Shown piece after piece: positions 1-64,000 of a stretch of 64,000 nucleotides of DNA. Source of the DNA: Pyrococcus horikoshii OT3 (GTDB taxonomy: Archaea; Methanobacteriota_B; Thermococci; Thermococcales; Thermococcaceae); contig NC_000961.1 in assembly GCF_000011105.1 (NCBI RefSeq), positions 1,598,662 to 1,662,661 of the forward strand. Direction: 5' to 3'. The translations under genes and the position numbers were made by a program. The notes under the pieces are model-generated. The model had not been told where the DNA came from and ran no database searches. It was given only the letters and a program-made list of their open reading frames with translations. Numbering within the stretch: position 1 is the stretch's first letter; every line of letters starts with the position of its first letter.

Positions 1-27
1 AAAAGGGTTGACAAAACTTCTAGTTCT

Positions 28-2415
28 TCATCCTCTAGCCTGCTTGAACTGCTCTTGGATCTTTCTGTAATACTCCATGGTCTCCTTGCTTACTGAGGGT
101 CCTATCTTCTTCAGTGCCTCTTCGAAGTCTTTCATGGTAACTTTAGCCTTCTGCTTTATCTCGTCAGCTTTCATCCCAGGCTTAATTATCCCCTTCTCAA
201 GGGCCTTCCTCATAGCTATCATAGCTGCTTCTCTGCATACTGCTGCTATGTCTGCTCCTGTGTATCCTTCTGTTCTCCTTGCTAATTCTCTTAAATCAAC
301 GTCATCGGCTAATGGCATGCTTCTAGTGTGAACCTTGAAAATCTCAAACCTAGCCTCCTCATCAGGAGCAGGAACTAAAATAAGCCTATCAAAACGCCCA
401 GGCCTCAACAAAGCAGGATCCAAAATATCAGGCCTATTAGTAGCAGCAATAACGACAACTCCCGTATTCTCCTGGATTCCGTCCATCTCTGTGAGTAATT
501 GATTGATAAGCCTATCAGTAACTCTGTTTACATCTGTTCCCCTCCTCGGGGCTATTGCATCAATTTCGTCTATGAATATCACGGTTGGAGCAGCTTGTCT
601 TGCTTTCCTAAAGATTTCCCTTATGTTCTTCTCGCTTTCGCCAACCCACTTGCTTAATACTTCTGGGCCTCTAACGGCTATGAAGTTGGCTTCACTCTCA
701 GTAGCAACGGCCTTAGCTAAGAGAGTCTTACCAGTCCCAGGAGGACCATACAACAAAACACCCTTAGGAGGTGTGATCCCGTAAGCCCTGAAGGCCTCTG
801 GGTATTTTAGTGGCCATTCTACTGCTTCTCTTAGTTCTTGTTTTACTTCTTCTAATCCGCCTATGTCATCCCAGTGGACGTTTGGGACTTCGATGAGGAC
901 CTCCCTCAAAGCAGAAGGCTCAACCATCTTCAAAGCCTCATAGAAGTCCTTTCTAGTTACCTTAAGTTCATCTAGGACTTCTCTTGGTATTGTCTCGGCC
1001 TCAAAGTCTATCTTTCCTTCCTTGATTAACCTTCTAAGTGCGGCCATTGCTGCTTCTCTGGCTAGTGCTGCTAGGTCAGCGCCAACGAAACCATGAGTAA
1101 CCTCAGCCAATTCCTCAAGTAATAGATCAACTAATCTGGTTCTAACTTCCTCGTATAGCTCACCATTAAGTTCCTTAAGCACTTTAGGAATATCATCCTC
1201 GCTAACCTTCATAACCCTATCAATGGCCTTATCAATGACATCCCTGAACTTCCCTTCCTTTTTAAGCCCCTCAAGGATCTTAAGTACATCCTCTTTTCTG
1301 AAGTCTGGTTCTATTGGCATTCCTCTTGTGTGGATTTGTAGTATTTCTTTTCTTCCTTGCTTGTCTGGCACTCCAACCTCAATCTCCCTATCAAAACGCC
1401 CAGGCCTCCTCAAAGCAGGATCCAAAGCATCAGGCCTATTAGTAGCCCCAATAACAATAACCTTACCCCTACCCTTCAAACCATCCATCAAGGCAAGTAG
1501 CTGGGCTACGACTCTCTTCTCAACTTCTCCAGTAACCTCACTTCTCTTTGGAGCTATTGCATCAATCTCATCAATAAAGATTATCGATGGTGCGTTCTCT
1601 TCGGCCTCCTTGAACACCTCCCTTAATCTTTCTTCGCTTTCTCCGTAGTATTTGCTCATTATCTCTGGCCCGTTTATTGCGATAAAGTAAGCATTAGCCT
1701 CATTAGCAACGGCCTTAGCTAAGAGAGTCTTACCAGTCCCAGGAGGACCATAAAGAAGAACACCCTTAGGAGGCTCAATACCCAGCTTTTCGAATAATTC
1801 TGGATGCTTTAATGGTAGCTCTATCATTTCTCTGATCTTCTCGATAACATCCTTTAGTCCACCTATATCCTCGTAGGTCACTCCAGTTGTCATTCTCTTT
1901 TCAACTTCTTTCACTGGCTTTTCACTTATATCAAAGTCCGTGTACTCTGTTATTTGAACAACTCCGCTCGGTTGAGTTGTAGTAACTACAAAGGTTAGCT
2001 CCTGGCCAAGAACTCCAATTTTAATATAGTCACCTCTCACTACAGGCCTTCCTACCAGCCTCTCGTGAAGCCACTCAACGAAGTCCCTTCCAAACCTAAT
2101 AGGCTCCGTTGGGGCTAGTACTACCTTTCTGGCTTCCTTAACGTCAGCTTTTCTTATGGTAACTTCATCCCCAAGGCCAACCCCTGCATTCTTTCTAATG
2201 GTACCATCCATCCTGATTATTCCGAGGCCCTCATCCTCAGGATAAGCGGGCCAAACGATAGCAGCGGTATTCTTGGTTCCGATAATCTCTACAACATCCC
2301 CTGGCGATACTCCTAATTCTCTCATACTTCTCCTATCAATTCTTACAATCCCTCTACCAACATCCCTTTGATAAGCGGAAGCAACCTTCAGCTTTATCTC
2401 CTTTTTCTCCACCAT
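28..2415 (-). CDS. cdc48: CDC48/VAT-type AAA+ ATPase (two AAA modules)
   Basis: Hexameric cytosolic unfoldase that extracts and unfolds proteins, in archaea often for proteasomal degradation. The 795-residue product has an N domain (about 1-185) and two AAA modules, each with a GPPGTGKT Walker A (near residues 222 and 556) and an IIFIDEIDA Walker B. A charged helical insert follows the first module, as usual in Thermococcales. I chose the ATG at 2415 (MVEKKEIK) because the GAGGTGAT ribosome site fits it; a GTG at 2424 and an ATG at 2419-2421 lie too close to that site. The neighbour hsp20 reads the same way and both promoters carry a Phr-like operator, so the gene is probably heat-inducible. 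The two Walker A regions share a 49 bp identical stretch. Confidence 0.97.
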
Positions 2416-2430
2416 TAGCATCACCTCTTA

Positions 2431-2473
2431 ATTTTTTTACTAATGGTTACTAAAATTGCATGATTTATAAAAT
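2431..2473 (-). promoter_or_regulatory. cdc48 promoter with Phr-like heat-shock operator
   Basis: On the minus strand a TATA box (TTTATAAA, 2464-2473) is followed by a block at 2431-2455 that reads TTTTAGTAACCATTAGTAA and then a run of A. The known Pyrococcus heat-shock repressor Phr binds TTTA, a TGGTAA-like core and AAAA around the transcription start of the orthologous aaa+ ATPase and hsp20 genes. The arrangement here matches that layout closely. Function is inferred from the motif. Confidence 0.7.
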
Positions 2474-2506
2474 TTTCGGATCAAGAATTGGAGAAGAGAA
2501 GTAAGG

Positions 2507-3007
2507 TCACTCGATCTTAACTTCAAATCCCTCTCCTTCCTTCTTTGTTGGGTTCTTCTTTGGAATTCTTATCTCAAGTACACCATTGTTGTATTTAGCC
2601 TTTGCCTTTTCTGGTATAACCTCCTCTGGAAGCCTAATTACTCTCCTATAACCGCTGTAGTATCTCTCAACTCTAACTGCTCCTTCCTCCTCGAGCTCTT
2701 TCTCTCTCCTTACTATGGCTTCGATGTAAACGCTGTCTTCAGTGACCCTGACCTTTATATCCTCCTTCCTTACTCCTGGTAACTCGGCTATGACAACTAG
2801 CTCATCTCCCCTGTCAAATATGTCAACGAATGGCTCCCTCCAGACTTCCCCTGTTCCCTCTTCGTAAAGTTCTGGCTCCTTCCACCTTCTGTAAGTCCAG
2901 AGCCTTGGTCTGCTGAAGAATTCATCAAACATTGCATCGATTTCTTCTTGTATCTCCCTAATTAAATCGAATGGATCCCATATATCCCACCTTCTCCTCC
3001 TCACCAT
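2507..3007 (-). CDS. hsp20: Small heat shock protein Hsp20 (alpha-crystallin family)
   Basis: ATP-independent holdase chaperone forming large oligomers in the cytosol. The 166-residue protein has an N-terminal WDIWDPFD motif and helical segment, an alpha-crystallin domain (about 60-150) ending in the conserved NGVLEIRIPKK (the G-x-L motif), and a short tail with an I-x-I/V type end. The ATG at 3007 is preceded by GGGGGTGAGAGG; a GTG at 3025 would add six residues but lies on the ribosome-binding purines. Transcription is likely under Phr control together with cdc48 immediately downstream, from which it is separated by about 90 bp containing the cdc48 promoter. Confidence 0.96.
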   Translation of the reverse strand: MVRRRRWDIWDPFDLIREIQEEIDAMFDEFFSRPRLWTYRRWKEPELYEEGTGEVWREPFVDIFDRGDELVVIAELPGVRKEDIKVRVTEDSVYIEAIVRREKELEEEGAVRVERYYSGYRRVIRLPEEVIPEKAKAKYNNGVLEIRIPKKNPTKKEGEGFEVKIE

Positions 3008-3025
3008 CCTCTCACCCCCTCTCAC

Positions 3026-3070
3026 TTTTGGTTACCATTAGTTACTAAATTATTTTCCCTTTATAAAGAT
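3026..3070 (-). promoter_or_regulatory. hsp20 promoter with Phr-like operator
   Basis: Read on the minus strand, a TTTATAAA TATA box (3060-3067) precedes TTTAGTAACTAATGGTAACC and then AAAA, covering 3026-3048. This has all three Phr elements in order: TTTA, TGGTAA near the expected transcription start, and AAAA about ten bases later. The cdc48 operator is a close relative of the same sequence. Confidence 0.75.
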
Positions 3071-3208
3071 TTCGATGTTTGATTAATTCAACCCCGAACT
3101 TACCTCTTTGGAAAGTTTTTATTCATACTCTCATAAATTTACATCGAAGGGGAAATCTCTAAAAGAGCTATAATTTATCCCAACTTTCCATACAGGAGGG
3201 TACAGTAG

Positions 3209-4141
3209 GTGTTTAAAATGAAAAGAAGCAGCTTAAGAAGAGCCCTTAGTCCCATAGCCTTTTTAATTTCCCTCGTCTATCTATACAAGAGTATCGATGT
3301 AAGGGAGCTCCCCTATGTAATAAGGGAAGCAAACTACGTTCCCTTAGTGATCTCCCTTCTTTTATCAATCCTCACGGTATTATTAAGTGCATTAAGATGG
3401 TACCTGATTTTAAGGAGAGTTCAAAAGGCTAGCTTTAAGAGAACCCTTCAGGCCTTTGTTAGTGGTTATTACCTTATGGCAATTTTACCTCCCACAATAG
3501 GACATATAACAAAGGTAAAACTTGTAGGAGGGGACTACTTTTTAGCCTTTTCTTCCCTTTTGCTGGGAATTGCCACGGAGGTTATAATAATACTTTCCCT
3601 TGGCCTGATATTCCTTGGATTCACTAAGCTAGGCCTCTTCGGAATTGGAATAATCCTCACAGGTTTCATTTATGATAAGGCGTTTCACAAAATAATGCTC
3701 ACTTTCTTCGAAATATTGGAAAATATAGGTATTAAGAAGATTTCAAAGGTTCTCAAAAACTGGTGGCAGCGGGGTTATTCAGGGTGGAAGAAAGCAAAGG
3801 AGGATAAAATTACGTTTTTTATAACTTTTTTAATTTCACTAGCGGTAATAGTTTTCCAAGTCTTTGGTCTGATCTTCGTGGGGAAAGCGTTCTCACTAAA
3901 TATTCTACCCAAAAAGGCATTCTATGCCTTCCTTATGAGTGTTGTCTTTGCTTCACTTAGTGGAGTCCCTTCTGGAGTTGGAGTCAATGAACTCGGAATC
4001 CTGATAGGAATTGGTTCCTCAACGAAGACCGCTTTAACAGCGTTCCTCTATAAATTTATGTTTCAATATCAGTACTCAATAATTGGTGCGCTAGTATTTT
4101 ACAAGCTTCTTGGTGGTTGGGATGAAGATAGCTCTAGTTAG
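3209..4141 (+). CDS. Integral membrane protein, flippase-like (LPG synthase TM / UPF0104 family)
   Basis: A 310-residue protein with about eight hydrophobic segments separated by short basic loops, matching the lysylphosphatidylglycerol-synthase transmembrane-region family, for which lipid-carrier or flippase roles are suggested. A conserved SGVPSGVGVNELGI loop near residue 255 fits that family. The GTG at 3209 is favoured because GGAGGG lies eight bases upstream; an ATG three codons later has no well-placed site. The last 20 bases overlap the start of a GT4 glycosyltransferase, so the pair is probably one transcription unit for glycolipid or glycan assembly. Substrate unknown. Confidence 0.8.
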   Translation: MFKMKRSSLRRALSPIAFLISLVYLYKSIDVRELPYVIREANYVPLVISLLLSILTVLLSALRWYLILRRVQKASFKRTLQAFVSGYYLMAILPPTIGHITKVKLVGGDYFLAFSSLLLGIATEVIIILSLGLIFLGFTKLGLFGIGIILTGFIYDKAFHKIMLTFFEILENIGIKKISKVLKNWWQRGYSGWKKAKEDKITFFITFLISLAVIVFQVFGLIFVGKAFSLNILPKKAFYAFLMSVVFASLSGVPSGVGVNELGILIGIGSSTKTALTAFLYKFMFQYQYSIIGALVFYKLLGGWDEDSSS

Positions 4142-5258
4142 TGACTGGTATTATCCTAAAATAGGAGGAGTCGCAACTCACATGCACAACTTAGCCATAA
4201 AGCTGAGAGAAAGAGGGCATGAAGTGGGAATAGTCACAAACAACAGGCCCACGGGAAAGGAAGAAGAGCTTAAGAGATATGGAATAGAGCTCATAAAGAT
4301 CCCAGGAATTATAAGTCCTTTTTTAGATGTAAATTTAACCTATGGATTGAAATCCTCAGAAGAGCTCAACGAATTCTTGAAAGACTTCGACATAATTCAT
4401 TCTCATCATGCATTCACACCTCTCTCCTTAAAGGCTTTAAAAGCTGGAAAGAATATGGAAAAGGGAACCCTGCTAACAACTCACAGCATTTCCTTTGCCC
4501 ATGAATCAAAGCTCTGGGATACTTTGGGGTTTACGATACCCCTTTTTAAGAGTTACCTGAAATATTCACATCGAATAATAGCAGTAAGTAAAGCTGCAAA
4601 ATCCTTTATAGAACACTTCACTTCGGTTCCCGTTTTAATAGTACCCAATGGAGTCGATGATGAGCGTTTCTTCCCTGCAAGGGATAAGGAGAAAATAAAG
4701 GCCAAATTTGGACTTGAAGGGAATGTGGTACTCTACGTGAGCAGAATGAGTTATCGAAAAGGCCCCCACGTTCTTTTAAATGCATTCTCCAAAATAGAAG
4801 ATGCAACTCTCGTAATGGTTGGAAACGGAGAGATGCTTCCCTTCTTAAAGGCTCAAACTAAATTCCTGGGAATAGAAAATAAAGTAGTATTCATGGGATA
4901 TGTACCTGATGATATTCTTCCAGAGGTTTTCAGAATGGCCGACGTGTTCGTCTTACCTTCGATATCATCGGAAGCGTTCGGCATAGTAATCCTTGAGGCC
5001 ATGGCCTCCGGAGTTCCCATTATAGCTACAGACGTTGGTGGTATACCTGAGGTTATAAAGGAAAACAGTGCAGGGCTTTTAGTTCCACCCGGAAATGAAC
5101 TTAAGCTAAGAGAAGCAATTGAAAAGCTCTTAAAAAATGAAGAGCTTAGAAAATGGTACGGAAACAACGGAAGAAGATCCGTTGAAGAAAAATATTCCTG
5201 GAATAAGATCGTAGTTAAGATAGAAAGGATTTACAACGAAGTTCTTCAGGAAGTTTAA
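4122..5258 (+). CDS. Glycosyltransferase family 4
   Basis: GT-B fold retaining glycosyltransferase, 378 residues. The N-terminal Rossmann half starts MKIALVSDWYYPKIGG, with the glycine-rich loop followed by VATHMHNLA. The C-terminal half carries the family EX7E signature in SEAFGIVILEAMASG followed by GVPIIATDVGGIPEV, which binds the nucleotide-sugar donor. The ATG at 4122 follows GGTGGTTGG and overlaps the upstream membrane-protein gene by 20 bases, which suggests translational coupling and a shared pathway such as glycolipid or polysaccharide synthesis. Acceptor and sugar cannot be read from the sequence. Confidence 0.92.
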   Translation: MKIALVSDWYYPKIGGVATHMHNLAIKLRERGHEVGIVTNNRPTGKEEELKRYGIELIKIPGIISPFLDVNLTYGLKSSEELNEFLKDFDIIHSHHAFTPLSLKALKAGKNMEKGTLLTTHSISFAHESKLWDTLGFTIPLFKSYLKYSHRIIAVSKAAKSFIEHFTSVPVLIVPNGVDDERFFPARDKEKIKAKFGLEGNVVLYVSRMSYRKGPHVLLNAFSKIEDATLVMVGNGEMLPFLKAQTKFLGIENKVVFMGYVPDDILPEVFRMADVFVLPSISSEAFGIVILEAMASGVPIIATDVGGIPEVIKENSAGLLVPPGNELKLREAIEKLLKNEELRKWYGNNGRRSVEEKYSWNKIVVKIERIYNEVLQEV

Positions 5259-5289
5259 CTTATATACCCCAGGAGCTTAATTCTCATTC

Positions 5290-6180
5290 ATGAGACTGGA
5301 TGTAATTTGTATGGGGAACCTCAACTATGACATAACTTTCATACTTGAAAGATTTCCAGAGTTCCACGAAAAGGTGAATGCTAAAGAAGTTTATACGGGA
5401 TTAGGAGGTTCCGCAGGAAATACAGCGACTTGGTTGTCTCTCCTAGGATTAAAGGTTGGTTTCATAGGTTCTGTGGGAAATGACGACTTTGGAAGGTTGC
5501 ATCTGGAATTCTTTAAGAAAATTGGAGTAGATACTAGAGGGATTAAAGTCGTAGACGAACCAACGGGAGTCGCCGTAATGATGGTGATCGGAGAAGACAA
5601 AAGGATAGTTAAGTACCCTGGGGCCAATAGGTTTAAGGAGGTAAGAGAGGACTATTTGAAGCTTGCCAGGCATTTGCACCTCTCTTCAAATCCCCTTTCA
5701 CTTGTCGAAAAAGCTGTAACCTTGGCCAAAAATCTTGGCCTAACTGTTTCTTTTGATCCAGGAGAAATGGAAGTCCCAAAGAATATTGAAGAAAAAGTAG
5801 ACATCTTAATGATGAACGAAGATGAGTTCAAGAGGAAGTATGGAGACTTAAAAAATATAACTAAAGTTAAGTCTAGAATAGCCATAGCAACGCTAAACGG
5901 TGGAGGAGCTCTGGTTAGAGATCAAAATGGAAAAGTTTACGAGGTAAGGGGACTGTCGGCAAAGGCCGTAGATACCACCGGTGGTGGAGACTCTTTTAAT
6001 GCTGGATTTATATATGGCTTTCTAAATGGCTGGGATGTGGTAAGTTCAGCAAAATTAGGAATGCTACTTGCTTACCTTACAGTTCAAAAAGTAGGAGCAA
6101 GAAGTGCGGTAATTCCCCTAGAGGAAGTTAAAAAGAAAGCAAATGAATTAAACCTAGATCTTCCATTTAATAGCTCTTAA
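5290..6180 (+). CDS. PfkB-family carbohydrate/nucleoside kinase
   Basis: Ribokinase-fold kinase of 296 residues. It shows the N-terminal substrate-binding [10 protein letters not shown] motif and the C-terminal anion hole and catalytic base in [13 protein letters not shown] (usual form DTxGAGD, so one Ala is Gly here). The family includes ADP-independent sugar and nucleoside kinases; the substrate is not evident. A TATA-like CTTATATA about 27-30 bases before the ATG suggests a leaderless or nearly leaderless mRNA. The 3' end overlaps the converging ABC permease gene by 14 bases. Confidence 0.9.
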
Positions 6181-6988
6181 GTCCAACTTCCCTAGCCCTT
6201 CTCTCTGCCCATCTATAACTTATAACTCCAAGAAGGGAATAAGTAGCAGATATCAAAAGGAGGTACAGTATCTCTTCTATACTTTTTGATAGTCCTACCA
6301 ACGCAACCTTTCTCACGGCTTCCGTCGTTGGAGCATAGGGAAGTAAGTTGGCCATTATTTGCAACGGTTTAGGAAGAATTTTCACTGGGTACATAGCCCC
6401 ACTTAGGGCAAAAACTAACATCTCCAAGATATCTATGAAAGGTCCTGGATCCTTTAAGTAGATAACTATTCCAGCCGCTATGAGTCCAAGGCCCATCATT
6501 CCAAAAGCCCCAATTACTAATACAACAATTCCCTTGAGTAAATTTATGAGATCAACCTCCAACCCGAAAGTGATCCAAAATATGGGAATGTATATCCCTA
6601 TATACAGAAGGTTCAAAATCAACCTAACCATGATGCTTCCCAGGAAGAACGTTATCCTCCTCATAGGGGCCGCGAAAGAGCTTTCAAGTGTTCCAGCGTA
6701 CAACTCATCAACGATACTCCACACAAAGCCACTCATAAACGTCACTCCAAAAGTTAATACCATGAACCCAAGTATGGCAAACGTTAGATAATCAGAATAA
6801 CCTGAGAGTTTAGCTAAGGCCTCCGAGGTTCTTTTTCCCGTAAGTCCCAATCCAATCAAGAGGGCATTACCAGCGAAGAAGAAACCCATCAATATATCGC
6901 TAATAAACCATGCCTTATAGCTTATGAGTATCTTCCAATTCTTTCTTGCAACACCTTTTAGGGCTTCGAGCTCTTCAATAACCCCCAT
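6167..6988 (-). CDS. ABC-2 type transporter permease
   Basis: A 273-residue inner-membrane protein with about six hydrophobic segments, typical of ABC-2 export permeases. It contains [17 protein letters not shown] before the second membrane segment, the usual cytoplasmic coupling region of this family. It is the last gene of a three-gene operon with a second permease (overlap 14 bases) and the ATPase, so the transporter is probably a heterodimeric exporter of a drug, lipid or polysaccharide. Substrate unknown. Confidence 0.9.
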
Positions 6989-7778
6989 ACCCCATCATCC
7001 TCGTTATCCTCTCGGCCCACTTGAAGACCCCTAAACTTATCATCCAGTAAATTGGAAGAAGGATTAACATTGCATTCAGCTCACTAATTATAGAGGAGTA
7101 GCTAAATCCAAGGAAGAGCTTTCTAACCGCACTAGCTGCGTGTGTTAATGGGATAATCCAAGAAATTTTTCTTATAAAATCAGGTAACGTTGAGAGTGGA
7201 AAGAAAACACCTGAGAGAAAGAGTATTATGAGTTCAAAGACAGTAGCTAATGGCCCTATGTTCTTAAGCATCACCACCAGTCCGGCAAAAACTATACCAA
7301 AGCCAAGGAAAGTTGCAAAGGCAAGCAACAAAATTGGAATAACCTTGATAACGTAAATCACGGAAATTTTAATATTAAATATTATAACCCCAAGTCCAAA
7401 TACAATTAGCATTATAATCGAATCCATCATCATCCAAGATACCGCGAGCCCTATAACCATCTTTAGAATTCCGGTAGGGGAGATAACATTACTTTCAAAA
7501 GTTCCCCTCTGAAGCTCCCTTCTAACACCCCAAACTGAAGCTTCCATCGGAGATGCAGAGATCCACCAGAGAACGTAGCCTATTAGTACATAGGTAGGAT
7601 AGTCACCGATTCCTGTAGCATTTTTTAGCAGTCCGGAGAACCTACCCCCTAGGATGGCTTGACCAAAATAAACAAATTGGAGTAGGAAAACCAATCCAAC
7701 TAAAACTGAGCTTATAACCCTTAAAGGATACCTAAAGAACATCCTAAACTCCTTCTCTATAATTGCTGAAAGGCTCAA
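6975..7778 (-). CDS. ABC-2 type transporter permease
   Basis: Second permease of the exporter, 267 residues and about six transmembrane segments. The motif REL(Q)RGTFESNVISP corresponds to the coupling helix seen in the downstream permease ([14 protein letters not shown]), so the two are distant paralogues. The likely start is TTG at 7778, whose bases overlap the TGA of the upstream ATPase gene; a weak AGGGA lies just before it. Tight overlaps on both sides support one operon and a heterodimeric membrane domain. Confidence 0.88.
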   Translation of the reverse strand: MSLSAIIEKEFRMFFRYPLRVISSVLVGLVFLLQFVYFGQAILGGRFSGLLKNATGIGDYPTYVLIGYVLWWISASPMEASVWGVRRELQRGTFESNVISPTGILKMVIGLAVSWMMMDSIIMLIVFGLGVIIFNIKISVIYVIKVIPILLLAFATFLGFGIVFAGLVVMLKNIGPLATVFELIILFLSGVFFPLSTLPDFIRKISWIIPLTHAASAVRKLFLGFSYSSIISELNAMLILLPIYWMISLGVFKWAERITRMMGYGGY

Positions 7779-8731
7779 TCCCTAAGCCCCCTCCCAGTAA
7801 GCTTTATGAAGACGTCCTCCAAGGTTGGCTCCTTCACTTCGACCGAAAGAACCTTTGCATTACTTTTAACCAGAAACTCAACCAGCTTAGGAATCTCTTC
7901 CTCCTCCAAGCTCCCCCTTAGTATTACAACCCCATTCCTATCATCAACTTTAACCAATCCAAAGGGATTAACCCCAGGATAATTCCTAACCCTAACCTCT
8001 ACTATTGTATCATTCCTCACCATCCTCTTCAAGCCTTCGGGAGTGTTAAGGGCTATTATTTTTCCATGGTCAATTATTGCTATTCTGTCACAGAGTTCTT
8101 CAGCTTCATTCATATAGTGAGTCGTTAGGAGAACGGTTTTTCCTTCCTCATCCACTAATCTCCTAACGAGTTCCCTAACGAAAACTGCACTTTGAACGTC
8201 TAAACCTAGGGTAGGCTCATCTAGAAATAGAACTTCAGGATCGTTTATCAAGGCCTTTGCTATGGCCAATCTTTGCTTCATTCCCCTCGAGTAATTCATA
8301 ACTAAATCGTTCCTCCTATCCCACAGCCCAACCATCTTAAGTAGTTCCTCTATTCTTTTTTCGGCCTCCCTCCTTGGAATATAATATATGCTTGCAAAGT
8401 ACCTTAAGTTCTCATATGCAGTTAACCTCCAATAGAGCGTTCTTTCCCCCTCAGCTACAAGGTTTATTCTCTTCCTAATCTCACGAGCATCCTTAACCAC
8501 ATCAAGGCCGAGAACTTTAGCCTCTCCAGAACTTGGCTCCAATAAAGTTGTAAGAATTTTTATTGTAGTTGTCTTCCCAGCTCCATTGGGACCTAAAAGG
8601 CCAAATAACTCACCTTTCTTTACCCTAAATGTTATCCCCTTTAAAGCCTCAAACCATTCAACCTTCCTAAAAGGAAGGGGAATTTTCTTTGGGTACAACT
8701 TCCTTAAATTCCTCACCTCAATAACGTTCAT
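7775..8731 (-). CDS. ABC transporter ATP-binding protein (ABC-2 exporter type)
   Basis: Energises the two downstream permeases. The 318-residue protein has Walker A GPNGAGKTT, a Q-loop-like region with VAEGERT, a signature motif YSRGMKQRLAIAKAL, Walker B VLFLDEPTLGLD and an H-switch TTHYMNEAEEL. A C-terminal extension of about 80 residues (ending TLEDVFIKLTGR) is typical of drug/lipid exporter ATPases. The ATG at 8731 is preceded at about 25-35 bases by a T/A-rich TATA-like block (8754-8765), which suggests a leaderless operon mRNA. Confidence 0.95.
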   Translation of the reverse strand: MNVIEVRNLRKLYPKKIPLPFRKVEWFEALKGITFRVKKGELFGLLGPNGAGKTTTIKILTTLLEPSSGEAKVLGLDVVKDAREIRKRINLVAEGERTLYWRLTAYENLRYFASIYYIPRREAEKRIEELLKMVGLWDRRNDLVMNYSRGMKQRLAIAKALINDPEVLFLDEPTLGLDVQSAVFVRELVRRLVDEEGKTVLLTTHYMNEAEELCDRIAIIDHGKIIALNTPEGLKRMVRNDTIVEVRVRNYPGVNPFGLVKVDDRNGVVILRGSLEEEEIPKLVEFLVKSNAKVLSVEVKEPTLEDVFIKLTGRGLRD

Positions 8732-8765
8732 CAATATGAAAGGAATTTACAAAGTTTAAAAAGTG

Positions 8766-9560
8766 TTACTTATCCCTTTTATTCTCAATCTTCCGGAAGT
8801 CTAAAGCATGAGAACCCGTGCCCGTTGCTGTGACTCTAAATTCATAGCTTGTTGGCTCAAATTCTGGATTTAGGGACTTAATCACTGTCATCCTCTCGAC
8901 CAATTCACCCTCCCTTTCCTCAGTTAATGACTGGAAAGTTATAACTATATCAGAAACCCCAGAAGTCCAAGCTATGAACTTCTTTGACACCATATCAACA
9001 TTTAGAAGCAATATGGTCATAACATTCCTCTTTCCATACATCTTGGCCAGCCAAGCTAGCTCACCATTGAGGAGCTTAATTGCAACTTCCTCTCCGAACA
9101 TTGTTGCCACTCCATCCAAGGTATATACCAACTTTACTATCCTCCTATCACCAGCAACTTGGAATATTTTATTCTCATACACGCTCTCGATCTTTGGATT
9201 TAACGTCTCTGGAGTTGGATTTGGAACCTGAAGGACGTAATCGGCATAGGGTGGGACATCGTACTTTGAGCCAAAGACATCAAGTATCATTATCTCCTTC
9301 CTTTTAGCTAGCTCTTGAATATTTAAGCCAACGAACGAAGCCCTTGATATTAGCTTAATTGTTGGTAGATTGTAGTTATGAATTACTCCGAAGGAGTTTC
9401 TACGGATCAAATTTTTAACCATCTCAAAGCCAAGGGCCCACCCCAGCGAGAAGGCATCGTACATTATGGAGATCGTGGCCCCTCTTATAAGTCCACCTCC
9501 AAATGCCTTATCCAACTCCTCTATATCTACAGGGATAAATGTAAAAAATTCCTGATACAT
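8766..9560 (-). CDS. RecA/KaiC-like protein with degenerate P-loop, unknown function
   Basis: A 264-residue soluble protein. The start region (IEELDKAFGGGLIRGATISI) has the look of KaiC/RadA-type ATPases, where a strand and glycine loop precede Walker A, but no GxxxxGK[S/T] follows, so ATP hydrolysis is doubtful. Further strand-helix repeats (FGVIHNY, IMILDVFGS, MTILLLNVD) fit a RecA fold. It is the third gene of an operon after a DUF257 protein and a methyl-accepting chemotaxis protein (9 bases from the MCP stop), so a role in signalling or motility is inferred. I do not recognise a characterised homologue. Confidence 0.7.
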   Translation of the reverse strand: MYQEFFTFIPVDIEELDKAFGGGLIRGATISIMYDAFSLGWALGFEMVKNLIRRNSFGVIHNYNLPTIKLISRASFVGLNIQELAKRKEIMILDVFGSKYDVPPYADYVLQVPNPTPETLNPKIESVYENKIFQVAGDRRIVKLVYTLDGVATMFGEEVAIKLLNGELAWLAKMYGKRNVMTILLLNVDMVSKKFIAWTSGVSDIVITFQSLTEEREGELVERMTVIKSLNPEFEPTSYEFRVTATGTGSHALDFRKIENKRDK

Positions 9561-9568
9561 TTAACCAA

Positions 9569-11083
9569 TCACCTCTCCTCCTTTTCAACCTTAATAAACT
9601 CAACGGCTTCCCTAAGCTTTTTAACTATATCCCTAAGTTCAACTATGTTCCTCCTAACCTCTTCCAACGAGGAGGCCTGTTCTTCAGCGCTTGCACTAAC
9701 TTCCTCTGCACTGGCCGTGGTTTCTTCAGCGCTAGCGGCTAAGTTTTCTAGGGCCTTCTTAGCATTTTCAACATGCTCCTGGGTGTTCGCTAATTCGCTT
9801 TTAACGGCCTGTAACTTATCTTCAACATCATCAAGGAGCTCACCAACGTTCATAAGGTAACCAACCGTCTCCCTAAGGAAGTCCACTGAATTATCAACGA
9901 TTTTAACTCCCTTTTCAGTTTCTTCAACGGCTTTTTCTACTTTATCCTGGATCTGGTTGAGTATTTCCCTTATCCTTTCTGCTGCTTCTTTACTTTCTTC
10001 GGCAAGGTTTCTAACTTCTTGAGCAACCACCGCAAATCCCCTTCCAAGTTCACCGGCCCTAGCGGCTTCTATTGCAGCGTTTAATGCTAGCAAGTTAGTT
10101 TGCTCAGCTATGTCAGCTATTGCATTAATTATCTCGCCAACGTTCTTGCTCATCTCTGCAACCTCTTGAACTGCTTGACTAATTACCCTCATTGCATTTT
10201 GGATATCGCCAACTTGAGATATCGCCTTCTCACCCTTCTCCTTACCCTCCCTGGCTATGGATATGACCTCATTTACGACACTACTGAACTCTTCCATAGC
10301 CTCAACCGTTCTCTGAGTAACATCAGCTGTCAGGTTCATACCATCCATTATCTGAGTTATGTTCTCCTGTTGCCTCTGGGCCTCGGTGCTTACCTGCTGT
10401 ATGGCCTCGGCAACTTGGTTAACTGCTTCCGTAATCTCAGAGGATATTCTAGCTAAATCGTCGGCCCTCGTCTCTAATGTTACCGCTAGATCCCTCACGG
10501 TCTTCATTAAGTTCCTCAATTGAACTATCGTTTTCCTCATTGAGTTCAAAATAGATTCAAAATCTCCCTTTGCATGAAGGGTTAGCTCTTCAGTAACATC
10601 ACCCTTGGAGATCTTCTCCATTCTATCAGTTATTACCTCTAACGTCTGAAGAACCTCGGTAGATATTGCCCTGAATCCTTCAAGTAACTTCCCTATTTCA
10701 TCTTTCTCTCTATATTTAATCCTCGATATCAATTCTCCAGCATGGCTAAGCTTTCCATCGGCGATCTCCTCGGCAACTTTTGCCATTTCGCTTACCGGTT
10801 TCATAACAGAGTTCATTATCCTGAAACCGATGACCCCTGATACCCCCGCGACTATGGTCATAACACCAATGCTCATCCATAGGGTTTTCTTCAGCTGAGA
10901 CTTCGCAAACTCTATTGTACTCTGAACCGTCTGTATGCTTGCTCCAGCTCTTACAGCTTCCATTGTCTTCTCAAGATTGTCGTATAGATCGGATATTGCA
11001 ATATTTTGGATTATTATAGCCGTTATTACCACCAGAACTAGTGGAATGAATATTGAAAGCGTTAATTTTCTACTGAATTTCAT
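9569..11083 (-). CDS. Methyl-accepting chemotaxis protein
   Basis: Transmembrane chemoreceptor of 504 residues that would control a CheA-CheW array and archaellum rotation. It has TM1 (about 6-27), a short outside loop of only about 45 residues, TM2 (about 72-92), a HAMP domain ([15 protein letters not shown]), a long cytoplasmic coiled coil and the signalling tip [19 protein letters not shown]. Ala/Glu-rich stretches near the C-terminus ([19 protein letters not shown]) are candidate methylation helices. The ATG at 11083 follows GGTGAGGTGAGGGGG; an upstream ATG would overlap the DUF257 gene. The small ectodomain suggests indirect or cytoplasmic sensing, perhaps through the flanking operon proteins. 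Confidence 0.95.
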
Positions 11084-11093
11084 CCCCCTCACC

Positions 11094-11744
11094 TCACCAT
11101 ATTGTACCAACGCTCCCCCTCAAGCTAGGTAATACGCTCTTTTCAACGACAAAGGATCTCCCATTGTTCATGAGCTTAACTACTACTGGAAAGATTGTAC
11201 GAAGCAATGAAAGCACTTCAATCGAGGTATTTCTCAAAGATTCAACGTTTATGAAGACGAGATCTCTAATATCCTTGTTTTTAGTCACAATATACTCCCC
11301 TATATCGTGAATCTGTTCTATTAACTCTTTCTTTTCAAAGATATTCATTAAATTTTCAATCCCAATTTGAACGTTTACAAAGAACCCTCTATGTGTGTCA
11401 ACGCTCTCCAAAACTTTCTCCAATGTTTCCTCATATAATGTCTTGTAAACTGGATAACTTGAAATTGGTATCTTATAGAGCACGTTCCCACTGTTTATCT
11501 TCCCACCAACCTTGATTATGGCCGATTTATCGATAACTTCAGTTCTCACTCCAATGAGTTCAGCATGATATCTGCAAATGGGTAGCGTATCTAAGAAGTC
11601 AGTTATTATAATTAGGGCATCCTCTCTATAAGTCTCCCTAATTTTATTCAACATTGCAAATAAAGTAGGGCCAATTATATCATCCGAGGTATACTCAACG
11701 AGCACGCTTATCTTCTCTTTCCCTATCACTTCTGATATTTCCAT
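11094..11744 (-). CDS. DUF257 family protein (Pyrococcus-specific), first gene of MCP operon
   Basis: A 216-residue protein of the Thermococcales family DUF257, function unknown. Family marks visible here are an N-terminal strand ending VEYTS, a central [10 protein letters not shown] and the motif [14 protein letters not shown]. Secondary-structure pattern resembles a RecA/KaiC core without a Walker A. The second ATG (11744) is better spaced from GGAGGTG than the one at 11750. Its stop lies within the ribosome-binding region of the MCP gene, so it is co-translated with a chemoreceptor. Two more members lie in this window (15182-15796 and 21626-22339). Confidence 0.75.
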
Positions 11745-11783
11745 TAGCATTCCACCTCCGCCAAACTTTATAACGTATCTATC

Positions 11784-11915
11784 ATTTTAAAACATTTCGG
11801 CATTATTGTTTAAATATAGCTATAACATTTAGTATCATATAATCCAATTTTTACCCCATATTTTTCAAAGTTTCAAAAATTGTATATTTATAAATCTAAG
11901 GTATGATCATGTACA
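11784..11915 (-). repeat. Upstream regulatory region, copy A of a ~135 bp duplicated block
   Basis: This block precedes the DUF257-MCP operon and aligns by eye with 12471-12617. Shared words in the same order on the plus strand are CATTTTAAAACATTTC, TTTAAATAT, TAACATTTAGTA, CATAT.TTTC, TTTATAAAT, TCTAA and ATGTACA. Read on the minus strand, the TTTATAAAT (11887-11895) can act as a TATA box, with TACATG about 15 bases upstream. About 40 bp separate the block from the gene start, as for copy B. The remaining bases to 12000 hold only a TACATA at about 11971 and a T/A-rich element. Confidence 0.65.
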
Positions 11916-12000
11916 GAAGACTTTCAAGCTGGAGGGACAATAGTTCGGAGTAAGAACTTAGTGCTAGGTTACATACACAATATTTAAAGAGATAGCTTGA

Positions 12001-12423
12001 TTATTGATCATCTAGTAATATATTGAGTAATTCCCTGAAAAATTTTTTATGCCCAGTGATCCTCTCATACATTCTATATACCCGTGATCTATTGATTCCA
12101 AGTACCCTACTTATCGATGAAGGTGGCATACCTAGCATTAAAACTAGATATGCAACAAGGATGATATCCTTGAGAGAGTGAACACCCTTTAATGGTGTCC
12201 CATCTAGCTCACTAAAAGTTTTTCCACACTTTTGACATTTAAACCTTTGAATCTTGATATTATTCCTCCGATATATGAATCCAATCTTGACAACATGATC
12301 CGAATTACAATAGGGACAAGTAACCTTTTTGTTAATTTTTCTAATTGCACTTATGATATCTTCATTTGGTATTGATGTTAACTTGTTGATTTCTTCGGTG
12401 ATCTCCTTTAACCTCCCCTTCAT
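12001..12423 (-). CDS. Zinc-ribbon helix-turn-helix DNA-binding protein (transposase-derived or EarA-like regulator)
   Basis: A 140-residue protein with a zinc ribbon (CPYCNSDHVVKIG ... CQKCGKTFSE, about residues 35-65), a conserved linker ending TPLKGVH, and a C-terminal HTH (PPSSISRVLGINRSRVYRM). The zinc ribbon is like those at the N-terminus of IS1-type InsA and IS1595 proteins, but no catalytic transposase domain or terminal repeats are present. It lies alone beside the chemoreceptor operon and both have the same duplicated upstream region, so a motility/chemotaxis regulator, possibly of the EarA type, is plausible but unproven. The ATG at 12423 is used; a TTG lies two codons upstream. 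Confidence 0.65.
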   Translation of the reverse strand: MKGRLKEITEEINKLTSIPNEDIISAIRKINKKVTCPYCNSDHVVKIGFIYRRNNIKIQRFKCQKCGKTFSELDGTPLKGVHSLKDIILVAYLVLMLGMPPSSISRVLGINRSRVYRMYERITGHKKFFRELLNILLDDQ

Positions 12424-12470
12424 TTTCAAGGTTAAGCAAATTTGATTTCACCTAGGTACAATAAGATTTA

Positions 12471-12617
12471 ACATTTTAAAACATTTCTACGGCCTAATTT
12501 AAATATGGGAGTAACATTTAGTAACAAAAACTTTCACATGTTGTGTCATATGTTTCGTCAATTCAAAAGTTGTTGATTTATAAATGTTGTTAATTATTTT
12601 CTAAAGTATATGTACAA
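12471..12617 (-). repeat. Upstream regulatory region, copy B of the duplicated block
   Basis: Precedes the zinc-ribbon HTH gene and aligns with copy A at 11784-11915. On the minus strand it contains TACATA (12609-12614), then TTTATAAAT (about 12576-12584) as a likely TATA box, then TACTAAATGTTA and GAAATGTTTTAAAATG. The bases from 12618 to 12719 are AT-rich and show no gene; they hold the 3' flank of the CBS gene. Confidence 0.65.
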
Positions 12618-12719
12618 TAAAATTAAATTAGTTCGTATTCGTGCATTTTAAAAATTTAAAAATTCACACAAAATTCAAGAGGACTAAGTAAATTTTGCCT
12701 AAAAAGTAACGTTTCAATT

Positions 12720-13238
12720 TTATGATGATACTATTCTTATCAGTCTTATGATATCCTTAACTTCAAGAAGCCCATGAACCCTTCTCTCCCTATCAATAAC
12801 TGGAAGATGGTGCTTTCCCGTTTCAACCATAAGCTTTATCGCTTGACCAAGGTCATCGTTAACGTTGATAACTATCGGCCGCCTAATCATGATATCTTCA
12901 ACCCTAGTAGCCCTACTAAGGGTATACTTTTTTAGCATTCCAAAACCCGCTATTGAATATCTCCTGGGGGGAACGAAGTAATGGAGTAGGTCCTTCATAG
13001 TTATGAACCCTATGAGTTTTCCCTCGTCATCGACTACTACTGCAGAGGTCTCTTCACTACTAAATCTGGAAATTAGATCGAAGAGGGGAGTCTCGGGCCT
13101 GACTTTCAAGAAATCTTTATCCATAACTATCCTTACTGGAACCTTAGATATATACTTGATGTTGTAGCTTAGCTCCTCTCTTCTGCTCATTAAAACTAAC
13201 TTCCTCTTCCCAATTATCCTCAAAATTTTCTTTTTCAT
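12720..13238 (-). CDS. CBS-domain pair protein
   Basis: A 172-residue protein with two CBS domains: about 45-110 (VRPETPLFDLISRFSSEE, then VVVDDEGKLIGFITMKDLL) and about 118-170 (VEDIMIRRPIVINVNDDL, then HLPVIDRERRVHGLLEVKDI). Such pairs bind adenosine nucleotides or S-adenosylmethionine and act as energy sensors. A basic N-terminal segment precedes them. The ATG overlaps the stop of nreA (ATGA), so the two are co-transcribed; whether the CBS protein modulates repair is unknown. Confidence 0.88.
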   Translation of the reverse strand: MKKKILRIIGKRKLVLMSRREELSYNIKYISKVPVRIVMDKDFLKVRPETPLFDLISRFSSEETSAVVVDDEGKLIGFITMKDLLHYFVPPRRYSIAGFGMLKKYTLSRATRVEDIMIRRPIVINVNDDLGQAIKLMVETGKHHLPVIDRERRVHGLLEVKDIIRLIRIVSS

Positions 13239-14464
13239 GATCTAACCCCCAGGAAAGAAGTTATAGAGCGCTGATTTAACTGTTTAAGTATCCAACTTCT
13301 AGCTAGATATCTCTCCAAGGGATGCTTCAATTTAACTCTTAATCTATTTAAAGCATCTTCAAGGGTATAAAACTTTTCTGGTATTCCTTCAAGAGCTTTT
13401 TTAACCCCTACCCTTATCTGCCAAACCCCAACCGGAGTATAATATGCCGGAGTAACCTCCCTAAAAACTATTGCACTAGCCTGCCTTTTTCTTCTTCTAA
13501 GGTGTTCCAGAACGCTTAGTCTCGCTGCATAATAAGCGCCTGTAGTCTCTTCCGCATATCCCTTTATCCCTCTATAGTCTTCACAGTCATGCAGTACGAC
13601 AGGATCCTCACTCCCGAACAGAGAACCTTTAAGCCAGACCTCCAGCAATTCAAAGGAGTACCTTCTAGGCATTAAAAGGATAACATACCTATTCCCCAAG
13701 AATTCAGATGTATAAACTTCGTAAGTCTCAATTGGCTCGAAATTGAGGATAGACTTTCTTAGGTAATTTCCCAAGGTATCCTGAACCGCAGTAATGCTCC
13801 ACCTAGTGGGAACTATCCTGGGTTTTAAACCAAGTAAACCAACAGATAGCAACCTGATGATATAGTATTCATCGAAGCCTGACTCATAAAGGGTTATTAC
13901 TGCATCTTTAGCTTTTATTTCATCCCCTACAACTCTCTCAACTTTCTTAGGAACCTTTGGATTCTCAGCAATCTCGAAATTCTTAACCTCCCCACTTGGT
14001 CCAAGAGGAGGTGCAAACTCACTTGGAATAACTTTGAGAATTGGTTTCCTTTTAAGGAGCATTTCTGTATCAATAGGTTTTATTGACATTGCAAGTTCCT
14101 GGAGTTCTTCAATAATCCTATCACTCCTTCTTAAATCGATATGAACCCTAGTTTGACCTAGAACTAAAATTGATCTAAACTTAATTACATCTTCAATCCT
14201 GGCATTTTCCCATTTCAGAGGATTATCTAAATAGCTAGTGTCCCCTTCAATGGGTGGCACTAAGGGGCCTATTCTAACCTTTGGATATCCATATTCGCCG
14301 ACAAAAACACTTGGCGGAGACGATCCAAAGATATCCTCTCTATTTACTAGAGGAGTAACTTCCCTAGCTATCCTAATCTTTTCCAATATAGGGCAAACAG
14401 GCCTTCCACATAGTAATTTCCTTCCCTTACATATCGCACATATATTCGAATTGAGCTTGATCAT
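13235..14464 (-). CDS. nreA: Archaeal DNA repair protein NreA
   Basis: PCNA-associated repair factor of archaea. The product (409 residues) begins with a cysteine cluster (CAICKGRKLLCGRPVCP) typical of the Nre family, followed by the two conserved Nre domains (for example IRVGVKKALEG near the C-terminal end). The C-terminus QRSITSFLG is a PCNA-interacting motif. I chose the ATG at 14464, since the cysteine cluster then sits near the start and a TATA-like GGTTAAATC lies about 30 bases upstream; the longer ORF to 14539 adds 25 unconserved-looking residues. Overlaps the CBS gene by four bases. Diverges from the RAM protein gene. Confidence 0.85.
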   Translation of the reverse strand: MIKLNSNICAICKGRKLLCGRPVCPILEKIRIAREVTPLVNREDIFGSSPPSVFVGEYGYPKVRIGPLVPPIEGDTSYLDNPLKWENARIEDVIKFRSILVLGQTRVHIDLRRSDRIIEELQELAMSIKPIDTEMLLKRKPILKVIPSEFAPPLGPSGEVKNFEIAENPKVPKKVERVVGDEIKAKDAVITLYESGFDEYYIIRLLSVGLLGLKPRIVPTRWSITAVQDTLGNYLRKSILNFEPIETYEVYTSEFLGNRYVILLMPRRYSFELLEVWLKGSLFGSEDPVVLHDCEDYRGIKGYAEETTGAYYAARLSVLEHLRRRKRQASAIVFREVTPAYYTPVGVWQIRVGVKKALEGIPEKFYTLEDALNRLRVKLKHPLERYLARSWILKQLNQRSITSFLGVRS

Positions 14465-14580
14465 TCTTGCTCTAAATTGGGATTTGGAAGATTTAACCTT
14501 TAAGGTCAAATGGAAAATGATATAAGAGGTAAGAGTCAAACTCCAAGTGTAAGCTTTCGAAAACCAAAGGGGGATGAAAA

Positions 14581-14823
14581 ATGGTTAGGGCGTATGTTTT
14601 GTTAACTATTGAGATAGGGAAAGTAGAAAAAGTAATTGAAGAGCTTAAGAAGATACCAGGTGTCACCAAAGCCGACGCAGTTACCGGGCCCTACGATGCC
14701 ATCGTACACATAGAGGCCAATGACCTCGGGGAGTTGACCAGGAAGATACTCCATGACATCCATAATATAGATGGAGTTATCGACACGACAACTGCAATAG
14801 TTGTAGAAATAGAGGAAAGCTAA
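14581..14823 (+). CDS. Stand-alone Lrp/AsnC ligand-binding (RAM) domain protein
   Basis: An 80-residue protein that consists only of the Lrp/AsnC effector-binding alpha-beta sandwich: MVRAYVLLTIEIGKVEKVIE, then VTKADAVTGPYDAIVHIEA with the conserved G-x-Y-D turn, and a final strand TTTAIVVEIEE. No DNA-binding helix is present. Such modules bind amino acids or combine with full-length Lrp proteins. GGGGGATG precedes the ATG; GATATAAG at 14518-14526 is the likely TATA box. The stop overlaps the converging SRP19 gene by four bases. Confidence 0.9.
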   Translation: MVRAYVLLTIEIGKVEKVIEELKKIPGVTKADAVTGPYDAIVHIEANDLGELTRKILHDIHNIDGVIDTTTAIVVEIEES

Positions 14824-15119
14824 CGTCTTCTTCTAAATTCCCTAATTTTCTGAGCTATAAGCCTTAGAGTCTTTACTTTTCCATAGGGGCTTTCAATTAT
14901 TATTCTTCCATATGTTCTTAGTTCTTCATCTATACCCGAAAGCCTTGGATTTAGCTTTTCCCTATCAACTTCTACAATTTTAAGATTTAAAGTTTCAGCG
15001 ACTTCAATGATCTCATCAAGAGAAGGCTTTTCAATGGCTAAATTTTTTGGAATTATCCTCCCATATTTCCTACTTAATCTTGAATCAAGCTCGCAAGGCC
15101 AGACAACGAATCTTCCCAT
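14820..15119 (-). CDS. srp19: Signal recognition particle 19 kDa protein
   Basis: Binds 7S RNA tetraloops and promotes SRP54 binding in the signal recognition particle. The 99-residue protein starts MGRFVVWPCELDSRLSRKYG and has the family features GRIIPKNLAIEKP, EVAETLNLK and a basic C-terminus rich in arginine. The ATG at 15119 is preceded by GGGGGAAAGG; a TTG four codons upstream is less likely. A TTTTTAAAT block at 15134-15142 lies close upstream, so the leader is short. Confidence 0.95.
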   Translation of the reverse strand: MGRFVVWPCELDSRLSRKYGRIIPKNLAIEKPSLDEIIEVAETLNLKIVEVDREKLNPRLSGIDEELRTYGRIIIESPYGKVKTLRLIAQKIREFRRRR

Positions 15120-15181
15120 CCTTTCCCCCAAGATTTAAAAACATTGAATATTTTAAAAATGCTTTGGGAGGGAAGATCATT

Positions 15182-15796
15182 ATGAAACCAAAATATATTG
15201 ATAAAATGGTTATAGATAAAATTAGGAATGGTGATGTCGCAATAATTGAGTACCCAAGCACATTTCCCATTCACGAGTTCCTATGGGGAGACTTAATACC
15301 AGTCCTAATTGATAATTTTGAGATAGTCATAGATGATTTCTTTGGACTAGGTGATGTACTTTTCAGGACTTACTTAAGGAGAATCCCTCCGAAAAGATAC
15401 CCAGAGGTTATGGAAAAGATTATGGGGAAGATAAAGGCGATAAAGATAGGTCCTGGGAAGATAAGTTACACGGGAACCATTGAGGAGATACCCCTAACGT
15501 ACGATCTATCAGAGTTCATAAAACTATATTATCCTGGGATAAGGGAGATACTAACAAAGTCCTCCAAAAGGGTTATTTTCATAACAGTGGGTCTTTCAGA
15601 ATATCTCTATTTTGGTGGAAATGAAGCTCTAAAGACCGTACTCTTAAGTAGAAGCATCCTCCCAATTGAAGATTGGACGTCAATATATCTATTAAATGTG
15701 GATCTTGCCCCGGAGAGAAGTGTTGCTGCATTGGAAGAGATAAGCCCCTTTATAGTGTACCTATCGGAAAAGGGGACATTGGTGAAAAAGGAATGA
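15182..15796 (+). CDS. DUF257 family protein (second member)
   Basis: A 204-residue protein of the DUF257 family, function unknown. It shows the same strand pattern as the other two members: GDVAIIEYPS, then EIVIDDFFGLGD, then KAIKIGPGKI. No Walker A is visible. The ATG at 15182 has GGGAGG upstream; the longer reading frame to 15047 overlaps SRP19 and is rejected. Its stop overlaps the start of the TrmI gene (ATGA), so it is co-transcribed with a tRNA methyltransferase; whether this is functional is unclear. Confidence 0.75.
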   Translation: MKPKYIDKMVIDKIRNGDVAIIEYPSTFPIHEFLWGDLIPVLIDNFEIVIDDFFGLGDVLFRTYLRRIPPKRYPEVMEKIMGKIKAIKIGPGKISYTGTIEEIPLTYDLSEFIKLYYPGIREILTKSSKRVIFITVGLSEYLYFGGNEALKTVLLSRSILPIEDWTSIYLLNVDLAPERSVAALEEISPFIVYLSEKGTLVKKE

Positions 15797-16554
15797 TAAG
15801 GGAAGGGGATAAAATAATCTTGGTAGATCCCAGGGGTAAGAGGTACTTAGTTACCGCTACTCCAAAGGATTTTCACACGGATCTGGGGATAATTAAGCTT
15901 GGAGATGTTATAGGAAAGAACTTCGGAGATAGCATTAAGAGTCATAAAGGACACGTGTTTAAGATCCTAAAGCCCAGGATAGTGGATTATTTAGATAAGA
16001 TGAAGAGGGGCCCACAGATAGTTCATCCCAAAGATGCAGCATTAATAGTTGCTTATGCTGGAATCTCCCCAGGAGACTTCATTGTTGAAGCGGGAGTTGG
16101 AAGTGGTGCTCTAACTTTATTCCTTGCTAATATAGTCGGACCTCAGGGAAAAATCGTTAGCTACGAGATTAGGGAAGATTTCGCAAAGTTAGCTTGGGAG
16201 AATATAAAATTAGCAGGATTTGAGGATAGAGTCACGATAAAGCTCAAAAATATATACGATGGCATCGACGAGGAAAATGTAGACCATATAGTACTTGATT
16301 TACCCCAGCCAGAGAGGGTCGTTGAGCATGCAATCAAGGCCTTGAAGCCTGGAGGGTTTTTCATTGCTTATACACCCTGTGCAAATCAGGTAATGAGGCT
16401 TCATGATAAGCTTGCGGAGTTTAGAGATACCTTTATGAGGCCAAGAACAATCGAGGTGATAGTATTCGATCAGGAAGTCAAAAAGGAGTGTATGAGACCC
16501 AAGACGACAGTTTTAGCCCATACAGGTTATATAACCTTTGCTAGAAAGCTATGA
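15793..16554 (+). CDS. trmI: tRNA (adenine-57/58-N1)-methyltransferase TrmI
   Basis: S-adenosylmethionine-dependent enzyme that makes m1A58, and in Pyrococcus also m1A57, in the T-loop of tRNAs. The 253-residue protein starts MIREGDKIILVDPRGKRYL and has the class I SAM site EAGVGSGALT, the DLPQPE motif and the C-terminal QEVKKECMRP with cysteines known to stabilise the archaeal tetramer. I recall the P. abyssi enzyme as nearly the same. The ATG overlaps the DUF257 stop; in-frame upstream codons exist but are not conserved. The 3' end touches an antisense C/D sRNA. Confidence 0.96.
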   Translation: MIREGDKIILVDPRGKRYLVTATPKDFHTDLGIIKLGDVIGKNFGDSIKSHKGHVFKILKPRIVDYLDKMKRGPQIVHPKDAALIVAYAGISPGDFIVEAGVGSGALTLFLANIVGPQGKIVSYEIREDFAKLAWENIKLAGFEDRVTIKLKNIYDGIDEENVDHIVLDLPQPERVVEHAIKALKPGGFFIAYTPCANQVMRLHDKLAEFRDTFMRPRTIEVIVFDQEVKKECMRPKTTVLAHTGYITFARKL

Positions 16555-16618
16555 TCAGTTGAGAGGGGGCTCATCATCGAGCGCCTCTCAGGGTACCGTG
16601 AAGATCATCATCACAAAG
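16551..16618 (-). ncRNA. C/D box guide sRNA (rRNA 2'-O-methylation)
   Basis: On the minus strand the order is box C GTGATGA (16608-16614), guide, D' CTGA, a short spacer, C' GATGATGA, a 12-base guide GCCCCCTCTCAA and box D CTGA (16555-16558). This is the complete archaeal C/D sRNA layout. The D' guide (ending CTTCACGGTACC) is complementary to GGTACCGTGAAG, which resembles the conserved 23S rRNA segment around GUACCGUGA in domain I. The gene is antisense to the last bases of trmI and lies just upstream of tRNA-Val. Confidence 0.88.
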
Positions 16619-16671
16619 TAGCTATCCCGAAAGGTTTATAATTGTTAATAGAGGGTTGTTAATCGGGAAAT

Positions 16672-16748
16672 GGGCCCGTGGTCTAGTTGGTCATGACGCC
16701 GCCCTTACGAGGCGGAGGTCCGGGGTTCGAATCCCCGCGGGCCCACCA
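16672..16748 (+). tRNA. tRNA-Val (UAC)
   Basis: A full cloverleaf: acceptor GGGCCCG pairing with CGGGCCC, D-arm, anticodon stem CCGCC/GGCGG with loop CTTACGA (anticodon TAC, valine), T-loop GGTTCGAATCC and encoded CCA. A TATA box GGTTTATAATTG lies at about 16634-16643. The 3' 46 bases are the left copy of the attachment repeat of the integrated element; the gene stays intact after integration. Confidence 0.97.
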
Positions 16749-17068
16749 GAAGCTCCTAAATCTTTCATAGAACCCAATCCGAAAATTAACTCTTCTAAAA
16801 TTTGTATTCTTACATCTAATTCGTTAATACGCCTCTTTAAATCGTTTAAGTCATTAAACGGTTGTACAACTTTTTCCTTAGGTTGTACAACCTGGGAGCC
16901 ATCATTTTCCTCTACATATATAACAAGGGCCCTTCTTCCGTCAACTTCTCTTAACTCTATCTCCACGTCTTTCCCAATTAACCCTTCGAATTGTCTCGGC
17001 AACCGTAATACCGGATACTTAAACCCGTCCTTACTCTTACTTTGGCTAATCCGTCTTTTCATTTTCAT
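16691..17068 (-). CDS. Split SSV-type integrase, N-terminal fragment (intN)
   Basis: An N-terminal integrase piece cut off by integration. From the ATG at 17068 it encodes 122 residues up to the end of the attachment repeat, then four foreign codons and a stop inside the tRNA gene. A basic N-terminus (MKMKRRISQSKSK), a beta-rich part (GKDVEIELREVDGRRALVIYV) and a coiled coil (LNDLKRRINELDVRIQILEE) are visible. The frame across the repeat (GGPAGIRTPDLRLVR) is the same as that entering intC, so the free circle would encode one 457-residue integrase. Starts within the 3' end of the upstream 178-residue gene. Confidence 0.9.
   Translation of the reverse strand: MKMKRRISQSKSKDGFKYPVLRLPRQFEGLIGKDVEIELREVDGRRALVIYVEENDGSQVVQPKEKVVQPFNDLNDLKRRINELDVRIQILEELIFGLGSMKDLGASGGPAGIRTPDLRLVRAAS
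16703..16748. repeat. attL, 46 bp direct repeat (3' half of tRNA-Val)
   Basis: The copy starts CCTTACGAGG within the anticodon loop and ends in the CCA tail. It is identical over 46 bases to 20761-20806; the flanking bases differ on both sides. It is the left junction of the tRNA-Val element. Confidence 0.95.
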
Positions 17069-17582
17069 CATACTCACCTAACGTATCCATAATTTCTTCC
17101 AACTCTTCCGGGCTTATCACAAAAACATTTGAAGCCCCATGCAATATACTAAACGCTCTCGACGCCTTAATGCTCCTCTTAACTAGATTTTCGACATCTC
17201 TTATAACGATAAAACCATAATCGCACATTCTTGACAAATTCGCAATATCTCCCAGAATATATTTGCTCGGTCTATCACTTAATTCGAGTTCAAAACCAAT
17301 GACAATATCCTTGTTTATATCCTTATACTTTGGCAGAATTTCTAAGTTTTCCTTCTCATTAAGATTTACCTTTTTCTTCATTTTTTCATTAACTATTATT
17401 AAAAAATTGACAAACCTTGGATCTGCTCTTTTGTACCAAACTACGTCAATCTTGGGAATATACACTTCACGTCTGTCCTCTTCCCTCAACCCCTCTGGAG
17501 TCCATTCTTCTTCGACTTCAAATCCAAGTTTTTGACCAAATTCCTTTATCTTCTCACGCAACACCTTTTCATTCTCCCTCAT
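17046..17582 (-). CDS. Element-encoded protein with PD-(D/E)XK-like motifs
   Basis: A 178-residue protein of unknown function. The centre carries KIDVVWYK followed about 50 residues later by IVIGFELELS and then GDIANLSRM, an order of acidic motifs (D, then E-x-E) seen in some restriction-endonuclease-fold proteins. The N-terminus is a charged helix. GGGGGGAAGGT precedes the ATG at 17582 and AT-rich TATA candidates lie at about 17620-17632. Its 3' end overlaps the start of intN, so it is the first gene of the element operon. The nuclease assignment is a motif-level guess. Confidence 0.55.
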   Translation of the reverse strand: MRENEKVLREKIKEFGQKLGFEVEEEWTPEGLREEDRREVYIPKIDVVWYKRADPRFVNFLIIVNEKMKKKVNLNEKENLEILPKYKDINKDIVIGFELELSDRPSKYILGDIANLSRMCDYGFIVIRDVENLVKRSIKASRAFSILHGASNVFVISPEELEEIMDTLGEYDENEKTD

Positions 17583-18432
17583 ACCTTCCCCCCGTAAGAC
17601 TCTGGAAACGCTCTAAATCTTTTAATTTCCAATCTTAATATTTTTCATTGTTTTCCATATATACCGTGTTCTGGTCATAGTCAAGGTAAATTTAGCCTTT
17701 ATCCAACCTAAGTTACCTAATTATAATTCTCCTTCTCCCTTGAAGTATAATAATCCCTTCTTCTCTTCCACAATATGGACACTCTAGCATTTAAATCACT
17801 AATATTTCCTGCTTTTTATACTTTTAATCCTATCATTAATGAAGATAGATCTCCCATACGCCACCTGGAGGCTGACAATTTTCAAACCACACCTTCTTTA
17901 TCACCACTTACAATCCTATAACATTTATCACTTTCTTTGTCGGCTACCTCCATCCCCCTCTTCATTAAAATAATTCTTCATTAAATTATAATATTGCAAA
18001 CATCTTGAAAACCAAAACCAAGGTACTCAAACTATGTTCACAACTATATTTATCTTATTGAACTATTGAACATTATCCCCGCATTCATGCCTGATGAATG
18101 CACATCCTTTACTTCCTCTTCCCTAAGGTCACTTTTAATTCTTTTTCAACCCCAATATTCTTCACACTTATATCTTTTTACTCTCTTGTTACTTTCTTCC
18201 CTCTACTCTCCCTTTTTATTAGAACTTCCATCCCTTCAAACTTAATTAATATGATAATCCAAAATTCAATAAAAGGAGTTTTCGTGCATTTAGATGTTAA
18301 GATGCGTTTTTTCCTTGATTTCTACTTTCTAAATTCGCTGATTTGCTATTCAAACTATATTGTTCCTTTTTTACTTGCACATACTTTAAACCTAATTACC
18401 CCTTCAGTCTTAACAACTGTTGAGTGTGATTT
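17583..18432. other. Gene-poor AT-rich region of the element (possible origin)
   Basis: About 850 bp with no convincing gene on either strand. A plus-strand frame at 18098-18436 is rich in Phe, Leu and Ser, and the minus strand there gives only short charged frames broken by stops, as if a gene had decayed. It holds the promoter of the 178-residue gene near its left end, a tandem ATTGAAC (about 18057-18071) and an 8 bp inverted repeat at 18081-18101. Confidence 0.55.
18081..18101. repeat. 8 bp perfect inverted repeat, candidate origin or terminator
   Basis: GCATTCAT and ATGAATGC are separated by GCCTG. The repeat follows two tandem ATTGAAC words and lies in the only large non-coding stretch of the element, where a replication origin would be expected. 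A transcription terminator is an alternative. Confidence 0.45.
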
Positions 18433-19760
18433 TTAACTTATTAGCTCTAATATTTTGTTAACAGCTTCTTTCGCTTCTTTCCAATATTTTACGTTTTTCG
18501 GATTCTTCAATCCACCGCTTTGTTCCAAAGGAATAACTTCATCCTCACTCATCTGTTTTTGCAATTCCTCACTTATCCTTTCAATTTCACTAAACACTAA
18601 AAATACTCTCAGGACTCTAAACTCTCCGTTATCAAATAAGCTCTTCTCTTCCGGTTTCTCTCTATGCGCGTGTTCAATGTACTCTATGTATACATCAGGA
18701 GAAACTTCCAAAAACCGTGCTCCATTTAACATTTCTATCATTATCTTCTCATTGACTTCATAATCTCTCTCGTTAAAATCTCTTGTTTCCTGCTCCCAGA
18801 ATTCTACTAAAAATTCTAAGATGTCAATTTTACCCATTCCTATGCTGGAATGTTTGTTTAACTCCTCAAGTGTCTTAAAATTATAGTTTATGTAATCAAT
18901 GGTCTCCTCAAATAACCTAAACGCTAAACTCTTCCTTTTCTTCCTTCTTTTAGTTTTCTTGCCACCAGCTACTTTTCCTATTTCCTCTAAAAATGTTAAG
19001 ATATCTTTTTCGCTCTCAGACCATTTCCTTCTATCATTTTCCTCATACATTTTTATTGAATAAAATCCCCTATTGACACTTATCCAATTTTTTATTTCTA
19101 TAAGCACAATATTCCTCCTATCAAGGTCAATTAAGCCTACATCAACATATTTACTACCTTTGCTTGGTCTTCCTCTCTTCCCACGCTTTTGCTTGTGGGC
19201 TCTAAAATACGGGATTAGTATATACCTCCTCCTTTTCCGATATAATTCAAATGCAAGTGCCATTAATACTAGATCCTCAGCAATTTTTCCTACGAGTCTT
19301 GCATATTCTTCATATTCTTTTGACGTTTCTATATGTTCACTTATTACTTTTTCAATCTTATGAATTTCCACTTCTCTTTCGCTTTTAATGGCTCCTATAA
19401 ACCTTTTTTTAATTGTTTCGCTTTTCATCTCTTCTATTTCCTTTTTTATTTGATTAATAGAATCACCTGGAATTCCAAAGCTCTCTTTGATTAAGTCAAG
19501 CCACTCGATAATCCTTTGCTTGGTCTCCTCTACAGAATTGCTTTCCTTAATTATCTTAATGAGAGATTCCATGAGTAACATCCTAATCTCATCTTCAATA
19601 CTCTCTATGTCATCCTCAGGCAACACCTTCATAATCATATCAATAAGCCAGGAGGGAGTCTTCTTTCTTCTTCCTCTTTTCTTTTCCCTATCATTATTAT
19701 CTAGGTTGAACTCTACTTTTTCCCCACTTCTTCAATTTTTTCGTTTTCCTTCTCACCCAT
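18433..19760 (-). CDS. Putative PD-(D/E)XK nuclease, with apparent N-terminal frameshift
   Basis: The uninterrupted part, from ATG 19638, encodes 401 residues. It has a long helical N-terminal half and a core with YVDVGLIDLDRRNIVLIEIKNW, the D-x(n)-E-x-K pattern of restriction-endonuclease-fold nucleases, preceded by a basic KQKRGKRGRPSKG. The natural start is probably ATG 19760, whose bases overlap the intC stop; that frame (MGEKENEKIEEVG) runs into a stop at a G4A5 tract (19717-19725), beyond which the next frame continues without a start codon into the 401-residue protein. One missing base explains this. Role unknown: DNA transfer, defence or replication. Confidence 0.6.
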
Positions 19761-20760
19761 TAAAGTCACCTTTCCTTATTACTTCTCTTATTCTAAGGGC
19801 CTCTTCAAGACTATGAAGAACCTTCCCATAATACCTTTTTGCCTGTTTCAATAAATCCAAATAGTGGATTCCCATTATATTATGTCCTTGACTGTGGCCG
19901 ATTATGAATTTCACAACACTTTCGGGAACCCCAAACTCCACCAGCTTATTAATAAGCCATTTTCGCAGATACTTTAACTTTACTCCCCGTTTAACAGCAT
20001 ATGCCTGAATCCTATAATATGTCGTGTCCATCTTTCTAAATCTTCGCCCAAGCCATCCTGGCATAAATGCATAATTTGCCATCTTTGTTTTTCTTGCCCA
20101 TCCCAGCTCATAATACGCTATTTCAACTCCATTAATCTTTTCAAGCTTTAATCGTTTTTCGTCAAAATTCTGCAGAATCCTGACAGCTTCTTTAATTCTC
20201 AATCCACTAAAAGCGATAAGCAGAGTGGCTAACTTTGCATCTTCTCGATCGATCCTCTCGATCCATTCCCTGACTTCTTCATCGCTTGGCACATATAAAT
20301 CCACTCCTATCGAATAATCGAACTTTACTGTCCTTCTTAGCCTATTCGCAAACTCCTCACTTATAATCCCAAACTCAACACAATAATTGATCAGGTTTCT
20401 AAATGCCTTCGCGAATTTGTCTTTGCCCCGTTTAATATTGAACATTATCTCTGCAACGTCACTTGAGTTCCTTATTACTCTATCCCCAATATACCTGTCC
20501 AAATAACTCAGATAATCCTTGGCAACCTTCGCACTCACTTTACTCTTAATCCATCTTTCAAAGCCTCCTCTAATCTCTTTATATACGATTCTTTCGATAA
20601 TTCCTGTTCTACTTATATTAAAGAATCCGAGTCCATTATTATCGTATATACGAGAACTGTATATATGATAATCAGAAATCGTTAGAAAGTTGCTTTTAGG
20701 TAATTCGAAGTTTATAGAGTAAAATTTTTCATTTAGACTGACCATATATCCGTTTGGCAT
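19753..20760 (-). CDS. Split SSV-type integrase, C-terminal catalytic fragment (intC)
   Basis: Tyrosine recombinase catalytic part, 335 codons after the right attachment repeat. The arginine box is FSGLRIKEAVRI, the second box is KYLRKW (K-x-x-R in place of H-x-x-R, as in SSV integrase), and the end has IIGHSQGHNIMGIHYLDL with the nucleophilic tyrosine. An ATG right at the repeat boundary (20760) is coincidental; in the integrated state no promoter or ribosome site precedes it, so it is probably silent. In the circular form it continues in frame from intN. Confidence 0.92.
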   Translation of the reverse strand: MPNGYMVSLNEKFYSINFELPKSNFLTISDYHIYSSRIYDNNGLGFFNISRTGIIERIVYKEIRGGFERWIKSKVSAKVAKDYLSYLDRYIGDRVIRNSSDVAEIMFNIKRGKDKFAKAFRNLINYCVEFGIISEEFANRLRRTVKFDYSIGVDLYVPSDEEVREWIERIDREDAKLATLLIAFSGLRIKEAVRILQNFDEKRLKLEKINGVEIAYYELGWARKTKMANYAFMPGWLGRRFRKMDTTYYRIQAYAVKRGVKLKYLRKWLINKLVEFGVPESVVKFIIGHSQGHNIMGIHYLDLLKQAKRYYGKVLHSLEEALRIREVIRKGDFNG

Positions 20761-20806
20761 CCTTACGAGGCGGAGGTCCGGGGTTCGAATCCCCGCGGGC
20801 CCACCA
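20761..20806. repeat. attR, 46 bp direct repeat
   Basis: An exact copy of 16703-16748, that is, of the anticodon-loop-to-CCA part of tRNA-Val. It marks the right end of the integrated element. The sequence after it (TCGTTGCCTCTTTAG) would be the original 3' flank of the tRNA gene. Confidence 0.95.
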
Positions 20807-20865
20807 TCGTTGCCTCTTTAGAAAGACTTTTATTAGGTAAGAAAAATATTCTATGAGGGGTAAAA

Positions 20866-21127
20866 ATGGGGAGGGATCGAGTTTGCTAAACTTCCTAAAT
20901 CAGCAATCTCCGTTCTTAGTGCTTTAAGCTATGGCCCAATGTCCTCAAAAGAGATAGCGGAAGTAACCAACCTTTCTGAAAGAACCGTGAGATATGCGTT
21001 AAAGATCCTGAAGAGTTACGGGATCGTAAAAGAGATATTTCTGCTCAAAGATGCAAGGAAACGAGTATATGCGACGAATTTAAGATCTGAGGATCTTGAG
21101 AAAGCCATCGAGATCAGTAGCTTCTAA
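20866..21127 (+). CDS. Winged-HTH transcriptional regulator, apparent frameshift near the start
   Basis: The intact part from ATG 20939 gives 62 residues with a winged HTH: SSKEIAEVTNLSERTVRYAL and a wing LLKDARKRVYA. The same frame extends upstream without stops for about 25 codons and reads EFAKLPKSAISVLSALSYGPM, clearly part of the domain, but has no start codon. A promoter-like CTTTTATTAGG and GAGGGG support ATG 20866, which reaches a stop after seven codons. One missing base around 20870-20885 would join the two. Either a decayed gene or a sequence error. The 3' end overlaps the converging YkgJ-type gene by 48 bases. Confidence 0.7.
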
Positions 21128-21583
21128 CTCTTCCTCAAATTTTATACCAAGCTTGAGAATCTCTTCAGGAGTTATAGTATCCCCATCTTCATCATTTATC
21201 CCAGGACAATTCTCATCATAGTAAAGCCAAAAGCTCTTACCATTGATTTCGAATTTCTTCTCACCCTTAATTCCCAAAGGTTTCTTAGAAACCATGAAAG
21301 GATATATTCTACAAATTAAAGGTCGATGAGGATGAACTTTACATAACCCAGTTTCAGGATCCTGAAAAACGCAACCTAAGTCCCATTCCCTAACCGAGAG
21401 TACGAATCTAATCTTCCCATCTTCAATCGATATCGTTAAGAAATCTTGAGGATCGTAACCAGCATCAATTAGCCTTTTTATATCATTTAGAGTTAAATAG
21501 ACATGTCTACCCTTACAACAGTCGAGGCAAAACTTGCATTTAAACTTTACCGGCTTAACAAAGGGCCTTGGCTTAAATCTCAT
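21080..21583 (-). CDS. YkgJ-family cysteine-cluster protein
   Basis: A 167-residue protein with the CxxCxxCC cluster (CKFCLDCCKGR, about residues 16-26), a further pair GCVFQDPETGLCKVHPHRPLIC and CRIYPF, all features of the zinc/iron-chelating YkgJ family. Biochemical function is unknown; a metal or Fe-S centre is likely. The ATG at 21583 has GGTGG five bases upstream, while a GTG three codons earlier overlaps that site. Confidence 0.85.
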   Translation of the reverse strand: MRFKPRPFVKPVKFKCKFCLDCCKGRHVYLTLNDIKRLIDAGYDPQDFLTISIEDGKIRFVLSVREWDLGCVFQDPETGLCKVHPHRPLICRIYPFMVSKKPLGIKGEKKFEINGKSFWLYYDENCPGINDEDGDTITPEEILKLGIKFEEELEATDLDGFLKILRS

Positions 21584-21625
21584 TTGTTCCACCTATTGAG
21601 TGCTAACCTTAAAAATTTTAAAGAA

Positions 21626-22339
21626 TTAGAGAGTTTTTAGGTGGTTTTGAAGTGTGCTTGCAGATACCTTAAGCTCCTCCCCATACTCCTCGAACTTCAT
21701 AGATTTAACGATCTTGAACGAAAGCCTCTTGTCAATTCCTGCCTCACCCTCCAACTTCAGCTCAAAAACTCTAGTGGCAAGTTCAATAAACTCGTATAAT
21801 GCTTCCTTCTGCAATAGTGATGTGTTTAGGAAAACTATTCTGGAAAAGCTCTCATTCCCCAGAGGGGCTCTTCCCAACAATGCAAAGAAGGTTTCAAGTT
21901 CACTTGGAGATCCCTCAAACATCCTCACTATCTTCTCGGCCCCAACTCCAATTATGATTATGGGCCTACCCTTGGAAGCTCCCAACCGCATTATCATTTC
22001 ATTTAATTGCTTCCCAAATACCAATATCTCCGAGTCAAAGCTTATTCTCTTAACAATCTCGCCAGTCTCGATGAACCCTCCTACCTTAATGACCTTGGCC
22101 TTATCTATAATGCTTGTGTCAATTCCAGCTAGCTTTAGGTTAACCTTAATGAGGTGTAAGTGGTCAAGGACATCGATTACTGCAAAGGGGATGTTACTCT
22201 CCGCAAGGTTCTTAACTAAAATATAGAATGCGAGATGAACAGGTTCTTCCGACGTATAGGTTATTAAATATAGCTCTCCCGGATGAATACCACCTAGGTA
22301 CTCAAATAATCCTGATTCAAATCTCTGAGCGGCTTCCAT
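21626..22339 (-). CDS. DUF257 family protein (third member)
   Basis: A 237-residue protein of family DUF257. It aligns by motif with the other members of the window: GELYLITYTSEEP, then FAVIDVLDHLHLIKVNLKLAG, then IIDKAKVIKVGGFIETG. The pattern is that of a RecA/KaiC core with the Walker A replaced. The C-terminal 40 residues (ending SASTLQNHLKTL) look like a small helical addition. AAGGTGAGG precedes the ATG; a GCTTTATATCC TATA box lies at 22375-22385. Monocistronic by context. Function unknown. Confidence 0.75.
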   Translation of the reverse strand: MEAAQRFESGLFEYLGGIHPGELYLITYTSEEPVHLAFYILVKNLAESNIPFAVIDVLDHLHLIKVNLKLAGIDTSIIDKAKVIKVGGFIETGEIVKRISFDSEILVFGKQLNEMIMRLGASKGRPIIIIGVGAEKIVRMFEGSPSELETFFALLGRAPLGNESFSRIVFLNTSLLQKEALYEFIELATRVFELKLEGEAGIDKRLSFKIVKSMKFEEYGEELKVSASTLQNHLKTL

Positions 22340-22507
22340 TGTGCCTCACCTTTACGCCCTTAGTACTGCATAAGAGGATATAAAGCTTTTGGAATTATAA
22401 CAAATGATAATTGTTGACAATGCAAGAAATACAATGACCATTAGTATTATTGTATAAATTTTGGAAATATAAAGGGTAGACTGTAGAATTACTAATAGCG
22501 ATGTATG

Positions 22508-24268
22508 TCAAGTATTAAGGTGAGCGTCGAACTTATTTACCCTCTCGTAGTCGGCATAACTTTTATCTAGCCTTTTACTAACATAAGGTCCATCTTTCCT
22601 ATAGCCAAACTTCCTGTAGTACTCCCTAACGCCAACTCCGCTAATAACTAGGATCTTCTTTGCATCAAATTCCTCCCTAGCTATCCTTTCGGCCTCAGAT
22701 AGTAACTCCCTCCCATAACCTCTATGTTGCCATTCATACTTAGGCTTCTCCCCTATTGGAACTAGGGGACCATAAACGTGAAGTTCTCTGACTATAGCGG
22801 ATGGACAACAGTTTATCTCTTTTCTGTGGGCCTTCTCACTTGGAATCCTAAGCCTTAAAAAGCCTATTAAAATGTCATTTTTGACATCTTCAAAGCTTAA
22901 GAATATTTCTTGACCCTCGGAAGCTTCATAGTCCTCCCTTAGCAATTTTATATGCTCTACCTCGGGGATTTTACCGAACTTCTGCATCTGATGTCCAACT
23001 TCCCTAAACCTTATCTCCCTTGGCCTTATTCCCCGCCTCACCAGCTCGTTGAAAACGAGCTGACCAAGATTCGAGTGCTTCACTCCAGCGACTATTAGGT
23101 GAGCAGGTATATCCCTTTGAATTCTCATAACCCTAACCCACTTTGGAAAAATCTTATAAGCCTCAACTAGAAGCTCAAGAGCTTCTTCAGTTGTGTATGG
23201 CCTATAAAGACCCGCCTTGTACCAGGCATAAAGGGGAGCATCCCTGGTGACTAGGGTGGGGTATATTTTAAGCATGTCAGGCCTAAACCTAGGATCTTCA
23301 AATATCGTTCTAAAGGTATAAAGATCCCTATCGAAGTTGCTCCCAGGGAGGCCAGGCATTATATGATAATTCACCTTAAGTCCAGCGTCTTTTAATAACT
23401 GGGTAGCCTTAATAATTTCCTCAACTCCATGGCCACGCTTGGTTCTCTCGTGTATAAAGTTGAATATTGTTTGAACCCCAAGTTCCACTCTTGTTGTTCC
23501 AAAGCTTAACATCCTATCAATTTGTCTTTCAAAGGCCCAATCCGGTCTCGTCTCTATTGTTAATCCAACCATCCTAACTTTAGCTTTCTCATTTTTCCTT
23601 TGCTCATCTTCAAGGTAGTAATAAGGCTTCCTGTGGGTTCTCTCCCAGGCCCTTTTAAATTCAGGATCCTCTTTGAAAACTGATTTATCACCCTTTAATA
23701 TCAGTCTAACGAGCTTTTCCTCCAAGTTATCAATATCCTTAAAGTAGTGAAAGTCGTTCATGGCCTTGAATGCACACTTAACGAACCACTCCTGATAATC
23801 CAAGTCCACCGCAGGAAAAGTTCCTCCCTGGATTATAACCTCAACCTTATCTATTGGATGACCTATGTCGTATAATTGCTTAAGTCTGGCCATCATGATT
23901 ATATAGGGATGGTAACCATACTGGGAAGCCCTTAACGCTGAGGGTTCCTTTCCGGTGTAGCTCTGTGGAGAACCAACGCTTGGGCCACCTGGGCAATATA
24001 TACACCTTCCATGAGGGCAAGGGAAAGGCTTCGTCATCATTGCAACGACTGCAACTCCACTTATAGTTCTAGCAGGCTTCTTCTTCAATAGATCTCTAAA
24101 TTTTTCCCTCTTGTCCTTTGGTAGGGCCTTCCATATATCGGAATTCTTAGGGAGCTTAGGAAGATGATACTTCCTGGCCACCTCTATTTTTAATTTGTTT
24201 AACTCCTCCCTACTTTTCACCTTTCCAGAGAGCAGAGCTTCCACAATCTCAACTATTGCTTCTCTCAT
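22508..24268 (-). CDS. elp3: Elp3, tRNA U34 carboxymethyltransferase (radical SAM + GNAT)
   Basis: Modifies the wobble uridine of tRNAs using acetyl-CoA and radical SAM chemistry. The protein has a conserved basic N-terminal part, a radical SAM cluster CPHGRCIYCPGG, the segment VGLTIETRPDW and a C-terminal acetyltransferase domain with QHRGYGRELLSEAE. The open frame extends to 24361 but I place the start at ATG 24268 (MREAIVEIVEALL, 586 residues): the first part of the longer frame is a C/D sRNA gene, and a TATA-like ATATTTATAAGC (24292-24303) lies about 30 bases upstream of 24268, giving a leaderless mRNA. Archaeal Elp3 works without the other Elongator subunits. Confidence 0.95.
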   Translation of the reverse strand: MREAIVEIVEALLSGKVKSREELNKLKIEVARKYHLPKLPKNSDIWKALPKDKREKFRDLLKKKPARTISGVAVVAMMTKPFPCPHGRCIYCPGGPSVGSPQSYTGKEPSALRASQYGYHPYIIMMARLKQLYDIGHPIDKVEVIIQGGTFPAVDLDYQEWFVKCAFKAMNDFHYFKDIDNLEEKLVRLILKGDKSVFKEDPEFKRAWERTHRKPYYYLEDEQRKNEKAKVRMVGLTIETRPDWAFERQIDRMLSFGTTRVELGVQTIFNFIHERTKRGHGVEEIIKATQLLKDAGLKVNYHIMPGLPGSNFDRDLYTFRTIFEDPRFRPDMLKIYPTLVTRDAPLYAWYKAGLYRPYTTEEALELLVEAYKIFPKWVRVMRIQRDIPAHLIVAGVKHSNLGQLVFNELVRRGIRPREIRFREVGHQMQKFGKIPEVEHIKLLREDYEASEGQEIFLSFEDVKNDILIGFLRLRIPSEKAHRKEINCCPSAIVRELHVYGPLVPIGEKPKYEWQHRGYGRELLSEAERIAREEFDAKKILVISGVGVREYYRKFGYRKDGPYVSKRLDKSYADYERVNKFDAHLNT

Positions 24269-24307
24269 CTTCCCAGCCTCTCTATAAATTTGCTTATAAA
24301 TATTTGG

Positions 24308-24366
24308 AAAATCAGCGTTGGCGGATCTCATCATAGCTTCAGCTCCCCGATTCCTCATCACGTCAA
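24308..24366 (-). ncRNA. C/D box guide sRNA overlapping the apparent elp3 5' end
   Basis: On the minus strand: box C GTGATGA (24355-24361), guide GGAATCGGGGAG, D' CTGA, spacer AGCTA minus its last bases, C' TGATGA (24328-24333), guide GATCCGCCAACG and box D CTGA (24312-24315). Both guides are exactly 12 bases. A TATA-like CTTAAAATGG (24388-24397) lies at the right distance upstream. The ORF reading through it gives MMRNRGAEAMMRS, an unlikely protein start. Targets were not identified by eye. Confidence 0.88.
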
Positions 24367-24484
24367 AGAGGTATAGTATTCTACACCATTTTAAGCTTAA
24401 GCTTTTATCTCTTGGAAGGTAAACTGATTCAATAACGCTAACATTTTTCTATCTTGGAGTTTACATAAATAAAAGGTGAGGAAA

Positions 24485-25654
24485 ATGAAAAGATTTTACA
24501 TAGCTAGTGAAGAGGAAATAAAAACAGGGAAAACTACTGATATATATTTTCTAAGGACTAGGAAAATCCTAGAAACAAAAAACATAAGAAAAAAAGTGCT
24601 AGCAGATGTAACAACTACTTCTCTCCCTGAAAACTGGAAATGGGGAGTTCTGGTCGGTGTTGAGGAGGTAGCAAAACTCCTAGAGGGAATTCCAGTTAAC
24701 GTCTATGCCATGCCAGAAGGGACAATATTCCATCCCTACGAGCCGGTACTGCAGATAGAAGGAGATTACGCAGACTTCGGAATTTATGAAACAGCTTTAC
24801 TTGGAATGCTAAGTCAAGCTAGTGGGATAGCCACTGCAGCGTTGAGGATCAAGATAGCGGCCAAGTTTAAACCGGTTTATTCCTTTGGAATTAGACATAT
24901 GCATCCCGCAATAGCTCCAATGATTGATAGGGCCGCATTCATTGGAGGGTGCGATGGAGTTTCCGGAGTGCTGGGAGCAGAGATGATGGGAGAAAAGGCC
25001 GTTGGAACTATGCCCCACGCATTGATAATAACCGTAGGTGACCAAGTCAAGGCCTGGAAGTACTTTGACGAGGTAATTGAGAAGGAAGTTCCCAGGATAG
25101 CTCTAGTAGACACCTTCTACGATGAAAAAATTGAAGCGGTAATGGCAGCTGAAGCTCTTGGTAAGAAGTTATCTGCTGTAAGGTTAGACACCCCAAGCTC
25201 AAGGAGAGGTAACTTCAGAAGGATAATCGAGGAGGTTAAGTGGGAGCTAAAGATTAGGGGATATGATTGGGTAAAGATACTTATCTCCGGAGGTCTAGAT
25301 GAAGAGAAAATTAAGGAGATAGTTGATGTAGCAGATGCTTTTGGAGTTGGAAGTGCCATAGCAAGTGCAAAGCCAATAGATTTCGCTTTAGACATTGTAG
25401 AAGTTGAAGGAAAACCAATTGCAAAGAGAGGGAAGCTAAGTGGTAGGAAGCAAGTGTATAGATGTGAAAACGGACACTACCATGTAGTACCTGCTGATAA
25501 AAAGCTCGAGAGATGTCCAGTTTGTAATGCAAAGGTTGAACCATTATTAAAGCCAATTATAGAGAACGGAGAGATTGTGGTTGAGTTTCCGAAGGCTAGA
25601 GATATTAGGGAATATGTGCTCGAGCAAGCTAAGAAATTTAACCTTGAGATTTGA
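24485..25654 (+). CDS. pncB: Nicotinate phosphoribosyltransferase
   Basis: Converts nicotinate and PRPP to nicotinate mononucleotide in NAD salvage. The 389-residue protein has the conserved FGIRHMHPAIAPMIDRAAF with the active-site region, LVDTFYDEK, RLDTPSSRRG and ILISGGLDEE near the phosphate site, as in the archaeal TA1145-type enzymes. A C-terminal zinc-ribbon-like CENGHYHVVPADKKLERCPVC is typical of this archaeal subgroup. ATG 24485 follows GGTGAGG; a GTG at 24476 lies on that site. It diverges from elp3. Confidence 0.93.
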   Translation: MKRFYIASEEEIKTGKTTDIYFLRTRKILETKNIRKKVLADVTTTSLPENWKWGVLVGVEEVAKLLEGIPVNVYAMPEGTIFHPYEPVLQIEGDYADFGIYETALLGMLSQASGIATAALRIKIAAKFKPVYSFGIRHMHPAIAPMIDRAAFIGGCDGVSGVLGAEMMGEKAVGTMPHALIITVGDQVKAWKYFDEVIEKEVPRIALVDTFYDEKIEAVMAAEALGKKLSAVRLDTPSSRRGNFRRIIEEVKWELKIRGYDWVKILISGGLDEEKIKEIVDVADAFGVGSAIASAKPIDFALDIVEVEGKPIAKRGKLSGRKQVYRCENGHYHVVPADKKLERCPVCNAKVEPLLKPIIENGEIVVEFPKARDIREYVLEQAKKFNLEI

Positions 25655-25719
25655 CTTTCTTTATTTTTCCACATATTCACGGCTAAAATACCCCTGTGTA
25701 ATCTTTGTTTGCAACGAAA

Positions 25720-26662
25720 ATGAGCTACATACTTTCTTCTTTGTTTAATATTATATATTATTTGTTACTTGGTTTGTTAATTTTGGGTTCTTTTGGTAGT
25801 GCGAGTAATGATAAGGCTTGTCAGCCCGTGAATTACTGGGTTTTTGAGGGTGGATAGTGAGTTGAGAAGAGCGGGCCCAGAGTGGTGGTACTGTCAAGAA
25901 CCCGAGAAAATTAAGAATTTTGAAGGATTCGCATTCAAAGAAAAACCCTACGAATTATTCAAGAAACCAGATCCAATGATATTACATCAGGCTGCAAGGG
26001 AGTTAACTGATTTAGTAGGAATTAACGAGCTTCACGGAAAATTATCTAAGAATCATCAATACAACCTCTTTCTAGGAATGATGTGATACGGCCTCTAATG
26101 AGAGGGACACAGTTCCAAGTTCTAGGTCATAATTATTGTACTTTAGGTTTTCCTGGAGAAAGAAATGGAATAACCGGAATGGTCACTCCAGGCCATTGTA
26201 CCGATGAAGGTAGGTTCCGTGTATCGGTCAGACACTTCCGACCCAAGTTACTATATCGGAAATGTTGAGATAAAAACTTTGGTCTCCAGCCAAAGGAGAC
26301 ATGGCGTGGATAAAAACAACAGTGGAAGTCACTCCTAAAGTTTATCCTTACTTCATTATTAAAGGATACAAATCTTATAAATATTAGTATGTTGGCTCCA
26401 CTGTTTTGAAGAGCGGAAGAACTACAGGACTACCTGGTGGCATTATACTCGATATCTCGAACAGTTTAGAAATCCGTACAACCATGGAGGTAGCTCCTGG
26501 AGATAGTGGCTCTCCAGTATTCTATTGGTGGCAAGGACAGGCCTATAAATATGTACAAATCTACGAACTACTCTATAGGGGGATCCTAATGAAGGAACGT
26601 CCACGTATCTATCCATTGATGACGTCCTTAATAATCTCGGAGTAGAGTTAATAACCGGGTGA
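25720..26662 (+). pseudogene. Decayed secreted trypsin-like (S1 family) serine protease
   Basis: Broken gene. ATG 25720 encodes a hydrophobic signal peptide (MSYILSSLFNIIYYLLLGLL and on to GSAS) that stops at 25855. The remainder is spread over the three frames: SELRRAGPEWWYCQEP (25858-26086), TLGFPGERNGITGMVTPGHC with the catalytic His (to about 26200), VYRSDTSDPSYYIGNVE, GDMAWIKTT with the catalytic Asp (about 26302), SGRTTGLPGG and APGDSGSPVF with the catalytic Ser (about 26505), and a last frame ending GVELITG at 26662. At least five frame changes are needed, so it is inactive. The triad order His-Asp-Ser fits an alpha-lytic-type protease. Confidence 0.88.
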
Positions 26663-26673
26663 GGTGAAGAAGT

Positions 26674-28051
26674 ATGAGAAGAATTTCTAAAGTCACTTTC
26701 ATGTTTTTATTCTCCTTTCTCCTGAGCTAGTTGTAGCATATGCCCCAGTAAATCCCCTATGGAGCCTAAACACCCAAGTGAAAAGCATTGATGTTTCTAA
26801 AGATTATGTCCTGGTAATCTCAGACGCCCTATATTTATTCGATAAGGTCGGAAATAGAATCCTAGAAATGCCAGCCCCTCTGTGGGCTGGACTTATACAT
26901 AAAAATCTAGTAATACTCAAAAATGTTAGTAAGACCATTCATGTCACTTGGATAAACCTGGTGAATAAATCATCAACCTCATACACTATAAAGATTAAGA
27001 ACTTTCCTCCATGGATTATCGCAAAAGGAGAGAAATACGTAGTGGTTCTTGATTTTGAACCCATGGGAAATCCCACCTTTTATATACTCGACAAGCATGG
27101 GATAGCATGGAAATTGAGATATGCTATGGCTGTAAAAGAAATAAGGGTCAAGAATAAGTCAATTTATGTGTGGAGTTTTAACAATATTTACAAATTCAGA
27201 GAAAAGCGAAAATGGATGATCGATTTCCCAATATGCATTTTCCCACGAAGTTTTGATGTATACAATAATTTTTACTGCAGTCTTGCTAAATAATAGAACA
27301 TTACTCATGATGAATGGCATAAAGGAAATTTGGAGCAGGAACATTGAATTTAATTGGGCTAGGAGGTATGAATGCGCTTATGCAATGTATCTCTCACCCC
27401 TATATGCTGATTTGGGATTTTTAGGAGATAAGTTGCTAGTTGCTATAGACAACAAGATTATGCTGTACGATATCAATGGAACTCTATTATGGAGTTTTAA
27501 ACTAGTGGAAATATTACAAAACTAGTAACCTCTAATTTCCTAGCCATTGCAATAACTTCCAATAGGGTATATTTTATCTCAAAAGATGGAGTTCCAGGAA
27601 GCTATTTAATTAATGCTAAGCATGCTAGAGTTTCCAACTTAAACGCAGTGATAACTGATTCTAAAATAATATATTTCTTCACCTTCGAACCATCTGTGAC
27701 TATTACGGATGTTGACAAGAATATAGCGAGGAAAAATATTTGCCAACAAAACGCTAGATCTCCAGATTGTGCTTGGAAAAGCCGCAACAAAATTTGTTAA
27801 CGCAACATTCACTAGAGATACAATGAAGTTTAATGGAACCATTTACAAAAGCATTTGGCGAAGAAAGACTATTGTCTAATTCAGCCTAAAGATAGGAGAA
27901 TATTCATGCTAGGAACACATAGGTTTGGAACCGAGGCTTGTCTACTTTATTATATAAAGTAAGAAAGCCAAGAAAGATTACACTACTTAAATGGGAAGAT
28001 TTAGACGGAAACGGTGAAGTTGAGTGGAATGAGATCGAGGTCATTATTTAG
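26674..28051 (+). pseudogene. Decayed secreted protein, probable beta-propeller with acidic C-terminal loop
   Basis: ATG 26674, with GAGGTGAAGAAG upstream, starts a signal peptide (MRRISKVTFMFLFSFLL) that is frameshifted at about 26725 into SPELVVAYAPVNPLWSLN. Repeats such as DYVLVISDALYLFDKVG, KYVVVLDFE and LLVAIDNKIMLYDINGTLLW resemble blades of a PQQ/WD-like propeller. Further frame changes occur near 27290, 27525 and 27800-27960. The end VRKPRKITLLKWEDLDGNGEVEW (split here for length) resembles a calcium-binding loop and stops at 28051. It follows the protease remnant by 11 bases, so the two were probably one operon. Confidence 0.75.
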
Positions 28052-28110
28052 TAAGGCCTATTCATAACCTCAACTTATTTGCCTAAGTTTAAAAAATAGA
28101 ATCAAGATTT

Positions 28111-28175
28111 TGACAATATGTCAGATTTTGTCTTTATTTTTGATTTATGTCTCATAATATTGACAAGTATAAATT
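28111..28175 (+). promoter_or_regulatory. Promoter with TGACA inverted repeat upstream of secreted-protein pair
   Basis: TGACAATATGTCA (28111-28123) is a 5 bp inverted repeat around ATA. A further TGACA precedes AGTATAAATT (28167-28175), a plausible TATA box about 70 bases before the ATG at 28241. The palindrome may be an operator; this is inferred from position and symmetry only. The rest of 28052-28240 is AT-rich without a gene. Confidence 0.4.
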
Positions 28176-28240
28176 AAAAAAACATAAATAAAATAATGTT
28201 AAAAATAATTAACACAATAATTTAGTAGGAGGCATAGAAT

Positions 28241-28765
28241 ATGAAAAAGTTATACATATTATTTGTTGTATTGTTAGTTGTTGGGACAATAACACAAGTG
28301 GTAGTTGCCCAAACAATAAGTAGTAGAAAAGTTGCTCCACAAGATGCAGCCGGATATTGGGAGTTCTGGAAAGTAGAAAATGTGAAATATCTTGGAGTAA
28401 CTTATGGACCCTGGAAAACTCTAAAGGAAGTTTATGGGTATGCCGGTCAAGAATATTCCTTTAGCAGTTGGATAGCATGGTCACATAAAATTAGTGGTAG
28501 TGTAATGGTAGCATACAGCATGCTTTCTGCAACTCTTGGCTTTGATGTAACTGCTACAGGAGTTGTTAAAGTGACTATTAGCGGAAAGTTTGAGCATGAT
28601 GGACAGGTTATAGCTTTCCAAATAAGACCAAAGTATGAGGAATATGAGGTCACCCAAAGAAAATACATTCATATTGATGGACAAGATTATCCAACTGAAG
28701 AAAGAGAAAAAGCATGGGTTAAAAAGTTCTTACTCTATCAAGTACGAGCTAAACCTTTAAATTAA
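28241..28765 (+). CDS. Small secreted protein, unknown function
   Basis: A 174-residue protein with a clear Sec signal peptide (MKKLYILFVVLLVVG, cleavage probably after VVVAQ). The mature part is rich in aromatic residues (GYWEFWKVENVKYLG) and has a Ser/Thr/Val-rich beta segment ATLGFDVTATGVVKVTISGKF followed by IRPKYEEYEVTQRKY. The latter pattern reminds me of small secreted proteins of Gram-positive bacteria, some thought to be antagonistic, but I cannot name a family. AGGAGG lies six bases before the ATG. It forms an operon with the membrane-anchored protein that follows. Confidence 0.75.
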   Translation: MKKLYILFVVLLVVGTITQVVVAQTISSRKVAPQDAAGYWEFWKVENVKYLGVTYGPWKTLKEVYGYAGQEYSFSSWIAWSHKISGSVMVAYSMLSATLGFDVTATGVVKVTISGKFEHDGQVIAFQIRPKYEEYEVTQRKYIHIDGQDYPTEEREKAWVKKFLLYQVRAKPLN

Positions 28766-28778
28766 AAAGGTGAATGTT

Positions 28779-29636
28779 ATGAAGACAAAAGGAATAAGTA
28801 TCTTTCTGCTCCTCTCTGTTTTCCTTATTGGAGCGGGTTACGTTCACTATTACATTCCAAATAAAAGTATATTTCTAGTTCCTGATACTTATATTTATGG
28901 TGAACTCAATGACACAGTGCTAATTAGGGTCTACTGGATTGGAACAGATTCCAAAGAATATAACATTATAAAGAACTCTAATTTAAGCATTATAGGTTTA
29001 GATGGCTTTGCGACACTTAAAAAAGTAGGGATAAAGGAGACACTAAAGTACCATGATCCAATGATAAGAGAGTTAACATTTGGAATATACCTTACATTAA
29101 ATAAAATGGGCATCCATGAGAGAAATGTAACCCTGATAATAGAGAATAAAAAAGAAAGGTATCATAAAGAACTCAGTGCGAAATGGATCTTTGAAGTTTC
29201 TCCTAAGCAGAATCATTCTCTAAAGATAACTGATATGATTGAACTAGAAGTGGGCTTTTTTGGGAGAAATGTTTCTCCCGAGTGTATGTTTGCAGTGAAA
29301 AATATAGGAGAGCAACCACTAATTATACTAGGAGTTCAATACAACGTCTCTAATCTTCAAATTGGCAAGATATCATATGTTAATTCATCGAATTTAGACG
29401 AAGTTGGAAAGGATAAAGAAGAGGCTATATTCCCAGCAGAAGGTCTACTGCTTGAACCTAACGAAAGTAAAGTTATAATAGTCCACTTTAAAGAGGGGGA
29501 TTTTAGGTATCCAAAAAAGCCAGCGGCAATTAGATTAAAGATATTATACAAAACAGGAGACAAAGTCTATTCAATCCCACTATTGTACACTTACGAGATT
29601 GTGCCGATTCCGACTCCAGAGCAACTTAAAGAATGA
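28779..29636 (+). CDS. Membrane-anchored extracellular protein, unknown function
   Basis: A 285-residue protein with one N-terminal hydrophobic segment (ISIFLLLSVFLIGAGYVHYY) that may be an anchor or uncleaved signal. The outside part has several N-x-S/T sites and beta-sandwich-like segments (CMFAVKNIGEQPLIILGVQY, LLLEPNESKVIIVHF), the last being typical of Ig-like domains. ATG 28779 follows AAAGGTGA, 13 bases after the stop of the small secreted protein. Co-expression suggests a shared surface role, such as anchoring or immunity, but this is speculative. Confidence 0.7.
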   Translation: MKTKGISIFLLLSVFLIGAGYVHYYIPNKSIFLVPDTYIYGELNDTVLIRVYWIGTDSKEYNIIKNSNLSIIGLDGFATLKKVGIKETLKYHDPMIRELTFGIYLTLNKMGIHERNVTLIIENKKERYHKELSAKWIFEVSPKQNHSLKITDMIELEVGFFGRNVSPECMFAVKNIGEQPLIILGVQYNVSNLQIGKISYVNSSNLDEVGKDKEEAIFPAEGLLLEPNESKVIIVHFKEGDFRYPKKPAAIRLKILYKTGDKVYSIPLLYTYEIVPIPTPEQLKE

Positions 29637-29702
29637 GTGTATTTAACTTTCTTTCTCTTCTTTATGCCAAGCCAATGTATAAAAATATATGGGAAAAAGA
29701 AA

Positions 29703-29993
<291 letters not shown>

Positions 29994-30096
29994 TGGTAAA
30001 AAGCTCAGAAAATGGTTACTTATTCGAACTTAAATAATTAGAAAACTTTTCTAGTTATATAAAATTCCTTGCAATATAAAAAAATTAAAGGAATAA

Positions 30097-31527
<1,431 letters not shown>

Positions 31528-32397
31528 TCAAATCACCCCCTTAGCCTTCAGCTCTTCCATATATTTCTCCAACGCCAGCTTCTCAAGCTTAGAATAGAAG
31601 CCAACCCTATGAATCAACTCATCCCAATCTACAAGGTATGCATCGAATTCTGGGCCATCTACGCATGCAAATTTTACCTCACCCCCAACGGTAACTCTAC
31701 AGGCCCCACACATCCCTGTACCATCAACCATGATCGGATGAAGATCAACCTTCATTGGAATTCCATATTTCTTCACAACTTCGAAAACAGCTTTTTGATC
31801 TCCTGGAGGACCTACCATAAAAACTAGATCCCAGTTCTCATTGTCGAGCAACTCCTTCACTTTGGCCGTTAAGGCCTTTGTAACGTTTTTTGTATTTTCT
31901 TGAAAGCTCTTCTCTTGATCTATTTTAACGGGCTCCACAATATGCCTTGAAACGGCCTTTTCAAAGTAATCCTTTAGTATTACCATTGGCTCAAAGGTCA
32001 CGTGTAGCGTCGTCACGTCATTTCCAATCTCCTGCCAGGCCTTAGCTATCGGATATACCTCCGCGATTCCCACATAAGCACCTATCGCCAATATTTTACC
32101 GAATTTCTCCATTGGAGCTGGATTTCCTAGAGGTCCTGCAACATTTAATATTTCATCACCCTCTTTCAGCTCCATGGCCATTTTCATTGTCGTTTTTCCC
32201 TTCGTGAATGCAACTAGAACTATCCATCCCTCTTCCCTGTCCCACATTATTGGAGTCAAGGGAATCCTCTCACCATTTGGAAATGCCCTAACTATTACAA
32301 ACTGGCCTGGCTGGACTTTTTTAGCTACATGAGGGGCGTAAATTTTATACCAGGTGTTTCTCATTGCAATCTCTTTTTTCTCAAGGATCTTGTACAT
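31528..32397 (-). CDS. Ferredoxin:NADP oxidoreductase small subunit (NfnS/SudB-like)
   Basis: NAD(H)-binding, FAD and [2Fe-2S] subunit of the Nfn/Xfn complex. The 289-residue protein (MYKILEKKEIAMRNTW) has a PyrK/ferredoxin-reductase-like fold with the flavin-binding RIPLTPIMWD, an AIGAYVGIAEVYPIAKA nucleotide site and a cluster region MCGACRVTVGG ... FACVDGPEFD. I chose ATG 32397 after GGGGGTG; the longer frame begins inside the leader. The leader holds a SurR-like site, which suggests control by sulfur. Confidence 0.92.
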   Translation of the reverse strand: MYKILEKKEIAMRNTWYKIYAPHVAKKVQPGQFVIVRAFPNGERIPLTPIMWDREEGWIVLVAFTKGKTTMKMAMELKEGDEILNVAGPLGNPAPMEKFGKILAIGAYVGIAEVYPIAKAWQEIGNDVTTLHVTFEPMVILKDYFEKAVSRHIVEPVKIDQEKSFQENTKNVTKALTAKVKELLDNENWDLVFMVGPPGDQKAVFEVVKKYGIPMKVDLHPIMVDGTGMCGACRVTVGGEVKFACVDGPEFDAYLVDWDELIHRVGFYSKLEKLALEKYMEELKAKGVI

Positions 32398-32434
32398 AAT
32401 GAACACCCCCGAGTTCGTGAACATTTTTGGACAT

Positions 32435-32469
32435 TACACTAGGTTCTGAACATTTTGTTTTTATAAACT
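32435..32469 (-). promoter_or_regulatory. Nfn operon promoter with SurR-like site
   Basis: Minus strand: TATA box GTTTATAAAAAC (about 32457-32468), then GTTCAGAAC (32443-32451), CTAGT and GTA. This fits the extended SurR consensus GTTn3AACn5GTT at eight of nine positions. A second, imperfect half TGTTCACGAAC lies 20-30 bases further down. SurR is the redox-sensing sulfur-response regulator of Thermococcales; a site near the transcription start would act as a repressor site that is released by sulfur. Confidence 0.6.
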
Positions 32470-32525
32470 TATTGTAAACTATTGGTTGGATAATAAATAA
32501 AAGGATGCGAGGAGTGTATCGAGTG

Positions 32526-33803
32526 ATGGTCAAGGTCTACATTGAAAATTACGGTTGCGCAAGAAATAGGGCCGATGGAGAGATAATGGCGGCCCTACTT
32601 TACCTATCCGGCCACGAGATAGTTGAGAGTCCAGAGGAGAGTGAGATTGTTGTTGTAAATAGTTGTGCAGTAAAAGACCCGACAGAGAGGAAGATAGCGA
32701 GAAGGATTAGGGAATTACTTGACAATGGGAAAAAGGTCATAGTTACTGGTTGCCTTCCACACGTTAATCCAGACGTTATAGATGAAAGGGTTTCAGCAAT
32801 TTTAGGCGTTAAAAGCATAGATAGGATAGTTCAGGCCGTTGAATATGCTATGAGAGGGGAAAAACTAATCTCTGTTCCAGATTGGAAAAAGAGAAACCTT
32901 GATAAATTAGATTTTCCCAGACTGTCCCCCAGGAATGTATACTTCATACTCCCCATAGCCGAAGGGTGTCTGAATGCATGTACATATTGTGCCACGCGGC
33001 TAGCTAGAGGGGTCTTAAAGAGTTACTCCCCAGAGAAAATCATTGGATGGGTAAAATGGGCCATTAAGCAGGGATACAAGGAGATCTGGTTATCCGCAGA
33101 AGATACGGGATGTTATGGTTTTGACATTGGGACCAATTTAGCGAAACTAATTGATGAGATAACTGCTATAGAGGGTGAATTTAGGATAAGAGTTGGGATG
33201 ATGAATCCTAATCATGTTCTCAAATTTTTAGATGAACTTATAGATGCCTACAAAGATGAGAAAGTGTATAAGTTTCTTCACCTACCAGTTCAAAGTGGGG
33301 ACAACGAGATACTTAGGAAAATGGGAAGGATGTATACGGTTGAAGAGTTTGAAGAGATAGTTAAAGCATTTAGGAGGGAATTTCCAGAATTAAATCTTCA
33401 CACTGACATAATAGTTGGATTTCCGGGTGAGAGCGAGGAAGCGTTTCAAAGAAGTGTTGAGCTCATAAAGAGGATAAGACCTGACAAAGTTAACGTTTCT
33501 AGATACTCCCCCAGGCCGGGAACAATAGCAGCAAAGTGGAAACAGCTACCTGGTTGGGTAGTTAAAGAGAGATCGAGACTCTTACATAGAATCAGACTAC
33601 AGATAAGTTACGAGATAAACAGAAAATACATAGGTAAGAAAGTCAAAGTCCTCATTCATGGAGAGGGGAAAAAAGGAAATGTGGATGCCGTAACTATGAA
33701 CTACAAGCACATAATCCTACCGGAAGGTAGAAAAGGTGAATTTAGAGAAGCTAGAGTTAAAAACGCAGCCTCAACCTATCTACTCGGCGAAATTATCACG
33801 TAA
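32526..33803 (+). CDS. tRNA-t6A37 methylthiotransferase (MtaB/CDKAL1-like radical SAM)
   Basis: Adds a methylthio group to t6A37 of tRNA. The 425-residue protein has an N-terminal UPF0004 domain with cysteines in ENYGCARNRAD, NSCAVKDPT and TGCLPHVNP, a radical SAM motif EGCLNACTYCATRLARG, and a C-terminal TRAM domain (IGKKVKVLIHGEGKKGN). ATG 32526 is chosen because the conserved start is MVKVYIENYG and a TATA-like ATAATAAATAA centred near 32494 places transcription initiation there; an ATG at 32505 would add seven residues. Confidence 0.92.
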   Translation: MVKVYIENYGCARNRADGEIMAALLYLSGHEIVESPEESEIVVVNSCAVKDPTERKIARRIRELLDNGKKVIVTGCLPHVNPDVIDERVSAILGVKSIDRIVQAVEYAMRGEKLISVPDWKKRNLDKLDFPRLSPRNVYFILPIAEGCLNACTYCATRLARGVLKSYSPEKIIGWVKWAIKQGYKEIWLSAEDTGCYGFDIGTNLAKLIDEITAIEGEFRIRVGMMNPNHVLKFLDELIDAYKDEKVYKFLHLPVQSGDNEILRKMGRMYTVEEFEEIVKAFRREFPELNLHTDIIVGFPGESEEAFQRSVELIKRIRPDKVNVSRYSPRPGTIAAKWKQLPGWVVKERSRLLHRIRLQISYEINRKYIGKKVKVLIHGEGKKGNVDAVTMNYKHIILPEGRKGEFREARVKNAASTYLLGEIIT

Positions 33804-33845
33804 TATTTTTTAAATAACAATTCCAATCTTAACTAGGGGGTAATC

Positions 33846-34310
33846 ATGGGAAAGAGACTTCAGGCTCATAATGTGAAAATTAGAACGTTTATTCATGCTA
33901 CTGAAGATCCAGAAAAGGTATTAGAAGCCCTGGAAACTTTATTTCCTGAGGATATATCGCCCAAGGATGTAGACTTTGAAGTAATAGAAACTGAGGGATA
34001 CTTTGGAAATCCAATACTTGTCGTCGATGCCGAAATAAGACACTCACGGAATGTAAGAAAATTCCTGGAGAATCTAAGGAATTCACTTAGTGAAGAAGAC
34101 AGAAAGTATCTCTTAGAGCATGCAGAGGAAAAAGTTGATGAAACTGGAACGTTTTACATAAGATTTGATAAACAAAAAGCTTACTTGGGAGAAATAAAGG
34201 TAAGTGAAGGGCAGGATGTTATTCACGTTAGAATCAAAGTTAAAGCCTTTCCAATGAGAAAAGAAGCCGTCGTGAACGCGGTAAAGAAGTGGTTGGAGGG
34301 GGAGGAGTGA
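33846..34310 (+). CDS. RNA-binding protein of the archaeal exosome-associated COG1325 family
   Basis: A 154-residue protein of the archaeal family often called predicted exosome subunit. Features are [20 protein letters not shown] at the start, [20 protein letters not shown] in the middle and [14 protein letters not shown] near the end, suggesting a ribosomal-L5-like RNA-binding fold. GGGGGTAATC precedes the ATG. Its stop overlaps the GTG start of the RNase P Rpp30 gene, in keeping with a function in RNA processing. Exact role unknown. Confidence 0.82.
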
Positions 34311-34927
34311 AGTTCATTGAAATGGATATCAGGGATAAGGAGGCTTACGAACTCGCAAAGGAGTGGTTTGATGAAGTTGTGGTCTCAATAAAATTTAACG
34401 AGGAAGTAGATAAAGAAAAGCTAAGAGAAGCCAGGAAGGAATATGGAAAAGTTGCGATACTACTTTCCAACCCCAAGCCTTCACTTGTGAGGGATACAGT
34501 TCAGAAGTTTAAAAGCTATCTAATATACGTTGAAAGCAACGACCTTAGGGTAATAAGGTACTCAATTGAGAAGGGAGTTGACGCAATAATTTCCCCCTGG
34601 GTAAATAGGAAGGATCCCGGGATAGATCATGTTCTTGCAAAGCTAATGGTTAAGAAGAACGTAGCCTTGGGATTCTCATTAAGACCCCTGTTATACTCAA
34701 ACCCTTATGAGAGAGCAAATTTATTGAGATTCATGATGAAGGCATGGAAATTGGTCGAAAAATATAAAGTCAGAAGATTTCTAACGAGCTCGGCCCAGGA
34801 AAAATGGGATGTAAGATACCCAAGGGACTTAATAAGTTTAGGGGTAGTAATAGGAATGGAAATCCCTCAAGCTAAGGCTTCCATTTCTATGTACCCAGAG
34901 ATCATTCTAAAAAGGCTTAAATATTAA
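34307..34927 (+). CDS. rnp3: RNase P protein component 3 (Rpp30)
   Basis: Protein subunit of RNase P, which removes 5' leaders of tRNA precursors; it pairs with Pop5 to activate the catalytic domain of the RNA. The 206-residue TIM-barrel protein starts [15 protein letters not shown] and contains [29 protein letters not shown] and [18 protein letters not shown], all conserved in Rpp30. I recall it as essentially the P. horikoshii Ph1877 protein. The GTG at 34307 follows GGAGGGGGAGGA and overlaps the preceding stop as GTGA. Confidence 0.96.
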
Positions 34928-34972
34928 GAAAAAGTTATCATTACCAAGTTAAACTAAGGAGGGGGTAGAAGA

Positions 34973-36166
34973 TTGGACATTGATATGCTTTTGTCTTCCC
35001 CTGAAGAACTCGAAGGGGAAGGATACAAGAATATCAAGGAAGGTAACCTCAAAGATGGAATAAAGATGCTCGTGAGGGCTGCGAAGAAATATGAGGAGTC
35101 CGGTGAATTAAAAAAAGCTGCTAGTCTATACAAGGAAGCCGGCCTTCTACTTAAAGATAGGTTAAGACTACATGAGCAAGCAAAACCCCTAATAAGGAGG
35201 GTTGCATACCTTCATATTAAGTTAATAGAGAGAGAAGTTGATAAGAATGAGGTAAACCTTGTGAAGCTTACCAATTCTTGTCTTTCCGTAATAGAGGCTT
35301 TCACACTCCTCGAAGATGACAATAACCTCAAGAAATATGCAAGAGAATTTGCAAAGATGTTTGAAGATTTGGGAACGAATTATTTAGAGGCCAACGAAGT
35401 TGACTCAGCAATTGTATCCTACGAATCTGCATATAGGTACTATGACCTAATAGGAGATAAAGAGGGGATTAAGAAAATAGCAGGTAAGTTAATCGAGATA
35501 TTTGGTAGAATAGCTGAAGAAGCCATCTCAGAGGAGAGGTATGAAGACAGCGGAGAGGCATTTGAAAAGGTTGCAAATTACGTGAAGACAATATTCGGAT
35601 ACGATGAAAAGTACAAAGAGTTAATGGAAACCGCTGGAAAACACTATGAAAAGGCAAGCAAATTGGCATACGCTGAAGGTGATCTTGAAAATTTGACAAG
35701 GTTACTCCTTAAAGCTCAATATTCGTATTTACTAGCTAGAAACTTTAATAGAGCAAATCTCATTGGTTTGAATTTGATTAAGATGCTCAACCAGGTGGTA
35801 AATAATTTAAGAAGCGAGGGACTTTTCGATAAAGTTGGAGAAAAATTAATGGAATTTGCAGAAGCGCTGATCGCTTTAGGAAAAATAGAAAATGCAATGA
35901 AAGTTTACAAGGAGGCCCTTGATGAAAGCGGGGGGCTGATCGATCTTAGGGCCAGGATTAGGATCAGTGTGATAAAGTACTTAGCCGCAAAAGAGCAGGA
36001 TTTGAACATGTTAAGAGCCCTTGACACGATCCAATTTTTGATAAGGAATGCAAAATTCTTAGATGCTATAGAGCTAGCTGAGAATGCTATAAGGAAATAT
36101 GAAGGAGGAGAGGAAATACTAAGGGAGATCTACAAAGCAGAGGGTATAGTATTTCCTGAAGAATAG
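34973..36166 (+). CDS. TPR/SNAP-like alpha-solenoid protein
   Basis: A 397-residue all-helical protein made of TPR-like pairs (GEGYKNIKEGNLKDGIKMLV, AASLYKEAGLLLKDR, AIVSYESAYRYYDLIGD, AMKVYKEALDESG, AIELAENAIRKYEGG). Such scaffolds mediate protein-protein contacts; the partner is not evident. GGAGGGGG lies seven bases before a TTG at 34973; an ATG four codons further has no good site. It stands alone 45 bp after the Rpp30 gene and ends directly against a converging gene. Confidence 0.78.
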   Translation: MDIDMLLSSPEELEGEGYKNIKEGNLKDGIKMLVRAAKKYEESGELKKAASLYKEAGLLLKDRLRLHEQAKPLIRRVAYLHIKLIEREVDKNEVNLVKLTNSCLSVIEAFTLLEDDNNLKKYAREFAKMFEDLGTNYLEANEVDSAIVSYESAYRYYDLIGDKEGIKKIAGKLIEIFGRIAEEAISEERYEDSGEAFEKVANYVKTIFGYDEKYKELMETAGKHYEKASKLAYAEGDLENLTRLLLKAQYSYLLARNFNRANLIGLNLIKMLNQVVNNLRSEGLFDKVGEKLMEFAEALIALGKIENAMKVYKEALDESGGLIDLRARIRISVIKYLAAKEQDLNMLRALDTIQFLIRNAKFLDAIELAENAIRKYEGGEEILREIYKAEGIVFPEE

Positions 36167-37315
36167 TCAACCAAACCACCTCTCGATTAGGTAATCCTTC
36201 TCCTGGAGAAATACCTTAGCCCTTTTTCTAACGAGCTTCTCGGCCTCAACCGTTGGTAGATCTAACGTTTTGATCACAAAGTCAGCGGTTTTTGCAAAGT
36301 ATAGTGGGATCAATGACTCCGCATTCTTTATTATCCCATTCCTGTAGGCTATTGCCCCATCAAATAGTACCTTAGCCCACAGCTCATCCGGGAAGTCAAA
36401 CGTCTTCAGAGCTTCCTTCACATCATCAAAAACTTCCCTACTTAATACCCGCTTTAGCGTTTCTTCTTCTTTCTTAAAAAGTTCCTGGGATCTTTGCTTT
36501 AATAATTCAAGATTAACTTTAACTTCCTCAGGCTCTCCCTCTACTTCTTCTCCCCAAGTCTTTACGGGTTTTATCTCTTTAACATCCTTCCATACGTTTT
36601 CGTACTTATCCATTAACATAAATAGAGTTCCAACGACCTGATTGAACATTGGACCCAAGGATGCTGCTGGATCTTTTGGATTGTGAATCTTCATTCCAAG
36701 GCTTACTTGGATTACCCTTTTCTTATTTGCTATTGCAGTCGTTGTAAGGAAGATATCAACACCAAACCTAGCAACATCTGTCTTCCAAACTTCTTCATCC
36801 TCGAGGTAAATATCAATCATCTTAGCACTTATTCCGAAGTCTCCCCCAATTGGTTGCCTTATATCCAGACCATAAAGGGAAGCAGTCATAGGATAGGCTA
36901 TATTGTTAGTTATCGTACCATCCCACTTATGTCTAAGATAAAGTGGAGCTACGAAATCATAACCCTCTTCAATCGGCTTCGCAAACTTGTATATCCACTC
37001 AGGGGTTATGCTCCTCAAGTCACTATCAACGAAAACTATTACATCTGCATCTTTTTCCTTTGCGAACTCCATTACTTCCTTCATTGCACTTCCCTTTCCA
37101 GGAATTGGCCATTTATAAACGAAGCTATAGACTTCAACTCCCTCTGGAACCTTCGTTGATAGCACAACATCTCTTGTTCCATCGGTACTACCACCATCTG
37201 AGTTAACTATTATTCCTCCTCCAAAATATTTTTTTAAGCCCTCAGCAACCTGCTTAACCACGTAACCTATCGTATCAGCATTGTTATAACTAGGGATTCC
37301 CACCACAACCTTCAT
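36167..37315 (-). CDS. GT2/GT81-like glycosyltransferase
   Basis: A 382-residue GT-A glycosyltransferase. It begins MKVVVGIPSYNNADTIGYVV, has a GKGSAMKEVM motif, the metal-binding VFVDSDLRSITPEW, and PIGGDFGISAKM in the acceptor region, like glucosyl-3-phosphoglycerate and mannosylglycerate synthase relatives. The C-terminal third is helical. It is therefore possibly involved in a compatible solute or glycolipid, but the substrate is not certain. A CTTTAAAAAAGG TATA box lies about 35-45 bases upstream of the ATG. It diverges from two Gfo/Idh/MocA genes. Confidence 0.85.
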   Translation of the reverse strand: MKVVVGIPSYNNADTIGYVVKQVAEGLKKYFGGGIIVNSDGGSTDGTRDVVLSTKVPEGVEVYSFVYKWPIPGKGSAMKEVMEFAKEKDADVIVFVDSDLRSITPEWIYKFAKPIEEGYDFVAPLYLRHKWDGTITNNIAYPMTASLYGLDIRQPIGGDFGISAKMIDIYLEDEEVWKTDVARFGVDIFLTTTAIANKKRVIQVSLGMKIHNPKDPAASLGPMFNQVVGTLFMLMDKYENVWKDVKEIKPVKTWGEEVEGEPEEVKVNLELLKQRSQELFKKEEETLKRVLSREVFDDVKEALKTFDFPDELWAKVLFDGAIAYRNGIIKNAESLIPLYFAKTADFVIKTLDLPTVEAEKLVRKRAKVFLQEKDYLIERWFG

Positions 37316-37481
37316 CTTACACCCCCAATCAAAAATCTAAGGGAACCTTTTTTAAAGATAAGGTTCTAGAAAATGGAAATAAACCTAAGTTGTGGGCAAA
37401 TGTTTACATTCTCAGAATTTAAACCTACACCGTCACTTTTTTAATAGTTTTAGCCCTAAGATAAACCCAGGTGAGGGTAAC

Positions 37482-38507
37482 ATGTCCGAGAGATTAAAGG
37501 TAGGCGTTATCGGTTGCGGTAACATCTTCAACTTAGCACATAAGCCGGCCCTACGATCTCTACGGACGATAGCAAAGGTAGTAGCAGTTATGGATATCAA
37601 CGAAGAAGCAGCAAAAAAAGCTGGGAAGGAGTTAAATGCTAAGGTGTTCACAAGCTTAGACGAATTCTTGGAGCAAGATATGGACGTTGTGGAAGTATTG
37701 ACTCCAACTTATACTCACGCGGAGATAGCCATAAAAGCACTAAAGGCAGGAAAGCACGTCATAGTTGAAAAACCGATAGCTTTAACCTCAGAAGAGGCCG
37801 AAAAAATGATAAAGGAAGCTGAAGAGCAGGGGCTAAAGCTCTTCGTTGGACACGTGAGGAGGTTCGATAAGAGGTGGACACAAATAAAAGAGGTTATTAA
37901 GACAAGAAATATTCTCCCAATGCAGATAAGGAAGATCGAGGTTCAACACCTCCCCTTCCCAGCCGATTACTGGTATTGGGATGAGAGTAAGAGCGGGGGT
38001 GTTATTATAGACCTGGGGGTTCACGTGACCGACTTCTTAAGATGGTTCTTTGAAAGTGAACCCGTTGAAGTGTTTGCAGTTGGAAAGGCCATAAGAGGGG
38101 AGGCGAGGGTAAACAAGACCTATGATCATGTCGTAATGTTCATAAAGTTCGAAGGGAACAAGACAGGAATAGGAGAGGTAAGCTGGAGCTATCCAATGAC
38201 TCCCAAATACGGAGTATTCTACCACCATCTTGACATCATAGGAAAGAACGGGAGGATAAGGTATACACCGTTGGATACCCCGGTAGTTGGAGTTATCAAG
38301 AGCTCATTTGAAATGCCAAGGTTTTCACCCATGCTCTCGACGTTTCCGCAGGCCTTTGAAGCTGAACTTAGACACTTCTTCGAGTGCATAAAGAGTAACT
38401 GCGAACCCGTTGTAACGGCGAGAGATGCATTAATAGCACTTCAAATTGCTGAAAAAGCAAGAGAGAGCATAAAGAAAGGCGAACCTGTTAAAGTGGAGGT
38501 GAATTGA
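37482..38507 (+). CDS. Gfo/Idh/MocA family oxidoreductase
   Basis: NAD(P)-dependent sugar or inositol dehydrogenase, 341 residues. The Rossmann motif is VGVIGCGNIFNLAHKPAL, the catalytic lysine lies in VIVEKPIALT, and the C-terminal beta-sheet domain includes GGVIIDLGVHVTDFLRWFF with the conserved D-x-G-x-H. ATG 37482 follows AGGTGAGGG; the longer frame extends into the intergenic region. It forms an operon with a second family member starting one base after its stop. Substrates are unknown. Confidence 0.9.
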   Translation: MSERLKVGVIGCGNIFNLAHKPALRSLRTIAKVVAVMDINEEAAKKAGKELNAKVFTSLDEFLEQDMDVVEVLTPTYTHAEIAIKALKAGKHVIVEKPIALTSEEAEKMIKEAEEQGLKLFVGHVRRFDKRWTQIKEVIKTRNILPMQIRKIEVQHLPFPADYWYWDESKSGGVIIDLGVHVTDFLRWFFESEPVEVFAVGKAIRGEARVNKTYDHVVMFIKFEGNKTGIGEVSWSYPMTPKYGVFYHHLDIIGKNGRIRYTPLDTPVVGVIKSSFEMPRFSPMLSTFPQAFEAELRHFFECIKSNCEPVVTARDALIALQIAEKARESIKKGEPVKVEVN

Positions 38508-38508
38508 A

Positions 38509-40223
<1,715 letters not shown>

Positions 40224-40235
40224 TCAATTAAAAGA

Positions 40236-41876
<1,641 letters not shown>

Positions 41877-41880
41877 ACTT

Positions 41881-42501
41881 ATGAAAGCCAAAAGGGAAGC
41901 ATTAATAAGCTTATTTCATGCAATCAAGGAAGAAAAAGTTGATAGTGACATAATTGACCTTTTACTTCTAATTAATTCAATAAAAGGAATATATACAACT
42001 TCCTCTTGTTCAGGTAGAATAGGAATACTTGAAGAACCCTCCCTTGGAGCAAAGCCCCTCTCCAGGTGGTTAATAAAAGTTCACAGACCCATGAGCTTTG
42101 AAGAGGCAAGGGATGCCTTAAAAAGGGCTAGAGAAGGGTTAATATTCTTAAAGAGTCAACCTCCCATATTTCACGTTGTTGCTGAGACGATTGAAAATGC
42201 TAAGCTTGTTCACGAAATCGGACTTGCAAGTGGATTCAAGTATACAACGTTTAAGGCCATATCCTCAAGATTCCTGGTGGAGATAAACGGAACCGAATAC
42301 CTAACGGTTCCCCTGGGAAAAGATGGAAGGATTATAGCTAGCGATGAGTATCTTAAGTTCGCAATCTCCATTGGAAATAAGATGTTAGAGAGGGGTAAGT
42401 CAAAACTTCCAAGGCTTAGGGATAACTTTGAAAAGATTAAGAAAAAGCTTGGAGAGGATCCTCTTTTCATTCAGTTGAAAAGGGAGATACTTGAGATTTA
42501 A
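41881..42501 (+). CDS. taw3: tRNA-Phe wyosine-derivative N4-methyltransferase Taw3 (TYW3)
   Basis: SAM-dependent enzyme of the wyosine pathway acting on G37 derivatives of tRNA-Phe. The 206-residue protein has the conserved TTSSCSGRIGI near residue 40, KVHRPMSFEEA and FHVVAETIENAKLVHEIGLASGFK, typical of TYW3. AGGAGG lies upstream of the ATG. The 3' end overlaps the converging RaSEA gene by 35 bases. Confidence 0.93.
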   Translation: MKAKREALISLFHAIKEEKVDSDIIDLLLLINSIKGIYTTSSCSGRIGILEEPSLGAKPLSRWLIKVHRPMSFEEARDALKRAREGLIFLKSQPPIFHVVAETIENAKLVHEIGLASGFKYTTFKAISSRFLVEINGTEYLTVPLGKDGRIIASDEYLKFAISIGNKMLERGKSKLPRLRDNFEKIKKKLGEDPLFIQLKREILEI

Positions 42502-43456
42502 TCAGCTGCCAGTCGAGAAGTCCCTGGGAAACTATGTATTTCCACTCCTCGATGCAGTCTCCGGAAACTTCAAGGTACCTTAAATCCTGGGTTGTAGAGA
42601 ACTTCCTTATGGCCCTTTCAACAGGCTTATCCCTACTGTCTCCGCAGTTATGAGGCCCCCTTACTGAGCCCGCACCCACCGGATCAGAGAGGAACCTCTT
42701 CCCAGGAAACTTTCTCTTAGCCCACTTCAAAACTTCAACGACACTCCATAGCCAAGGAGTTCTATACTCTCCCCTCTCCCATATCTTCTCGTAAAGTGTC
42801 CCCTTCTGGATATTCGTCATGTTTATCGAAAAAGTATCTGTATAGGGCTCGGCTAGTTCAATGCTCCTTTTCATTTCTTCAATCGCATCACCCTCAGAGA
42901 GGAAGATAGGTTTGAACAGCAAGTAGGTTTTAACTTTAGCCCCGGCCTTATGTATAATTTCACTAGCCCTTACGAAATCCCTAAAAGTCGATCCCTTATT
43001 TATTGAGATGTCGGCTATATCATCATTAGCCGTCTCTAAACCCAGGGCTACTTCAAACCACTTTCCCTCGATTATCTCTACAAGCTCCCTAACCCATTCC
43101 TCCCTAATTATCTCGCTTCTCGTTTCAACAACAACTTCAAAAACATTATCGAGCTTTGCTATTTCCTGAAAGATCTTTATCCTTGTTCCTCTTCTAACTT
43201 CCGATGAATCGAAAAACGAACCAGAGGTAAATATCCTAATTCCAAACCTACCTTCTTTACCCTTAATTTTACCGATAGCTTCAAGAAAATAGCCGAATAT
43301 CCTCTCCTGTGATGTTTTCCTGGGAGCTTGGGCTGGATAGGAGCACATATAGCAGGGTTTTCCAATCCTATACCTATAGCATCCGATAGTCGGAAGAATA
43401 ACATAAAGCACTTTCCCAGGTTTTCCGGCTACATTATCCTCACTAACCCAATACAT
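42467..43456 (-). CDS. Archaeosine synthase radical SAM subunit RaSEA
   Basis: Works with ArcS to convert the preQ0-lysine adduct at G15 of archaeal tRNAs to archaeosine. The 329-residue protein has the unusual cluster motif GCYRYRIGKPCYMCSYPAQ (C-x-n-C-x-x-C), FTSGSFFD, VETRSEII and ALGLETANDDI, all typical for this subfamily of radical SAM enzymes. ATG 43456 is chosen with a CTTTTAAGTA TATA box about 25 bases upstream, giving a leaderless mRNA. Confidence 0.88.
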   Translation of the reverse strand: MYWVSEDNVAGKPGKVLYVILPTIGCYRYRIGKPCYMCSYPAQAPRKTSQERIFGYFLEAIGKIKGKEGRFGIRIFTSGSFFDSSEVRRGTRIKIFQEIAKLDNVFEVVVETRSEIIREEWVRELVEIIEGKWFEVALGLETANDDIADISINKGSTFRDFVRASEIIHKAGAKVKTYLLFKPIFLSEGDAIEEMKRSIELAEPYTDTFSINMTNIQKGTLYEKIWERGEYRTPWLWSVVEVLKWAKRKFPGKRFLSDPVGAGSVRGPHNCGDSRDKPVERAIRKFSTTQDLRYLEVSGDCIEEWKYIVSQGLLDWQLIKSQVSPFSTE

Positions 43457-43547
43457 GAAGGTCAATAACGAGACTTACTTAAAAGGATTTTTGACAAAAA
43501 CAAGCTAGCAAAGTTTTTTAAAGGAGAGACGTCAAAGAACTAATTTG

Positions 43548-43697
43548 ATGATTAGGGAACAAGATATCAGCTTTAACGAATTAGTAAAAGCAATGAACTT
43601 CTTTGATTTTTCGAACATGCTATCCAACTGTTCCGAAAGATTTTTGAATCTTTGGTTAACATTTCAAAGAAATTCCGAGGTGGTAAGGAATGAGTGA
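43548..43697 (+). CDS. Candidate 49-residue leader peptide upstream of nhaC
   Basis: ATG 43548 starts an open frame of 49 codons (MIREQDISFNELVKAMNFFD and on) that ends with TGA inside the nhaC gene, an 8-base overlap. A TATA-like GTTTTTTAAAGG (43513-43524) is centred about 29 bases before the ATG, so the mRNA would begin at this ATG. No known domain. It could be a regulatory leader peptide coupled to nhaC translation or a chance frame; codon use is not decisive at this length. Confidence 0.45.
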   Translation: MIREQDISFNELVKAMNFFDFSNMLSNCSERFLNLWLTFQRNSEVVRNE

Positions 43698-45291
43698 TTT
43701 TGGTATCCTATCCCTCCTCCCACCACTGGTAGCAATAGTGCTAGCGATATGGACGAAGAGGGTAGTGTTTGCATTATTCTCCGGTGTATGGATAGGGGGA
43801 GTCATGGCCGCCAATTGGAATCCAATAACTGGAACGATAAAAACGTTCGAATGGATAATTCAAAACGTAACCAACAGCTGGAATGCTACTATACTTGTCT
43901 TCGACTTCCTTATCGGTGCAGGTGTTGGATTGATTTACAAATCCGGTGGAGTCCATGCGGTGGCTAATGCAATAACGAAGAGGATTAAAACTAGTAGAGA
44001 TGCATCCCTGCTAGGTTGGCTTTTAGGTGTGCTGATATTCTTCGATGATTACACGAATACAATAATAGTTGGAAACACCATGAGGCCAATAACAGATAAG
44101 ATGAGAGTATCAAGGGAAATGCTAGCCTACATAGATGATTCAACTGCTGCCCCAGTTGCTGGAATAGCGATAGTTTCAACCTGGATAGGTTACGAGCTCG
44201 GATTAATTAAGGAGGCCTTTGAAAAGCTTCACATAACGATGGGTGAATACTATGCCTGGCTCCATAGCGTTCCCTACAGATTCTATTCGATATTTGCCAT
44301 AATCCTTGTGTTTATCGTTGCTTACACCCACAGACATTACGGAGCTATGCTTAAAGCCGAGATGCGTGCAAGGACTACTGGTAAAGTCGTTAGGGATGAT
44401 GCAAAGCCTCTAATGGCTACTGAAAGTGATTTAGGATTACCTTTAACTGAAAAAGGTAGCGTTCACTTCTTCATATGGCCAGTACTCTCCTTAATAATTG
44501 TAACACTACTAGGACTGTATTACACAGGTAAGGCTGCATGTGAAGGCCCCTGTGGAGCAATGGACATTCTAAGTAATGCTGATTCAGCAACTTCTCTACT
44601 CTGGGGCTCATTTGCAATGGTTGCAGTAGCCCTAACTCTTGTTCTTGCCACAAAGACTATGACGGTCGAAGAAACCGAATCAGCAATAATCCAGGGAATG
44701 AAGCAGATGATGATGGCTACCGTCATTCTAGTTTTAGCATGGAGTATAAAGAGTGCAACAGAAGCTGTTGGAACGGCCGAATATGTAGTAGGACTTGCCC
44801 AAAGGGCTAACGTTCCGGGAGGAATAATACCCCTGATAATATTCCTCACCGCAATGTTCATCTCCTTCACGACCGGAACTTCCTGGGGAACCTTCGGAAT
44901 ACTAATGCCTATAGCAATCCCACTAGCTTATAAGCTGGCCCCAAACGATCCACAGGTACTCTTTGCCAGTATAGGCGCTGTATTCGCGGGAGGTATCTTC
45001 GGAGATCACTGCTCACCCATAAGCGATACCACGATTATGAGTTCAATGTTCTCGGGAAGTGATCATATAGACCACGTAACAACGCAGATTCCATATGCGG
45101 TAACAGCGGCTAGCGTTGGAATAGTGCTTTACATCCTCTTCGCATTAGGAATTAAGAGCCCCGTAATTCTCCTTCCAGTAGGGCTAGTCCTCCTAATAGC
45201 GGCATGGTACTTCCTCAGCGAATGGTACGGGAAGAAGTATGGAGTACCACATGGAAGGGTTCCAATATATCCAACTGAAATTTCAGAGTGA
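43690..45291 (+). CDS. nhaC: NhaC-family Na+/H+ antiporter
   Basis: Membrane antiporter with about 11-12 hydrophobic segments, 533 residues. Conserved NhaC features are FFDDYTNTIIVGNTMRP, DDSTAAPVAG, TGTSWGTFGILMPIAIPLA and GGIFGDHCSPISDTTIMSS. It would exchange sodium and protons and help pH and sodium homeostasis in a marine organism whose energetics use sodium. GAGGTG lies seven bases before the ATG. The transcript probably has a 145-base leader with the small ORF. Confidence 0.92.
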   Translation: MSDFGILSLLPPLVAIVLAIWTKRVVFALFSGVWIGGVMAANWNPITGTIKTFEWIIQNVTNSWNATILVFDFLIGAGVGLIYKSGGVHAVANAITKRIKTSRDASLLGWLLGVLIFFDDYTNTIIVGNTMRPITDKMRVSREMLAYIDDSTAAPVAGIAIVSTWIGYELGLIKEAFEKLHITMGEYYAWLHSVPYRFYSIFAIILVFIVAYTHRHYGAMLKAEMRARTTGKVVRDDAKPLMATESDLGLPLTEKGSVHFFIWPVLSLIIVTLLGLYYTGKAACEGPCGAMDILSNADSATSLLWGSFAMVAVALTLVLATKTMTVEETESAIIQGMKQMMMATVILVLAWSIKSATEAVGTAEYVVGLAQRANVPGGIIPLIIFLTAMFISFTTGTSWGTFGILMPIAIPLAYKLAPNDPQVLFASIGAVFAGGIFGDHCSPISDTTIMSSMFSGSDHIDHVTTQIPYAVTAASVGIVLYILFALGIKSPVILLPVGLVLLIAAWYFLSEWYGKKYGVPHGRVPIYPTEISE

Positions 45292-45333
45292 ACTTTATTT
45301 TTCCACCTTCTTATTTATTAATAGGTGCAAATC

Positions 45334-45912
45334 ATGGGGCTCCTTGAGGATAAAGCCCTTGTTGAGGCCGCACTTTTCGTTGCAGGAAGGCCACTAAGCG
45401 TCAAGGAACTTTCCAAAGCACTAGGGATCAAATCCCTTGACTACTTGGAAAAGCTGATCGAGCTTATAGCCAGCGAGTACGCCGAGAGGAAAAGCGCCAT
45501 AGAAGTAACCAAGGTCGCAGGAGATAAGTGGGTAATGCAAGTTAAACAGGAATACTCACAAAGGGTAATCCACTTGATGCCAAAACCAGAGCTAACGGCC
45601 GGAGAATTAAAAACGCTAGCCCTTATTGCTTTTCTTCAACCCGTTGAACAAAGCAAGATAGTTAAGTTGAGGGGAAGTCAAGCCTACGAGCACATTAAGA
45701 GATTGCTCGAGATGGGGCTCATATATGCGGAACCTTATGAGAGAACAAAACTCCTCGGAACAACGGAAAAGTTTGCCGAGCTATACGGATTTCCTGAAAA
45801 CGATCCCAATCTGATAAGGGAGAAATTTAGAGAGGTAATACACGCCGAATATGAGGATTTAGTTAAGAAGCTTGAAGAAACTGAGGCGAATAGAAATAAT
45901 CCCACAACCTAA
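45334..45912 (+). CDS. scpB: Segregation and condensation protein ScpB
   Basis: Kleisin-associated winged-helix subunit of the SMC-ScpAB condensin. The 192-residue protein starts MGLLEDKALVEAALFVAGRP and continues LSVKELSKALG, with a second winged helix including ELKTLALIAFLQPVEQSKI and KLLGTTEKFAELYGF. ATG 45334 is used; a GTG three codons earlier is possible. ScpA and SMC are not in this window. Confidence 0.93.
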   Translation: MGLLEDKALVEAALFVAGRPLSVKELSKALGIKSLDYLEKLIELIASEYAERKSAIEVTKVAGDKWVMQVKQEYSQRVIHLMPKPELTAGELKTLALIAFLQPVEQSKIVKLRGSQAYEHIKRLLEMGLIYAEPYERTKLLGTTEKFAELYGFPENDPNLIREKFREVIHAEYEDLVKKLEETEANRNNPTT

Positions 45913-45972
45913 CCAAGTATAGTAGTAAATGTTAAAAACCTTAATATGTTAAGACATTAAAAGGTGATCGAT

Positions 45973-47049
45973 ATGGTTGTACTGACGAAAGAAAAGATCA
46001 TTGAAATCATTGAGGAAAAAACTGGGATGAGTAGGGAGAAGATCGAGGAAGAAATTAGGAGGATCATGGAAGAGGATCCACACCTGAGCGAACAGGGAGC
46101 AGCTGCATTGCTCGCGGAGAGGTTAGGAATAGATCTTATAGAAAGAGAAGAGACTAGTTTAATGAAGATCTCAGATTTATACCCAGGAATGGATCCCAGA
46201 GAGGTAAACATAATTGGAAGGGTTCTAAAGAAATATCCCGTGAGGGAGTACACAAAGAAGGACGGTTCCATAGGAAGGGTTGCGAGTTTAGTTATTTACG
46301 ATGATTCAGGGAGAGCTAGGGTAGTTTTATGGGATGGTAAAGTTGCCGAATATTATAATAAGATAGAAGTTGGAGATGTCATTAAAGTTCTGGATGCCCA
46401 GGTAAGGGAAAGCCTCTCAGGCCTTCCAGAATTACACATAAACTTTAGAGCAAGGATAATCCTCAATCCAGAAGATCCAAGGGTAGACTCAATACCTCCC
46501 CTAGAGGAGGTTAGAATAGCCACTTACACCAGAAAGAAGATAGGGGATATAGAACCAGGAGACAGATTTATAGAGATTAGAGGAACCATAGCGAAGGTTT
46601 ACAGGGTGTTAACGTACGATGCCTGCCCAGAGTGTAAGAAGAAGGTGGATTACGATCCAGGAACTGGAGTATGGATATGTCCAGAGCACGGAGAAGTTGA
46701 GCCTATAAAGATGACTATCCTCGACTTTGGTCTCGACGATGGGACGGGTTACATTAGGGTAACCCTCTTCGGCGATGATGCCGAGGAATTGCTTGGAGTC
46801 AGCTCGGAAGAAATAGCTGAGAAAATAAAAGAACTAGAGAATTCTGGGCTTACAACAAAAGAAGCAGCTAGGAAATTAGCCGAGGAGGAATTTTATAAAA
46901 TAATCGGAAAGGAAATCGTTGTAAGGGGAAATGTAATCGAAGATAGGTTTTTGGGGTTGATATTAAGGGCGTCTTCCTGGGAGGAGGTTGATTATAGAAA
47001 GGAAATCGAGAATATAAAGGAGGAGTTAGAAAAGCTTGGGGTGATGTGA
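45973..47049 (+). CDS. rpa41: Replication protein A 41 kDa subunit
   Basis: Large subunit of the heterotrimeric single-strand DNA-binding protein RPA of Thermococcales. The 358-residue protein has a helical N-terminus, OB folds (NIIGRVLKKYPVREYTKKDG; IEIRGTIAKVYRVLTYDA) and a zinc finger CPECKKKVDYDPGTGVWICP followed by a third OB-like part. ATG 45973 follows AAAGGTGATCGAT. It is the first gene of the RPA41-RPA14-RPA32 operon. Confidence 0.95.
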   Translation: MVVLTKEKIIEIIEEKTGMSREKIEEEIRRIMEEDPHLSEQGAAALLAERLGIDLIEREETSLMKISDLYPGMDPREVNIIGRVLKKYPVREYTKKDGSIGRVASLVIYDDSGRARVVLWDGKVAEYYNKIEVGDVIKVLDAQVRESLSGLPELHINFRARIILNPEDPRVDSIPPLEEVRIATYTRKKIGDIEPGDRFIEIRGTIAKVYRVLTYDACPECKKKVDYDPGTGVWICPEHGEVEPIKMTILDFGLDDGTGYIRVTLFGDDAEELLGVSSEEIAEKIKELENSGLTTKEAARKLAEEEFYKIIGKEIVVRGNVIEDRFLGLILRASSWEEVDYRKEIENIKEELEKLGVM

Positions 47050-47050
47050 G

Positions 47051-47407
47051 TTGGAAGTTCAAGTTAGAAGAAGAAAGCCTGCCGTTGAAAGGAAGATCAG
47101 CGAGATAAAGGAGGATGACACGAGGATTTCACTCATTGGGAGAGTAATAAAAGTAGATAAGATGGATTACATGTTCTGGATTGACGACGGAACCGGGGTA
47201 GCTATAATAGAGAGCGAAAGCGAACTTCCTAAGGTAGGGCAGACCGTGAGGGTAATTGGAAGGATAATAAGGAACGAGGAAGGAATGCACATATACGCTG
47301 AGGTAATCCAAGATTTCAGCGATGCTGACCTCGAGGCCCTGGAAGAGATTAGAGAGCTTGAGAGGAAGATCCTTCCAAAGATAGAAGGAGAGCTTACGTG
47401 GTGGTAG
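47051..47407 (+). CDS. rpa14: Replication protein A 14 kDa subunit
   Basis: Small OB-fold subunit of the archaeal RPA heterotrimer, 118 residues. ISLIGRVIKVDKMDYMFWID and VRVIGRIIRNEEGMHIYAEV form the OB strands. It starts with TTG 47051, only one base after the RPA41 stop, with GGGGTGATG nearby. Its end overlaps the upstream candidate GTG of RPA32. Confidence 0.93.
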   Translation: MEVQVRRRKPAVERKISEIKEDDTRISLIGRVIKVDKMDYMFWIDDGTGVAIIESESELPKVGQTVRVIGRIIRNEEGMHIYAEVIQDFSDADLEALEEIRELERKILPKIEGELTWW

Positions 47408-47409
47408 AG

Positions 47410-48216
47410 ATGAAGAAGAGGTTACCCGCAACGAGGGTTTATATTAAGGATATCCTCGAGGGATACTTCGTTAAGAGCGAGGGAGATTTTGAGCCTAACT
47501 ATTTAATAACCAAGTACGCTAGGAAGATATACAGGGCTAAAATCGTTGGTACCGTAGTTAGGGAACCACTAATAGCGGAAGATGAAACCTATGGAAAATT
47601 CCAGGTGGATGACGGTACCGGAGTCATATGGGTTCTTGGATTTAGAGACGATACAAAGTTTGCAAAGTTAGTTAAAAAAGGAGATCTTGTACAAGTAATA
47701 GGGAAGATTGCTGAGTGGAGAGATGACAAACAAATACTGGTGGAAGGAGTCGCAAAGGTCCATCCAAATATGTGGATCCTCCACCGCTATGAAACCCTTA
47801 AGGAAAAAGTGGAGCACATAAGGAAAGCTAAGATAGCCTTTGACATATATAATCAGTACGGGATAACCGCTAAATCAAAGGTTATAGCCAAGAACAAGGG
47901 AGTTCCAGAGGAATTGCTTGAAGTCATAGATGAGCTCTACGGAATAATCATGGAAGAGAAAAGCCTAGAAGAGCCAGTTGAAGAACTCCTAGAGGAGGAA
48001 GTTCATGAGGAGAGAGAAGGGAATGAGCTCATTGAAAAAGCTAAGGAGGAGATTCTGAACATTCTAAGGCAGAAGAGGATAGCAGTTTCCAGGAAATATA
48101 TACTAAAGAAACTTGGAGACAAATACGATGAAGATACAATCGAGGATGCCATAACTGAGCTTTTAGCCCAAGGGGAGATATACGAACCAGAAACTGGGTA
48201 CTATAAGTTGCTTTAG
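47410..48216 (+). CDS. rpa32: Replication protein A 32 kDa subunit
   Basis: Middle subunit of archaeal RPA, 268 residues. An OB fold occupies about 35-120 (KIVGTVVREPLIAEDETYGK, VDDGTGVIWVLGF, LVQVIGKIAEW), followed by a flexible acidic linker and a winged-helix C-terminus (ILNILRQKRIAVSRKYILKK, EGEIYEP-like end) that would bind repair proteins. ATG 47410 follows GGTGGTAGAG, two bases after the RPA14 stop. Confidence 0.94.
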   Translation: MKKRLPATRVYIKDILEGYFVKSEGDFEPNYLITKYARKIYRAKIVGTVVREPLIAEDETYGKFQVDDGTGVIWVLGFRDDTKFAKLVKKGDLVQVIGKIAEWRDDKQILVEGVAKVHPNMWILHRYETLKEKVEHIRKAKIAFDIYNQYGITAKSKVIAKNKGVPEELLEVIDELYGIIMEEKSLEEPVEELLEEEVHEEREGNELIEKAKEEILNILRQKRIAVSRKYILKKLGDKYDEDTIEDAITELLAQGEIYEPETGYYKLL

Positions 48217-48262
48217 TAAAGATTAAGTAGAGGAACCAATGAAGAATATAGGGTGAAACTTT

Positions 48263-48916
48263 ATGGAAAGTAATCAAACGAATCAACTCGTTAATAAGTT
48301 CCTCATTTCCCTTCCAGAGGGAAAAATACTTGGGTATGTAACAGATATAAACGTTGAAGTCTCTGGAGATCAGTACTACTTCATTTTAAGAATAAAGACA
48401 TTGGAGAATATCTCAAGAGGGGAGTTCCATCCAGGAATGTTTTCATCAGAAAAGAAGATTAAGATAAAGCCTTCAGACATAGTGAACGTCGGTCCCGACG
48501 TGATAATCATTGGTGGAGGGAAAGTACCTCCACTTAGGGAAATAGAAAGGCTAGGGCAGATAGTGGAGGATTACAATGCTCTGGTCAAGGAACTCGAGAA
48601 AAGGGAAAATGAAATAAAGAAACTTAAAGAAGAAAAGGAAAAGCTAGAGAGGGAACTAGAGGAATTAAAGAAGAAGATAAGAAGGCTGGAAGTTATAGAA
48701 GATGACTTCGATCATCTTAAAGAGCAATTGATCAAACAGGAAGGTCAGCTCGAAATGGCAAGGGAATACATCAAGCTCCTTGAAGGGGTTAGGCATGATA
48801 TAGACAATATAAAAGCCAACATTGAAACTCTGCTCTCAGGCTATATTGAAGATGTCGTGAGAAAAATAGTTAATGATGAGCTAAATGCAAGAGGATTAAA
48901 GAAGAGCCCAATCTAA
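48263..48916 (+). CDS. PRC-barrel-like plus coiled-coil protein downstream of RPA
   Basis: A 217-residue protein. The first 85 residues form a beta-rich part (KILGYVTDINVEVSGDQYYF, NVGPDVIIIGGGKVPPL) similar in outline to a PRC barrel. The next 100 residues are a strong coiled coil (KRENEIKKLKEEKEKLEREL) with a helical end. The gene follows the RPA operon by about 46 bases on the same strand and may be co-transcribed. Function unknown; a DNA-metabolism or chromosome role is suggested by location only. Overlaps the Sec61beta gene by four bases. Confidence 0.7.
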   Translation: MESNQTNQLVNKFLISLPEGKILGYVTDINVEVSGDQYYFILRIKTLENISRGEFHPGMFSSEKKIKIKPSDIVNVGPDVIIIGGGKVPPLREIERLGQIVEDYNALVKELEKRENEIKKLKEEKEKLERELEELKKKIRRLEVIEDDFDHLKEQLIKQEGQLEMAREYIKLLEGVRHDIDNIKANIETLLSGYIEDVVRKIVNDELNARGLKKSPI

Positions 48917-49083
48917 CCAAATATCCTAGGCCCAACGACATGGAGGAGAATTTCGAATATGATCAATATCAATACTAGGGCTATCGCTCCCTTTGGAGTT
49001 ATTTTTATTGCCCTAGTATCCTCGTCGAAGAATCTCATTAACCCAGCACCTGTTGGCGGCAACGTTGTCTTTTCCTTGGCCAT
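48913..49083 (-). CDS. secG: Preprotein translocase subunit Sec61beta (SecG)
   Basis: Small tail-anchored subunit of the SecYEG/Sec61 channel, 56 residues. It reads MAKEKTTLPPTGAGLMRFFD, followed by the conserved ITPKGAIALVLIL and one membrane helix (LVLILIIFEILLHVV). The lengths and TGAGL and P-x-x-V motifs are typical of archaeal Sec61beta. A GGTTTTTATATTAGG TATA box (49117-49130) and GGTGAGAG support expression. Confidence 0.93.
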   Translation of the reverse strand: MAKEKTTLPPTGAGLMRFFDEDTRAIKITPKGAIALVLILIIFEILLHVVGPRIFG

Positions 49084-49184
49084 GCATCTCTCACCTAATC
49101 CCTATTTTACAGACCTAATATAAAAACCTTGAGGCCATTATTAGTAGCATAGTGTTTAATAACCTTTGAACCGATATATATTCA

Positions 49185-49257
49185 GCCCCCGGAAACCGCG
49201 GGGGAGGAGCTGAGGCTAAAGCCGAGCTATGACTCCCCTTCGCTCCCCGGGGGCACA
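49185..49257 (+). ncRNA. H/ACA guide RNA (pseudouridylation), single hairpin
   Basis: A GC-rich island in AT-rich surroundings folds into one hairpin: lower stem GCCCCCGG with CCGGGGGC, an internal pocket (AAACCGC opposite TTCGCT), an upper stem GGGGAG with CTCCCC, and an apical kink-turn-like GAGCTGAGGC/GCCGAGCTATGA for L7Ae. The 3' end is ACA (49255-49257) followed by T-rich sequence. TTTAATA at 49155-49161 is a TATA box at -27. The target was not derived with certainty. Confidence 0.88.
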
Positions 49258-49259
49258 TT

Positions 49260-49532
49260 TTATTCCTCTTCAATATATGGGGAGGTAATAACCCTTCTAA
49301 TCTCTCTGGCTATCTTCTCACCTATTCCCTCAACTTTCATAAGCTCTGGAACGCTGGCCGTAAATACCTTCTCAACGCTTCCAAAATGTCTGAGTAACCT
49401 CCTAGCTAATGTAGTGGAGACGTTGGGTAAACTCTCCACGATCATCCGCTGTCTCTCGGCTAACGTTAAAGCCTTTTTCTCTCCCCTGATCCTAACTTCC
49501 CTCTTCCTCTCTTCCTGTTCCCTTTTGGCCAT
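49260..49532 (-). CDS. C-terminal HhH domain of Hef, separated by an in-frame amber codon
   Basis: Encodes 90 residues with a basic start and a tandem helix-hairpin-helix of XPF type (LPNVSTTLARRLLRHFGSV; LMKVEGIGEKIAREI). It lies in the same frame as the upstream helicase-nuclease, seven sense codons (TAHYIFF) after a TAG, and corresponds to the C-terminus of Hef. No ribosome site precedes ATG 49532. It is best read as a fragment of hef rather than an independent gene. Confidence 0.8.
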   Translation of the reverse strand: MAKREQEERKREVRIRGEKKALTLAERQRMIVESLPNVSTTLARRLLRHFGSVEKVFTASVPELMKVEGIGEKIAREIRRVITSPYIEEE

Positions 49533-49553
49533 GAAGAAAATATAGTGAGCAGT

Positions 49554-51497
49554 CTAATCTGAACTAGAAGAGAATATTACGGGAACCCCAAAATCGAGAA
49601 CTATCGATGCTATGGCCCCCCTTATGGCGTTTGGATGAACATTCCTAATTCCGTAGAGCTGACCTTCGATTATAATTACAGGCCTAGGATACGCCTCCTT
49701 AAGTCTTTTAACTTGATCGAATAGTCTACCATCAATTATCGACTGAATGAAGTCATTCGCAGACTTCCTTTCTATGGCAACATCCTCACTAACTATATAA
49801 TCCCCAACATCCAGGGTTCTAACCTCAATTTTGATTCCAAGGGTTTTAAGCTTCTTAACAACCTCACTTCTAAGCTCCCTACTATCTATAACGACTTTAA
49901 TCCCTCCAGTTTCTTTTTTCTCCTCCTTTATTTCTTCATTAACTTCCCTCTTAACATACGATTCCAAGGATAATTGCCTCTCCTTCCTAACCATTTGGCT
50001 TACCATCCTTATGGTCTCTCTCATTATTTTCTCCTTCTGTCTTGAGCTCCAGTAGTAGGCTTCATCCCTCGTACCCTGGGCCATGAGTATCACAACCCTC
50101 CCCGGTTTCTGCCTTCCAGTTCTTCCCCTCCTCTGAACGCTCCTTATTGCTGAAGGAACCGGTTCATAGAATATGACGAGATCAACCTCTGGAACATCCA
50201 AACCTTCTTCACCAACACTAGTTGCGACCAAAACATTGAATTCACTCCTTGCAAAAGCATCTAATATTAATTTTTGCTCTTTCTGACTCATCCCCCTATC
50301 ATTTTCCCTACTTGCTTGACCCACAAATCTTCTAGCTTTTATACCATCCTTCATAAGTTCTTCAACAACCTTTTTAGCGGTCTCCCTATAGTTAGTGAAT
50401 ACTATTATCTTGGAGTTCTCCTTCCTCTTCAGCTGCTCCCTTATAAGCCCCTTCAAAACCTCCATCTTGGGATGATCGATGCCCAGTTCCTTTGCCTGAA
50501 TCAATAAGGCTAAGGCCTTTTTCATTCTTTTATCCAAGAATAACTCCTTGCTTGCTCTAGTAGAACCAGCCTTAGCTTCTTCATACAGCCTCTTTAGATA
50601 AACCCTCAAAGCGGATAACCCCTGAGTTTCGAGTAACTCTATTGCATGATGCAACTTCAGGGCCATTGCATGAAACAGCAAAAGTTTCCTTAGATCGTGA
50701 TTCCCCTTGGCCATTTCTTCATTTATTATTTGACCCGCCCTTAGTATTTCCTTCTTTGGAATATCCGCTGATGTGGAATCCAACAAACCGGCCTCAGCTA
50801 AAGGTTTAAGTGAGTCCCTTAGCATATCTCTTAGTAACTTTCTAACTTCCTTATATAGCTCGGGAAGCTCAACCTTAACCCATTCAAACTTTATCCCCTG
50901 AACGTAAGGCTTTACATCTGGGGAGTTCTCCGATCTGTATTCTATATGCTCTATTCCGAGGTTCCTCAATACCTCCATTATCTTTTCAGGAGTACTCCCA
51001 GGAGAAGCCGTTAAGCCTATAACATGTGGATTTTTTGCCTGTTTTAAGTACTCCTTAGCTATATAAACGTAAGCATAGTTGCCGACTGCTCTATGGGCCT
51101 CGTCAAAGATTATAAGGGTTACATCCTCTAAACTTATTCTTCCTACAAGTAAATCATTTTCAATGGTTTGGGGAGTAGCTATCACGACTTTTGCCCTGGC
51201 CCAAGCTCTAACCCTCTCATTGGGACTTATCTCACCGGTTAACGCAACGATCTTCTCAGGGGGTAGGGTAAAAAACTTTCTAAAGGTTTCAGCATGCTGA
51301 AGGACGAGGGGCTTCGTAGGCGCGAGCATTAAGACTTTCCCACCATATTTATCTAACCGATAATCTGCTATCATCATAGCTATTATAGTCTTCCCTAACC
51401 CAGTCGGTAGAACTATCAAGCAATTCCTTTCCTTGCATTTTGCGTATATTAGCTCCTGATAAAGCCTTGGCTGTAGTAGATCCTTTCTAATGTACAT
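49554..51497 (-). CDS. hef: Hef helicase-nuclease, truncated by amber codon before the HhH domain
   Basis: Processes stalled replication forks: superfamily-2 helicase fused to an XPF-like nuclease. The protein has LPTGLGKT (Walker A), IFDEAH (DEAH box), TASPG, the C-terminal helicase motif QRRGRTGRQKPG and a nuclease domain with VIDSREL and the catalytic AIERKSANDF. In P. furiosus the protein goes on into a tandem HhH domain; here a TAG at 49554-49556 stops it after SSSSD, and the missing part follows in the same frame. Start at ATG 51497; a GTG at 51506 overlaps the IMPase stop. Confidence 0.93.
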   Translation of the reverse strand: MYIRKDLLQPRLYQELIYAKCKERNCLIVLPTGLGKTIIAMMIADYRLDKYGGKVLMLAPTKPLVLQHAETFRKFFTLPPEKIVALTGEISPNERVRAWARAKVVIATPQTIENDLLVGRISLEDVTLIIFDEAHRAVGNYAYVYIAKEYLKQAKNPHVIGLTASPGSTPEKIMEVLRNLGIEHIEYRSENSPDVKPYVQGIKFEWVKVELPELYKEVRKLLRDMLRDSLKPLAEAGLLDSTSADIPKKEILRAGQIINEEMAKGNHDLRKLLLFHAMALKLHHAIELLETQGLSALRVYLKRLYEEAKAGSTRASKELFLDKRMKKALALLIQAKELGIDHPKMEVLKGLIREQLKRKENSKIIVFTNYRETAKKVVEELMKDGIKARRFVGQASRENDRGMSQKEQKLILDAFARSEFNVLVATSVGEEGLDVPEVDLVIFYEPVPSAIRSVQRRGRTGRQKPGRVVILMAQGTRDEAYYWSSRQKEKIMRETIRMVSQMVRKERQLSLESYVKREVNEEIKEEKKETGGIKVVIDSRELRSEVVKKLKTLGIKIEVRTLDVGDYIVSEDVAIERKSANDFIQSIIDGRLFDQVKRLKEAYPRPVIIIEGQLYGIRNVHPNAIRGAIASIVLDFGVPVIFSSSSD

Positions 51498-51502
51498 CAA
51501 AT

Positions 51503-52267
51503 TCACTTCTCAATTGACCTTAAAATGGTTTCCAGGAGCTCCTCATTATTAGCGGCTATTATGTTAACTTTTTCAGTTGCACTAAACGTTATCTCAACAT
51601 CCTTACCATCGAGATCCTTAACTATGGCCCCTGCTTCCCTAGCTATCACGACCCCTGCTGCTATATCCGTAGGTCTCAAGTAATTCCTTATATCGACGAC
51701 AGCATCCAAGGCTCCCCTTGCCAAGTAAGCTAATTCCAATGCTATAGCCCCTAACGTTCTTGTCCTCTTCACCTTATCAATGATTTTTGTGCCCTTTCCC
51801 TTTGTATAGAAGCTTATAGATGGTTTCTCCGCTAGTTCCCTTACCTTGATCTTCTCACCATTCAAGTAGGATCCTTTTCCAGGGATACCCTCATAGAGCC
51901 TCTCCACGATTGGCTCGTATATGAATGCATATATTGGATCCTTTTCGTGAAATATTGCAACGCTAACCGCAAAGAATGGTATCCCATTTATGAAATTATA
52001 GGAGCCATCTAAAGGATCGACAACAACCGTGTAATCACTTCCCTGGTCTATTCTCCCTATCTCCTCGCTGACGACATTAACTCCTAAATCCTTGAACTTA
52101 CTTATTATTATGTTCTCGGCAACCTTATCAACGACCTTGGTCTCATCTCCGCTGGGGCTTATGGAGATCGTCTCAGAGGCCTTTGGATTTCCAAATAGGG
52201 GCATTATATTATGGTCAAAATCCCTTATAATGTCGATTGCAATCTTCCTCCAAGTTTTCACGCTCAT
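51503..52267 (-). CDS. suhB: Inositol-1-phosphatase / fructose-1,6-bisphosphatase (archaeal dual type)
   Basis: Mg-dependent sugar phosphatase acting on inositol 1-phosphate (for di-myo-inositol phosphate synthesis) and fructose 1,6-bisphosphate. The 254-residue protein has the metal site VVDPLDGSYNFINGIP, GDETKVVD, SEEIG and LRPTDIAAGVVIAREAG. It lies between hef and a DUF63 membrane protein gene with two-base spacing, suggesting one transcript, although the functions are unrelated. Confidence 0.94.
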   Translation of the reverse strand: MSVKTWRKIAIDIIRDFDHNIMPLFGNPKASETISISPSGDETKVVDKVAENIIISKFKDLGVNVVSEEIGRIDQGSDYTVVVDPLDGSYNFINGIPFFAVSVAIFHEKDPIYAFIYEPIVERLYEGIPGKGSYLNGEKIKVRELAEKPSISFYTKGKGTKIIDKVKRTRTLGAIALELAYLARGALDAVVDIRNYLRPTDIAAGVVIAREAGAIVKDLDGKDVEITFSATEKVNIIAANNEELLETILRSIEK

Positions 52268-52269
52268 AC

Positions 52270-53073
52270 CTAAACCCCCATAAGCATTCTTAACAGGTTT
52301 CTAGTTCCTGGGGCAAAACCCAGGATGAAAATCACCATCTTAATGAAGTCTAAAAGCTCCTCCTCTTCACCCTCCTCTTCAAGCTTCACCATTATCCACA
52401 GGGCCGTATATAAAACAACGAACTTAAGGACGTACATAACAGCTGCTGTTCCCGTAAGTCCTATGAGGAATCTAGGAACAACGTGTTGCTCCCAATACCC
52501 CATGAAATCAACGCCGACAAATGTTGTGGTTGCATCGTAAAAGTGAACGTAGAAAAGATAGGAGTTATCACGAACTATTGAAAGCTTCTTTGTTAGGAGA
52601 TAGATCACAACCTCAGCTATGGTAACGAAGGGAATAAAGTACTTGAGTACCTGAAAGTTAAACGTAACTTTCTGGAGATTAACTAAAAGGGCGGCCACAT
52701 CAATTAATACCAATCCCCAACCAAATAATGAAAACACTCTCCTCCAATCTTTAAAAAATTTATAGGGTATTAAGAGTGCCGGAGTTGCTATTAAAGACAC
52801 TAGGAAATATATGCCAGGAGATACGGTAATGTAAGTTCTAGGAAAAACACTAGCATCAGTTAGAGCCCTTGTAAATGCTCCAAAGATCATGTAAGGAACT
52901 AACGCTCTAAAAAAAGCATTATCTATTTTTATTTTGAGTTTCTTTAATCCCTTGTAAACTAATATGGTTGCTATTCCCAGGATTATAGCATAGGTTAAAG
53001 TATTTACAGGATTATAGCCAGTATTATATTTTATTGGATTTACGAAGTACTTTTCAAAGAAGTCCCTCAGCAT
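52270..53073 (-). CDS. DUF63 family membrane protein
   Basis: A 267-residue integral membrane protein with about seven hydrophobic segments. It shows the DUF63 start (FVNPIKYNTGYNPVNTLTYA), FGAFTRALTDASVFPRTYI, YVHFYDATTTFVGVDFMGYWEQHVVP and the acidic end EEEGEEEELL. Function unknown. CTTTTTTATAGG (53104-53116) is the probable TATA box, giving a short leader; the IMPase gene follows by two bases. Confidence 0.9.
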   Translation of the reverse strand: MLRDFFEKYFVNPIKYNTGYNPVNTLTYAIILGIATILVYKGLKKLKIKIDNAFFRALVPYMIFGAFTRALTDASVFPRTYITVSPGIYFLVSLIATPALLIPYKFFKDWRRVFSLFGWGLVLIDVAALLVNLQKVTFNFQVLKYFIPFVTIAEVVIYLLTKKLSIVRDNSYLFYVHFYDATTTFVGVDFMGYWEQHVVPRFLIGLTGTAAVMYVLKFVVLYTALWIMVKLEEEGEEEELLDFIKMVIFILGFAPGTRNLLRMLMGV

Positions 53074-53130
53074 CTAAGCCCCAAGCTAAAGAAATGCGAT
53101 CCCCTATAAAAAAGTTATTGTAGAGAAAGG

Positions 53131-55329
53131 TCAGAAGAGAGGACATACATCTTTCTCAGTTGGTGGATTTGGATCAAGACCCTTCCTCTGTCTTATCTGT
53201 CTTATGATTTGCTGAGCAAGCTCATTTGGAACTCTCTTAAATCCGGCATGTTCGGTGCTCCATAATGCTCTACCACTAGTTGCACTTCTTATTGAACCTG
53301 CAAATCCAAACATCTCAGCTACTGGAGCTTCTGCAATTATCGTCATTACCTCACCCTCCTGCTTCATGTCAACGAGCTGACCTCTCCTCTGGGTTATCTC
53401 CCTGCTAACGGCACCCATGTACTCGTAGGGTATGTTAATGATAACCTTCTGGTATGGCTCGTAGAGAACCGGATTGGACTTCATCATTGCACAGTGAATT
53501 GCAGTTCTAATTGCCGGATAGATCTGAGCTGGACCTCTGTGAACGTTATCCTCGTGAACCTGTGCATCTAGTAACCTGACTATAACCTTCATTACCGGTT
53601 CCCTAGCGAGGGGGCCTTCATCCATAGCCTGGTGGAATCCATCGATGAGGAGATCCATAACCTCATTAAGGTACTGGACACCCTTCGTGTTGTCGATGAA
53701 CATGTTTCCATTGTAGATATCCACGATACCTCTAGCGATCTCGTAGTCCATTCCAAGCTCAGCTAGCTTCTTAGCGACTTCTTTCGGATTCTTAACCCTT
53801 CCCTCTGGTATTATTCCTTCCTTGATTGCATTGTATATCTCATCGGGCATTGGCTCTACGACTATGTAGAACCTGTTGTGCCTGTTGGGTGATTTTCCTT
53901 CAACCATTGGACTTGATTTAGTTATGCTCTCCCTGTAAACTACTATAGGCTCTGAAACCTCTATGTCAATGCCCCAATCCTTCTTGAGCTTGTAGAGCTT
54001 AACTTCAAGGTGAAGCTCACCCATACCACTGAGTAAGTGCTGACCAGTTTCCTCATCTATCTTAACGTGGAGGGTTGGATCTTCTTTAGCTAGCTGCCTC
54101 AATGCCTCAATAAGCCTTGGTAGATCCTTTACGTTCTTAGCTTCTATAGCTACGGTAACTACGGGTTCGCTAACATAGTGAAGGGCTTCAAATGGTTCGA
54201 TCTGTTCCTCTGCAACCGTTTCTCCGGCCATTGCATCCCTAAGTCCAGTAACTGCAACAATGTTTCCAGCTGGAACTGCTTCCATATTTATCCTCTCTGG
54301 ACCCATGTAAATACCTACCTGCTGTATTCTAGCCTTCCTCTTAGTGTTGATTAGGTAAACCTCCTGGCCGCTCTTTACCGTTCCACTCCAGACCCTTCCC
54401 GTTGCAACTTCACCCGCATGCTTGTCAATGATTATCTTGGTAACCACCATGACCATCTTACCCTTAGGATCACAGTTAAGCATGGCCTGCCCTATGTCAC
54501 TGCTTATGTCTCCCTCCCACAGGTGTGGGATCCTGTACTTCTGGGCTTCAATTGGGCTTGGTAGGTGCCTAACGACCATGTCAAGTACTACAACGTGGAG
54601 TGGTGCTTTCTGCCTGAGAGTTCTGTTGTCTCCTTTGAGAGTCAAGTCAATGATCTCGTTGAACTTAACTCCAGTTCTTTTCATGAAGGGAACGCTGAGG
54701 GCCCAGTTATAGTAAGCTGAACCGAATGCAACGCTACCGTCTTCAACCTTAACCATCCACTTCTTCTTGTACTCTTCCGGAGCGTACCTCTGAATTAACC
54801 TGTTGACGTCCATTATTATCTTGGAGAATCTTTCCATCATCTGCTGGGGAGTTAGCTTCAGCTCTCTAATAAGCCTGTCAACCTTATTTATGAAGAGGAC
54901 TGGCTTAACGTATTCCCTTAATGCCTGTCTTACTACTGTTTCGGTCTGTGGCATGACTCCTTCCACTGCATCAACGACGATTATGACACCATCAATTGCC
55001 CTCATGGCCCTTGTAACGTCTCCACCAAAGTCAACGTGTCCTGGGGTATCGATGAGGTTAATTAGGTAATCCTTTCCTTCGTAGTTGTGAACCATTGAAA
55101 CGTTTGCCGCGTTAATGGTTATTCCTCTGGCTTGTTCCTGTTCGTCGAAGTCTAGGACAAGTTGCTTTCCTGCTAGCTCTTCACTTATCATTCCAGCTCC
55201 TGCAAGCAAGTTGTCACTTAACGTTGTTTTACCGTGGTCAATGTGAGCGGCAATTCCGATATTTCTAATCCTTTCAGGTTGAAGCATGAGTTCCTTAATC
55301 TTTGCAATCATCTCCTCTCTCCTACCCAT
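53131..55329 (-). CDS. fusA: Translation elongation factor 2 (EF-2)
   Basis: GTPase that drives ribosomal translocation. The 732-residue protein has the G1-G5 motifs ([36 protein letters not shown]), the domain IV diphthamide loop in [15 protein letters not shown] and a C-terminus [22 protein letters not shown] 55329 follows GGTGGTGGAA. GCTTTATAACC (55371-55381) preceded by an A-rich BRE is the likely strong promoter. EF-2 stands as a single gene. Confidence 0.98.
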
Positions 55330-55411
55330 TTCCACCACCCTGATAAGCTTGCTCGGGTTTACTTAAAAAGTAGGGTTATAAAGCTTTTCCTGGGATTAGA
55401 AGTTCAGAAGT

Positions 55412-55660
55412 TTAGATGTCAATAGCATCCATTGCAACCTTAATCCATCTAAGGTAGGAATTAACAGTTCCCCGCATGGCAGAAGAATCAGTTGCTATGA
55501 TTTCTAAAATTATCTTATTTTTATCCCTCTCGAAGCTAATCCTACTCCTTCTATAGGGGACGCTAACGTGCTCATAGAAAACGGCCTCATGAATGATCCT
55601 TGCTATATCCTCGGAGGGAAACTCAATCACTATTCTTCCCTTCACCCCTTTTGCCTTCAA
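55412..55660 (-). CDS. pcc1: KEOPS complex subunit Pcc1
   Basis: Dimerisation subunit of the KEOPS/EKC complex that makes t6A37 in tRNA. The 82-residue protein contains VSVPYRRSRISF and TDSSAMRGTVNSYLRWIKVAMD, the two clearest Pcc1 motifs. The start is TTG 55660 after GGAGGCGAG, overlapping the Brix gene by 38 bases; a GTG at 55645 is possible. It is the last gene of the L37Ae-RpoP-Brix-Pcc1 cluster. Confidence 0.9.
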   Translation of the reverse strand: MKAKGVKGRIVIEFPSEDIARIIHEAVFYEHVSVPYRRSRISFERDKNKIILEIIATDSSAMRGTVNSYLRWIKVAMDAIDI

Positions 55661-56294
55661 ACTCTCGCCTCCTTGGAGGAACCTTTATTCCAAAGGCTTC
55701 CTTATAGTCCCATCTTCTTCCATCCTCCATGATCCAAATCTTTACATTGATCAAGGGGCCCACAGGCCTATCCTTAGTAATATCAAGCCTGTAGAAATTG
55801 ATTACAATCCCCCTAGGGTGCCTTTCAATAACAGCGAGAACATCTGTGTTATATCTATCCGCAATTGAGAGTAAGCTCTTATCTCCCCTCGGGACAAATT
55901 TACCCGTTGTAAGCTCAGAAAATACCTGAGCGAAAGCTAAATGATCGAGACCAACTCTCTTCGCCGTTGTAATAACTAAGGGCATATCCTCCCTTATTGG
56001 ATTTAGTCCCTTAAACCCCATCTCCCTCTGAAGCTTAACACCATGAAGGTAGAGATAACCAAGATAACCCCAGTCCTCTGGATGAACCTTAATGAACGTC
56101 ATCTTTAAGGGGTTCCCCTTCCACACGTTTATTATCAATAACCTCTCATATCCCCTGTCATAAGCTTCCATAAGGAGCTCCTGGATAGTCTTTTTCCCTC
56201 TAGTAAGATAGAGAGAATTAGGAATCACTCTCTCCAGATCATGACCAAAACTCCTTGTCCTTCTAGTAGGCCTATGGGAAGTCGTTATTAGCAT
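55623..56294 (-). CDS. Brix-domain ribosome biogenesis protein
   Basis: Archaeal Imp4/Rpf2-like factor for rRNA maturation, 223 residues. It begins MLITTSHRPTRRTRSFGHDL and contains LYLTRGKKTIQELLMEA, PLVITTAKRVGLDHLAFAQV and IWIMEDGRRWDYKEAFG, typical Brix blocks. Start at ATG 56294; a first codon upstream may also be used. It lies between the RpoP gene and Pcc1. Confidence 0.92.
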   Translation of the reverse strand: MLITTSHRPTRRTRSFGHDLERVIPNSLYLTRGKKTIQELLMEAYDRGYERLLIINVWKGNPLKMTFIKVHPEDWGYLGYLYLHGVKLQREMGFKGLNPIREDMPLVITTAKRVGLDHLAFAQVFSELTTGKFVPRGDKSLLSIADRYNTDVLAVIERHPRGIVINFYRLDITKDRPVGPLINVKIWIMEDGRRWDYKEAFGIKVPPRRREFEGKRGEGKNSD

Positions 56295-56339
56295 CATAGT
56301 TAATCCCTTTAATGTTAGAAGAAGAAGTTAAAAACTTAG

Positions 56340-56489
56340 CTAAATTGCCTTAACCCTTCTCGGTATCTTTGGCCTAGGCTTGTAGAGGATTTTACTACCA
56401 CAGTATGGACAGCGAAGATCTCTAGTCGTTGATAAATCAAGCTTAACTTCCCTTCCACACTTCGCACATCTATAAACGGCTTCCGGCAT
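56340..56489 (-). CDS. rpoP: RNA polymerase subunit P (Rpb12 homologue)
   Basis: Small zinc-binding RNA polymerase subunit, 49 residues: MPEAVYRCAKCGREVKLDLS followed by RDLRCPYCGSKILYK. The two CxxC pairs make one zinc ribbon, and length and end (IPRRVKAI) match archaeal RpoP. ATG 56489 follows GGAGTGATG; the longer frame up to 56573 belongs to the overlapping L37Ae region. Confidence 0.96.
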   Translation of the reverse strand: MPEAVYRCAKCGREVKLDLSTTRDLRCPYCGSKILYKPRPKIPRRVKAI

Positions 56490-56496
56490 CTCTACA

Positions 56497-56748
56497 TCAC
56501 TCCATAATTCTTCTAGCAACCTTACCGGCCGGAGTGACTGGGAGATAAGCACCACCCGCAAATATTGCCCCACACTTCGTACATTGCCAGATCCCAGTAC
56601 TGATCCTTTTTACAGCCCTTCTACCGCAAACTGGACAAACATGCTTTTGTCTCATTTTTGCCTCCACTGCTGCAACTCTTCTCCTGATCTTAAGACCGTA
56701 TCTTGCTCCAAATCTTCCCGCGGAACCTACCTTCTTTGTTCCACTCAT
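56497..56748 (-). CDS. rpl37ae: Ribosomal protein L37Ae
   Basis: Large-subunit zinc-finger protein, 83 residues: [18 protein letters not shown], then [15 protein letters not shown] and [25 protein letters not shown] precedes the ATG at 56748. The TATA box ATATTTATAAACC (56791-56806) heads the L37Ae-RpoP-Brix-Pcc1 unit. RpoP follows eight bases later. Confidence 0.97.
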
Positions 56749-56932
56749 GATCATCACCCCTTGATCGTGAACCGATGGGTTTAAGTTGAACTAGGTTTAT
56801 AAATATTTATGCTCACTTCAAAGGTCAAAGGATAATGATAGCTTTAGACTTTTCAACGCTTTACTTATTCATGAGGTGAACCCCTACCAAAATTTATTAG
56901 CTCACAATGAAGCATTTTATTGGGGATTGGAA

Positions 56933-57724
56933 ATGCTAAGGATAGATCTTTCAGGTAAGTTAGCATTTACGACGGCATCGAGCAAGGGAATAGGATTCGG
57001 GGTTGCGAGGGTTCTAGCTAGGGCCGGTGCCGATGTCATAATACTCTCAAGAAATGAAGAGAACCTAAAGAGGGCTAAAGAAAAGATAAAGAGCGAGAGC
57101 AACGTTGAGGTTCACTATATAGTTGCAGACCTAACAAAAATGGAAGACCTAGAGAGAACGATTAAAGAACTGAAAGACATTGGAGATCCAGATATATTCT
57201 TCTTCTCCACAGGCGGGCCAAAGCCAGGATACTTTATGGAGATGAGCATGGAAGACTGGGAAGGGGCCGTTAAGCTTCTCCTTTACCCGGCCGTATACCT
57301 CACCAAAGCCTTAGTTCCAGGCATGGAAAGGAAGGGGTTTGGGAGAATAGTGTACTCGACAAGCGTTGCCATAAAAGAGCCGATACCCAACATAGCCCTA
57401 AGTAACGTTGTAAGGATAGCGATGGCCGGATTAGTTAGGACACTGGCAAAAGAGCTAGGACCAAAGGGAATAACCGTCAACGGAATAATGCCAGGGATAA
57501 TAAGGACAGACAGAGTCATTCAACTTGCCCAGGATAGGGCTAAAAGGGAAGGAAAAAGCGTTGAAGAGGCCCTAAAAGAGTACGCAAAGCCTATACCATT
57601 GGGAAGACTAGGAGAGCCAGAGGAGATAGGATATCTAGTGGCCTTCCTTGCAAGTGAGTTAGGAAGTTACATAAATGGAGCCATGATCCCCGTAGATGGA
57701 GGTAGACTTAATTCGGTATTCTAA
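56933..57724 (+). CDS. Short-chain dehydrogenase/reductase-like protein lacking the YxxxK pair
   Basis: A 263-residue Rossmann-fold protein. It has the cofactor loop TTASSKGIGFGVA, VADLTKMEDLE, and ITVNGIMPGIIRTDR near the end, with PVDGGRLNS. The catalytic Ser is in YSTSVAI, but where SDRs have Y-x-x-x-K it reads PNIALSNVVRIAMAGL, with no Tyr or Lys. This is shared by a subset of SDR proteins I know by pattern and makes classical dehydrogenase activity uncertain. ATG 56933 follows GGGGATTGGAA with a TATA-like AATTTATTAG upstream; the frame to 56876 is less likely. Confidence 0.88.
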   Translation: MLRIDLSGKLAFTTASSKGIGFGVARVLARAGADVIILSRNEENLKRAKEKIKSESNVEVHYIVADLTKMEDLERTIKELKDIGDPDIFFFSTGGPKPGYFMEMSMEDWEGAVKLLLYPAVYLTKALVPGMERKGFGRIVYSTSVAIKEPIPNIALSNVVRIAMAGLVRTLAKELGPKGITVNGIMPGIIRTDRVIQLAQDRAKREGKSVEEALKEYAKPIPLGRLGEPEEIGYLVAFLASELGSYINGAMIPVDGGRLNSVF

Positions 57725-57794
57725 ATACTTTGCTTCTAAATCTTTCCATAAATTTTTATAGAATAGAACTAATATGGTTATGAGAGGGAACAAA

Positions 57795-58871
57795 ATGAGG
57801 GGAGATAAAAAGATATTCAAGAAGAGAGTTGAACGTTTCCAGGAACTACTCAAGGAGAACAACATAGATGGAGCTGTTATAAGGACCCTATCGAGCTTTA
57901 TCTACTTTACTGGAACTAAGTGGTTAAGGCCAAGCTTGTTAATTCCAGCAGAAGGAGAACCGAGGGTTCTTGTAGTTAAAGGGGAGGCTGAGCTGTTTAA
58001 GGAAAGAAGCTGGATAGAAGACGTTGTCGAATACCAGAAAGCCGAAGAGCTAATGCTCACTGTAGTTAAGTGGATAAGAGAGAATGAAATGAAAAGGGTG
58101 GGCCTCGAGTTTGGAATAGAAAGAGATGCTTACTTAATATTTTACAAGATATTCTTGAGGCTTAATCCAACGGTTGAAGTTGTGGATATCCTAGACCTTA
58201 CAATGAAGCTTAGGATGATAAAAGATGAATGGGAACTTGATAATATAAGAAAAGCTGGAAAGATAGCCTTAAAAGGCATGAGAGTGGCCGAAGAGGAAAT
58301 AAAACCTGGGAGAACAGAACTCGAAATAGCGGCCGAAGTAACCAGGGAATTAATGCTTAATGGTAGTGAAGATCCAAAGGTCTATGTCTCAGTAACACCT
58401 AGGGCCCACGCTGAACCTTTTAGGGATTTGAAGGTTCCCGAAAATGGAGTTGTTACGGTGGTTATAGGAACTGACTGGAATCACTACTATGCAAATATGG
58501 CGAGAACGTTCATAATTGGCGATCCTGGAGAGAGAGTTAAGAAGGCAATAGAAGTTAAAAAAGAAGCAATAAAGCTAGCTTTAGAGGAGACAAAAGTTGG
58601 AGTTCCAATATCAACAGTCGAAAAGAAGATAGAGCAGTTTTTTAAGGAAAGAGGGTTCGGGGATTATCATTTGAGTGGATACACTCATGGAGTTGGATTG
58701 CTAATAGAAGAACCCCCTATAGCCACCATTGTCGTCCCACAGAGGGCTGCTAAGATACAGGAAAATATGGTACTTAGTATAATCCATCCACCACTAATGC
58801 TTCCAGAAGGGGCAATAAAGTATGAAAACACTTACATAGTAAAGAAAGATGGGCTAGAAAGGGTTACCTAG
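57795..58871 (+). CDS. M24-family (Xaa-Pro dipeptidase/creatinase-like) protein with lost metal ligands
   Basis: A 358-residue protein with an N-terminal creatinase domain (about 1-130) and a pita-bread C-terminal domain. The canonical metal ligands are D, D, H, E, E. Here the first two positions fall on VVIGTDWNHYYANMART, aligning to V and N; the His remains in THGVGLL; ENMVLSIIHP has lost the first Glu; only the last Glu (YENTY) is kept. It is thus probably not a metal peptidase and may resemble creatinase. ATG 57795 follows GAGAGGGA. Confidence 0.85.
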   Translation: MRGDKKIFKKRVERFQELLKENNIDGAVIRTLSSFIYFTGTKWLRPSLLIPAEGEPRVLVVKGEAELFKERSWIEDVVEYQKAEELMLTVVKWIRENEMKRVGLEFGIERDAYLIFYKIFLRLNPTVEVVDILDLTMKLRMIKDEWELDNIRKAGKIALKGMRVAEEEIKPGRTELEIAAEVTRELMLNGSEDPKVYVSVTPRAHAEPFRDLKVPENGVVTVVIGTDWNHYYANMARTFIIGDPGERVKKAIEVKKEAIKLALEETKVGVPISTVEKKIEQFFKERGFGDYHLSGYTHGVGLLIEEPPIATIVVPQRAAKIQENMVLSIIHPPLMLPEGAIKYENTYIVKKDGLERVT

Positions 58872-59974
58872 CCACGAACCTTTTCTCTTAATTTTATGCT
58901 TATGATGATGCTTATTAGAATGTCTATAACGACCAGTGAAATACCTCCCACTAATTCTCCAGAAGTTTTTTTCACCAAAGGATTAGAATATAGGGTAATT
59001 AGATCTATAACCTTCCAGAAAGCTGGAAGCATCAAGAAGCTTGCTATGTAGTACCATAAGTGGGGATTACGCCTCAGATACTCCTGAATTATTTTCCCAG
59101 CGATCATTATTCCGAGCCCAAGGATAAAATATTTGTTTACGGCGTTTAAGTATATCAAGAGGGCTATTAACTCGCTTGTTGGGATTCCCCCAATCATCTT
59201 CTCAGCTATACTTTCAAGGGTTAAGTAGACGTTTATCGCACCACCGAGCATAACTATAAACCCAGTAACCACTCCTATGAACGTTATTAGTCCCCTACTT
59301 ACAATTCTAACTAGAGATGTTATTGGCTTGATTCTAAAGCCTTTAGCAAAGAAATACCCTCCAACTATTAGCATTATTAACCCGGTAACAGTGGAAGACA
59401 CTATCTGAGCACTGGGAGGATACTTTATCGACACTATTTTTGCAATTCCATATAAAAGGACTATTAAACCCGGAATCCCAAGAACGACTTTAGAAACCTC
59501 AGGATCACTTAGGAGCTCTTTAAGGTACCTAACTATTATGTACCAAGTGGTCTCAATCCCAGGGCTCTGTTTTACAACTACCCTCCTCGTGCTAAGTATT
59601 GGAACTTTAGAGGTTATTATTGGAAAGATCTGCTCGTCTTCGGCCCCATCTGTTACGGGAATAACACCATCTGCCGGAAATTCTTTTAGGACTTTGTCAA
59701 GTTGCCTACTAAGCTCAAGGTCACTTTCAACTCCAACGTTGTGACTACCTGTTATCAACGCTACCTCAACATCCTCAAACTTTCCACTTTCCTTAAGTTC
59801 GTCATAGAGTTTTATAGCGGCAAATAGGGAATTAGCATCGCTATCCTCAGGATCCGCTAAGCTAAGCTTTACCGCAGCATCCAGACATTTATCCCTCCCA
59901 ATGACCGGACCACTAACTCCCGCTTTAACCCCAAAATCATCATCTCTATCTATTGCCAACACTAAGACTTTCAT
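58868..59974 (-). CDS. DUF373 family membrane protein
   Basis: A 368-residue protein of DUF373. The N-terminal soluble half (KVLVLAIDRDDDFGVKAG, ALITGSHNVGVESD, IPVTDGAEDEQIFPI, RRVVVKQSPGIETTWYII) is well conserved in archaea, and about six transmembrane helices follow. Function unknown. The start overlaps the MTH1187-family gene stop, and the 3' end overlaps the converging M24 gene by four bases. Confidence 0.9.
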   Translation of the reverse strand: MKVLVLAIDRDDDFGVKAGVSGPVIGRDKCLDAAVKLSLADPEDSDANSLFAAIKLYDELKESGKFEDVEVALITGSHNVGVESDLELSRQLDKVLKEFPADGVIPVTDGAEDEQIFPIITSKVPILSTRRVVVKQSPGIETTWYIIVRYLKELLSDPEVSKVVLGIPGLIVLLYGIAKIVSIKYPPSAQIVSSTVTGLIMLIVGGYFFAKGFRIKPITSLVRIVSRGLITFIGVVTGFIVMLGGAINVYLTLESIAEKMIGGIPTSELIALLIYLNAVNKYFILGLGIMIAGKIIQEYLRRNPHLWYYIASFLMLPAFWKVIDLITLYSNPLVKKTSGELVGGISLVVIDILISIIISIKLREKVRG

Positions 59975-60282
59975 TCTCTCACGCTCTCCACCTTCTCCAT
60001 AACCGATTTTACCTTATCCTCCATTGTCCTAGCTTTATCTCTTCTCTCATCGATTCTAATAGTTGTTAGAACTCTCTTACTGCCTAACTTGAACATCAGC
60101 TCATGGGCATCCCTAATAATACTTAATCCCTCCTCAATAGAATTCACCTCAAGTATCGTGCCCATTGGAGTCAGCTGATATTTCACCCCTCTATCTCTGA
60201 CTAATTTTATTATTTCAGCAACGTACTTACTTATGCTAACTTCCCCCATGGGAACTATCGAGAATTCGATTATGACGCTCAT
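59971..60282 (-). CDS. MTH1187/YkoF-like thiamine-binding family protein
   Basis: A 103-residue protein of the COG0011/DUF77 family, relatives of which bind thiamine or its pyrimidine. It shows the start MSVIIEFSIVPMGEVSISKY, then KYQLTPMGTILEVNSIEEGL and a RVLTTIRIDERRD strand. ATG 60282 is the natural start; the longer frame begins three codons upstream. It precedes the DUF373 gene with a four-base overlap. Confidence 0.88.
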   Translation of the reverse strand: MSVIIEFSIVPMGEVSISKYVAEIIKLVRDRGVKYQLTPMGTILEVNSIEEGLSIIRDAHELMFKLGSKRVLTTIRIDERRDKARTMEDKVKSVMEKVESVRE

Positions 60283-60381
60283 CTCTGACACCGAAAACTC
60301 TATTTTTCTTGGCTATTTAAAAATTGCTTTAGAGGATTAACGTTAAATTTTAGAGCAACCTAACTATTCGAGGGAAGTTGA

Positions 60382-61227
60382 ATGTTTAAAATAGACAGGC
60401 TAAGATTTGGAACTGCTGGAATTCCAATTTCAACGCCAAAGCCATCAACTATAGCTGGAATAGAAAGAGTGAGAGAGTTAGGGCTGGATGCCATGGAATT
60501 AGAATTCGTAAGGGGTATTAATATAAAGCCCGAGCTTGCAAAGAAGATAAAGTATGTAGCCGAGAAGAACGACATAGTGCTTACTGCCCATGCCCCCTAC
60601 TACATCAACCTTAACGCAAAGGAAAAGGAAAAAGTAGAAGCTAGTAAAAGGAGAATAATCCAGTCTGCAGAAAGACTTTACGAAGCTGGAGGATGGAGCG
60701 TCGTTTTTCACGCTGGCTATTACCTAAAGCAACCAAAGGAAAGTGTTTATCAGAAGATACTTTCGGCCCTTAAGGAGATACAGAAAGAGCTCATGGACAA
60801 GGGTATCAAAGTATGGCTAAGGCCTGAGCTCACAGGTAAGCCAACTCAATTCGGCGATCTTAAAGAGCTTGTAAAGCTTAGTCAAGAGCTTGAGTTAGTT
60901 TTACCGGCGATAGACTTTGCCCATGCCCACGCTAGGAATAAAGGGAAATGCAACACGGAAGAAGAGTGGAGAGAAATGCTAGCACTAATTGAGAACGAGT
61001 TAGGTAGAGAAGCCCTTGACAATATGCATATCCATATAAGCGGAATAGAGTATGGAGAAAAGGGAGAAAAGAGGCACTTAAACCTTGAAGAAAGTGACCT
61101 GAAATGGGAAGATCTACTTAAAGTCCTCAAGGAGTTCAGGGTGAAAGGTGTCATTATTAGTGAGAGCCCAAATATAGAGGGAGACGCTATTCTCATGAAG
61201 AAAAAGTGGGAAGAGCTAAAAATTTAA
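60382..61227 (+). CDS. nfo: Endonuclease IV-like TIM-barrel protein
   Basis: Likely AP endonuclease of the Nfo family, 281 residues. Zinc-ligand-type residues occur in order: VLTAHAPYYIN, VVFHAGYY, LRPELTGK, AIDFAHAHAR, MHIHISGIEYGEKGEKRHL and ISESPN. This order matches endonuclease IV, though general xylose-isomerase-like TIM-barrel proteins share parts of it. The ATG lies after GAGGGAAGTTGA; TTAAATTTTAG at about 60341 is a TATA candidate. Confidence 0.85.
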   Translation: MFKIDRLRFGTAGIPISTPKPSTIAGIERVRELGLDAMELEFVRGINIKPELAKKIKYVAEKNDIVLTAHAPYYINLNAKEKEKVEASKRRIIQSAERLYEAGGWSVVFHAGYYLKQPKESVYQKILSALKEIQKELMDKGIKVWLRPELTGKPTQFGDLKELVKLSQELELVLPAIDFAHAHARNKGKCNTEEEWREMLALIENELGREALDNMHIHISGIEYGEKGEKRHLNLEESDLKWEDLLKVLKEFRVKGVIISESPNIEGDAILMKKKWEELKI

Positions 61228-61292
61228 AAGTATTATAAAGCCATGTAGTCGAGGATGTTTCTTGAGATAGAATTCAAAAGGAGGGGGTATGA

Positions 61293-61829
61293 ATGAACCC
61301 ATTCCACGACCTTGAACCCGGACCAAACGTTCCAGAAGTTGTTTACGCCCTGATAGAGATACCGAAGGGAAGTAGAAACAAGTACGAGCTAGATAAGGAA
61401 ACGGGATTGTTGAAATTAGATAGGGTTCTCTACACACCGTTTCACTACCCAGTAGACTACGGGATAATACCAAGGACATGGTATGAAGATGGAGATCCCT
61501 TTGACATCATGGTAATTATGAGGGAACCAACGTATCCACTAACGATAATAGAGGCCAGGCCGATCGGACTATTTAAAATGATAGACAGCGGAGATAAGGA
61601 TTATAAGGTACTTGCAGTTCCAGTCGAAGATCCATACTTTAAAGACTGGAAGGATATAAGCGATGTTCCCAAGGCATTCTTAGACGAGATAGCCCACTTC
61701 TTCAAGAGGTATAAGGAACTCGAAGGTAAAGAGATAATCGTAGAAGGATGGGAAGGGGCAGAAGCTGCTAAGAGGGAAATTTTAAGGGCTATAGAGATGT
61801 ATAAGGAGAAATTCGGCAAGAAGGAGTGA
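61293..61829 (+). CDS. ppa: Inorganic pyrophosphatase (family I)
   Basis: Hydrolyses pyrophosphate released by biosynthesis. The 178-residue protein has the family signature DGDPFDIMV, with [17 protein letters not shown] at the phosphate site, [15 protein letters not shown] and [26 protein letters not shown] lies before the ATG and TATTATAAAGCC (61231-61241) is the TATA box. Single gene, 40 bases before rpoE. Confidence 0.97.
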
Positions 61830-61869
61830 TTTCGCTTTATTTCTTAAGTTTTTAGGAGGGATTCCAGGA

Positions 61870-62436
61870 ATGTACAAAATAGTGACGGTGAAGGATGTCG
61901 TAAGGATACCGCCCAGGATGTTCACGATGGATCCAAAGGAAGCCGCAATGTTAGTCCTCAGAGATACCTATGAGGGGACATACGACAGGGATGAAGGTGT
62001 AATCCTTTCAATCGTTGAGGTAAAGGAGGTTGGAGATGGAATAATAGTTCCAGGGGATGGGGCAACTTACCATGAAGTAGTATTCGACGTCCTCGTTTGG
62101 GAACCGAAGAGAGATGAGGTTGTAGAGGGCACCGTAGTTGACGTCGTCCCCTTTGGAGCATTTATAAGGATTGGGCCTATGGATGGATTGGTCCACATCA
62201 GCCAACTCATGGATGACTACGTAGTCTACGACGAGAGAAACAAGCAGTTTGTAGGGAAAGAGAAGAAGTATCTTTTAAAGATCGGAGATGCTGTTAGGGC
62301 CAGGATAATCACCGTAAGTCCAAAGAGTAGGGTAATAAGAGAAAATAGAATTGGGTTAACGATGAGACAGCCAGGACTTGGAAAGTTTGAGTGGATCGAG
62401 AAGGAAAAGAGAAAGGAAAAGGAGGGTAAGAAGTGA
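61870..62436 (+). CDS. rpoE1: RNA polymerase subunit E' (Rpb7 homologue)
   Basis: Forms the polymerase stalk with RpoF. The 188-residue protein has the tip domain (MYKIVTVKDVVRIPPRMF) and an S1 domain (VVEGTVVDVVPFGAFIRIG, MDGLVHISQLMDDYV, RIGLTMRQPGLG). GGAGGGATTCCAGGA is upstream. Its TGA overlaps the GTG of spt4 and begins the operon rpoE-spt4-DPCK-S24e-S27Ae. Confidence 0.97.
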   Translation: MYKIVTVKDVVRIPPRMFTMDPKEAAMLVLRDTYEGTYDRDEGVILSIVEVKEVGDGIIVPGDGATYHEVVFDVLVWEPKRDEVVEGTVVDVVPFGAFIRIGPMDGLVHISQLMDDYVVYDERNKQFVGKEKKYLLKIGDAVRARIITVSPKSRVIRENRIGLTMRQPGLGKFEWIEKEKRKEKEGKK

Positions 62437-62618
62437 CGGAAAAAGCCTGTAGGAATTGCCATTATATTACAACAGAGGATCAGTGCCCTGTATGTGGAAG
62501 TAGGGATCTCAGCGAAGAGTGGTTTGACTTAGTAATAATAATTGACGTTGAAAATAGCGAGATAGCAAAGAGGATAGGAGCTAAGGTTCCAGGAAAATAC
62601 GCCATAAGGGTGCGTTGA
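62433..62618 (+). CDS. spt4: Transcription elongation factor Spt4 (RpoE'')
   Basis: Zinc-ribbon partner of Spt5 that stabilises elongating RNA polymerase, 61 residues: TEKACRNCHYITTEDQCPVC, then EWFDLVIIIDVENSEIAKRI. Two CxxC pairs bind zinc. The GTG start at 62433 overlaps the rpoE stop as GTGA, and its TGA overlaps the ATG of the next gene. Confidence 0.96.
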   Translation: MTEKACRNCHYITTEDQCPVCGSRDLSEEWFDLVIIIDVENSEIAKRIGAKVPGKYAIRVR

Positions 62619-63157
62619 TGAGAGTCGTATTTAAATTACCAGATGAACTGAGGCAAGAGCTCAAGAACCCTCTAGGAGAGCTCATTGAAGGGAATATTCC
62701 AGAGCCCTATGTTAAGGCTAAGAACATTATTGAGGGAGATGATGGGGTTTTAATAACAGTAGGGGATGTTGTAACCGAGAATATAATGAGAGTTGGTTTA
62801 AATCCAAATCTAGCAATTTATGATCATAAAACAGAGAGGAGAGAATATAAGCCAAGAATTATTATAAATGGAGTTCTCCTCACTGTAAAAAATCCCCCCG
62901 GAACTATAACACTACCCCTACTCAAATCTATAAAGAAAGCTTATTCCTTGATCTTGAATGGAAAATCCGTCCATATCGTTGTGAATGGTGAAGAGGACCT
63001 CGCAACAATCCCAGCGGTGTTGTATGCCCCTTTGGGAGCAACAGTTATTTATGGCCAACCTAAAAGGGGCATAGTGCTTATAAAGGTAACAAATGAATGC
63101 AAACGCAGGTGCGCGAAGATAATGAGACGGATGGAGGTGGTTAGAGATGGAGATTAA
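62618..63157 (+). CDS. GTP-dependent dephospho-CoA kinase (DUF359)
   Basis: Catalyses the last step of coenzyme A synthesis in archaea, phosphorylating dephospho-CoA with GTP. The 179-residue protein has the DUF359 motifs [46 protein letters not shown] and [14 protein letters not shown] 62618 overlaps the spt4 stop; the ribosomal S24e gene starts 11 bases before its end. Confidence 0.92.
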
Positions 63158-63446
63158 AATTACAGAAGTCAAAGAAAACAAGCTAATTGGAAGGAAAGAG
63201 ATATATTTTGAGATATACCACCCAGGAGAACCAACACCTAGTAGAAAAGATGTGAAAGGTAAGCTAGTGGCAATGCTAGACCTAAACCCAGAAACTACGG
63301 TTATTCAGTACATTAGAAGCTACTTTGGAAGCTATAAATCCAAGGGTTACGCAAAGTATTATTACGATAAGGAAAGGATGCTCTACATAGAGCCTGAGTA
63401 TATACTCATTAGAGATGGTATAATTGAAAAGAAGGAGGGTGAGTGA
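63147..63446 (+). CDS. rps24e: Ribosomal protein S24e
   Basis: Small-subunit ribosomal protein, 99 residues: [37 protein letters not shown] and [14 protein letters not shown] are S24e features. GGAGGTGGTTAGAG precedes the ATG. It overlaps the kinase gene upstream and is followed two bases later by S27Ae. Confidence 0.96.
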
Positions 63447-63447
63447 T

Positions 63448-63603
63448 ATGGGCCAAAAATGGAAACTCTACATAGTTAAAGATGGAAAAGTTATAAGGAA
63501 GAATAAGTTCTGTCCACGTTGCGGCCCAGGAGTTTTTATGGCAGATCATGGGGACAGGTGGGCATGCGGAAAGTGTGGATACACGGAATGGAAGAGGAAG
63601 TGA
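63448..63603 (+). CDS. rps27ae: Ribosomal protein S27Ae
   Basis: Small-subunit zinc-binding ribosomal protein, 51 residues: [20 protein letters not shown], then [14 protein letters not shown] and [14 protein letters not shown]. The four cysteines form the zinc finger. GGAGGGTGAGTGAT precedes the ATG at 63448. End of the RpoE operon core. Confidence 0.96.
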
Positions 63604-63613
63604 GGGTGAGACC

Positions 63614-64000
63614 GTGGGGCTTTTCTCTAACATTATTTTAAGAAGGTTTAGGGATATTGCCCCAATATATGAAGAGATTCTTAAGGCATACAAGGAGTTT
63701 TTACTTACCGAGGAAGAATTAGAGATCCCCACAGTAACAAGAATTCTCATCCCCTTAGATAGGTACTCAGATCCACTCCCTGAAAGCGTTATAGAGTATA
63801 TCTCATCTTTTCCTGGAAGTAGAGTTGGGTTAATCTACGTTATAGATGAGGATGTTTGCAGGGTAATTAGGGAAACAATAGGGGATAAGGATGCTGAAAT
63901 ATTTAGAGAGAAGGAGTTTAAAAAAGGAGAAGAAACGTTAAATGCAACTAAGAAGTTAATAGAAGATTTAAACCTGAACCATATAATCAGCTCTCAGATA
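63614..64000 (+). CDS. Partial gene, unknown (cut by window end)
   Basis: An open frame of 129 codons from GTG 63614, preceded by GAGGGTGAG, that runs through the right edge. It begins GLFSNIILRRFRDIAPIYEE and has VTRILIPLDRYSDPLPESVI and GSRVGLIYVIDEDVCR, suggesting an alpha/beta fold of nucleotide-binding type, similar in outline to UspA-like proteins. No firm family assignment. It starts ten bases after S27Ae, so is probably in the same transcript. Confidence 0.7.
   Translation, partial: MGLFSNIILRRFRDIAPIYEEILKAYKEFLLTEEELEIPTVTRILIPLDRYSDPLPESVIEYISSFPGSRVGLIYVIDEDVCRVIRETIGDKDAEIFREKEFKKGEETLNATKKLIEDLNLNHIISSQI

What the first reader, a model, noticed from the sequence alone, without database searches (positions are those of the whole stretch)
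24268..24366. C/D sRNA masquerading as the elp3 N-terminus
The first about 20 codons of the long elp3 frame are exactly a C-D'-C'-D guide RNA with two 12-base guides. A second TATA box lies just before ATG 24268. Gene callers would extend Elp3 by 30 residues of RNA gene. The sRNA and the tRNA-modifying enzyme may share a transcript.
Basis: seen in the sequence. Interest (0 to 1): 0.7.

Follow-up and report, generated by a model that had tools for sequence, protein, structure and literature searches.

The report
Guide RNA upstream of elp3 start
A known type of archaeal guide RNA (sR33) sits just in front of the gene for the tRNA-modifying enzyme Elp3 and by chance reads as an open frame, so a 'longest ORF' gene call would wrongly add 31 amino acids; this is a useful annotation correction but an ordinary arrangement.

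Summary
On the minus strand at 24365-24310 lies a C/D box sRNA, Rfam RF01120 sR33 (69.7 bits), with C, D', C' and D boxes and two 12-nt guides. It fills the first 17 codons of the 617-aa elp3 frame (GTG 24361). The next 14 codons are a spacer holding a strong BRE/TATA motif (24307-24294), which predicts a start site near 24271, next to ATG 24268. The true Elp3 start is almost certainly ATG 24268: Pfam ELP3_N begins exactly there, 29 other Thermococcales loci start at aligned residues 23-31, and the one other genome with sR33 before elp3 (G007) has an in-frame TGA inside the sRNA. Between the two genomes the RNA elements are conserved while the rest of the extension is not.

'Shared transcript' is only partly supported. 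In G007 just 13 nt separate the sRNA from elp3, which leaves no room for a promoter. In this genome elp3 appears to have its own internal promoter, so sharing is optional. Neither guide has a significant rRNA or tRNA target.

C/D sRNAs overlapping 5' ends of ORFs are a described class (about 7% of archaeal C/D genes; PMC7994747). Verdict: real, mostly correctly read, ordinary in kind.

The parts
24310..24365 (-). C/D box sRNA, Rfam RF01120 sR33
   Evidence: 69.7 bits, model 1-55/55; boxes and guides read directly
24355..24361 (-). C box GTGATGA; supplies the GTG and ATG start codons of the long elp3 frame
   Evidence: sequence
24343..24354 (-). D' guide GGAATCGGGGAG (12 nt); identical in G007
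   Evidence: no significant rRNA/tRNA target
24339..24342 (-). D' box CTGA
   Evidence: sequence
24328..24334 (-). C' box ATGATGA
   Evidence: sequence
24316..24327 (-). D guide GATCCGCCAACG (12 nt); only 7 of 12 kept in G007
   Evidence: no significant target
24312..24315 (-). D box CTGA
   Evidence: sequence
24388..24401 (-). candidate BRE/TATA for the sRNA (CTTAAGCTTAAAAT), predicted start about 24365
   Evidence: 7.7 bits on a matrix trained without the locus; 171 of 1000 shuffles reach it, so weak; spacing fits the sRNA 5' end
24294..24307 (-). strong BRE/TATA (CCAAATATTTATAA) between sRNA and elp3, predicted start about 24271
   Evidence: 12.2 bits, 1 of 1000 shuffles, 0.055 per kb in coding sequence
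22508..24268 (-). elp3 proper, 586 codons from ATG 24268
   Evidence: Pfam ELP3_N begins at residue 32 of the long frame; TIGR01211 902 bits from residue 38; starts in relatives
24269..24361 (-). spurious 31-codon N-terminal extension of the elp3 frame
   Evidence: in-frame TGA in G007; absent from the other Thermococcales loci; no Pfam match
24476..25654 (+). divergent neighbour, nicotinate phosphoribosyltransferase
   Evidence: NF006415 603 bits

Best explanation
A functional C/D box methylation-guide sRNA gene (sR33) lies in the elp3 leader, in the same orientation, and translation of Elp3 starts downstream of it at ATG 24268. The sRNA is probably transcribed from a weak upstream promoter (start about 24365), then bound by L7Ae/Nop5/fibrillarin and trimmed to its boxes. 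Elp3 mRNA comes mainly from the internal promoter at 24307-24294 (start about 24271, nearly leaderless), with optional read-through from the sRNA promoter. The long reading frame is an accident of sRNA spacing: RUGAUGA read as RTG-ATG supplies start codons, and 12-nt guides plus a 4-nt spacer keep every UGA of the boxes out of frame. Shown: the sRNA anatomy, its conservation in G007 against a non-conserved frame, and the Elp3 start by homology. Inferred: the promoters, RNP assembly and transcript structure. Unknown: the methylation target.
For: sR33 at 69.7 bits here and 50.6 bits in G007, both directly before elp3. This genome against G007: boxes 20 of 22 identical, D' guide 12 of 12, but spacer after the D box 6 of 43 with a 30-nt gap, and an in-frame TGA in G007. 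Elp3 starts at aligned residue 23-31 in 29 other Thermococcales loci, and of 70 genomes searched only these two align to the first residues. Pfam ELP3_N position 1 = residue 32 = ATG 24268. Strong TATA motif 25 nt before ATG 24268.
Against: No expression data. Neither guide has a target in 16S, 23S or the 45 tRNAs better than shuffled guides (P 0.12 and 0.58). The sRNA's own promoter motif is weak (171 of 1000 shuffles). The long frame is open in this genome, so translation from GTG 24361 or ATG 24358 is not formally excluded.
Confidence: 0.9

Rival explanations
1. The sRNA element acts mainly as a cis-regulator of elp3: in the joint transcript its k-turn binds L7Ae and damps Elp3 translation, or processing of the sRNA destroys the elp3 leader.
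For: In G007 the sRNA is 13 nt from the elp3 ATG with no room for another promoter. L7Ae represses its own mRNA through a 5' UTR k-turn (PMC5539422), and 5'-overlapping C/D sRNAs lowered reporter expression (PMC7994747).
Against: Here a strong promoter separates the two, so most elp3 mRNA would lack the element. sR33 lies before elp3 in only two of nine Pyrococcus genomes. The D' guide is conserved 12 of 12, which a mere k-turn would not need.
Confidence: 0.12
2. The long frame is truly translated: Elp3 of this species has a real 31-residue extension and the segment is both RNA gene and coding sequence.
For: Frame open with GTG/ATG starts in this genome.
Against: In-frame TGA in G007; no counterpart in the other Thermococcales loci; Pfam domain begins at residue 32; the extension contains a promoter motif; 27% of random sRNAs with this spacing stay open.
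Confidence: 0.04
3. The sR33-like sequence is a decaying or orphan guide RNA without a target.
For: No significant complement in rRNA or tRNAs; the D guide diverges between the two genomes (7 of 12).
Against: D' guide 12 of 12 and boxes 20 of 22 conserved while the flanks are not alignable.
Confidence: 0.15

Closest known systems
Rfam RF01120 sR33 (Pyrococcus C/D box sRNA)
   Same: Full-length match over all 55 model positions, well above the curated cut-off
   Different: Nothing that matters; one-base insertion against the model
C/D sRNA genes that overlap the 5' end of an ORF (Tripp et al. 2017, as reviewed in PMC7994747; about 7% of archaeal C/D genes)
   Same: sRNA lies at the 5' end of a called ORF, start codons formed by its boxes or just downstream
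   Different: Here the overlap is with a spurious extension; the real start codon is 43 nt beyond the D box, with its own TATA motif between
Stable RNA in an archaeal 5' UTR, such as tRNA-Lys before TK0306 in T. kodakarensis (PMC4247193)
   Same: Stable RNA just upstream of, and possibly co-transcribed with, an mRNA
   Different: C/D sRNA instead of tRNA; co-transcription not shown here

Membership tests
archaeal C/D box sRNA (sR33) | C (RUGAUGA) and D (CUGA) boxes with internal C' and D' in the right order | tested here: met
archaeal C/D box sRNA (sR33) | guides of about 10-13 nt and short D'-C' spacer (K-loop) | tested here: met
   two 12-nt guides, 4-nt spacer
archaeal C/D box sRNA (sR33) | score above the Rfam gathering cut-off for the family | tested here: met
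   69.7 against 37 bits
archaeal C/D box sRNA (sR33) | complementarity of a guide to rRNA or tRNA next to the D or D' box | tested here: inconclusive
   best duplexes no better than shuffled guides: P 0.12, 0.58
archaeal C/D box sRNA (sR33) | expressed and assembled with L7Ae, Nop5, fibrillarin | not testable with these tools
   needs small-RNA sequencing or pull-down
C/D sRNA overlapping the 5' end of an ORF | sRNA overlaps the coding part of the downstream gene | tested here: not met
   overlaps only the spurious extension; the true coding start is 43 nt beyond the D box
C/D sRNA within a protein gene's leader or transcript | same orientation, close upstream, joint transcript | tested here: inconclusive
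   orientation and distance met (43 nt here, 13 nt in G007); transcript not testable

The most novel reading that the evidence does not exclude
A guide RNA captured into the leader of a tRNA-modifying enzyme couples RNA 2'-O-methylation to Elp3 synthesis: one transcript gives both products (in G007), and the present genome has gained (or G007 has lost) a 30-nt internal promoter segment that uncouples them.
Probability: 0.1. Interest if true: 0.45.

Novelty: new member of a known kind. Interest (0 to 1): 0.22.

Why it matters
It corrects the Elp3 start (586 instead of up to 617 residues) and shows a general trap: RUGAUGA boxes look like start codons, so C/D sRNAs just upstream of genes can be swallowed by longest-ORF calls. 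The two-genome comparison also gives a small natural experiment on whether a guide RNA in a leader affects the gene behind it.

Tried and rejected
Target search of both guides in own 16S, 23S and 45 tRNAs: best hits (23S 2520-2528; T arm of tRNA-Asn and tRNA-Tyr for the D' guide) are no better than shuffled guides, so no methylation site is claimed. The exact D' complement CTCCCCGATTC occurs in the genome only at the sRNA itself. Searching for sR33 elsewhere in Thermococcales: one-mismatch matches to guide plus D' box in other genera lack the surrounding box architecture where read, so look like chance; the 18-20 bit Rfam hits in other Pyrococcus are below cut-off, and the one read closely (L006) resembles sR30 rather than sR33. 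A scan of the public genome collection with a 22-nt sR33 pattern found one bacterial metagenome hit, near the number expected by chance. A link between the guides and the wobble position that Elp3 modifies was considered: no guide pairs there among the top hits. 'Tko-sR33' in PMC9014305 shares the name, but none of the family's other genera gave a match to RF01120 above its cut-off, so it was not treated as the same RNA.

Full report
What is there. The minus strand at 24365-24310 matches Rfam RF01120 (sR33) over its whole length at 69.7 bits, E 1.4e-11 for the 64 kb window (alignment). Read directly, it has C GTGATGA, a 12-nt guide, D' CTGA, a 4-nt spacer, C' ATGATGA, a 12-nt guide and D CTGA. 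The window lies in a single-contig genome of 1,738,505 bases; from memory that is the size of Pyrococcus horikoshii OT3. If that genome is in the Rfam seed the score is partly self-recognition, so the conservation in G007 matters more.

The elp3 frame. The mechanical ORF starts at GTG 24361, which is the C box itself. Residues 1-17 are the sRNA, 18-31 the spacer behind it, and residue 32 is ATG 24268. Pfam ELP3_N aligns from residue 32 at profile position 1, and the 31-residue extension alone has no Pfam match. TIGR01211 aligns from residue 38. In 70 Thermococcales genomes only this one and G007 align to the first residues of the long frame. In the loci read in detail, the first start codon near the conserved region lies at aligned residue 23-31, most often preceded by a GAGAGGTG ribosome-binding sequence.

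The decisive comparison. G007 also carries sR33 directly before elp3, with nicotinate phosphoribosyltransferase diverging on the other side. Between the two genomes the D' guide is 12 of 12 identical, the boxes 20 of 22, the D guide 7 of 12, and the spacer behind the D box 6 of 43 with a 30-nt gap. G007 has an in-frame TGA in the D'-C' spacer. So RNA features are conserved and the reading frame is not. The other seven Pyrococcus genomes lack sR33 at this place; those whose elp3 leader was read have an unrelated leader and other genes between elp3 and the phosphoribosyltransferase.

Is the open frame surprising? No. A simulation of random C/D sRNAs upstream of a gene leaves 5% fully open in the gene's frame, and 27% if the spacing is that seen here.

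Promoters. A BRE/TATA matrix trained on 36 upstream regions of the window, leaving this locus out, gives 12.2 bits to CCAAATATTTATAA at 24307-24294. One of 1000 shuffles of the spacer reaches this, and the rate in coding sequence is 0.055 per kb. With the 23-bp TATA-to-start distance reported for T. kodakarensis (PMC4247193), the start falls at 24271, three bases before the ATG. The upstream motif at 24401-24388 scores 7.7 bits and is not significant by itself (171 of 1000), but its predicted start, 24365, coincides with the sRNA 5' end. In G007 only 13 nt separate D box and ATG, so elp3 mRNA there must start at or upstream of the sRNA region. Hence 'shared transcript' is a good inference for G007 and only an option here.

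Targets. No guide pairs with 16S, 23S or any of 45 tRNAs better than shuffled guides: P 0.12 for the D' guide, 0.58 for the D guide. The review PMC7994747 reports that 28% of Pyrobaculum guides lack a recognisable target, so this is not unusual.

Known context. That review states that about 7% of archaeal C/D sRNA genes overlap the 5' end of an ORF, that the start codon often lies in the guide or downstream of the D box, and that such overlaps lowered expression of a downstream reporter. Here the overlap is with a spurious extension; with the corrected start, the sRNA is a leader-located gene rather than a true 5' overlap.

Verdict. The RNA is a known family in a known kind of place. The more interesting residue is the difference in promoter layout between the two genomes, which is inference from sequence only.

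Noticed in passing
window 16553-16615 (-): Second C/D sRNA, Rfam sR42 (89.7 bits), tail-to-tail with a 293-aa ORF that ends at 16554, and close to a tRNA at 16672-16745.
   Followed up: no
window 49185-49257 (+): H/ACA guide RNA Pab160 (RF02796, 75.5 bits).
   Followed up: no
window 25844-26645 (+): Row of short broken ORFs with motifs resembling a serine protease (TPGHC ... GDSGSPVF) across frames; perhaps a decayed gene. No Pfam match for the pieces.
   Followed up: partly
L053 701-1500 and L050/L051: A lipoprotein-like gene sits between elp3 and the phosphoribosyltransferase gene in G004 but is missing where sR33 lies, suggesting replacement or deletion of the ancestral elp3 leader.
   Followed up: partly
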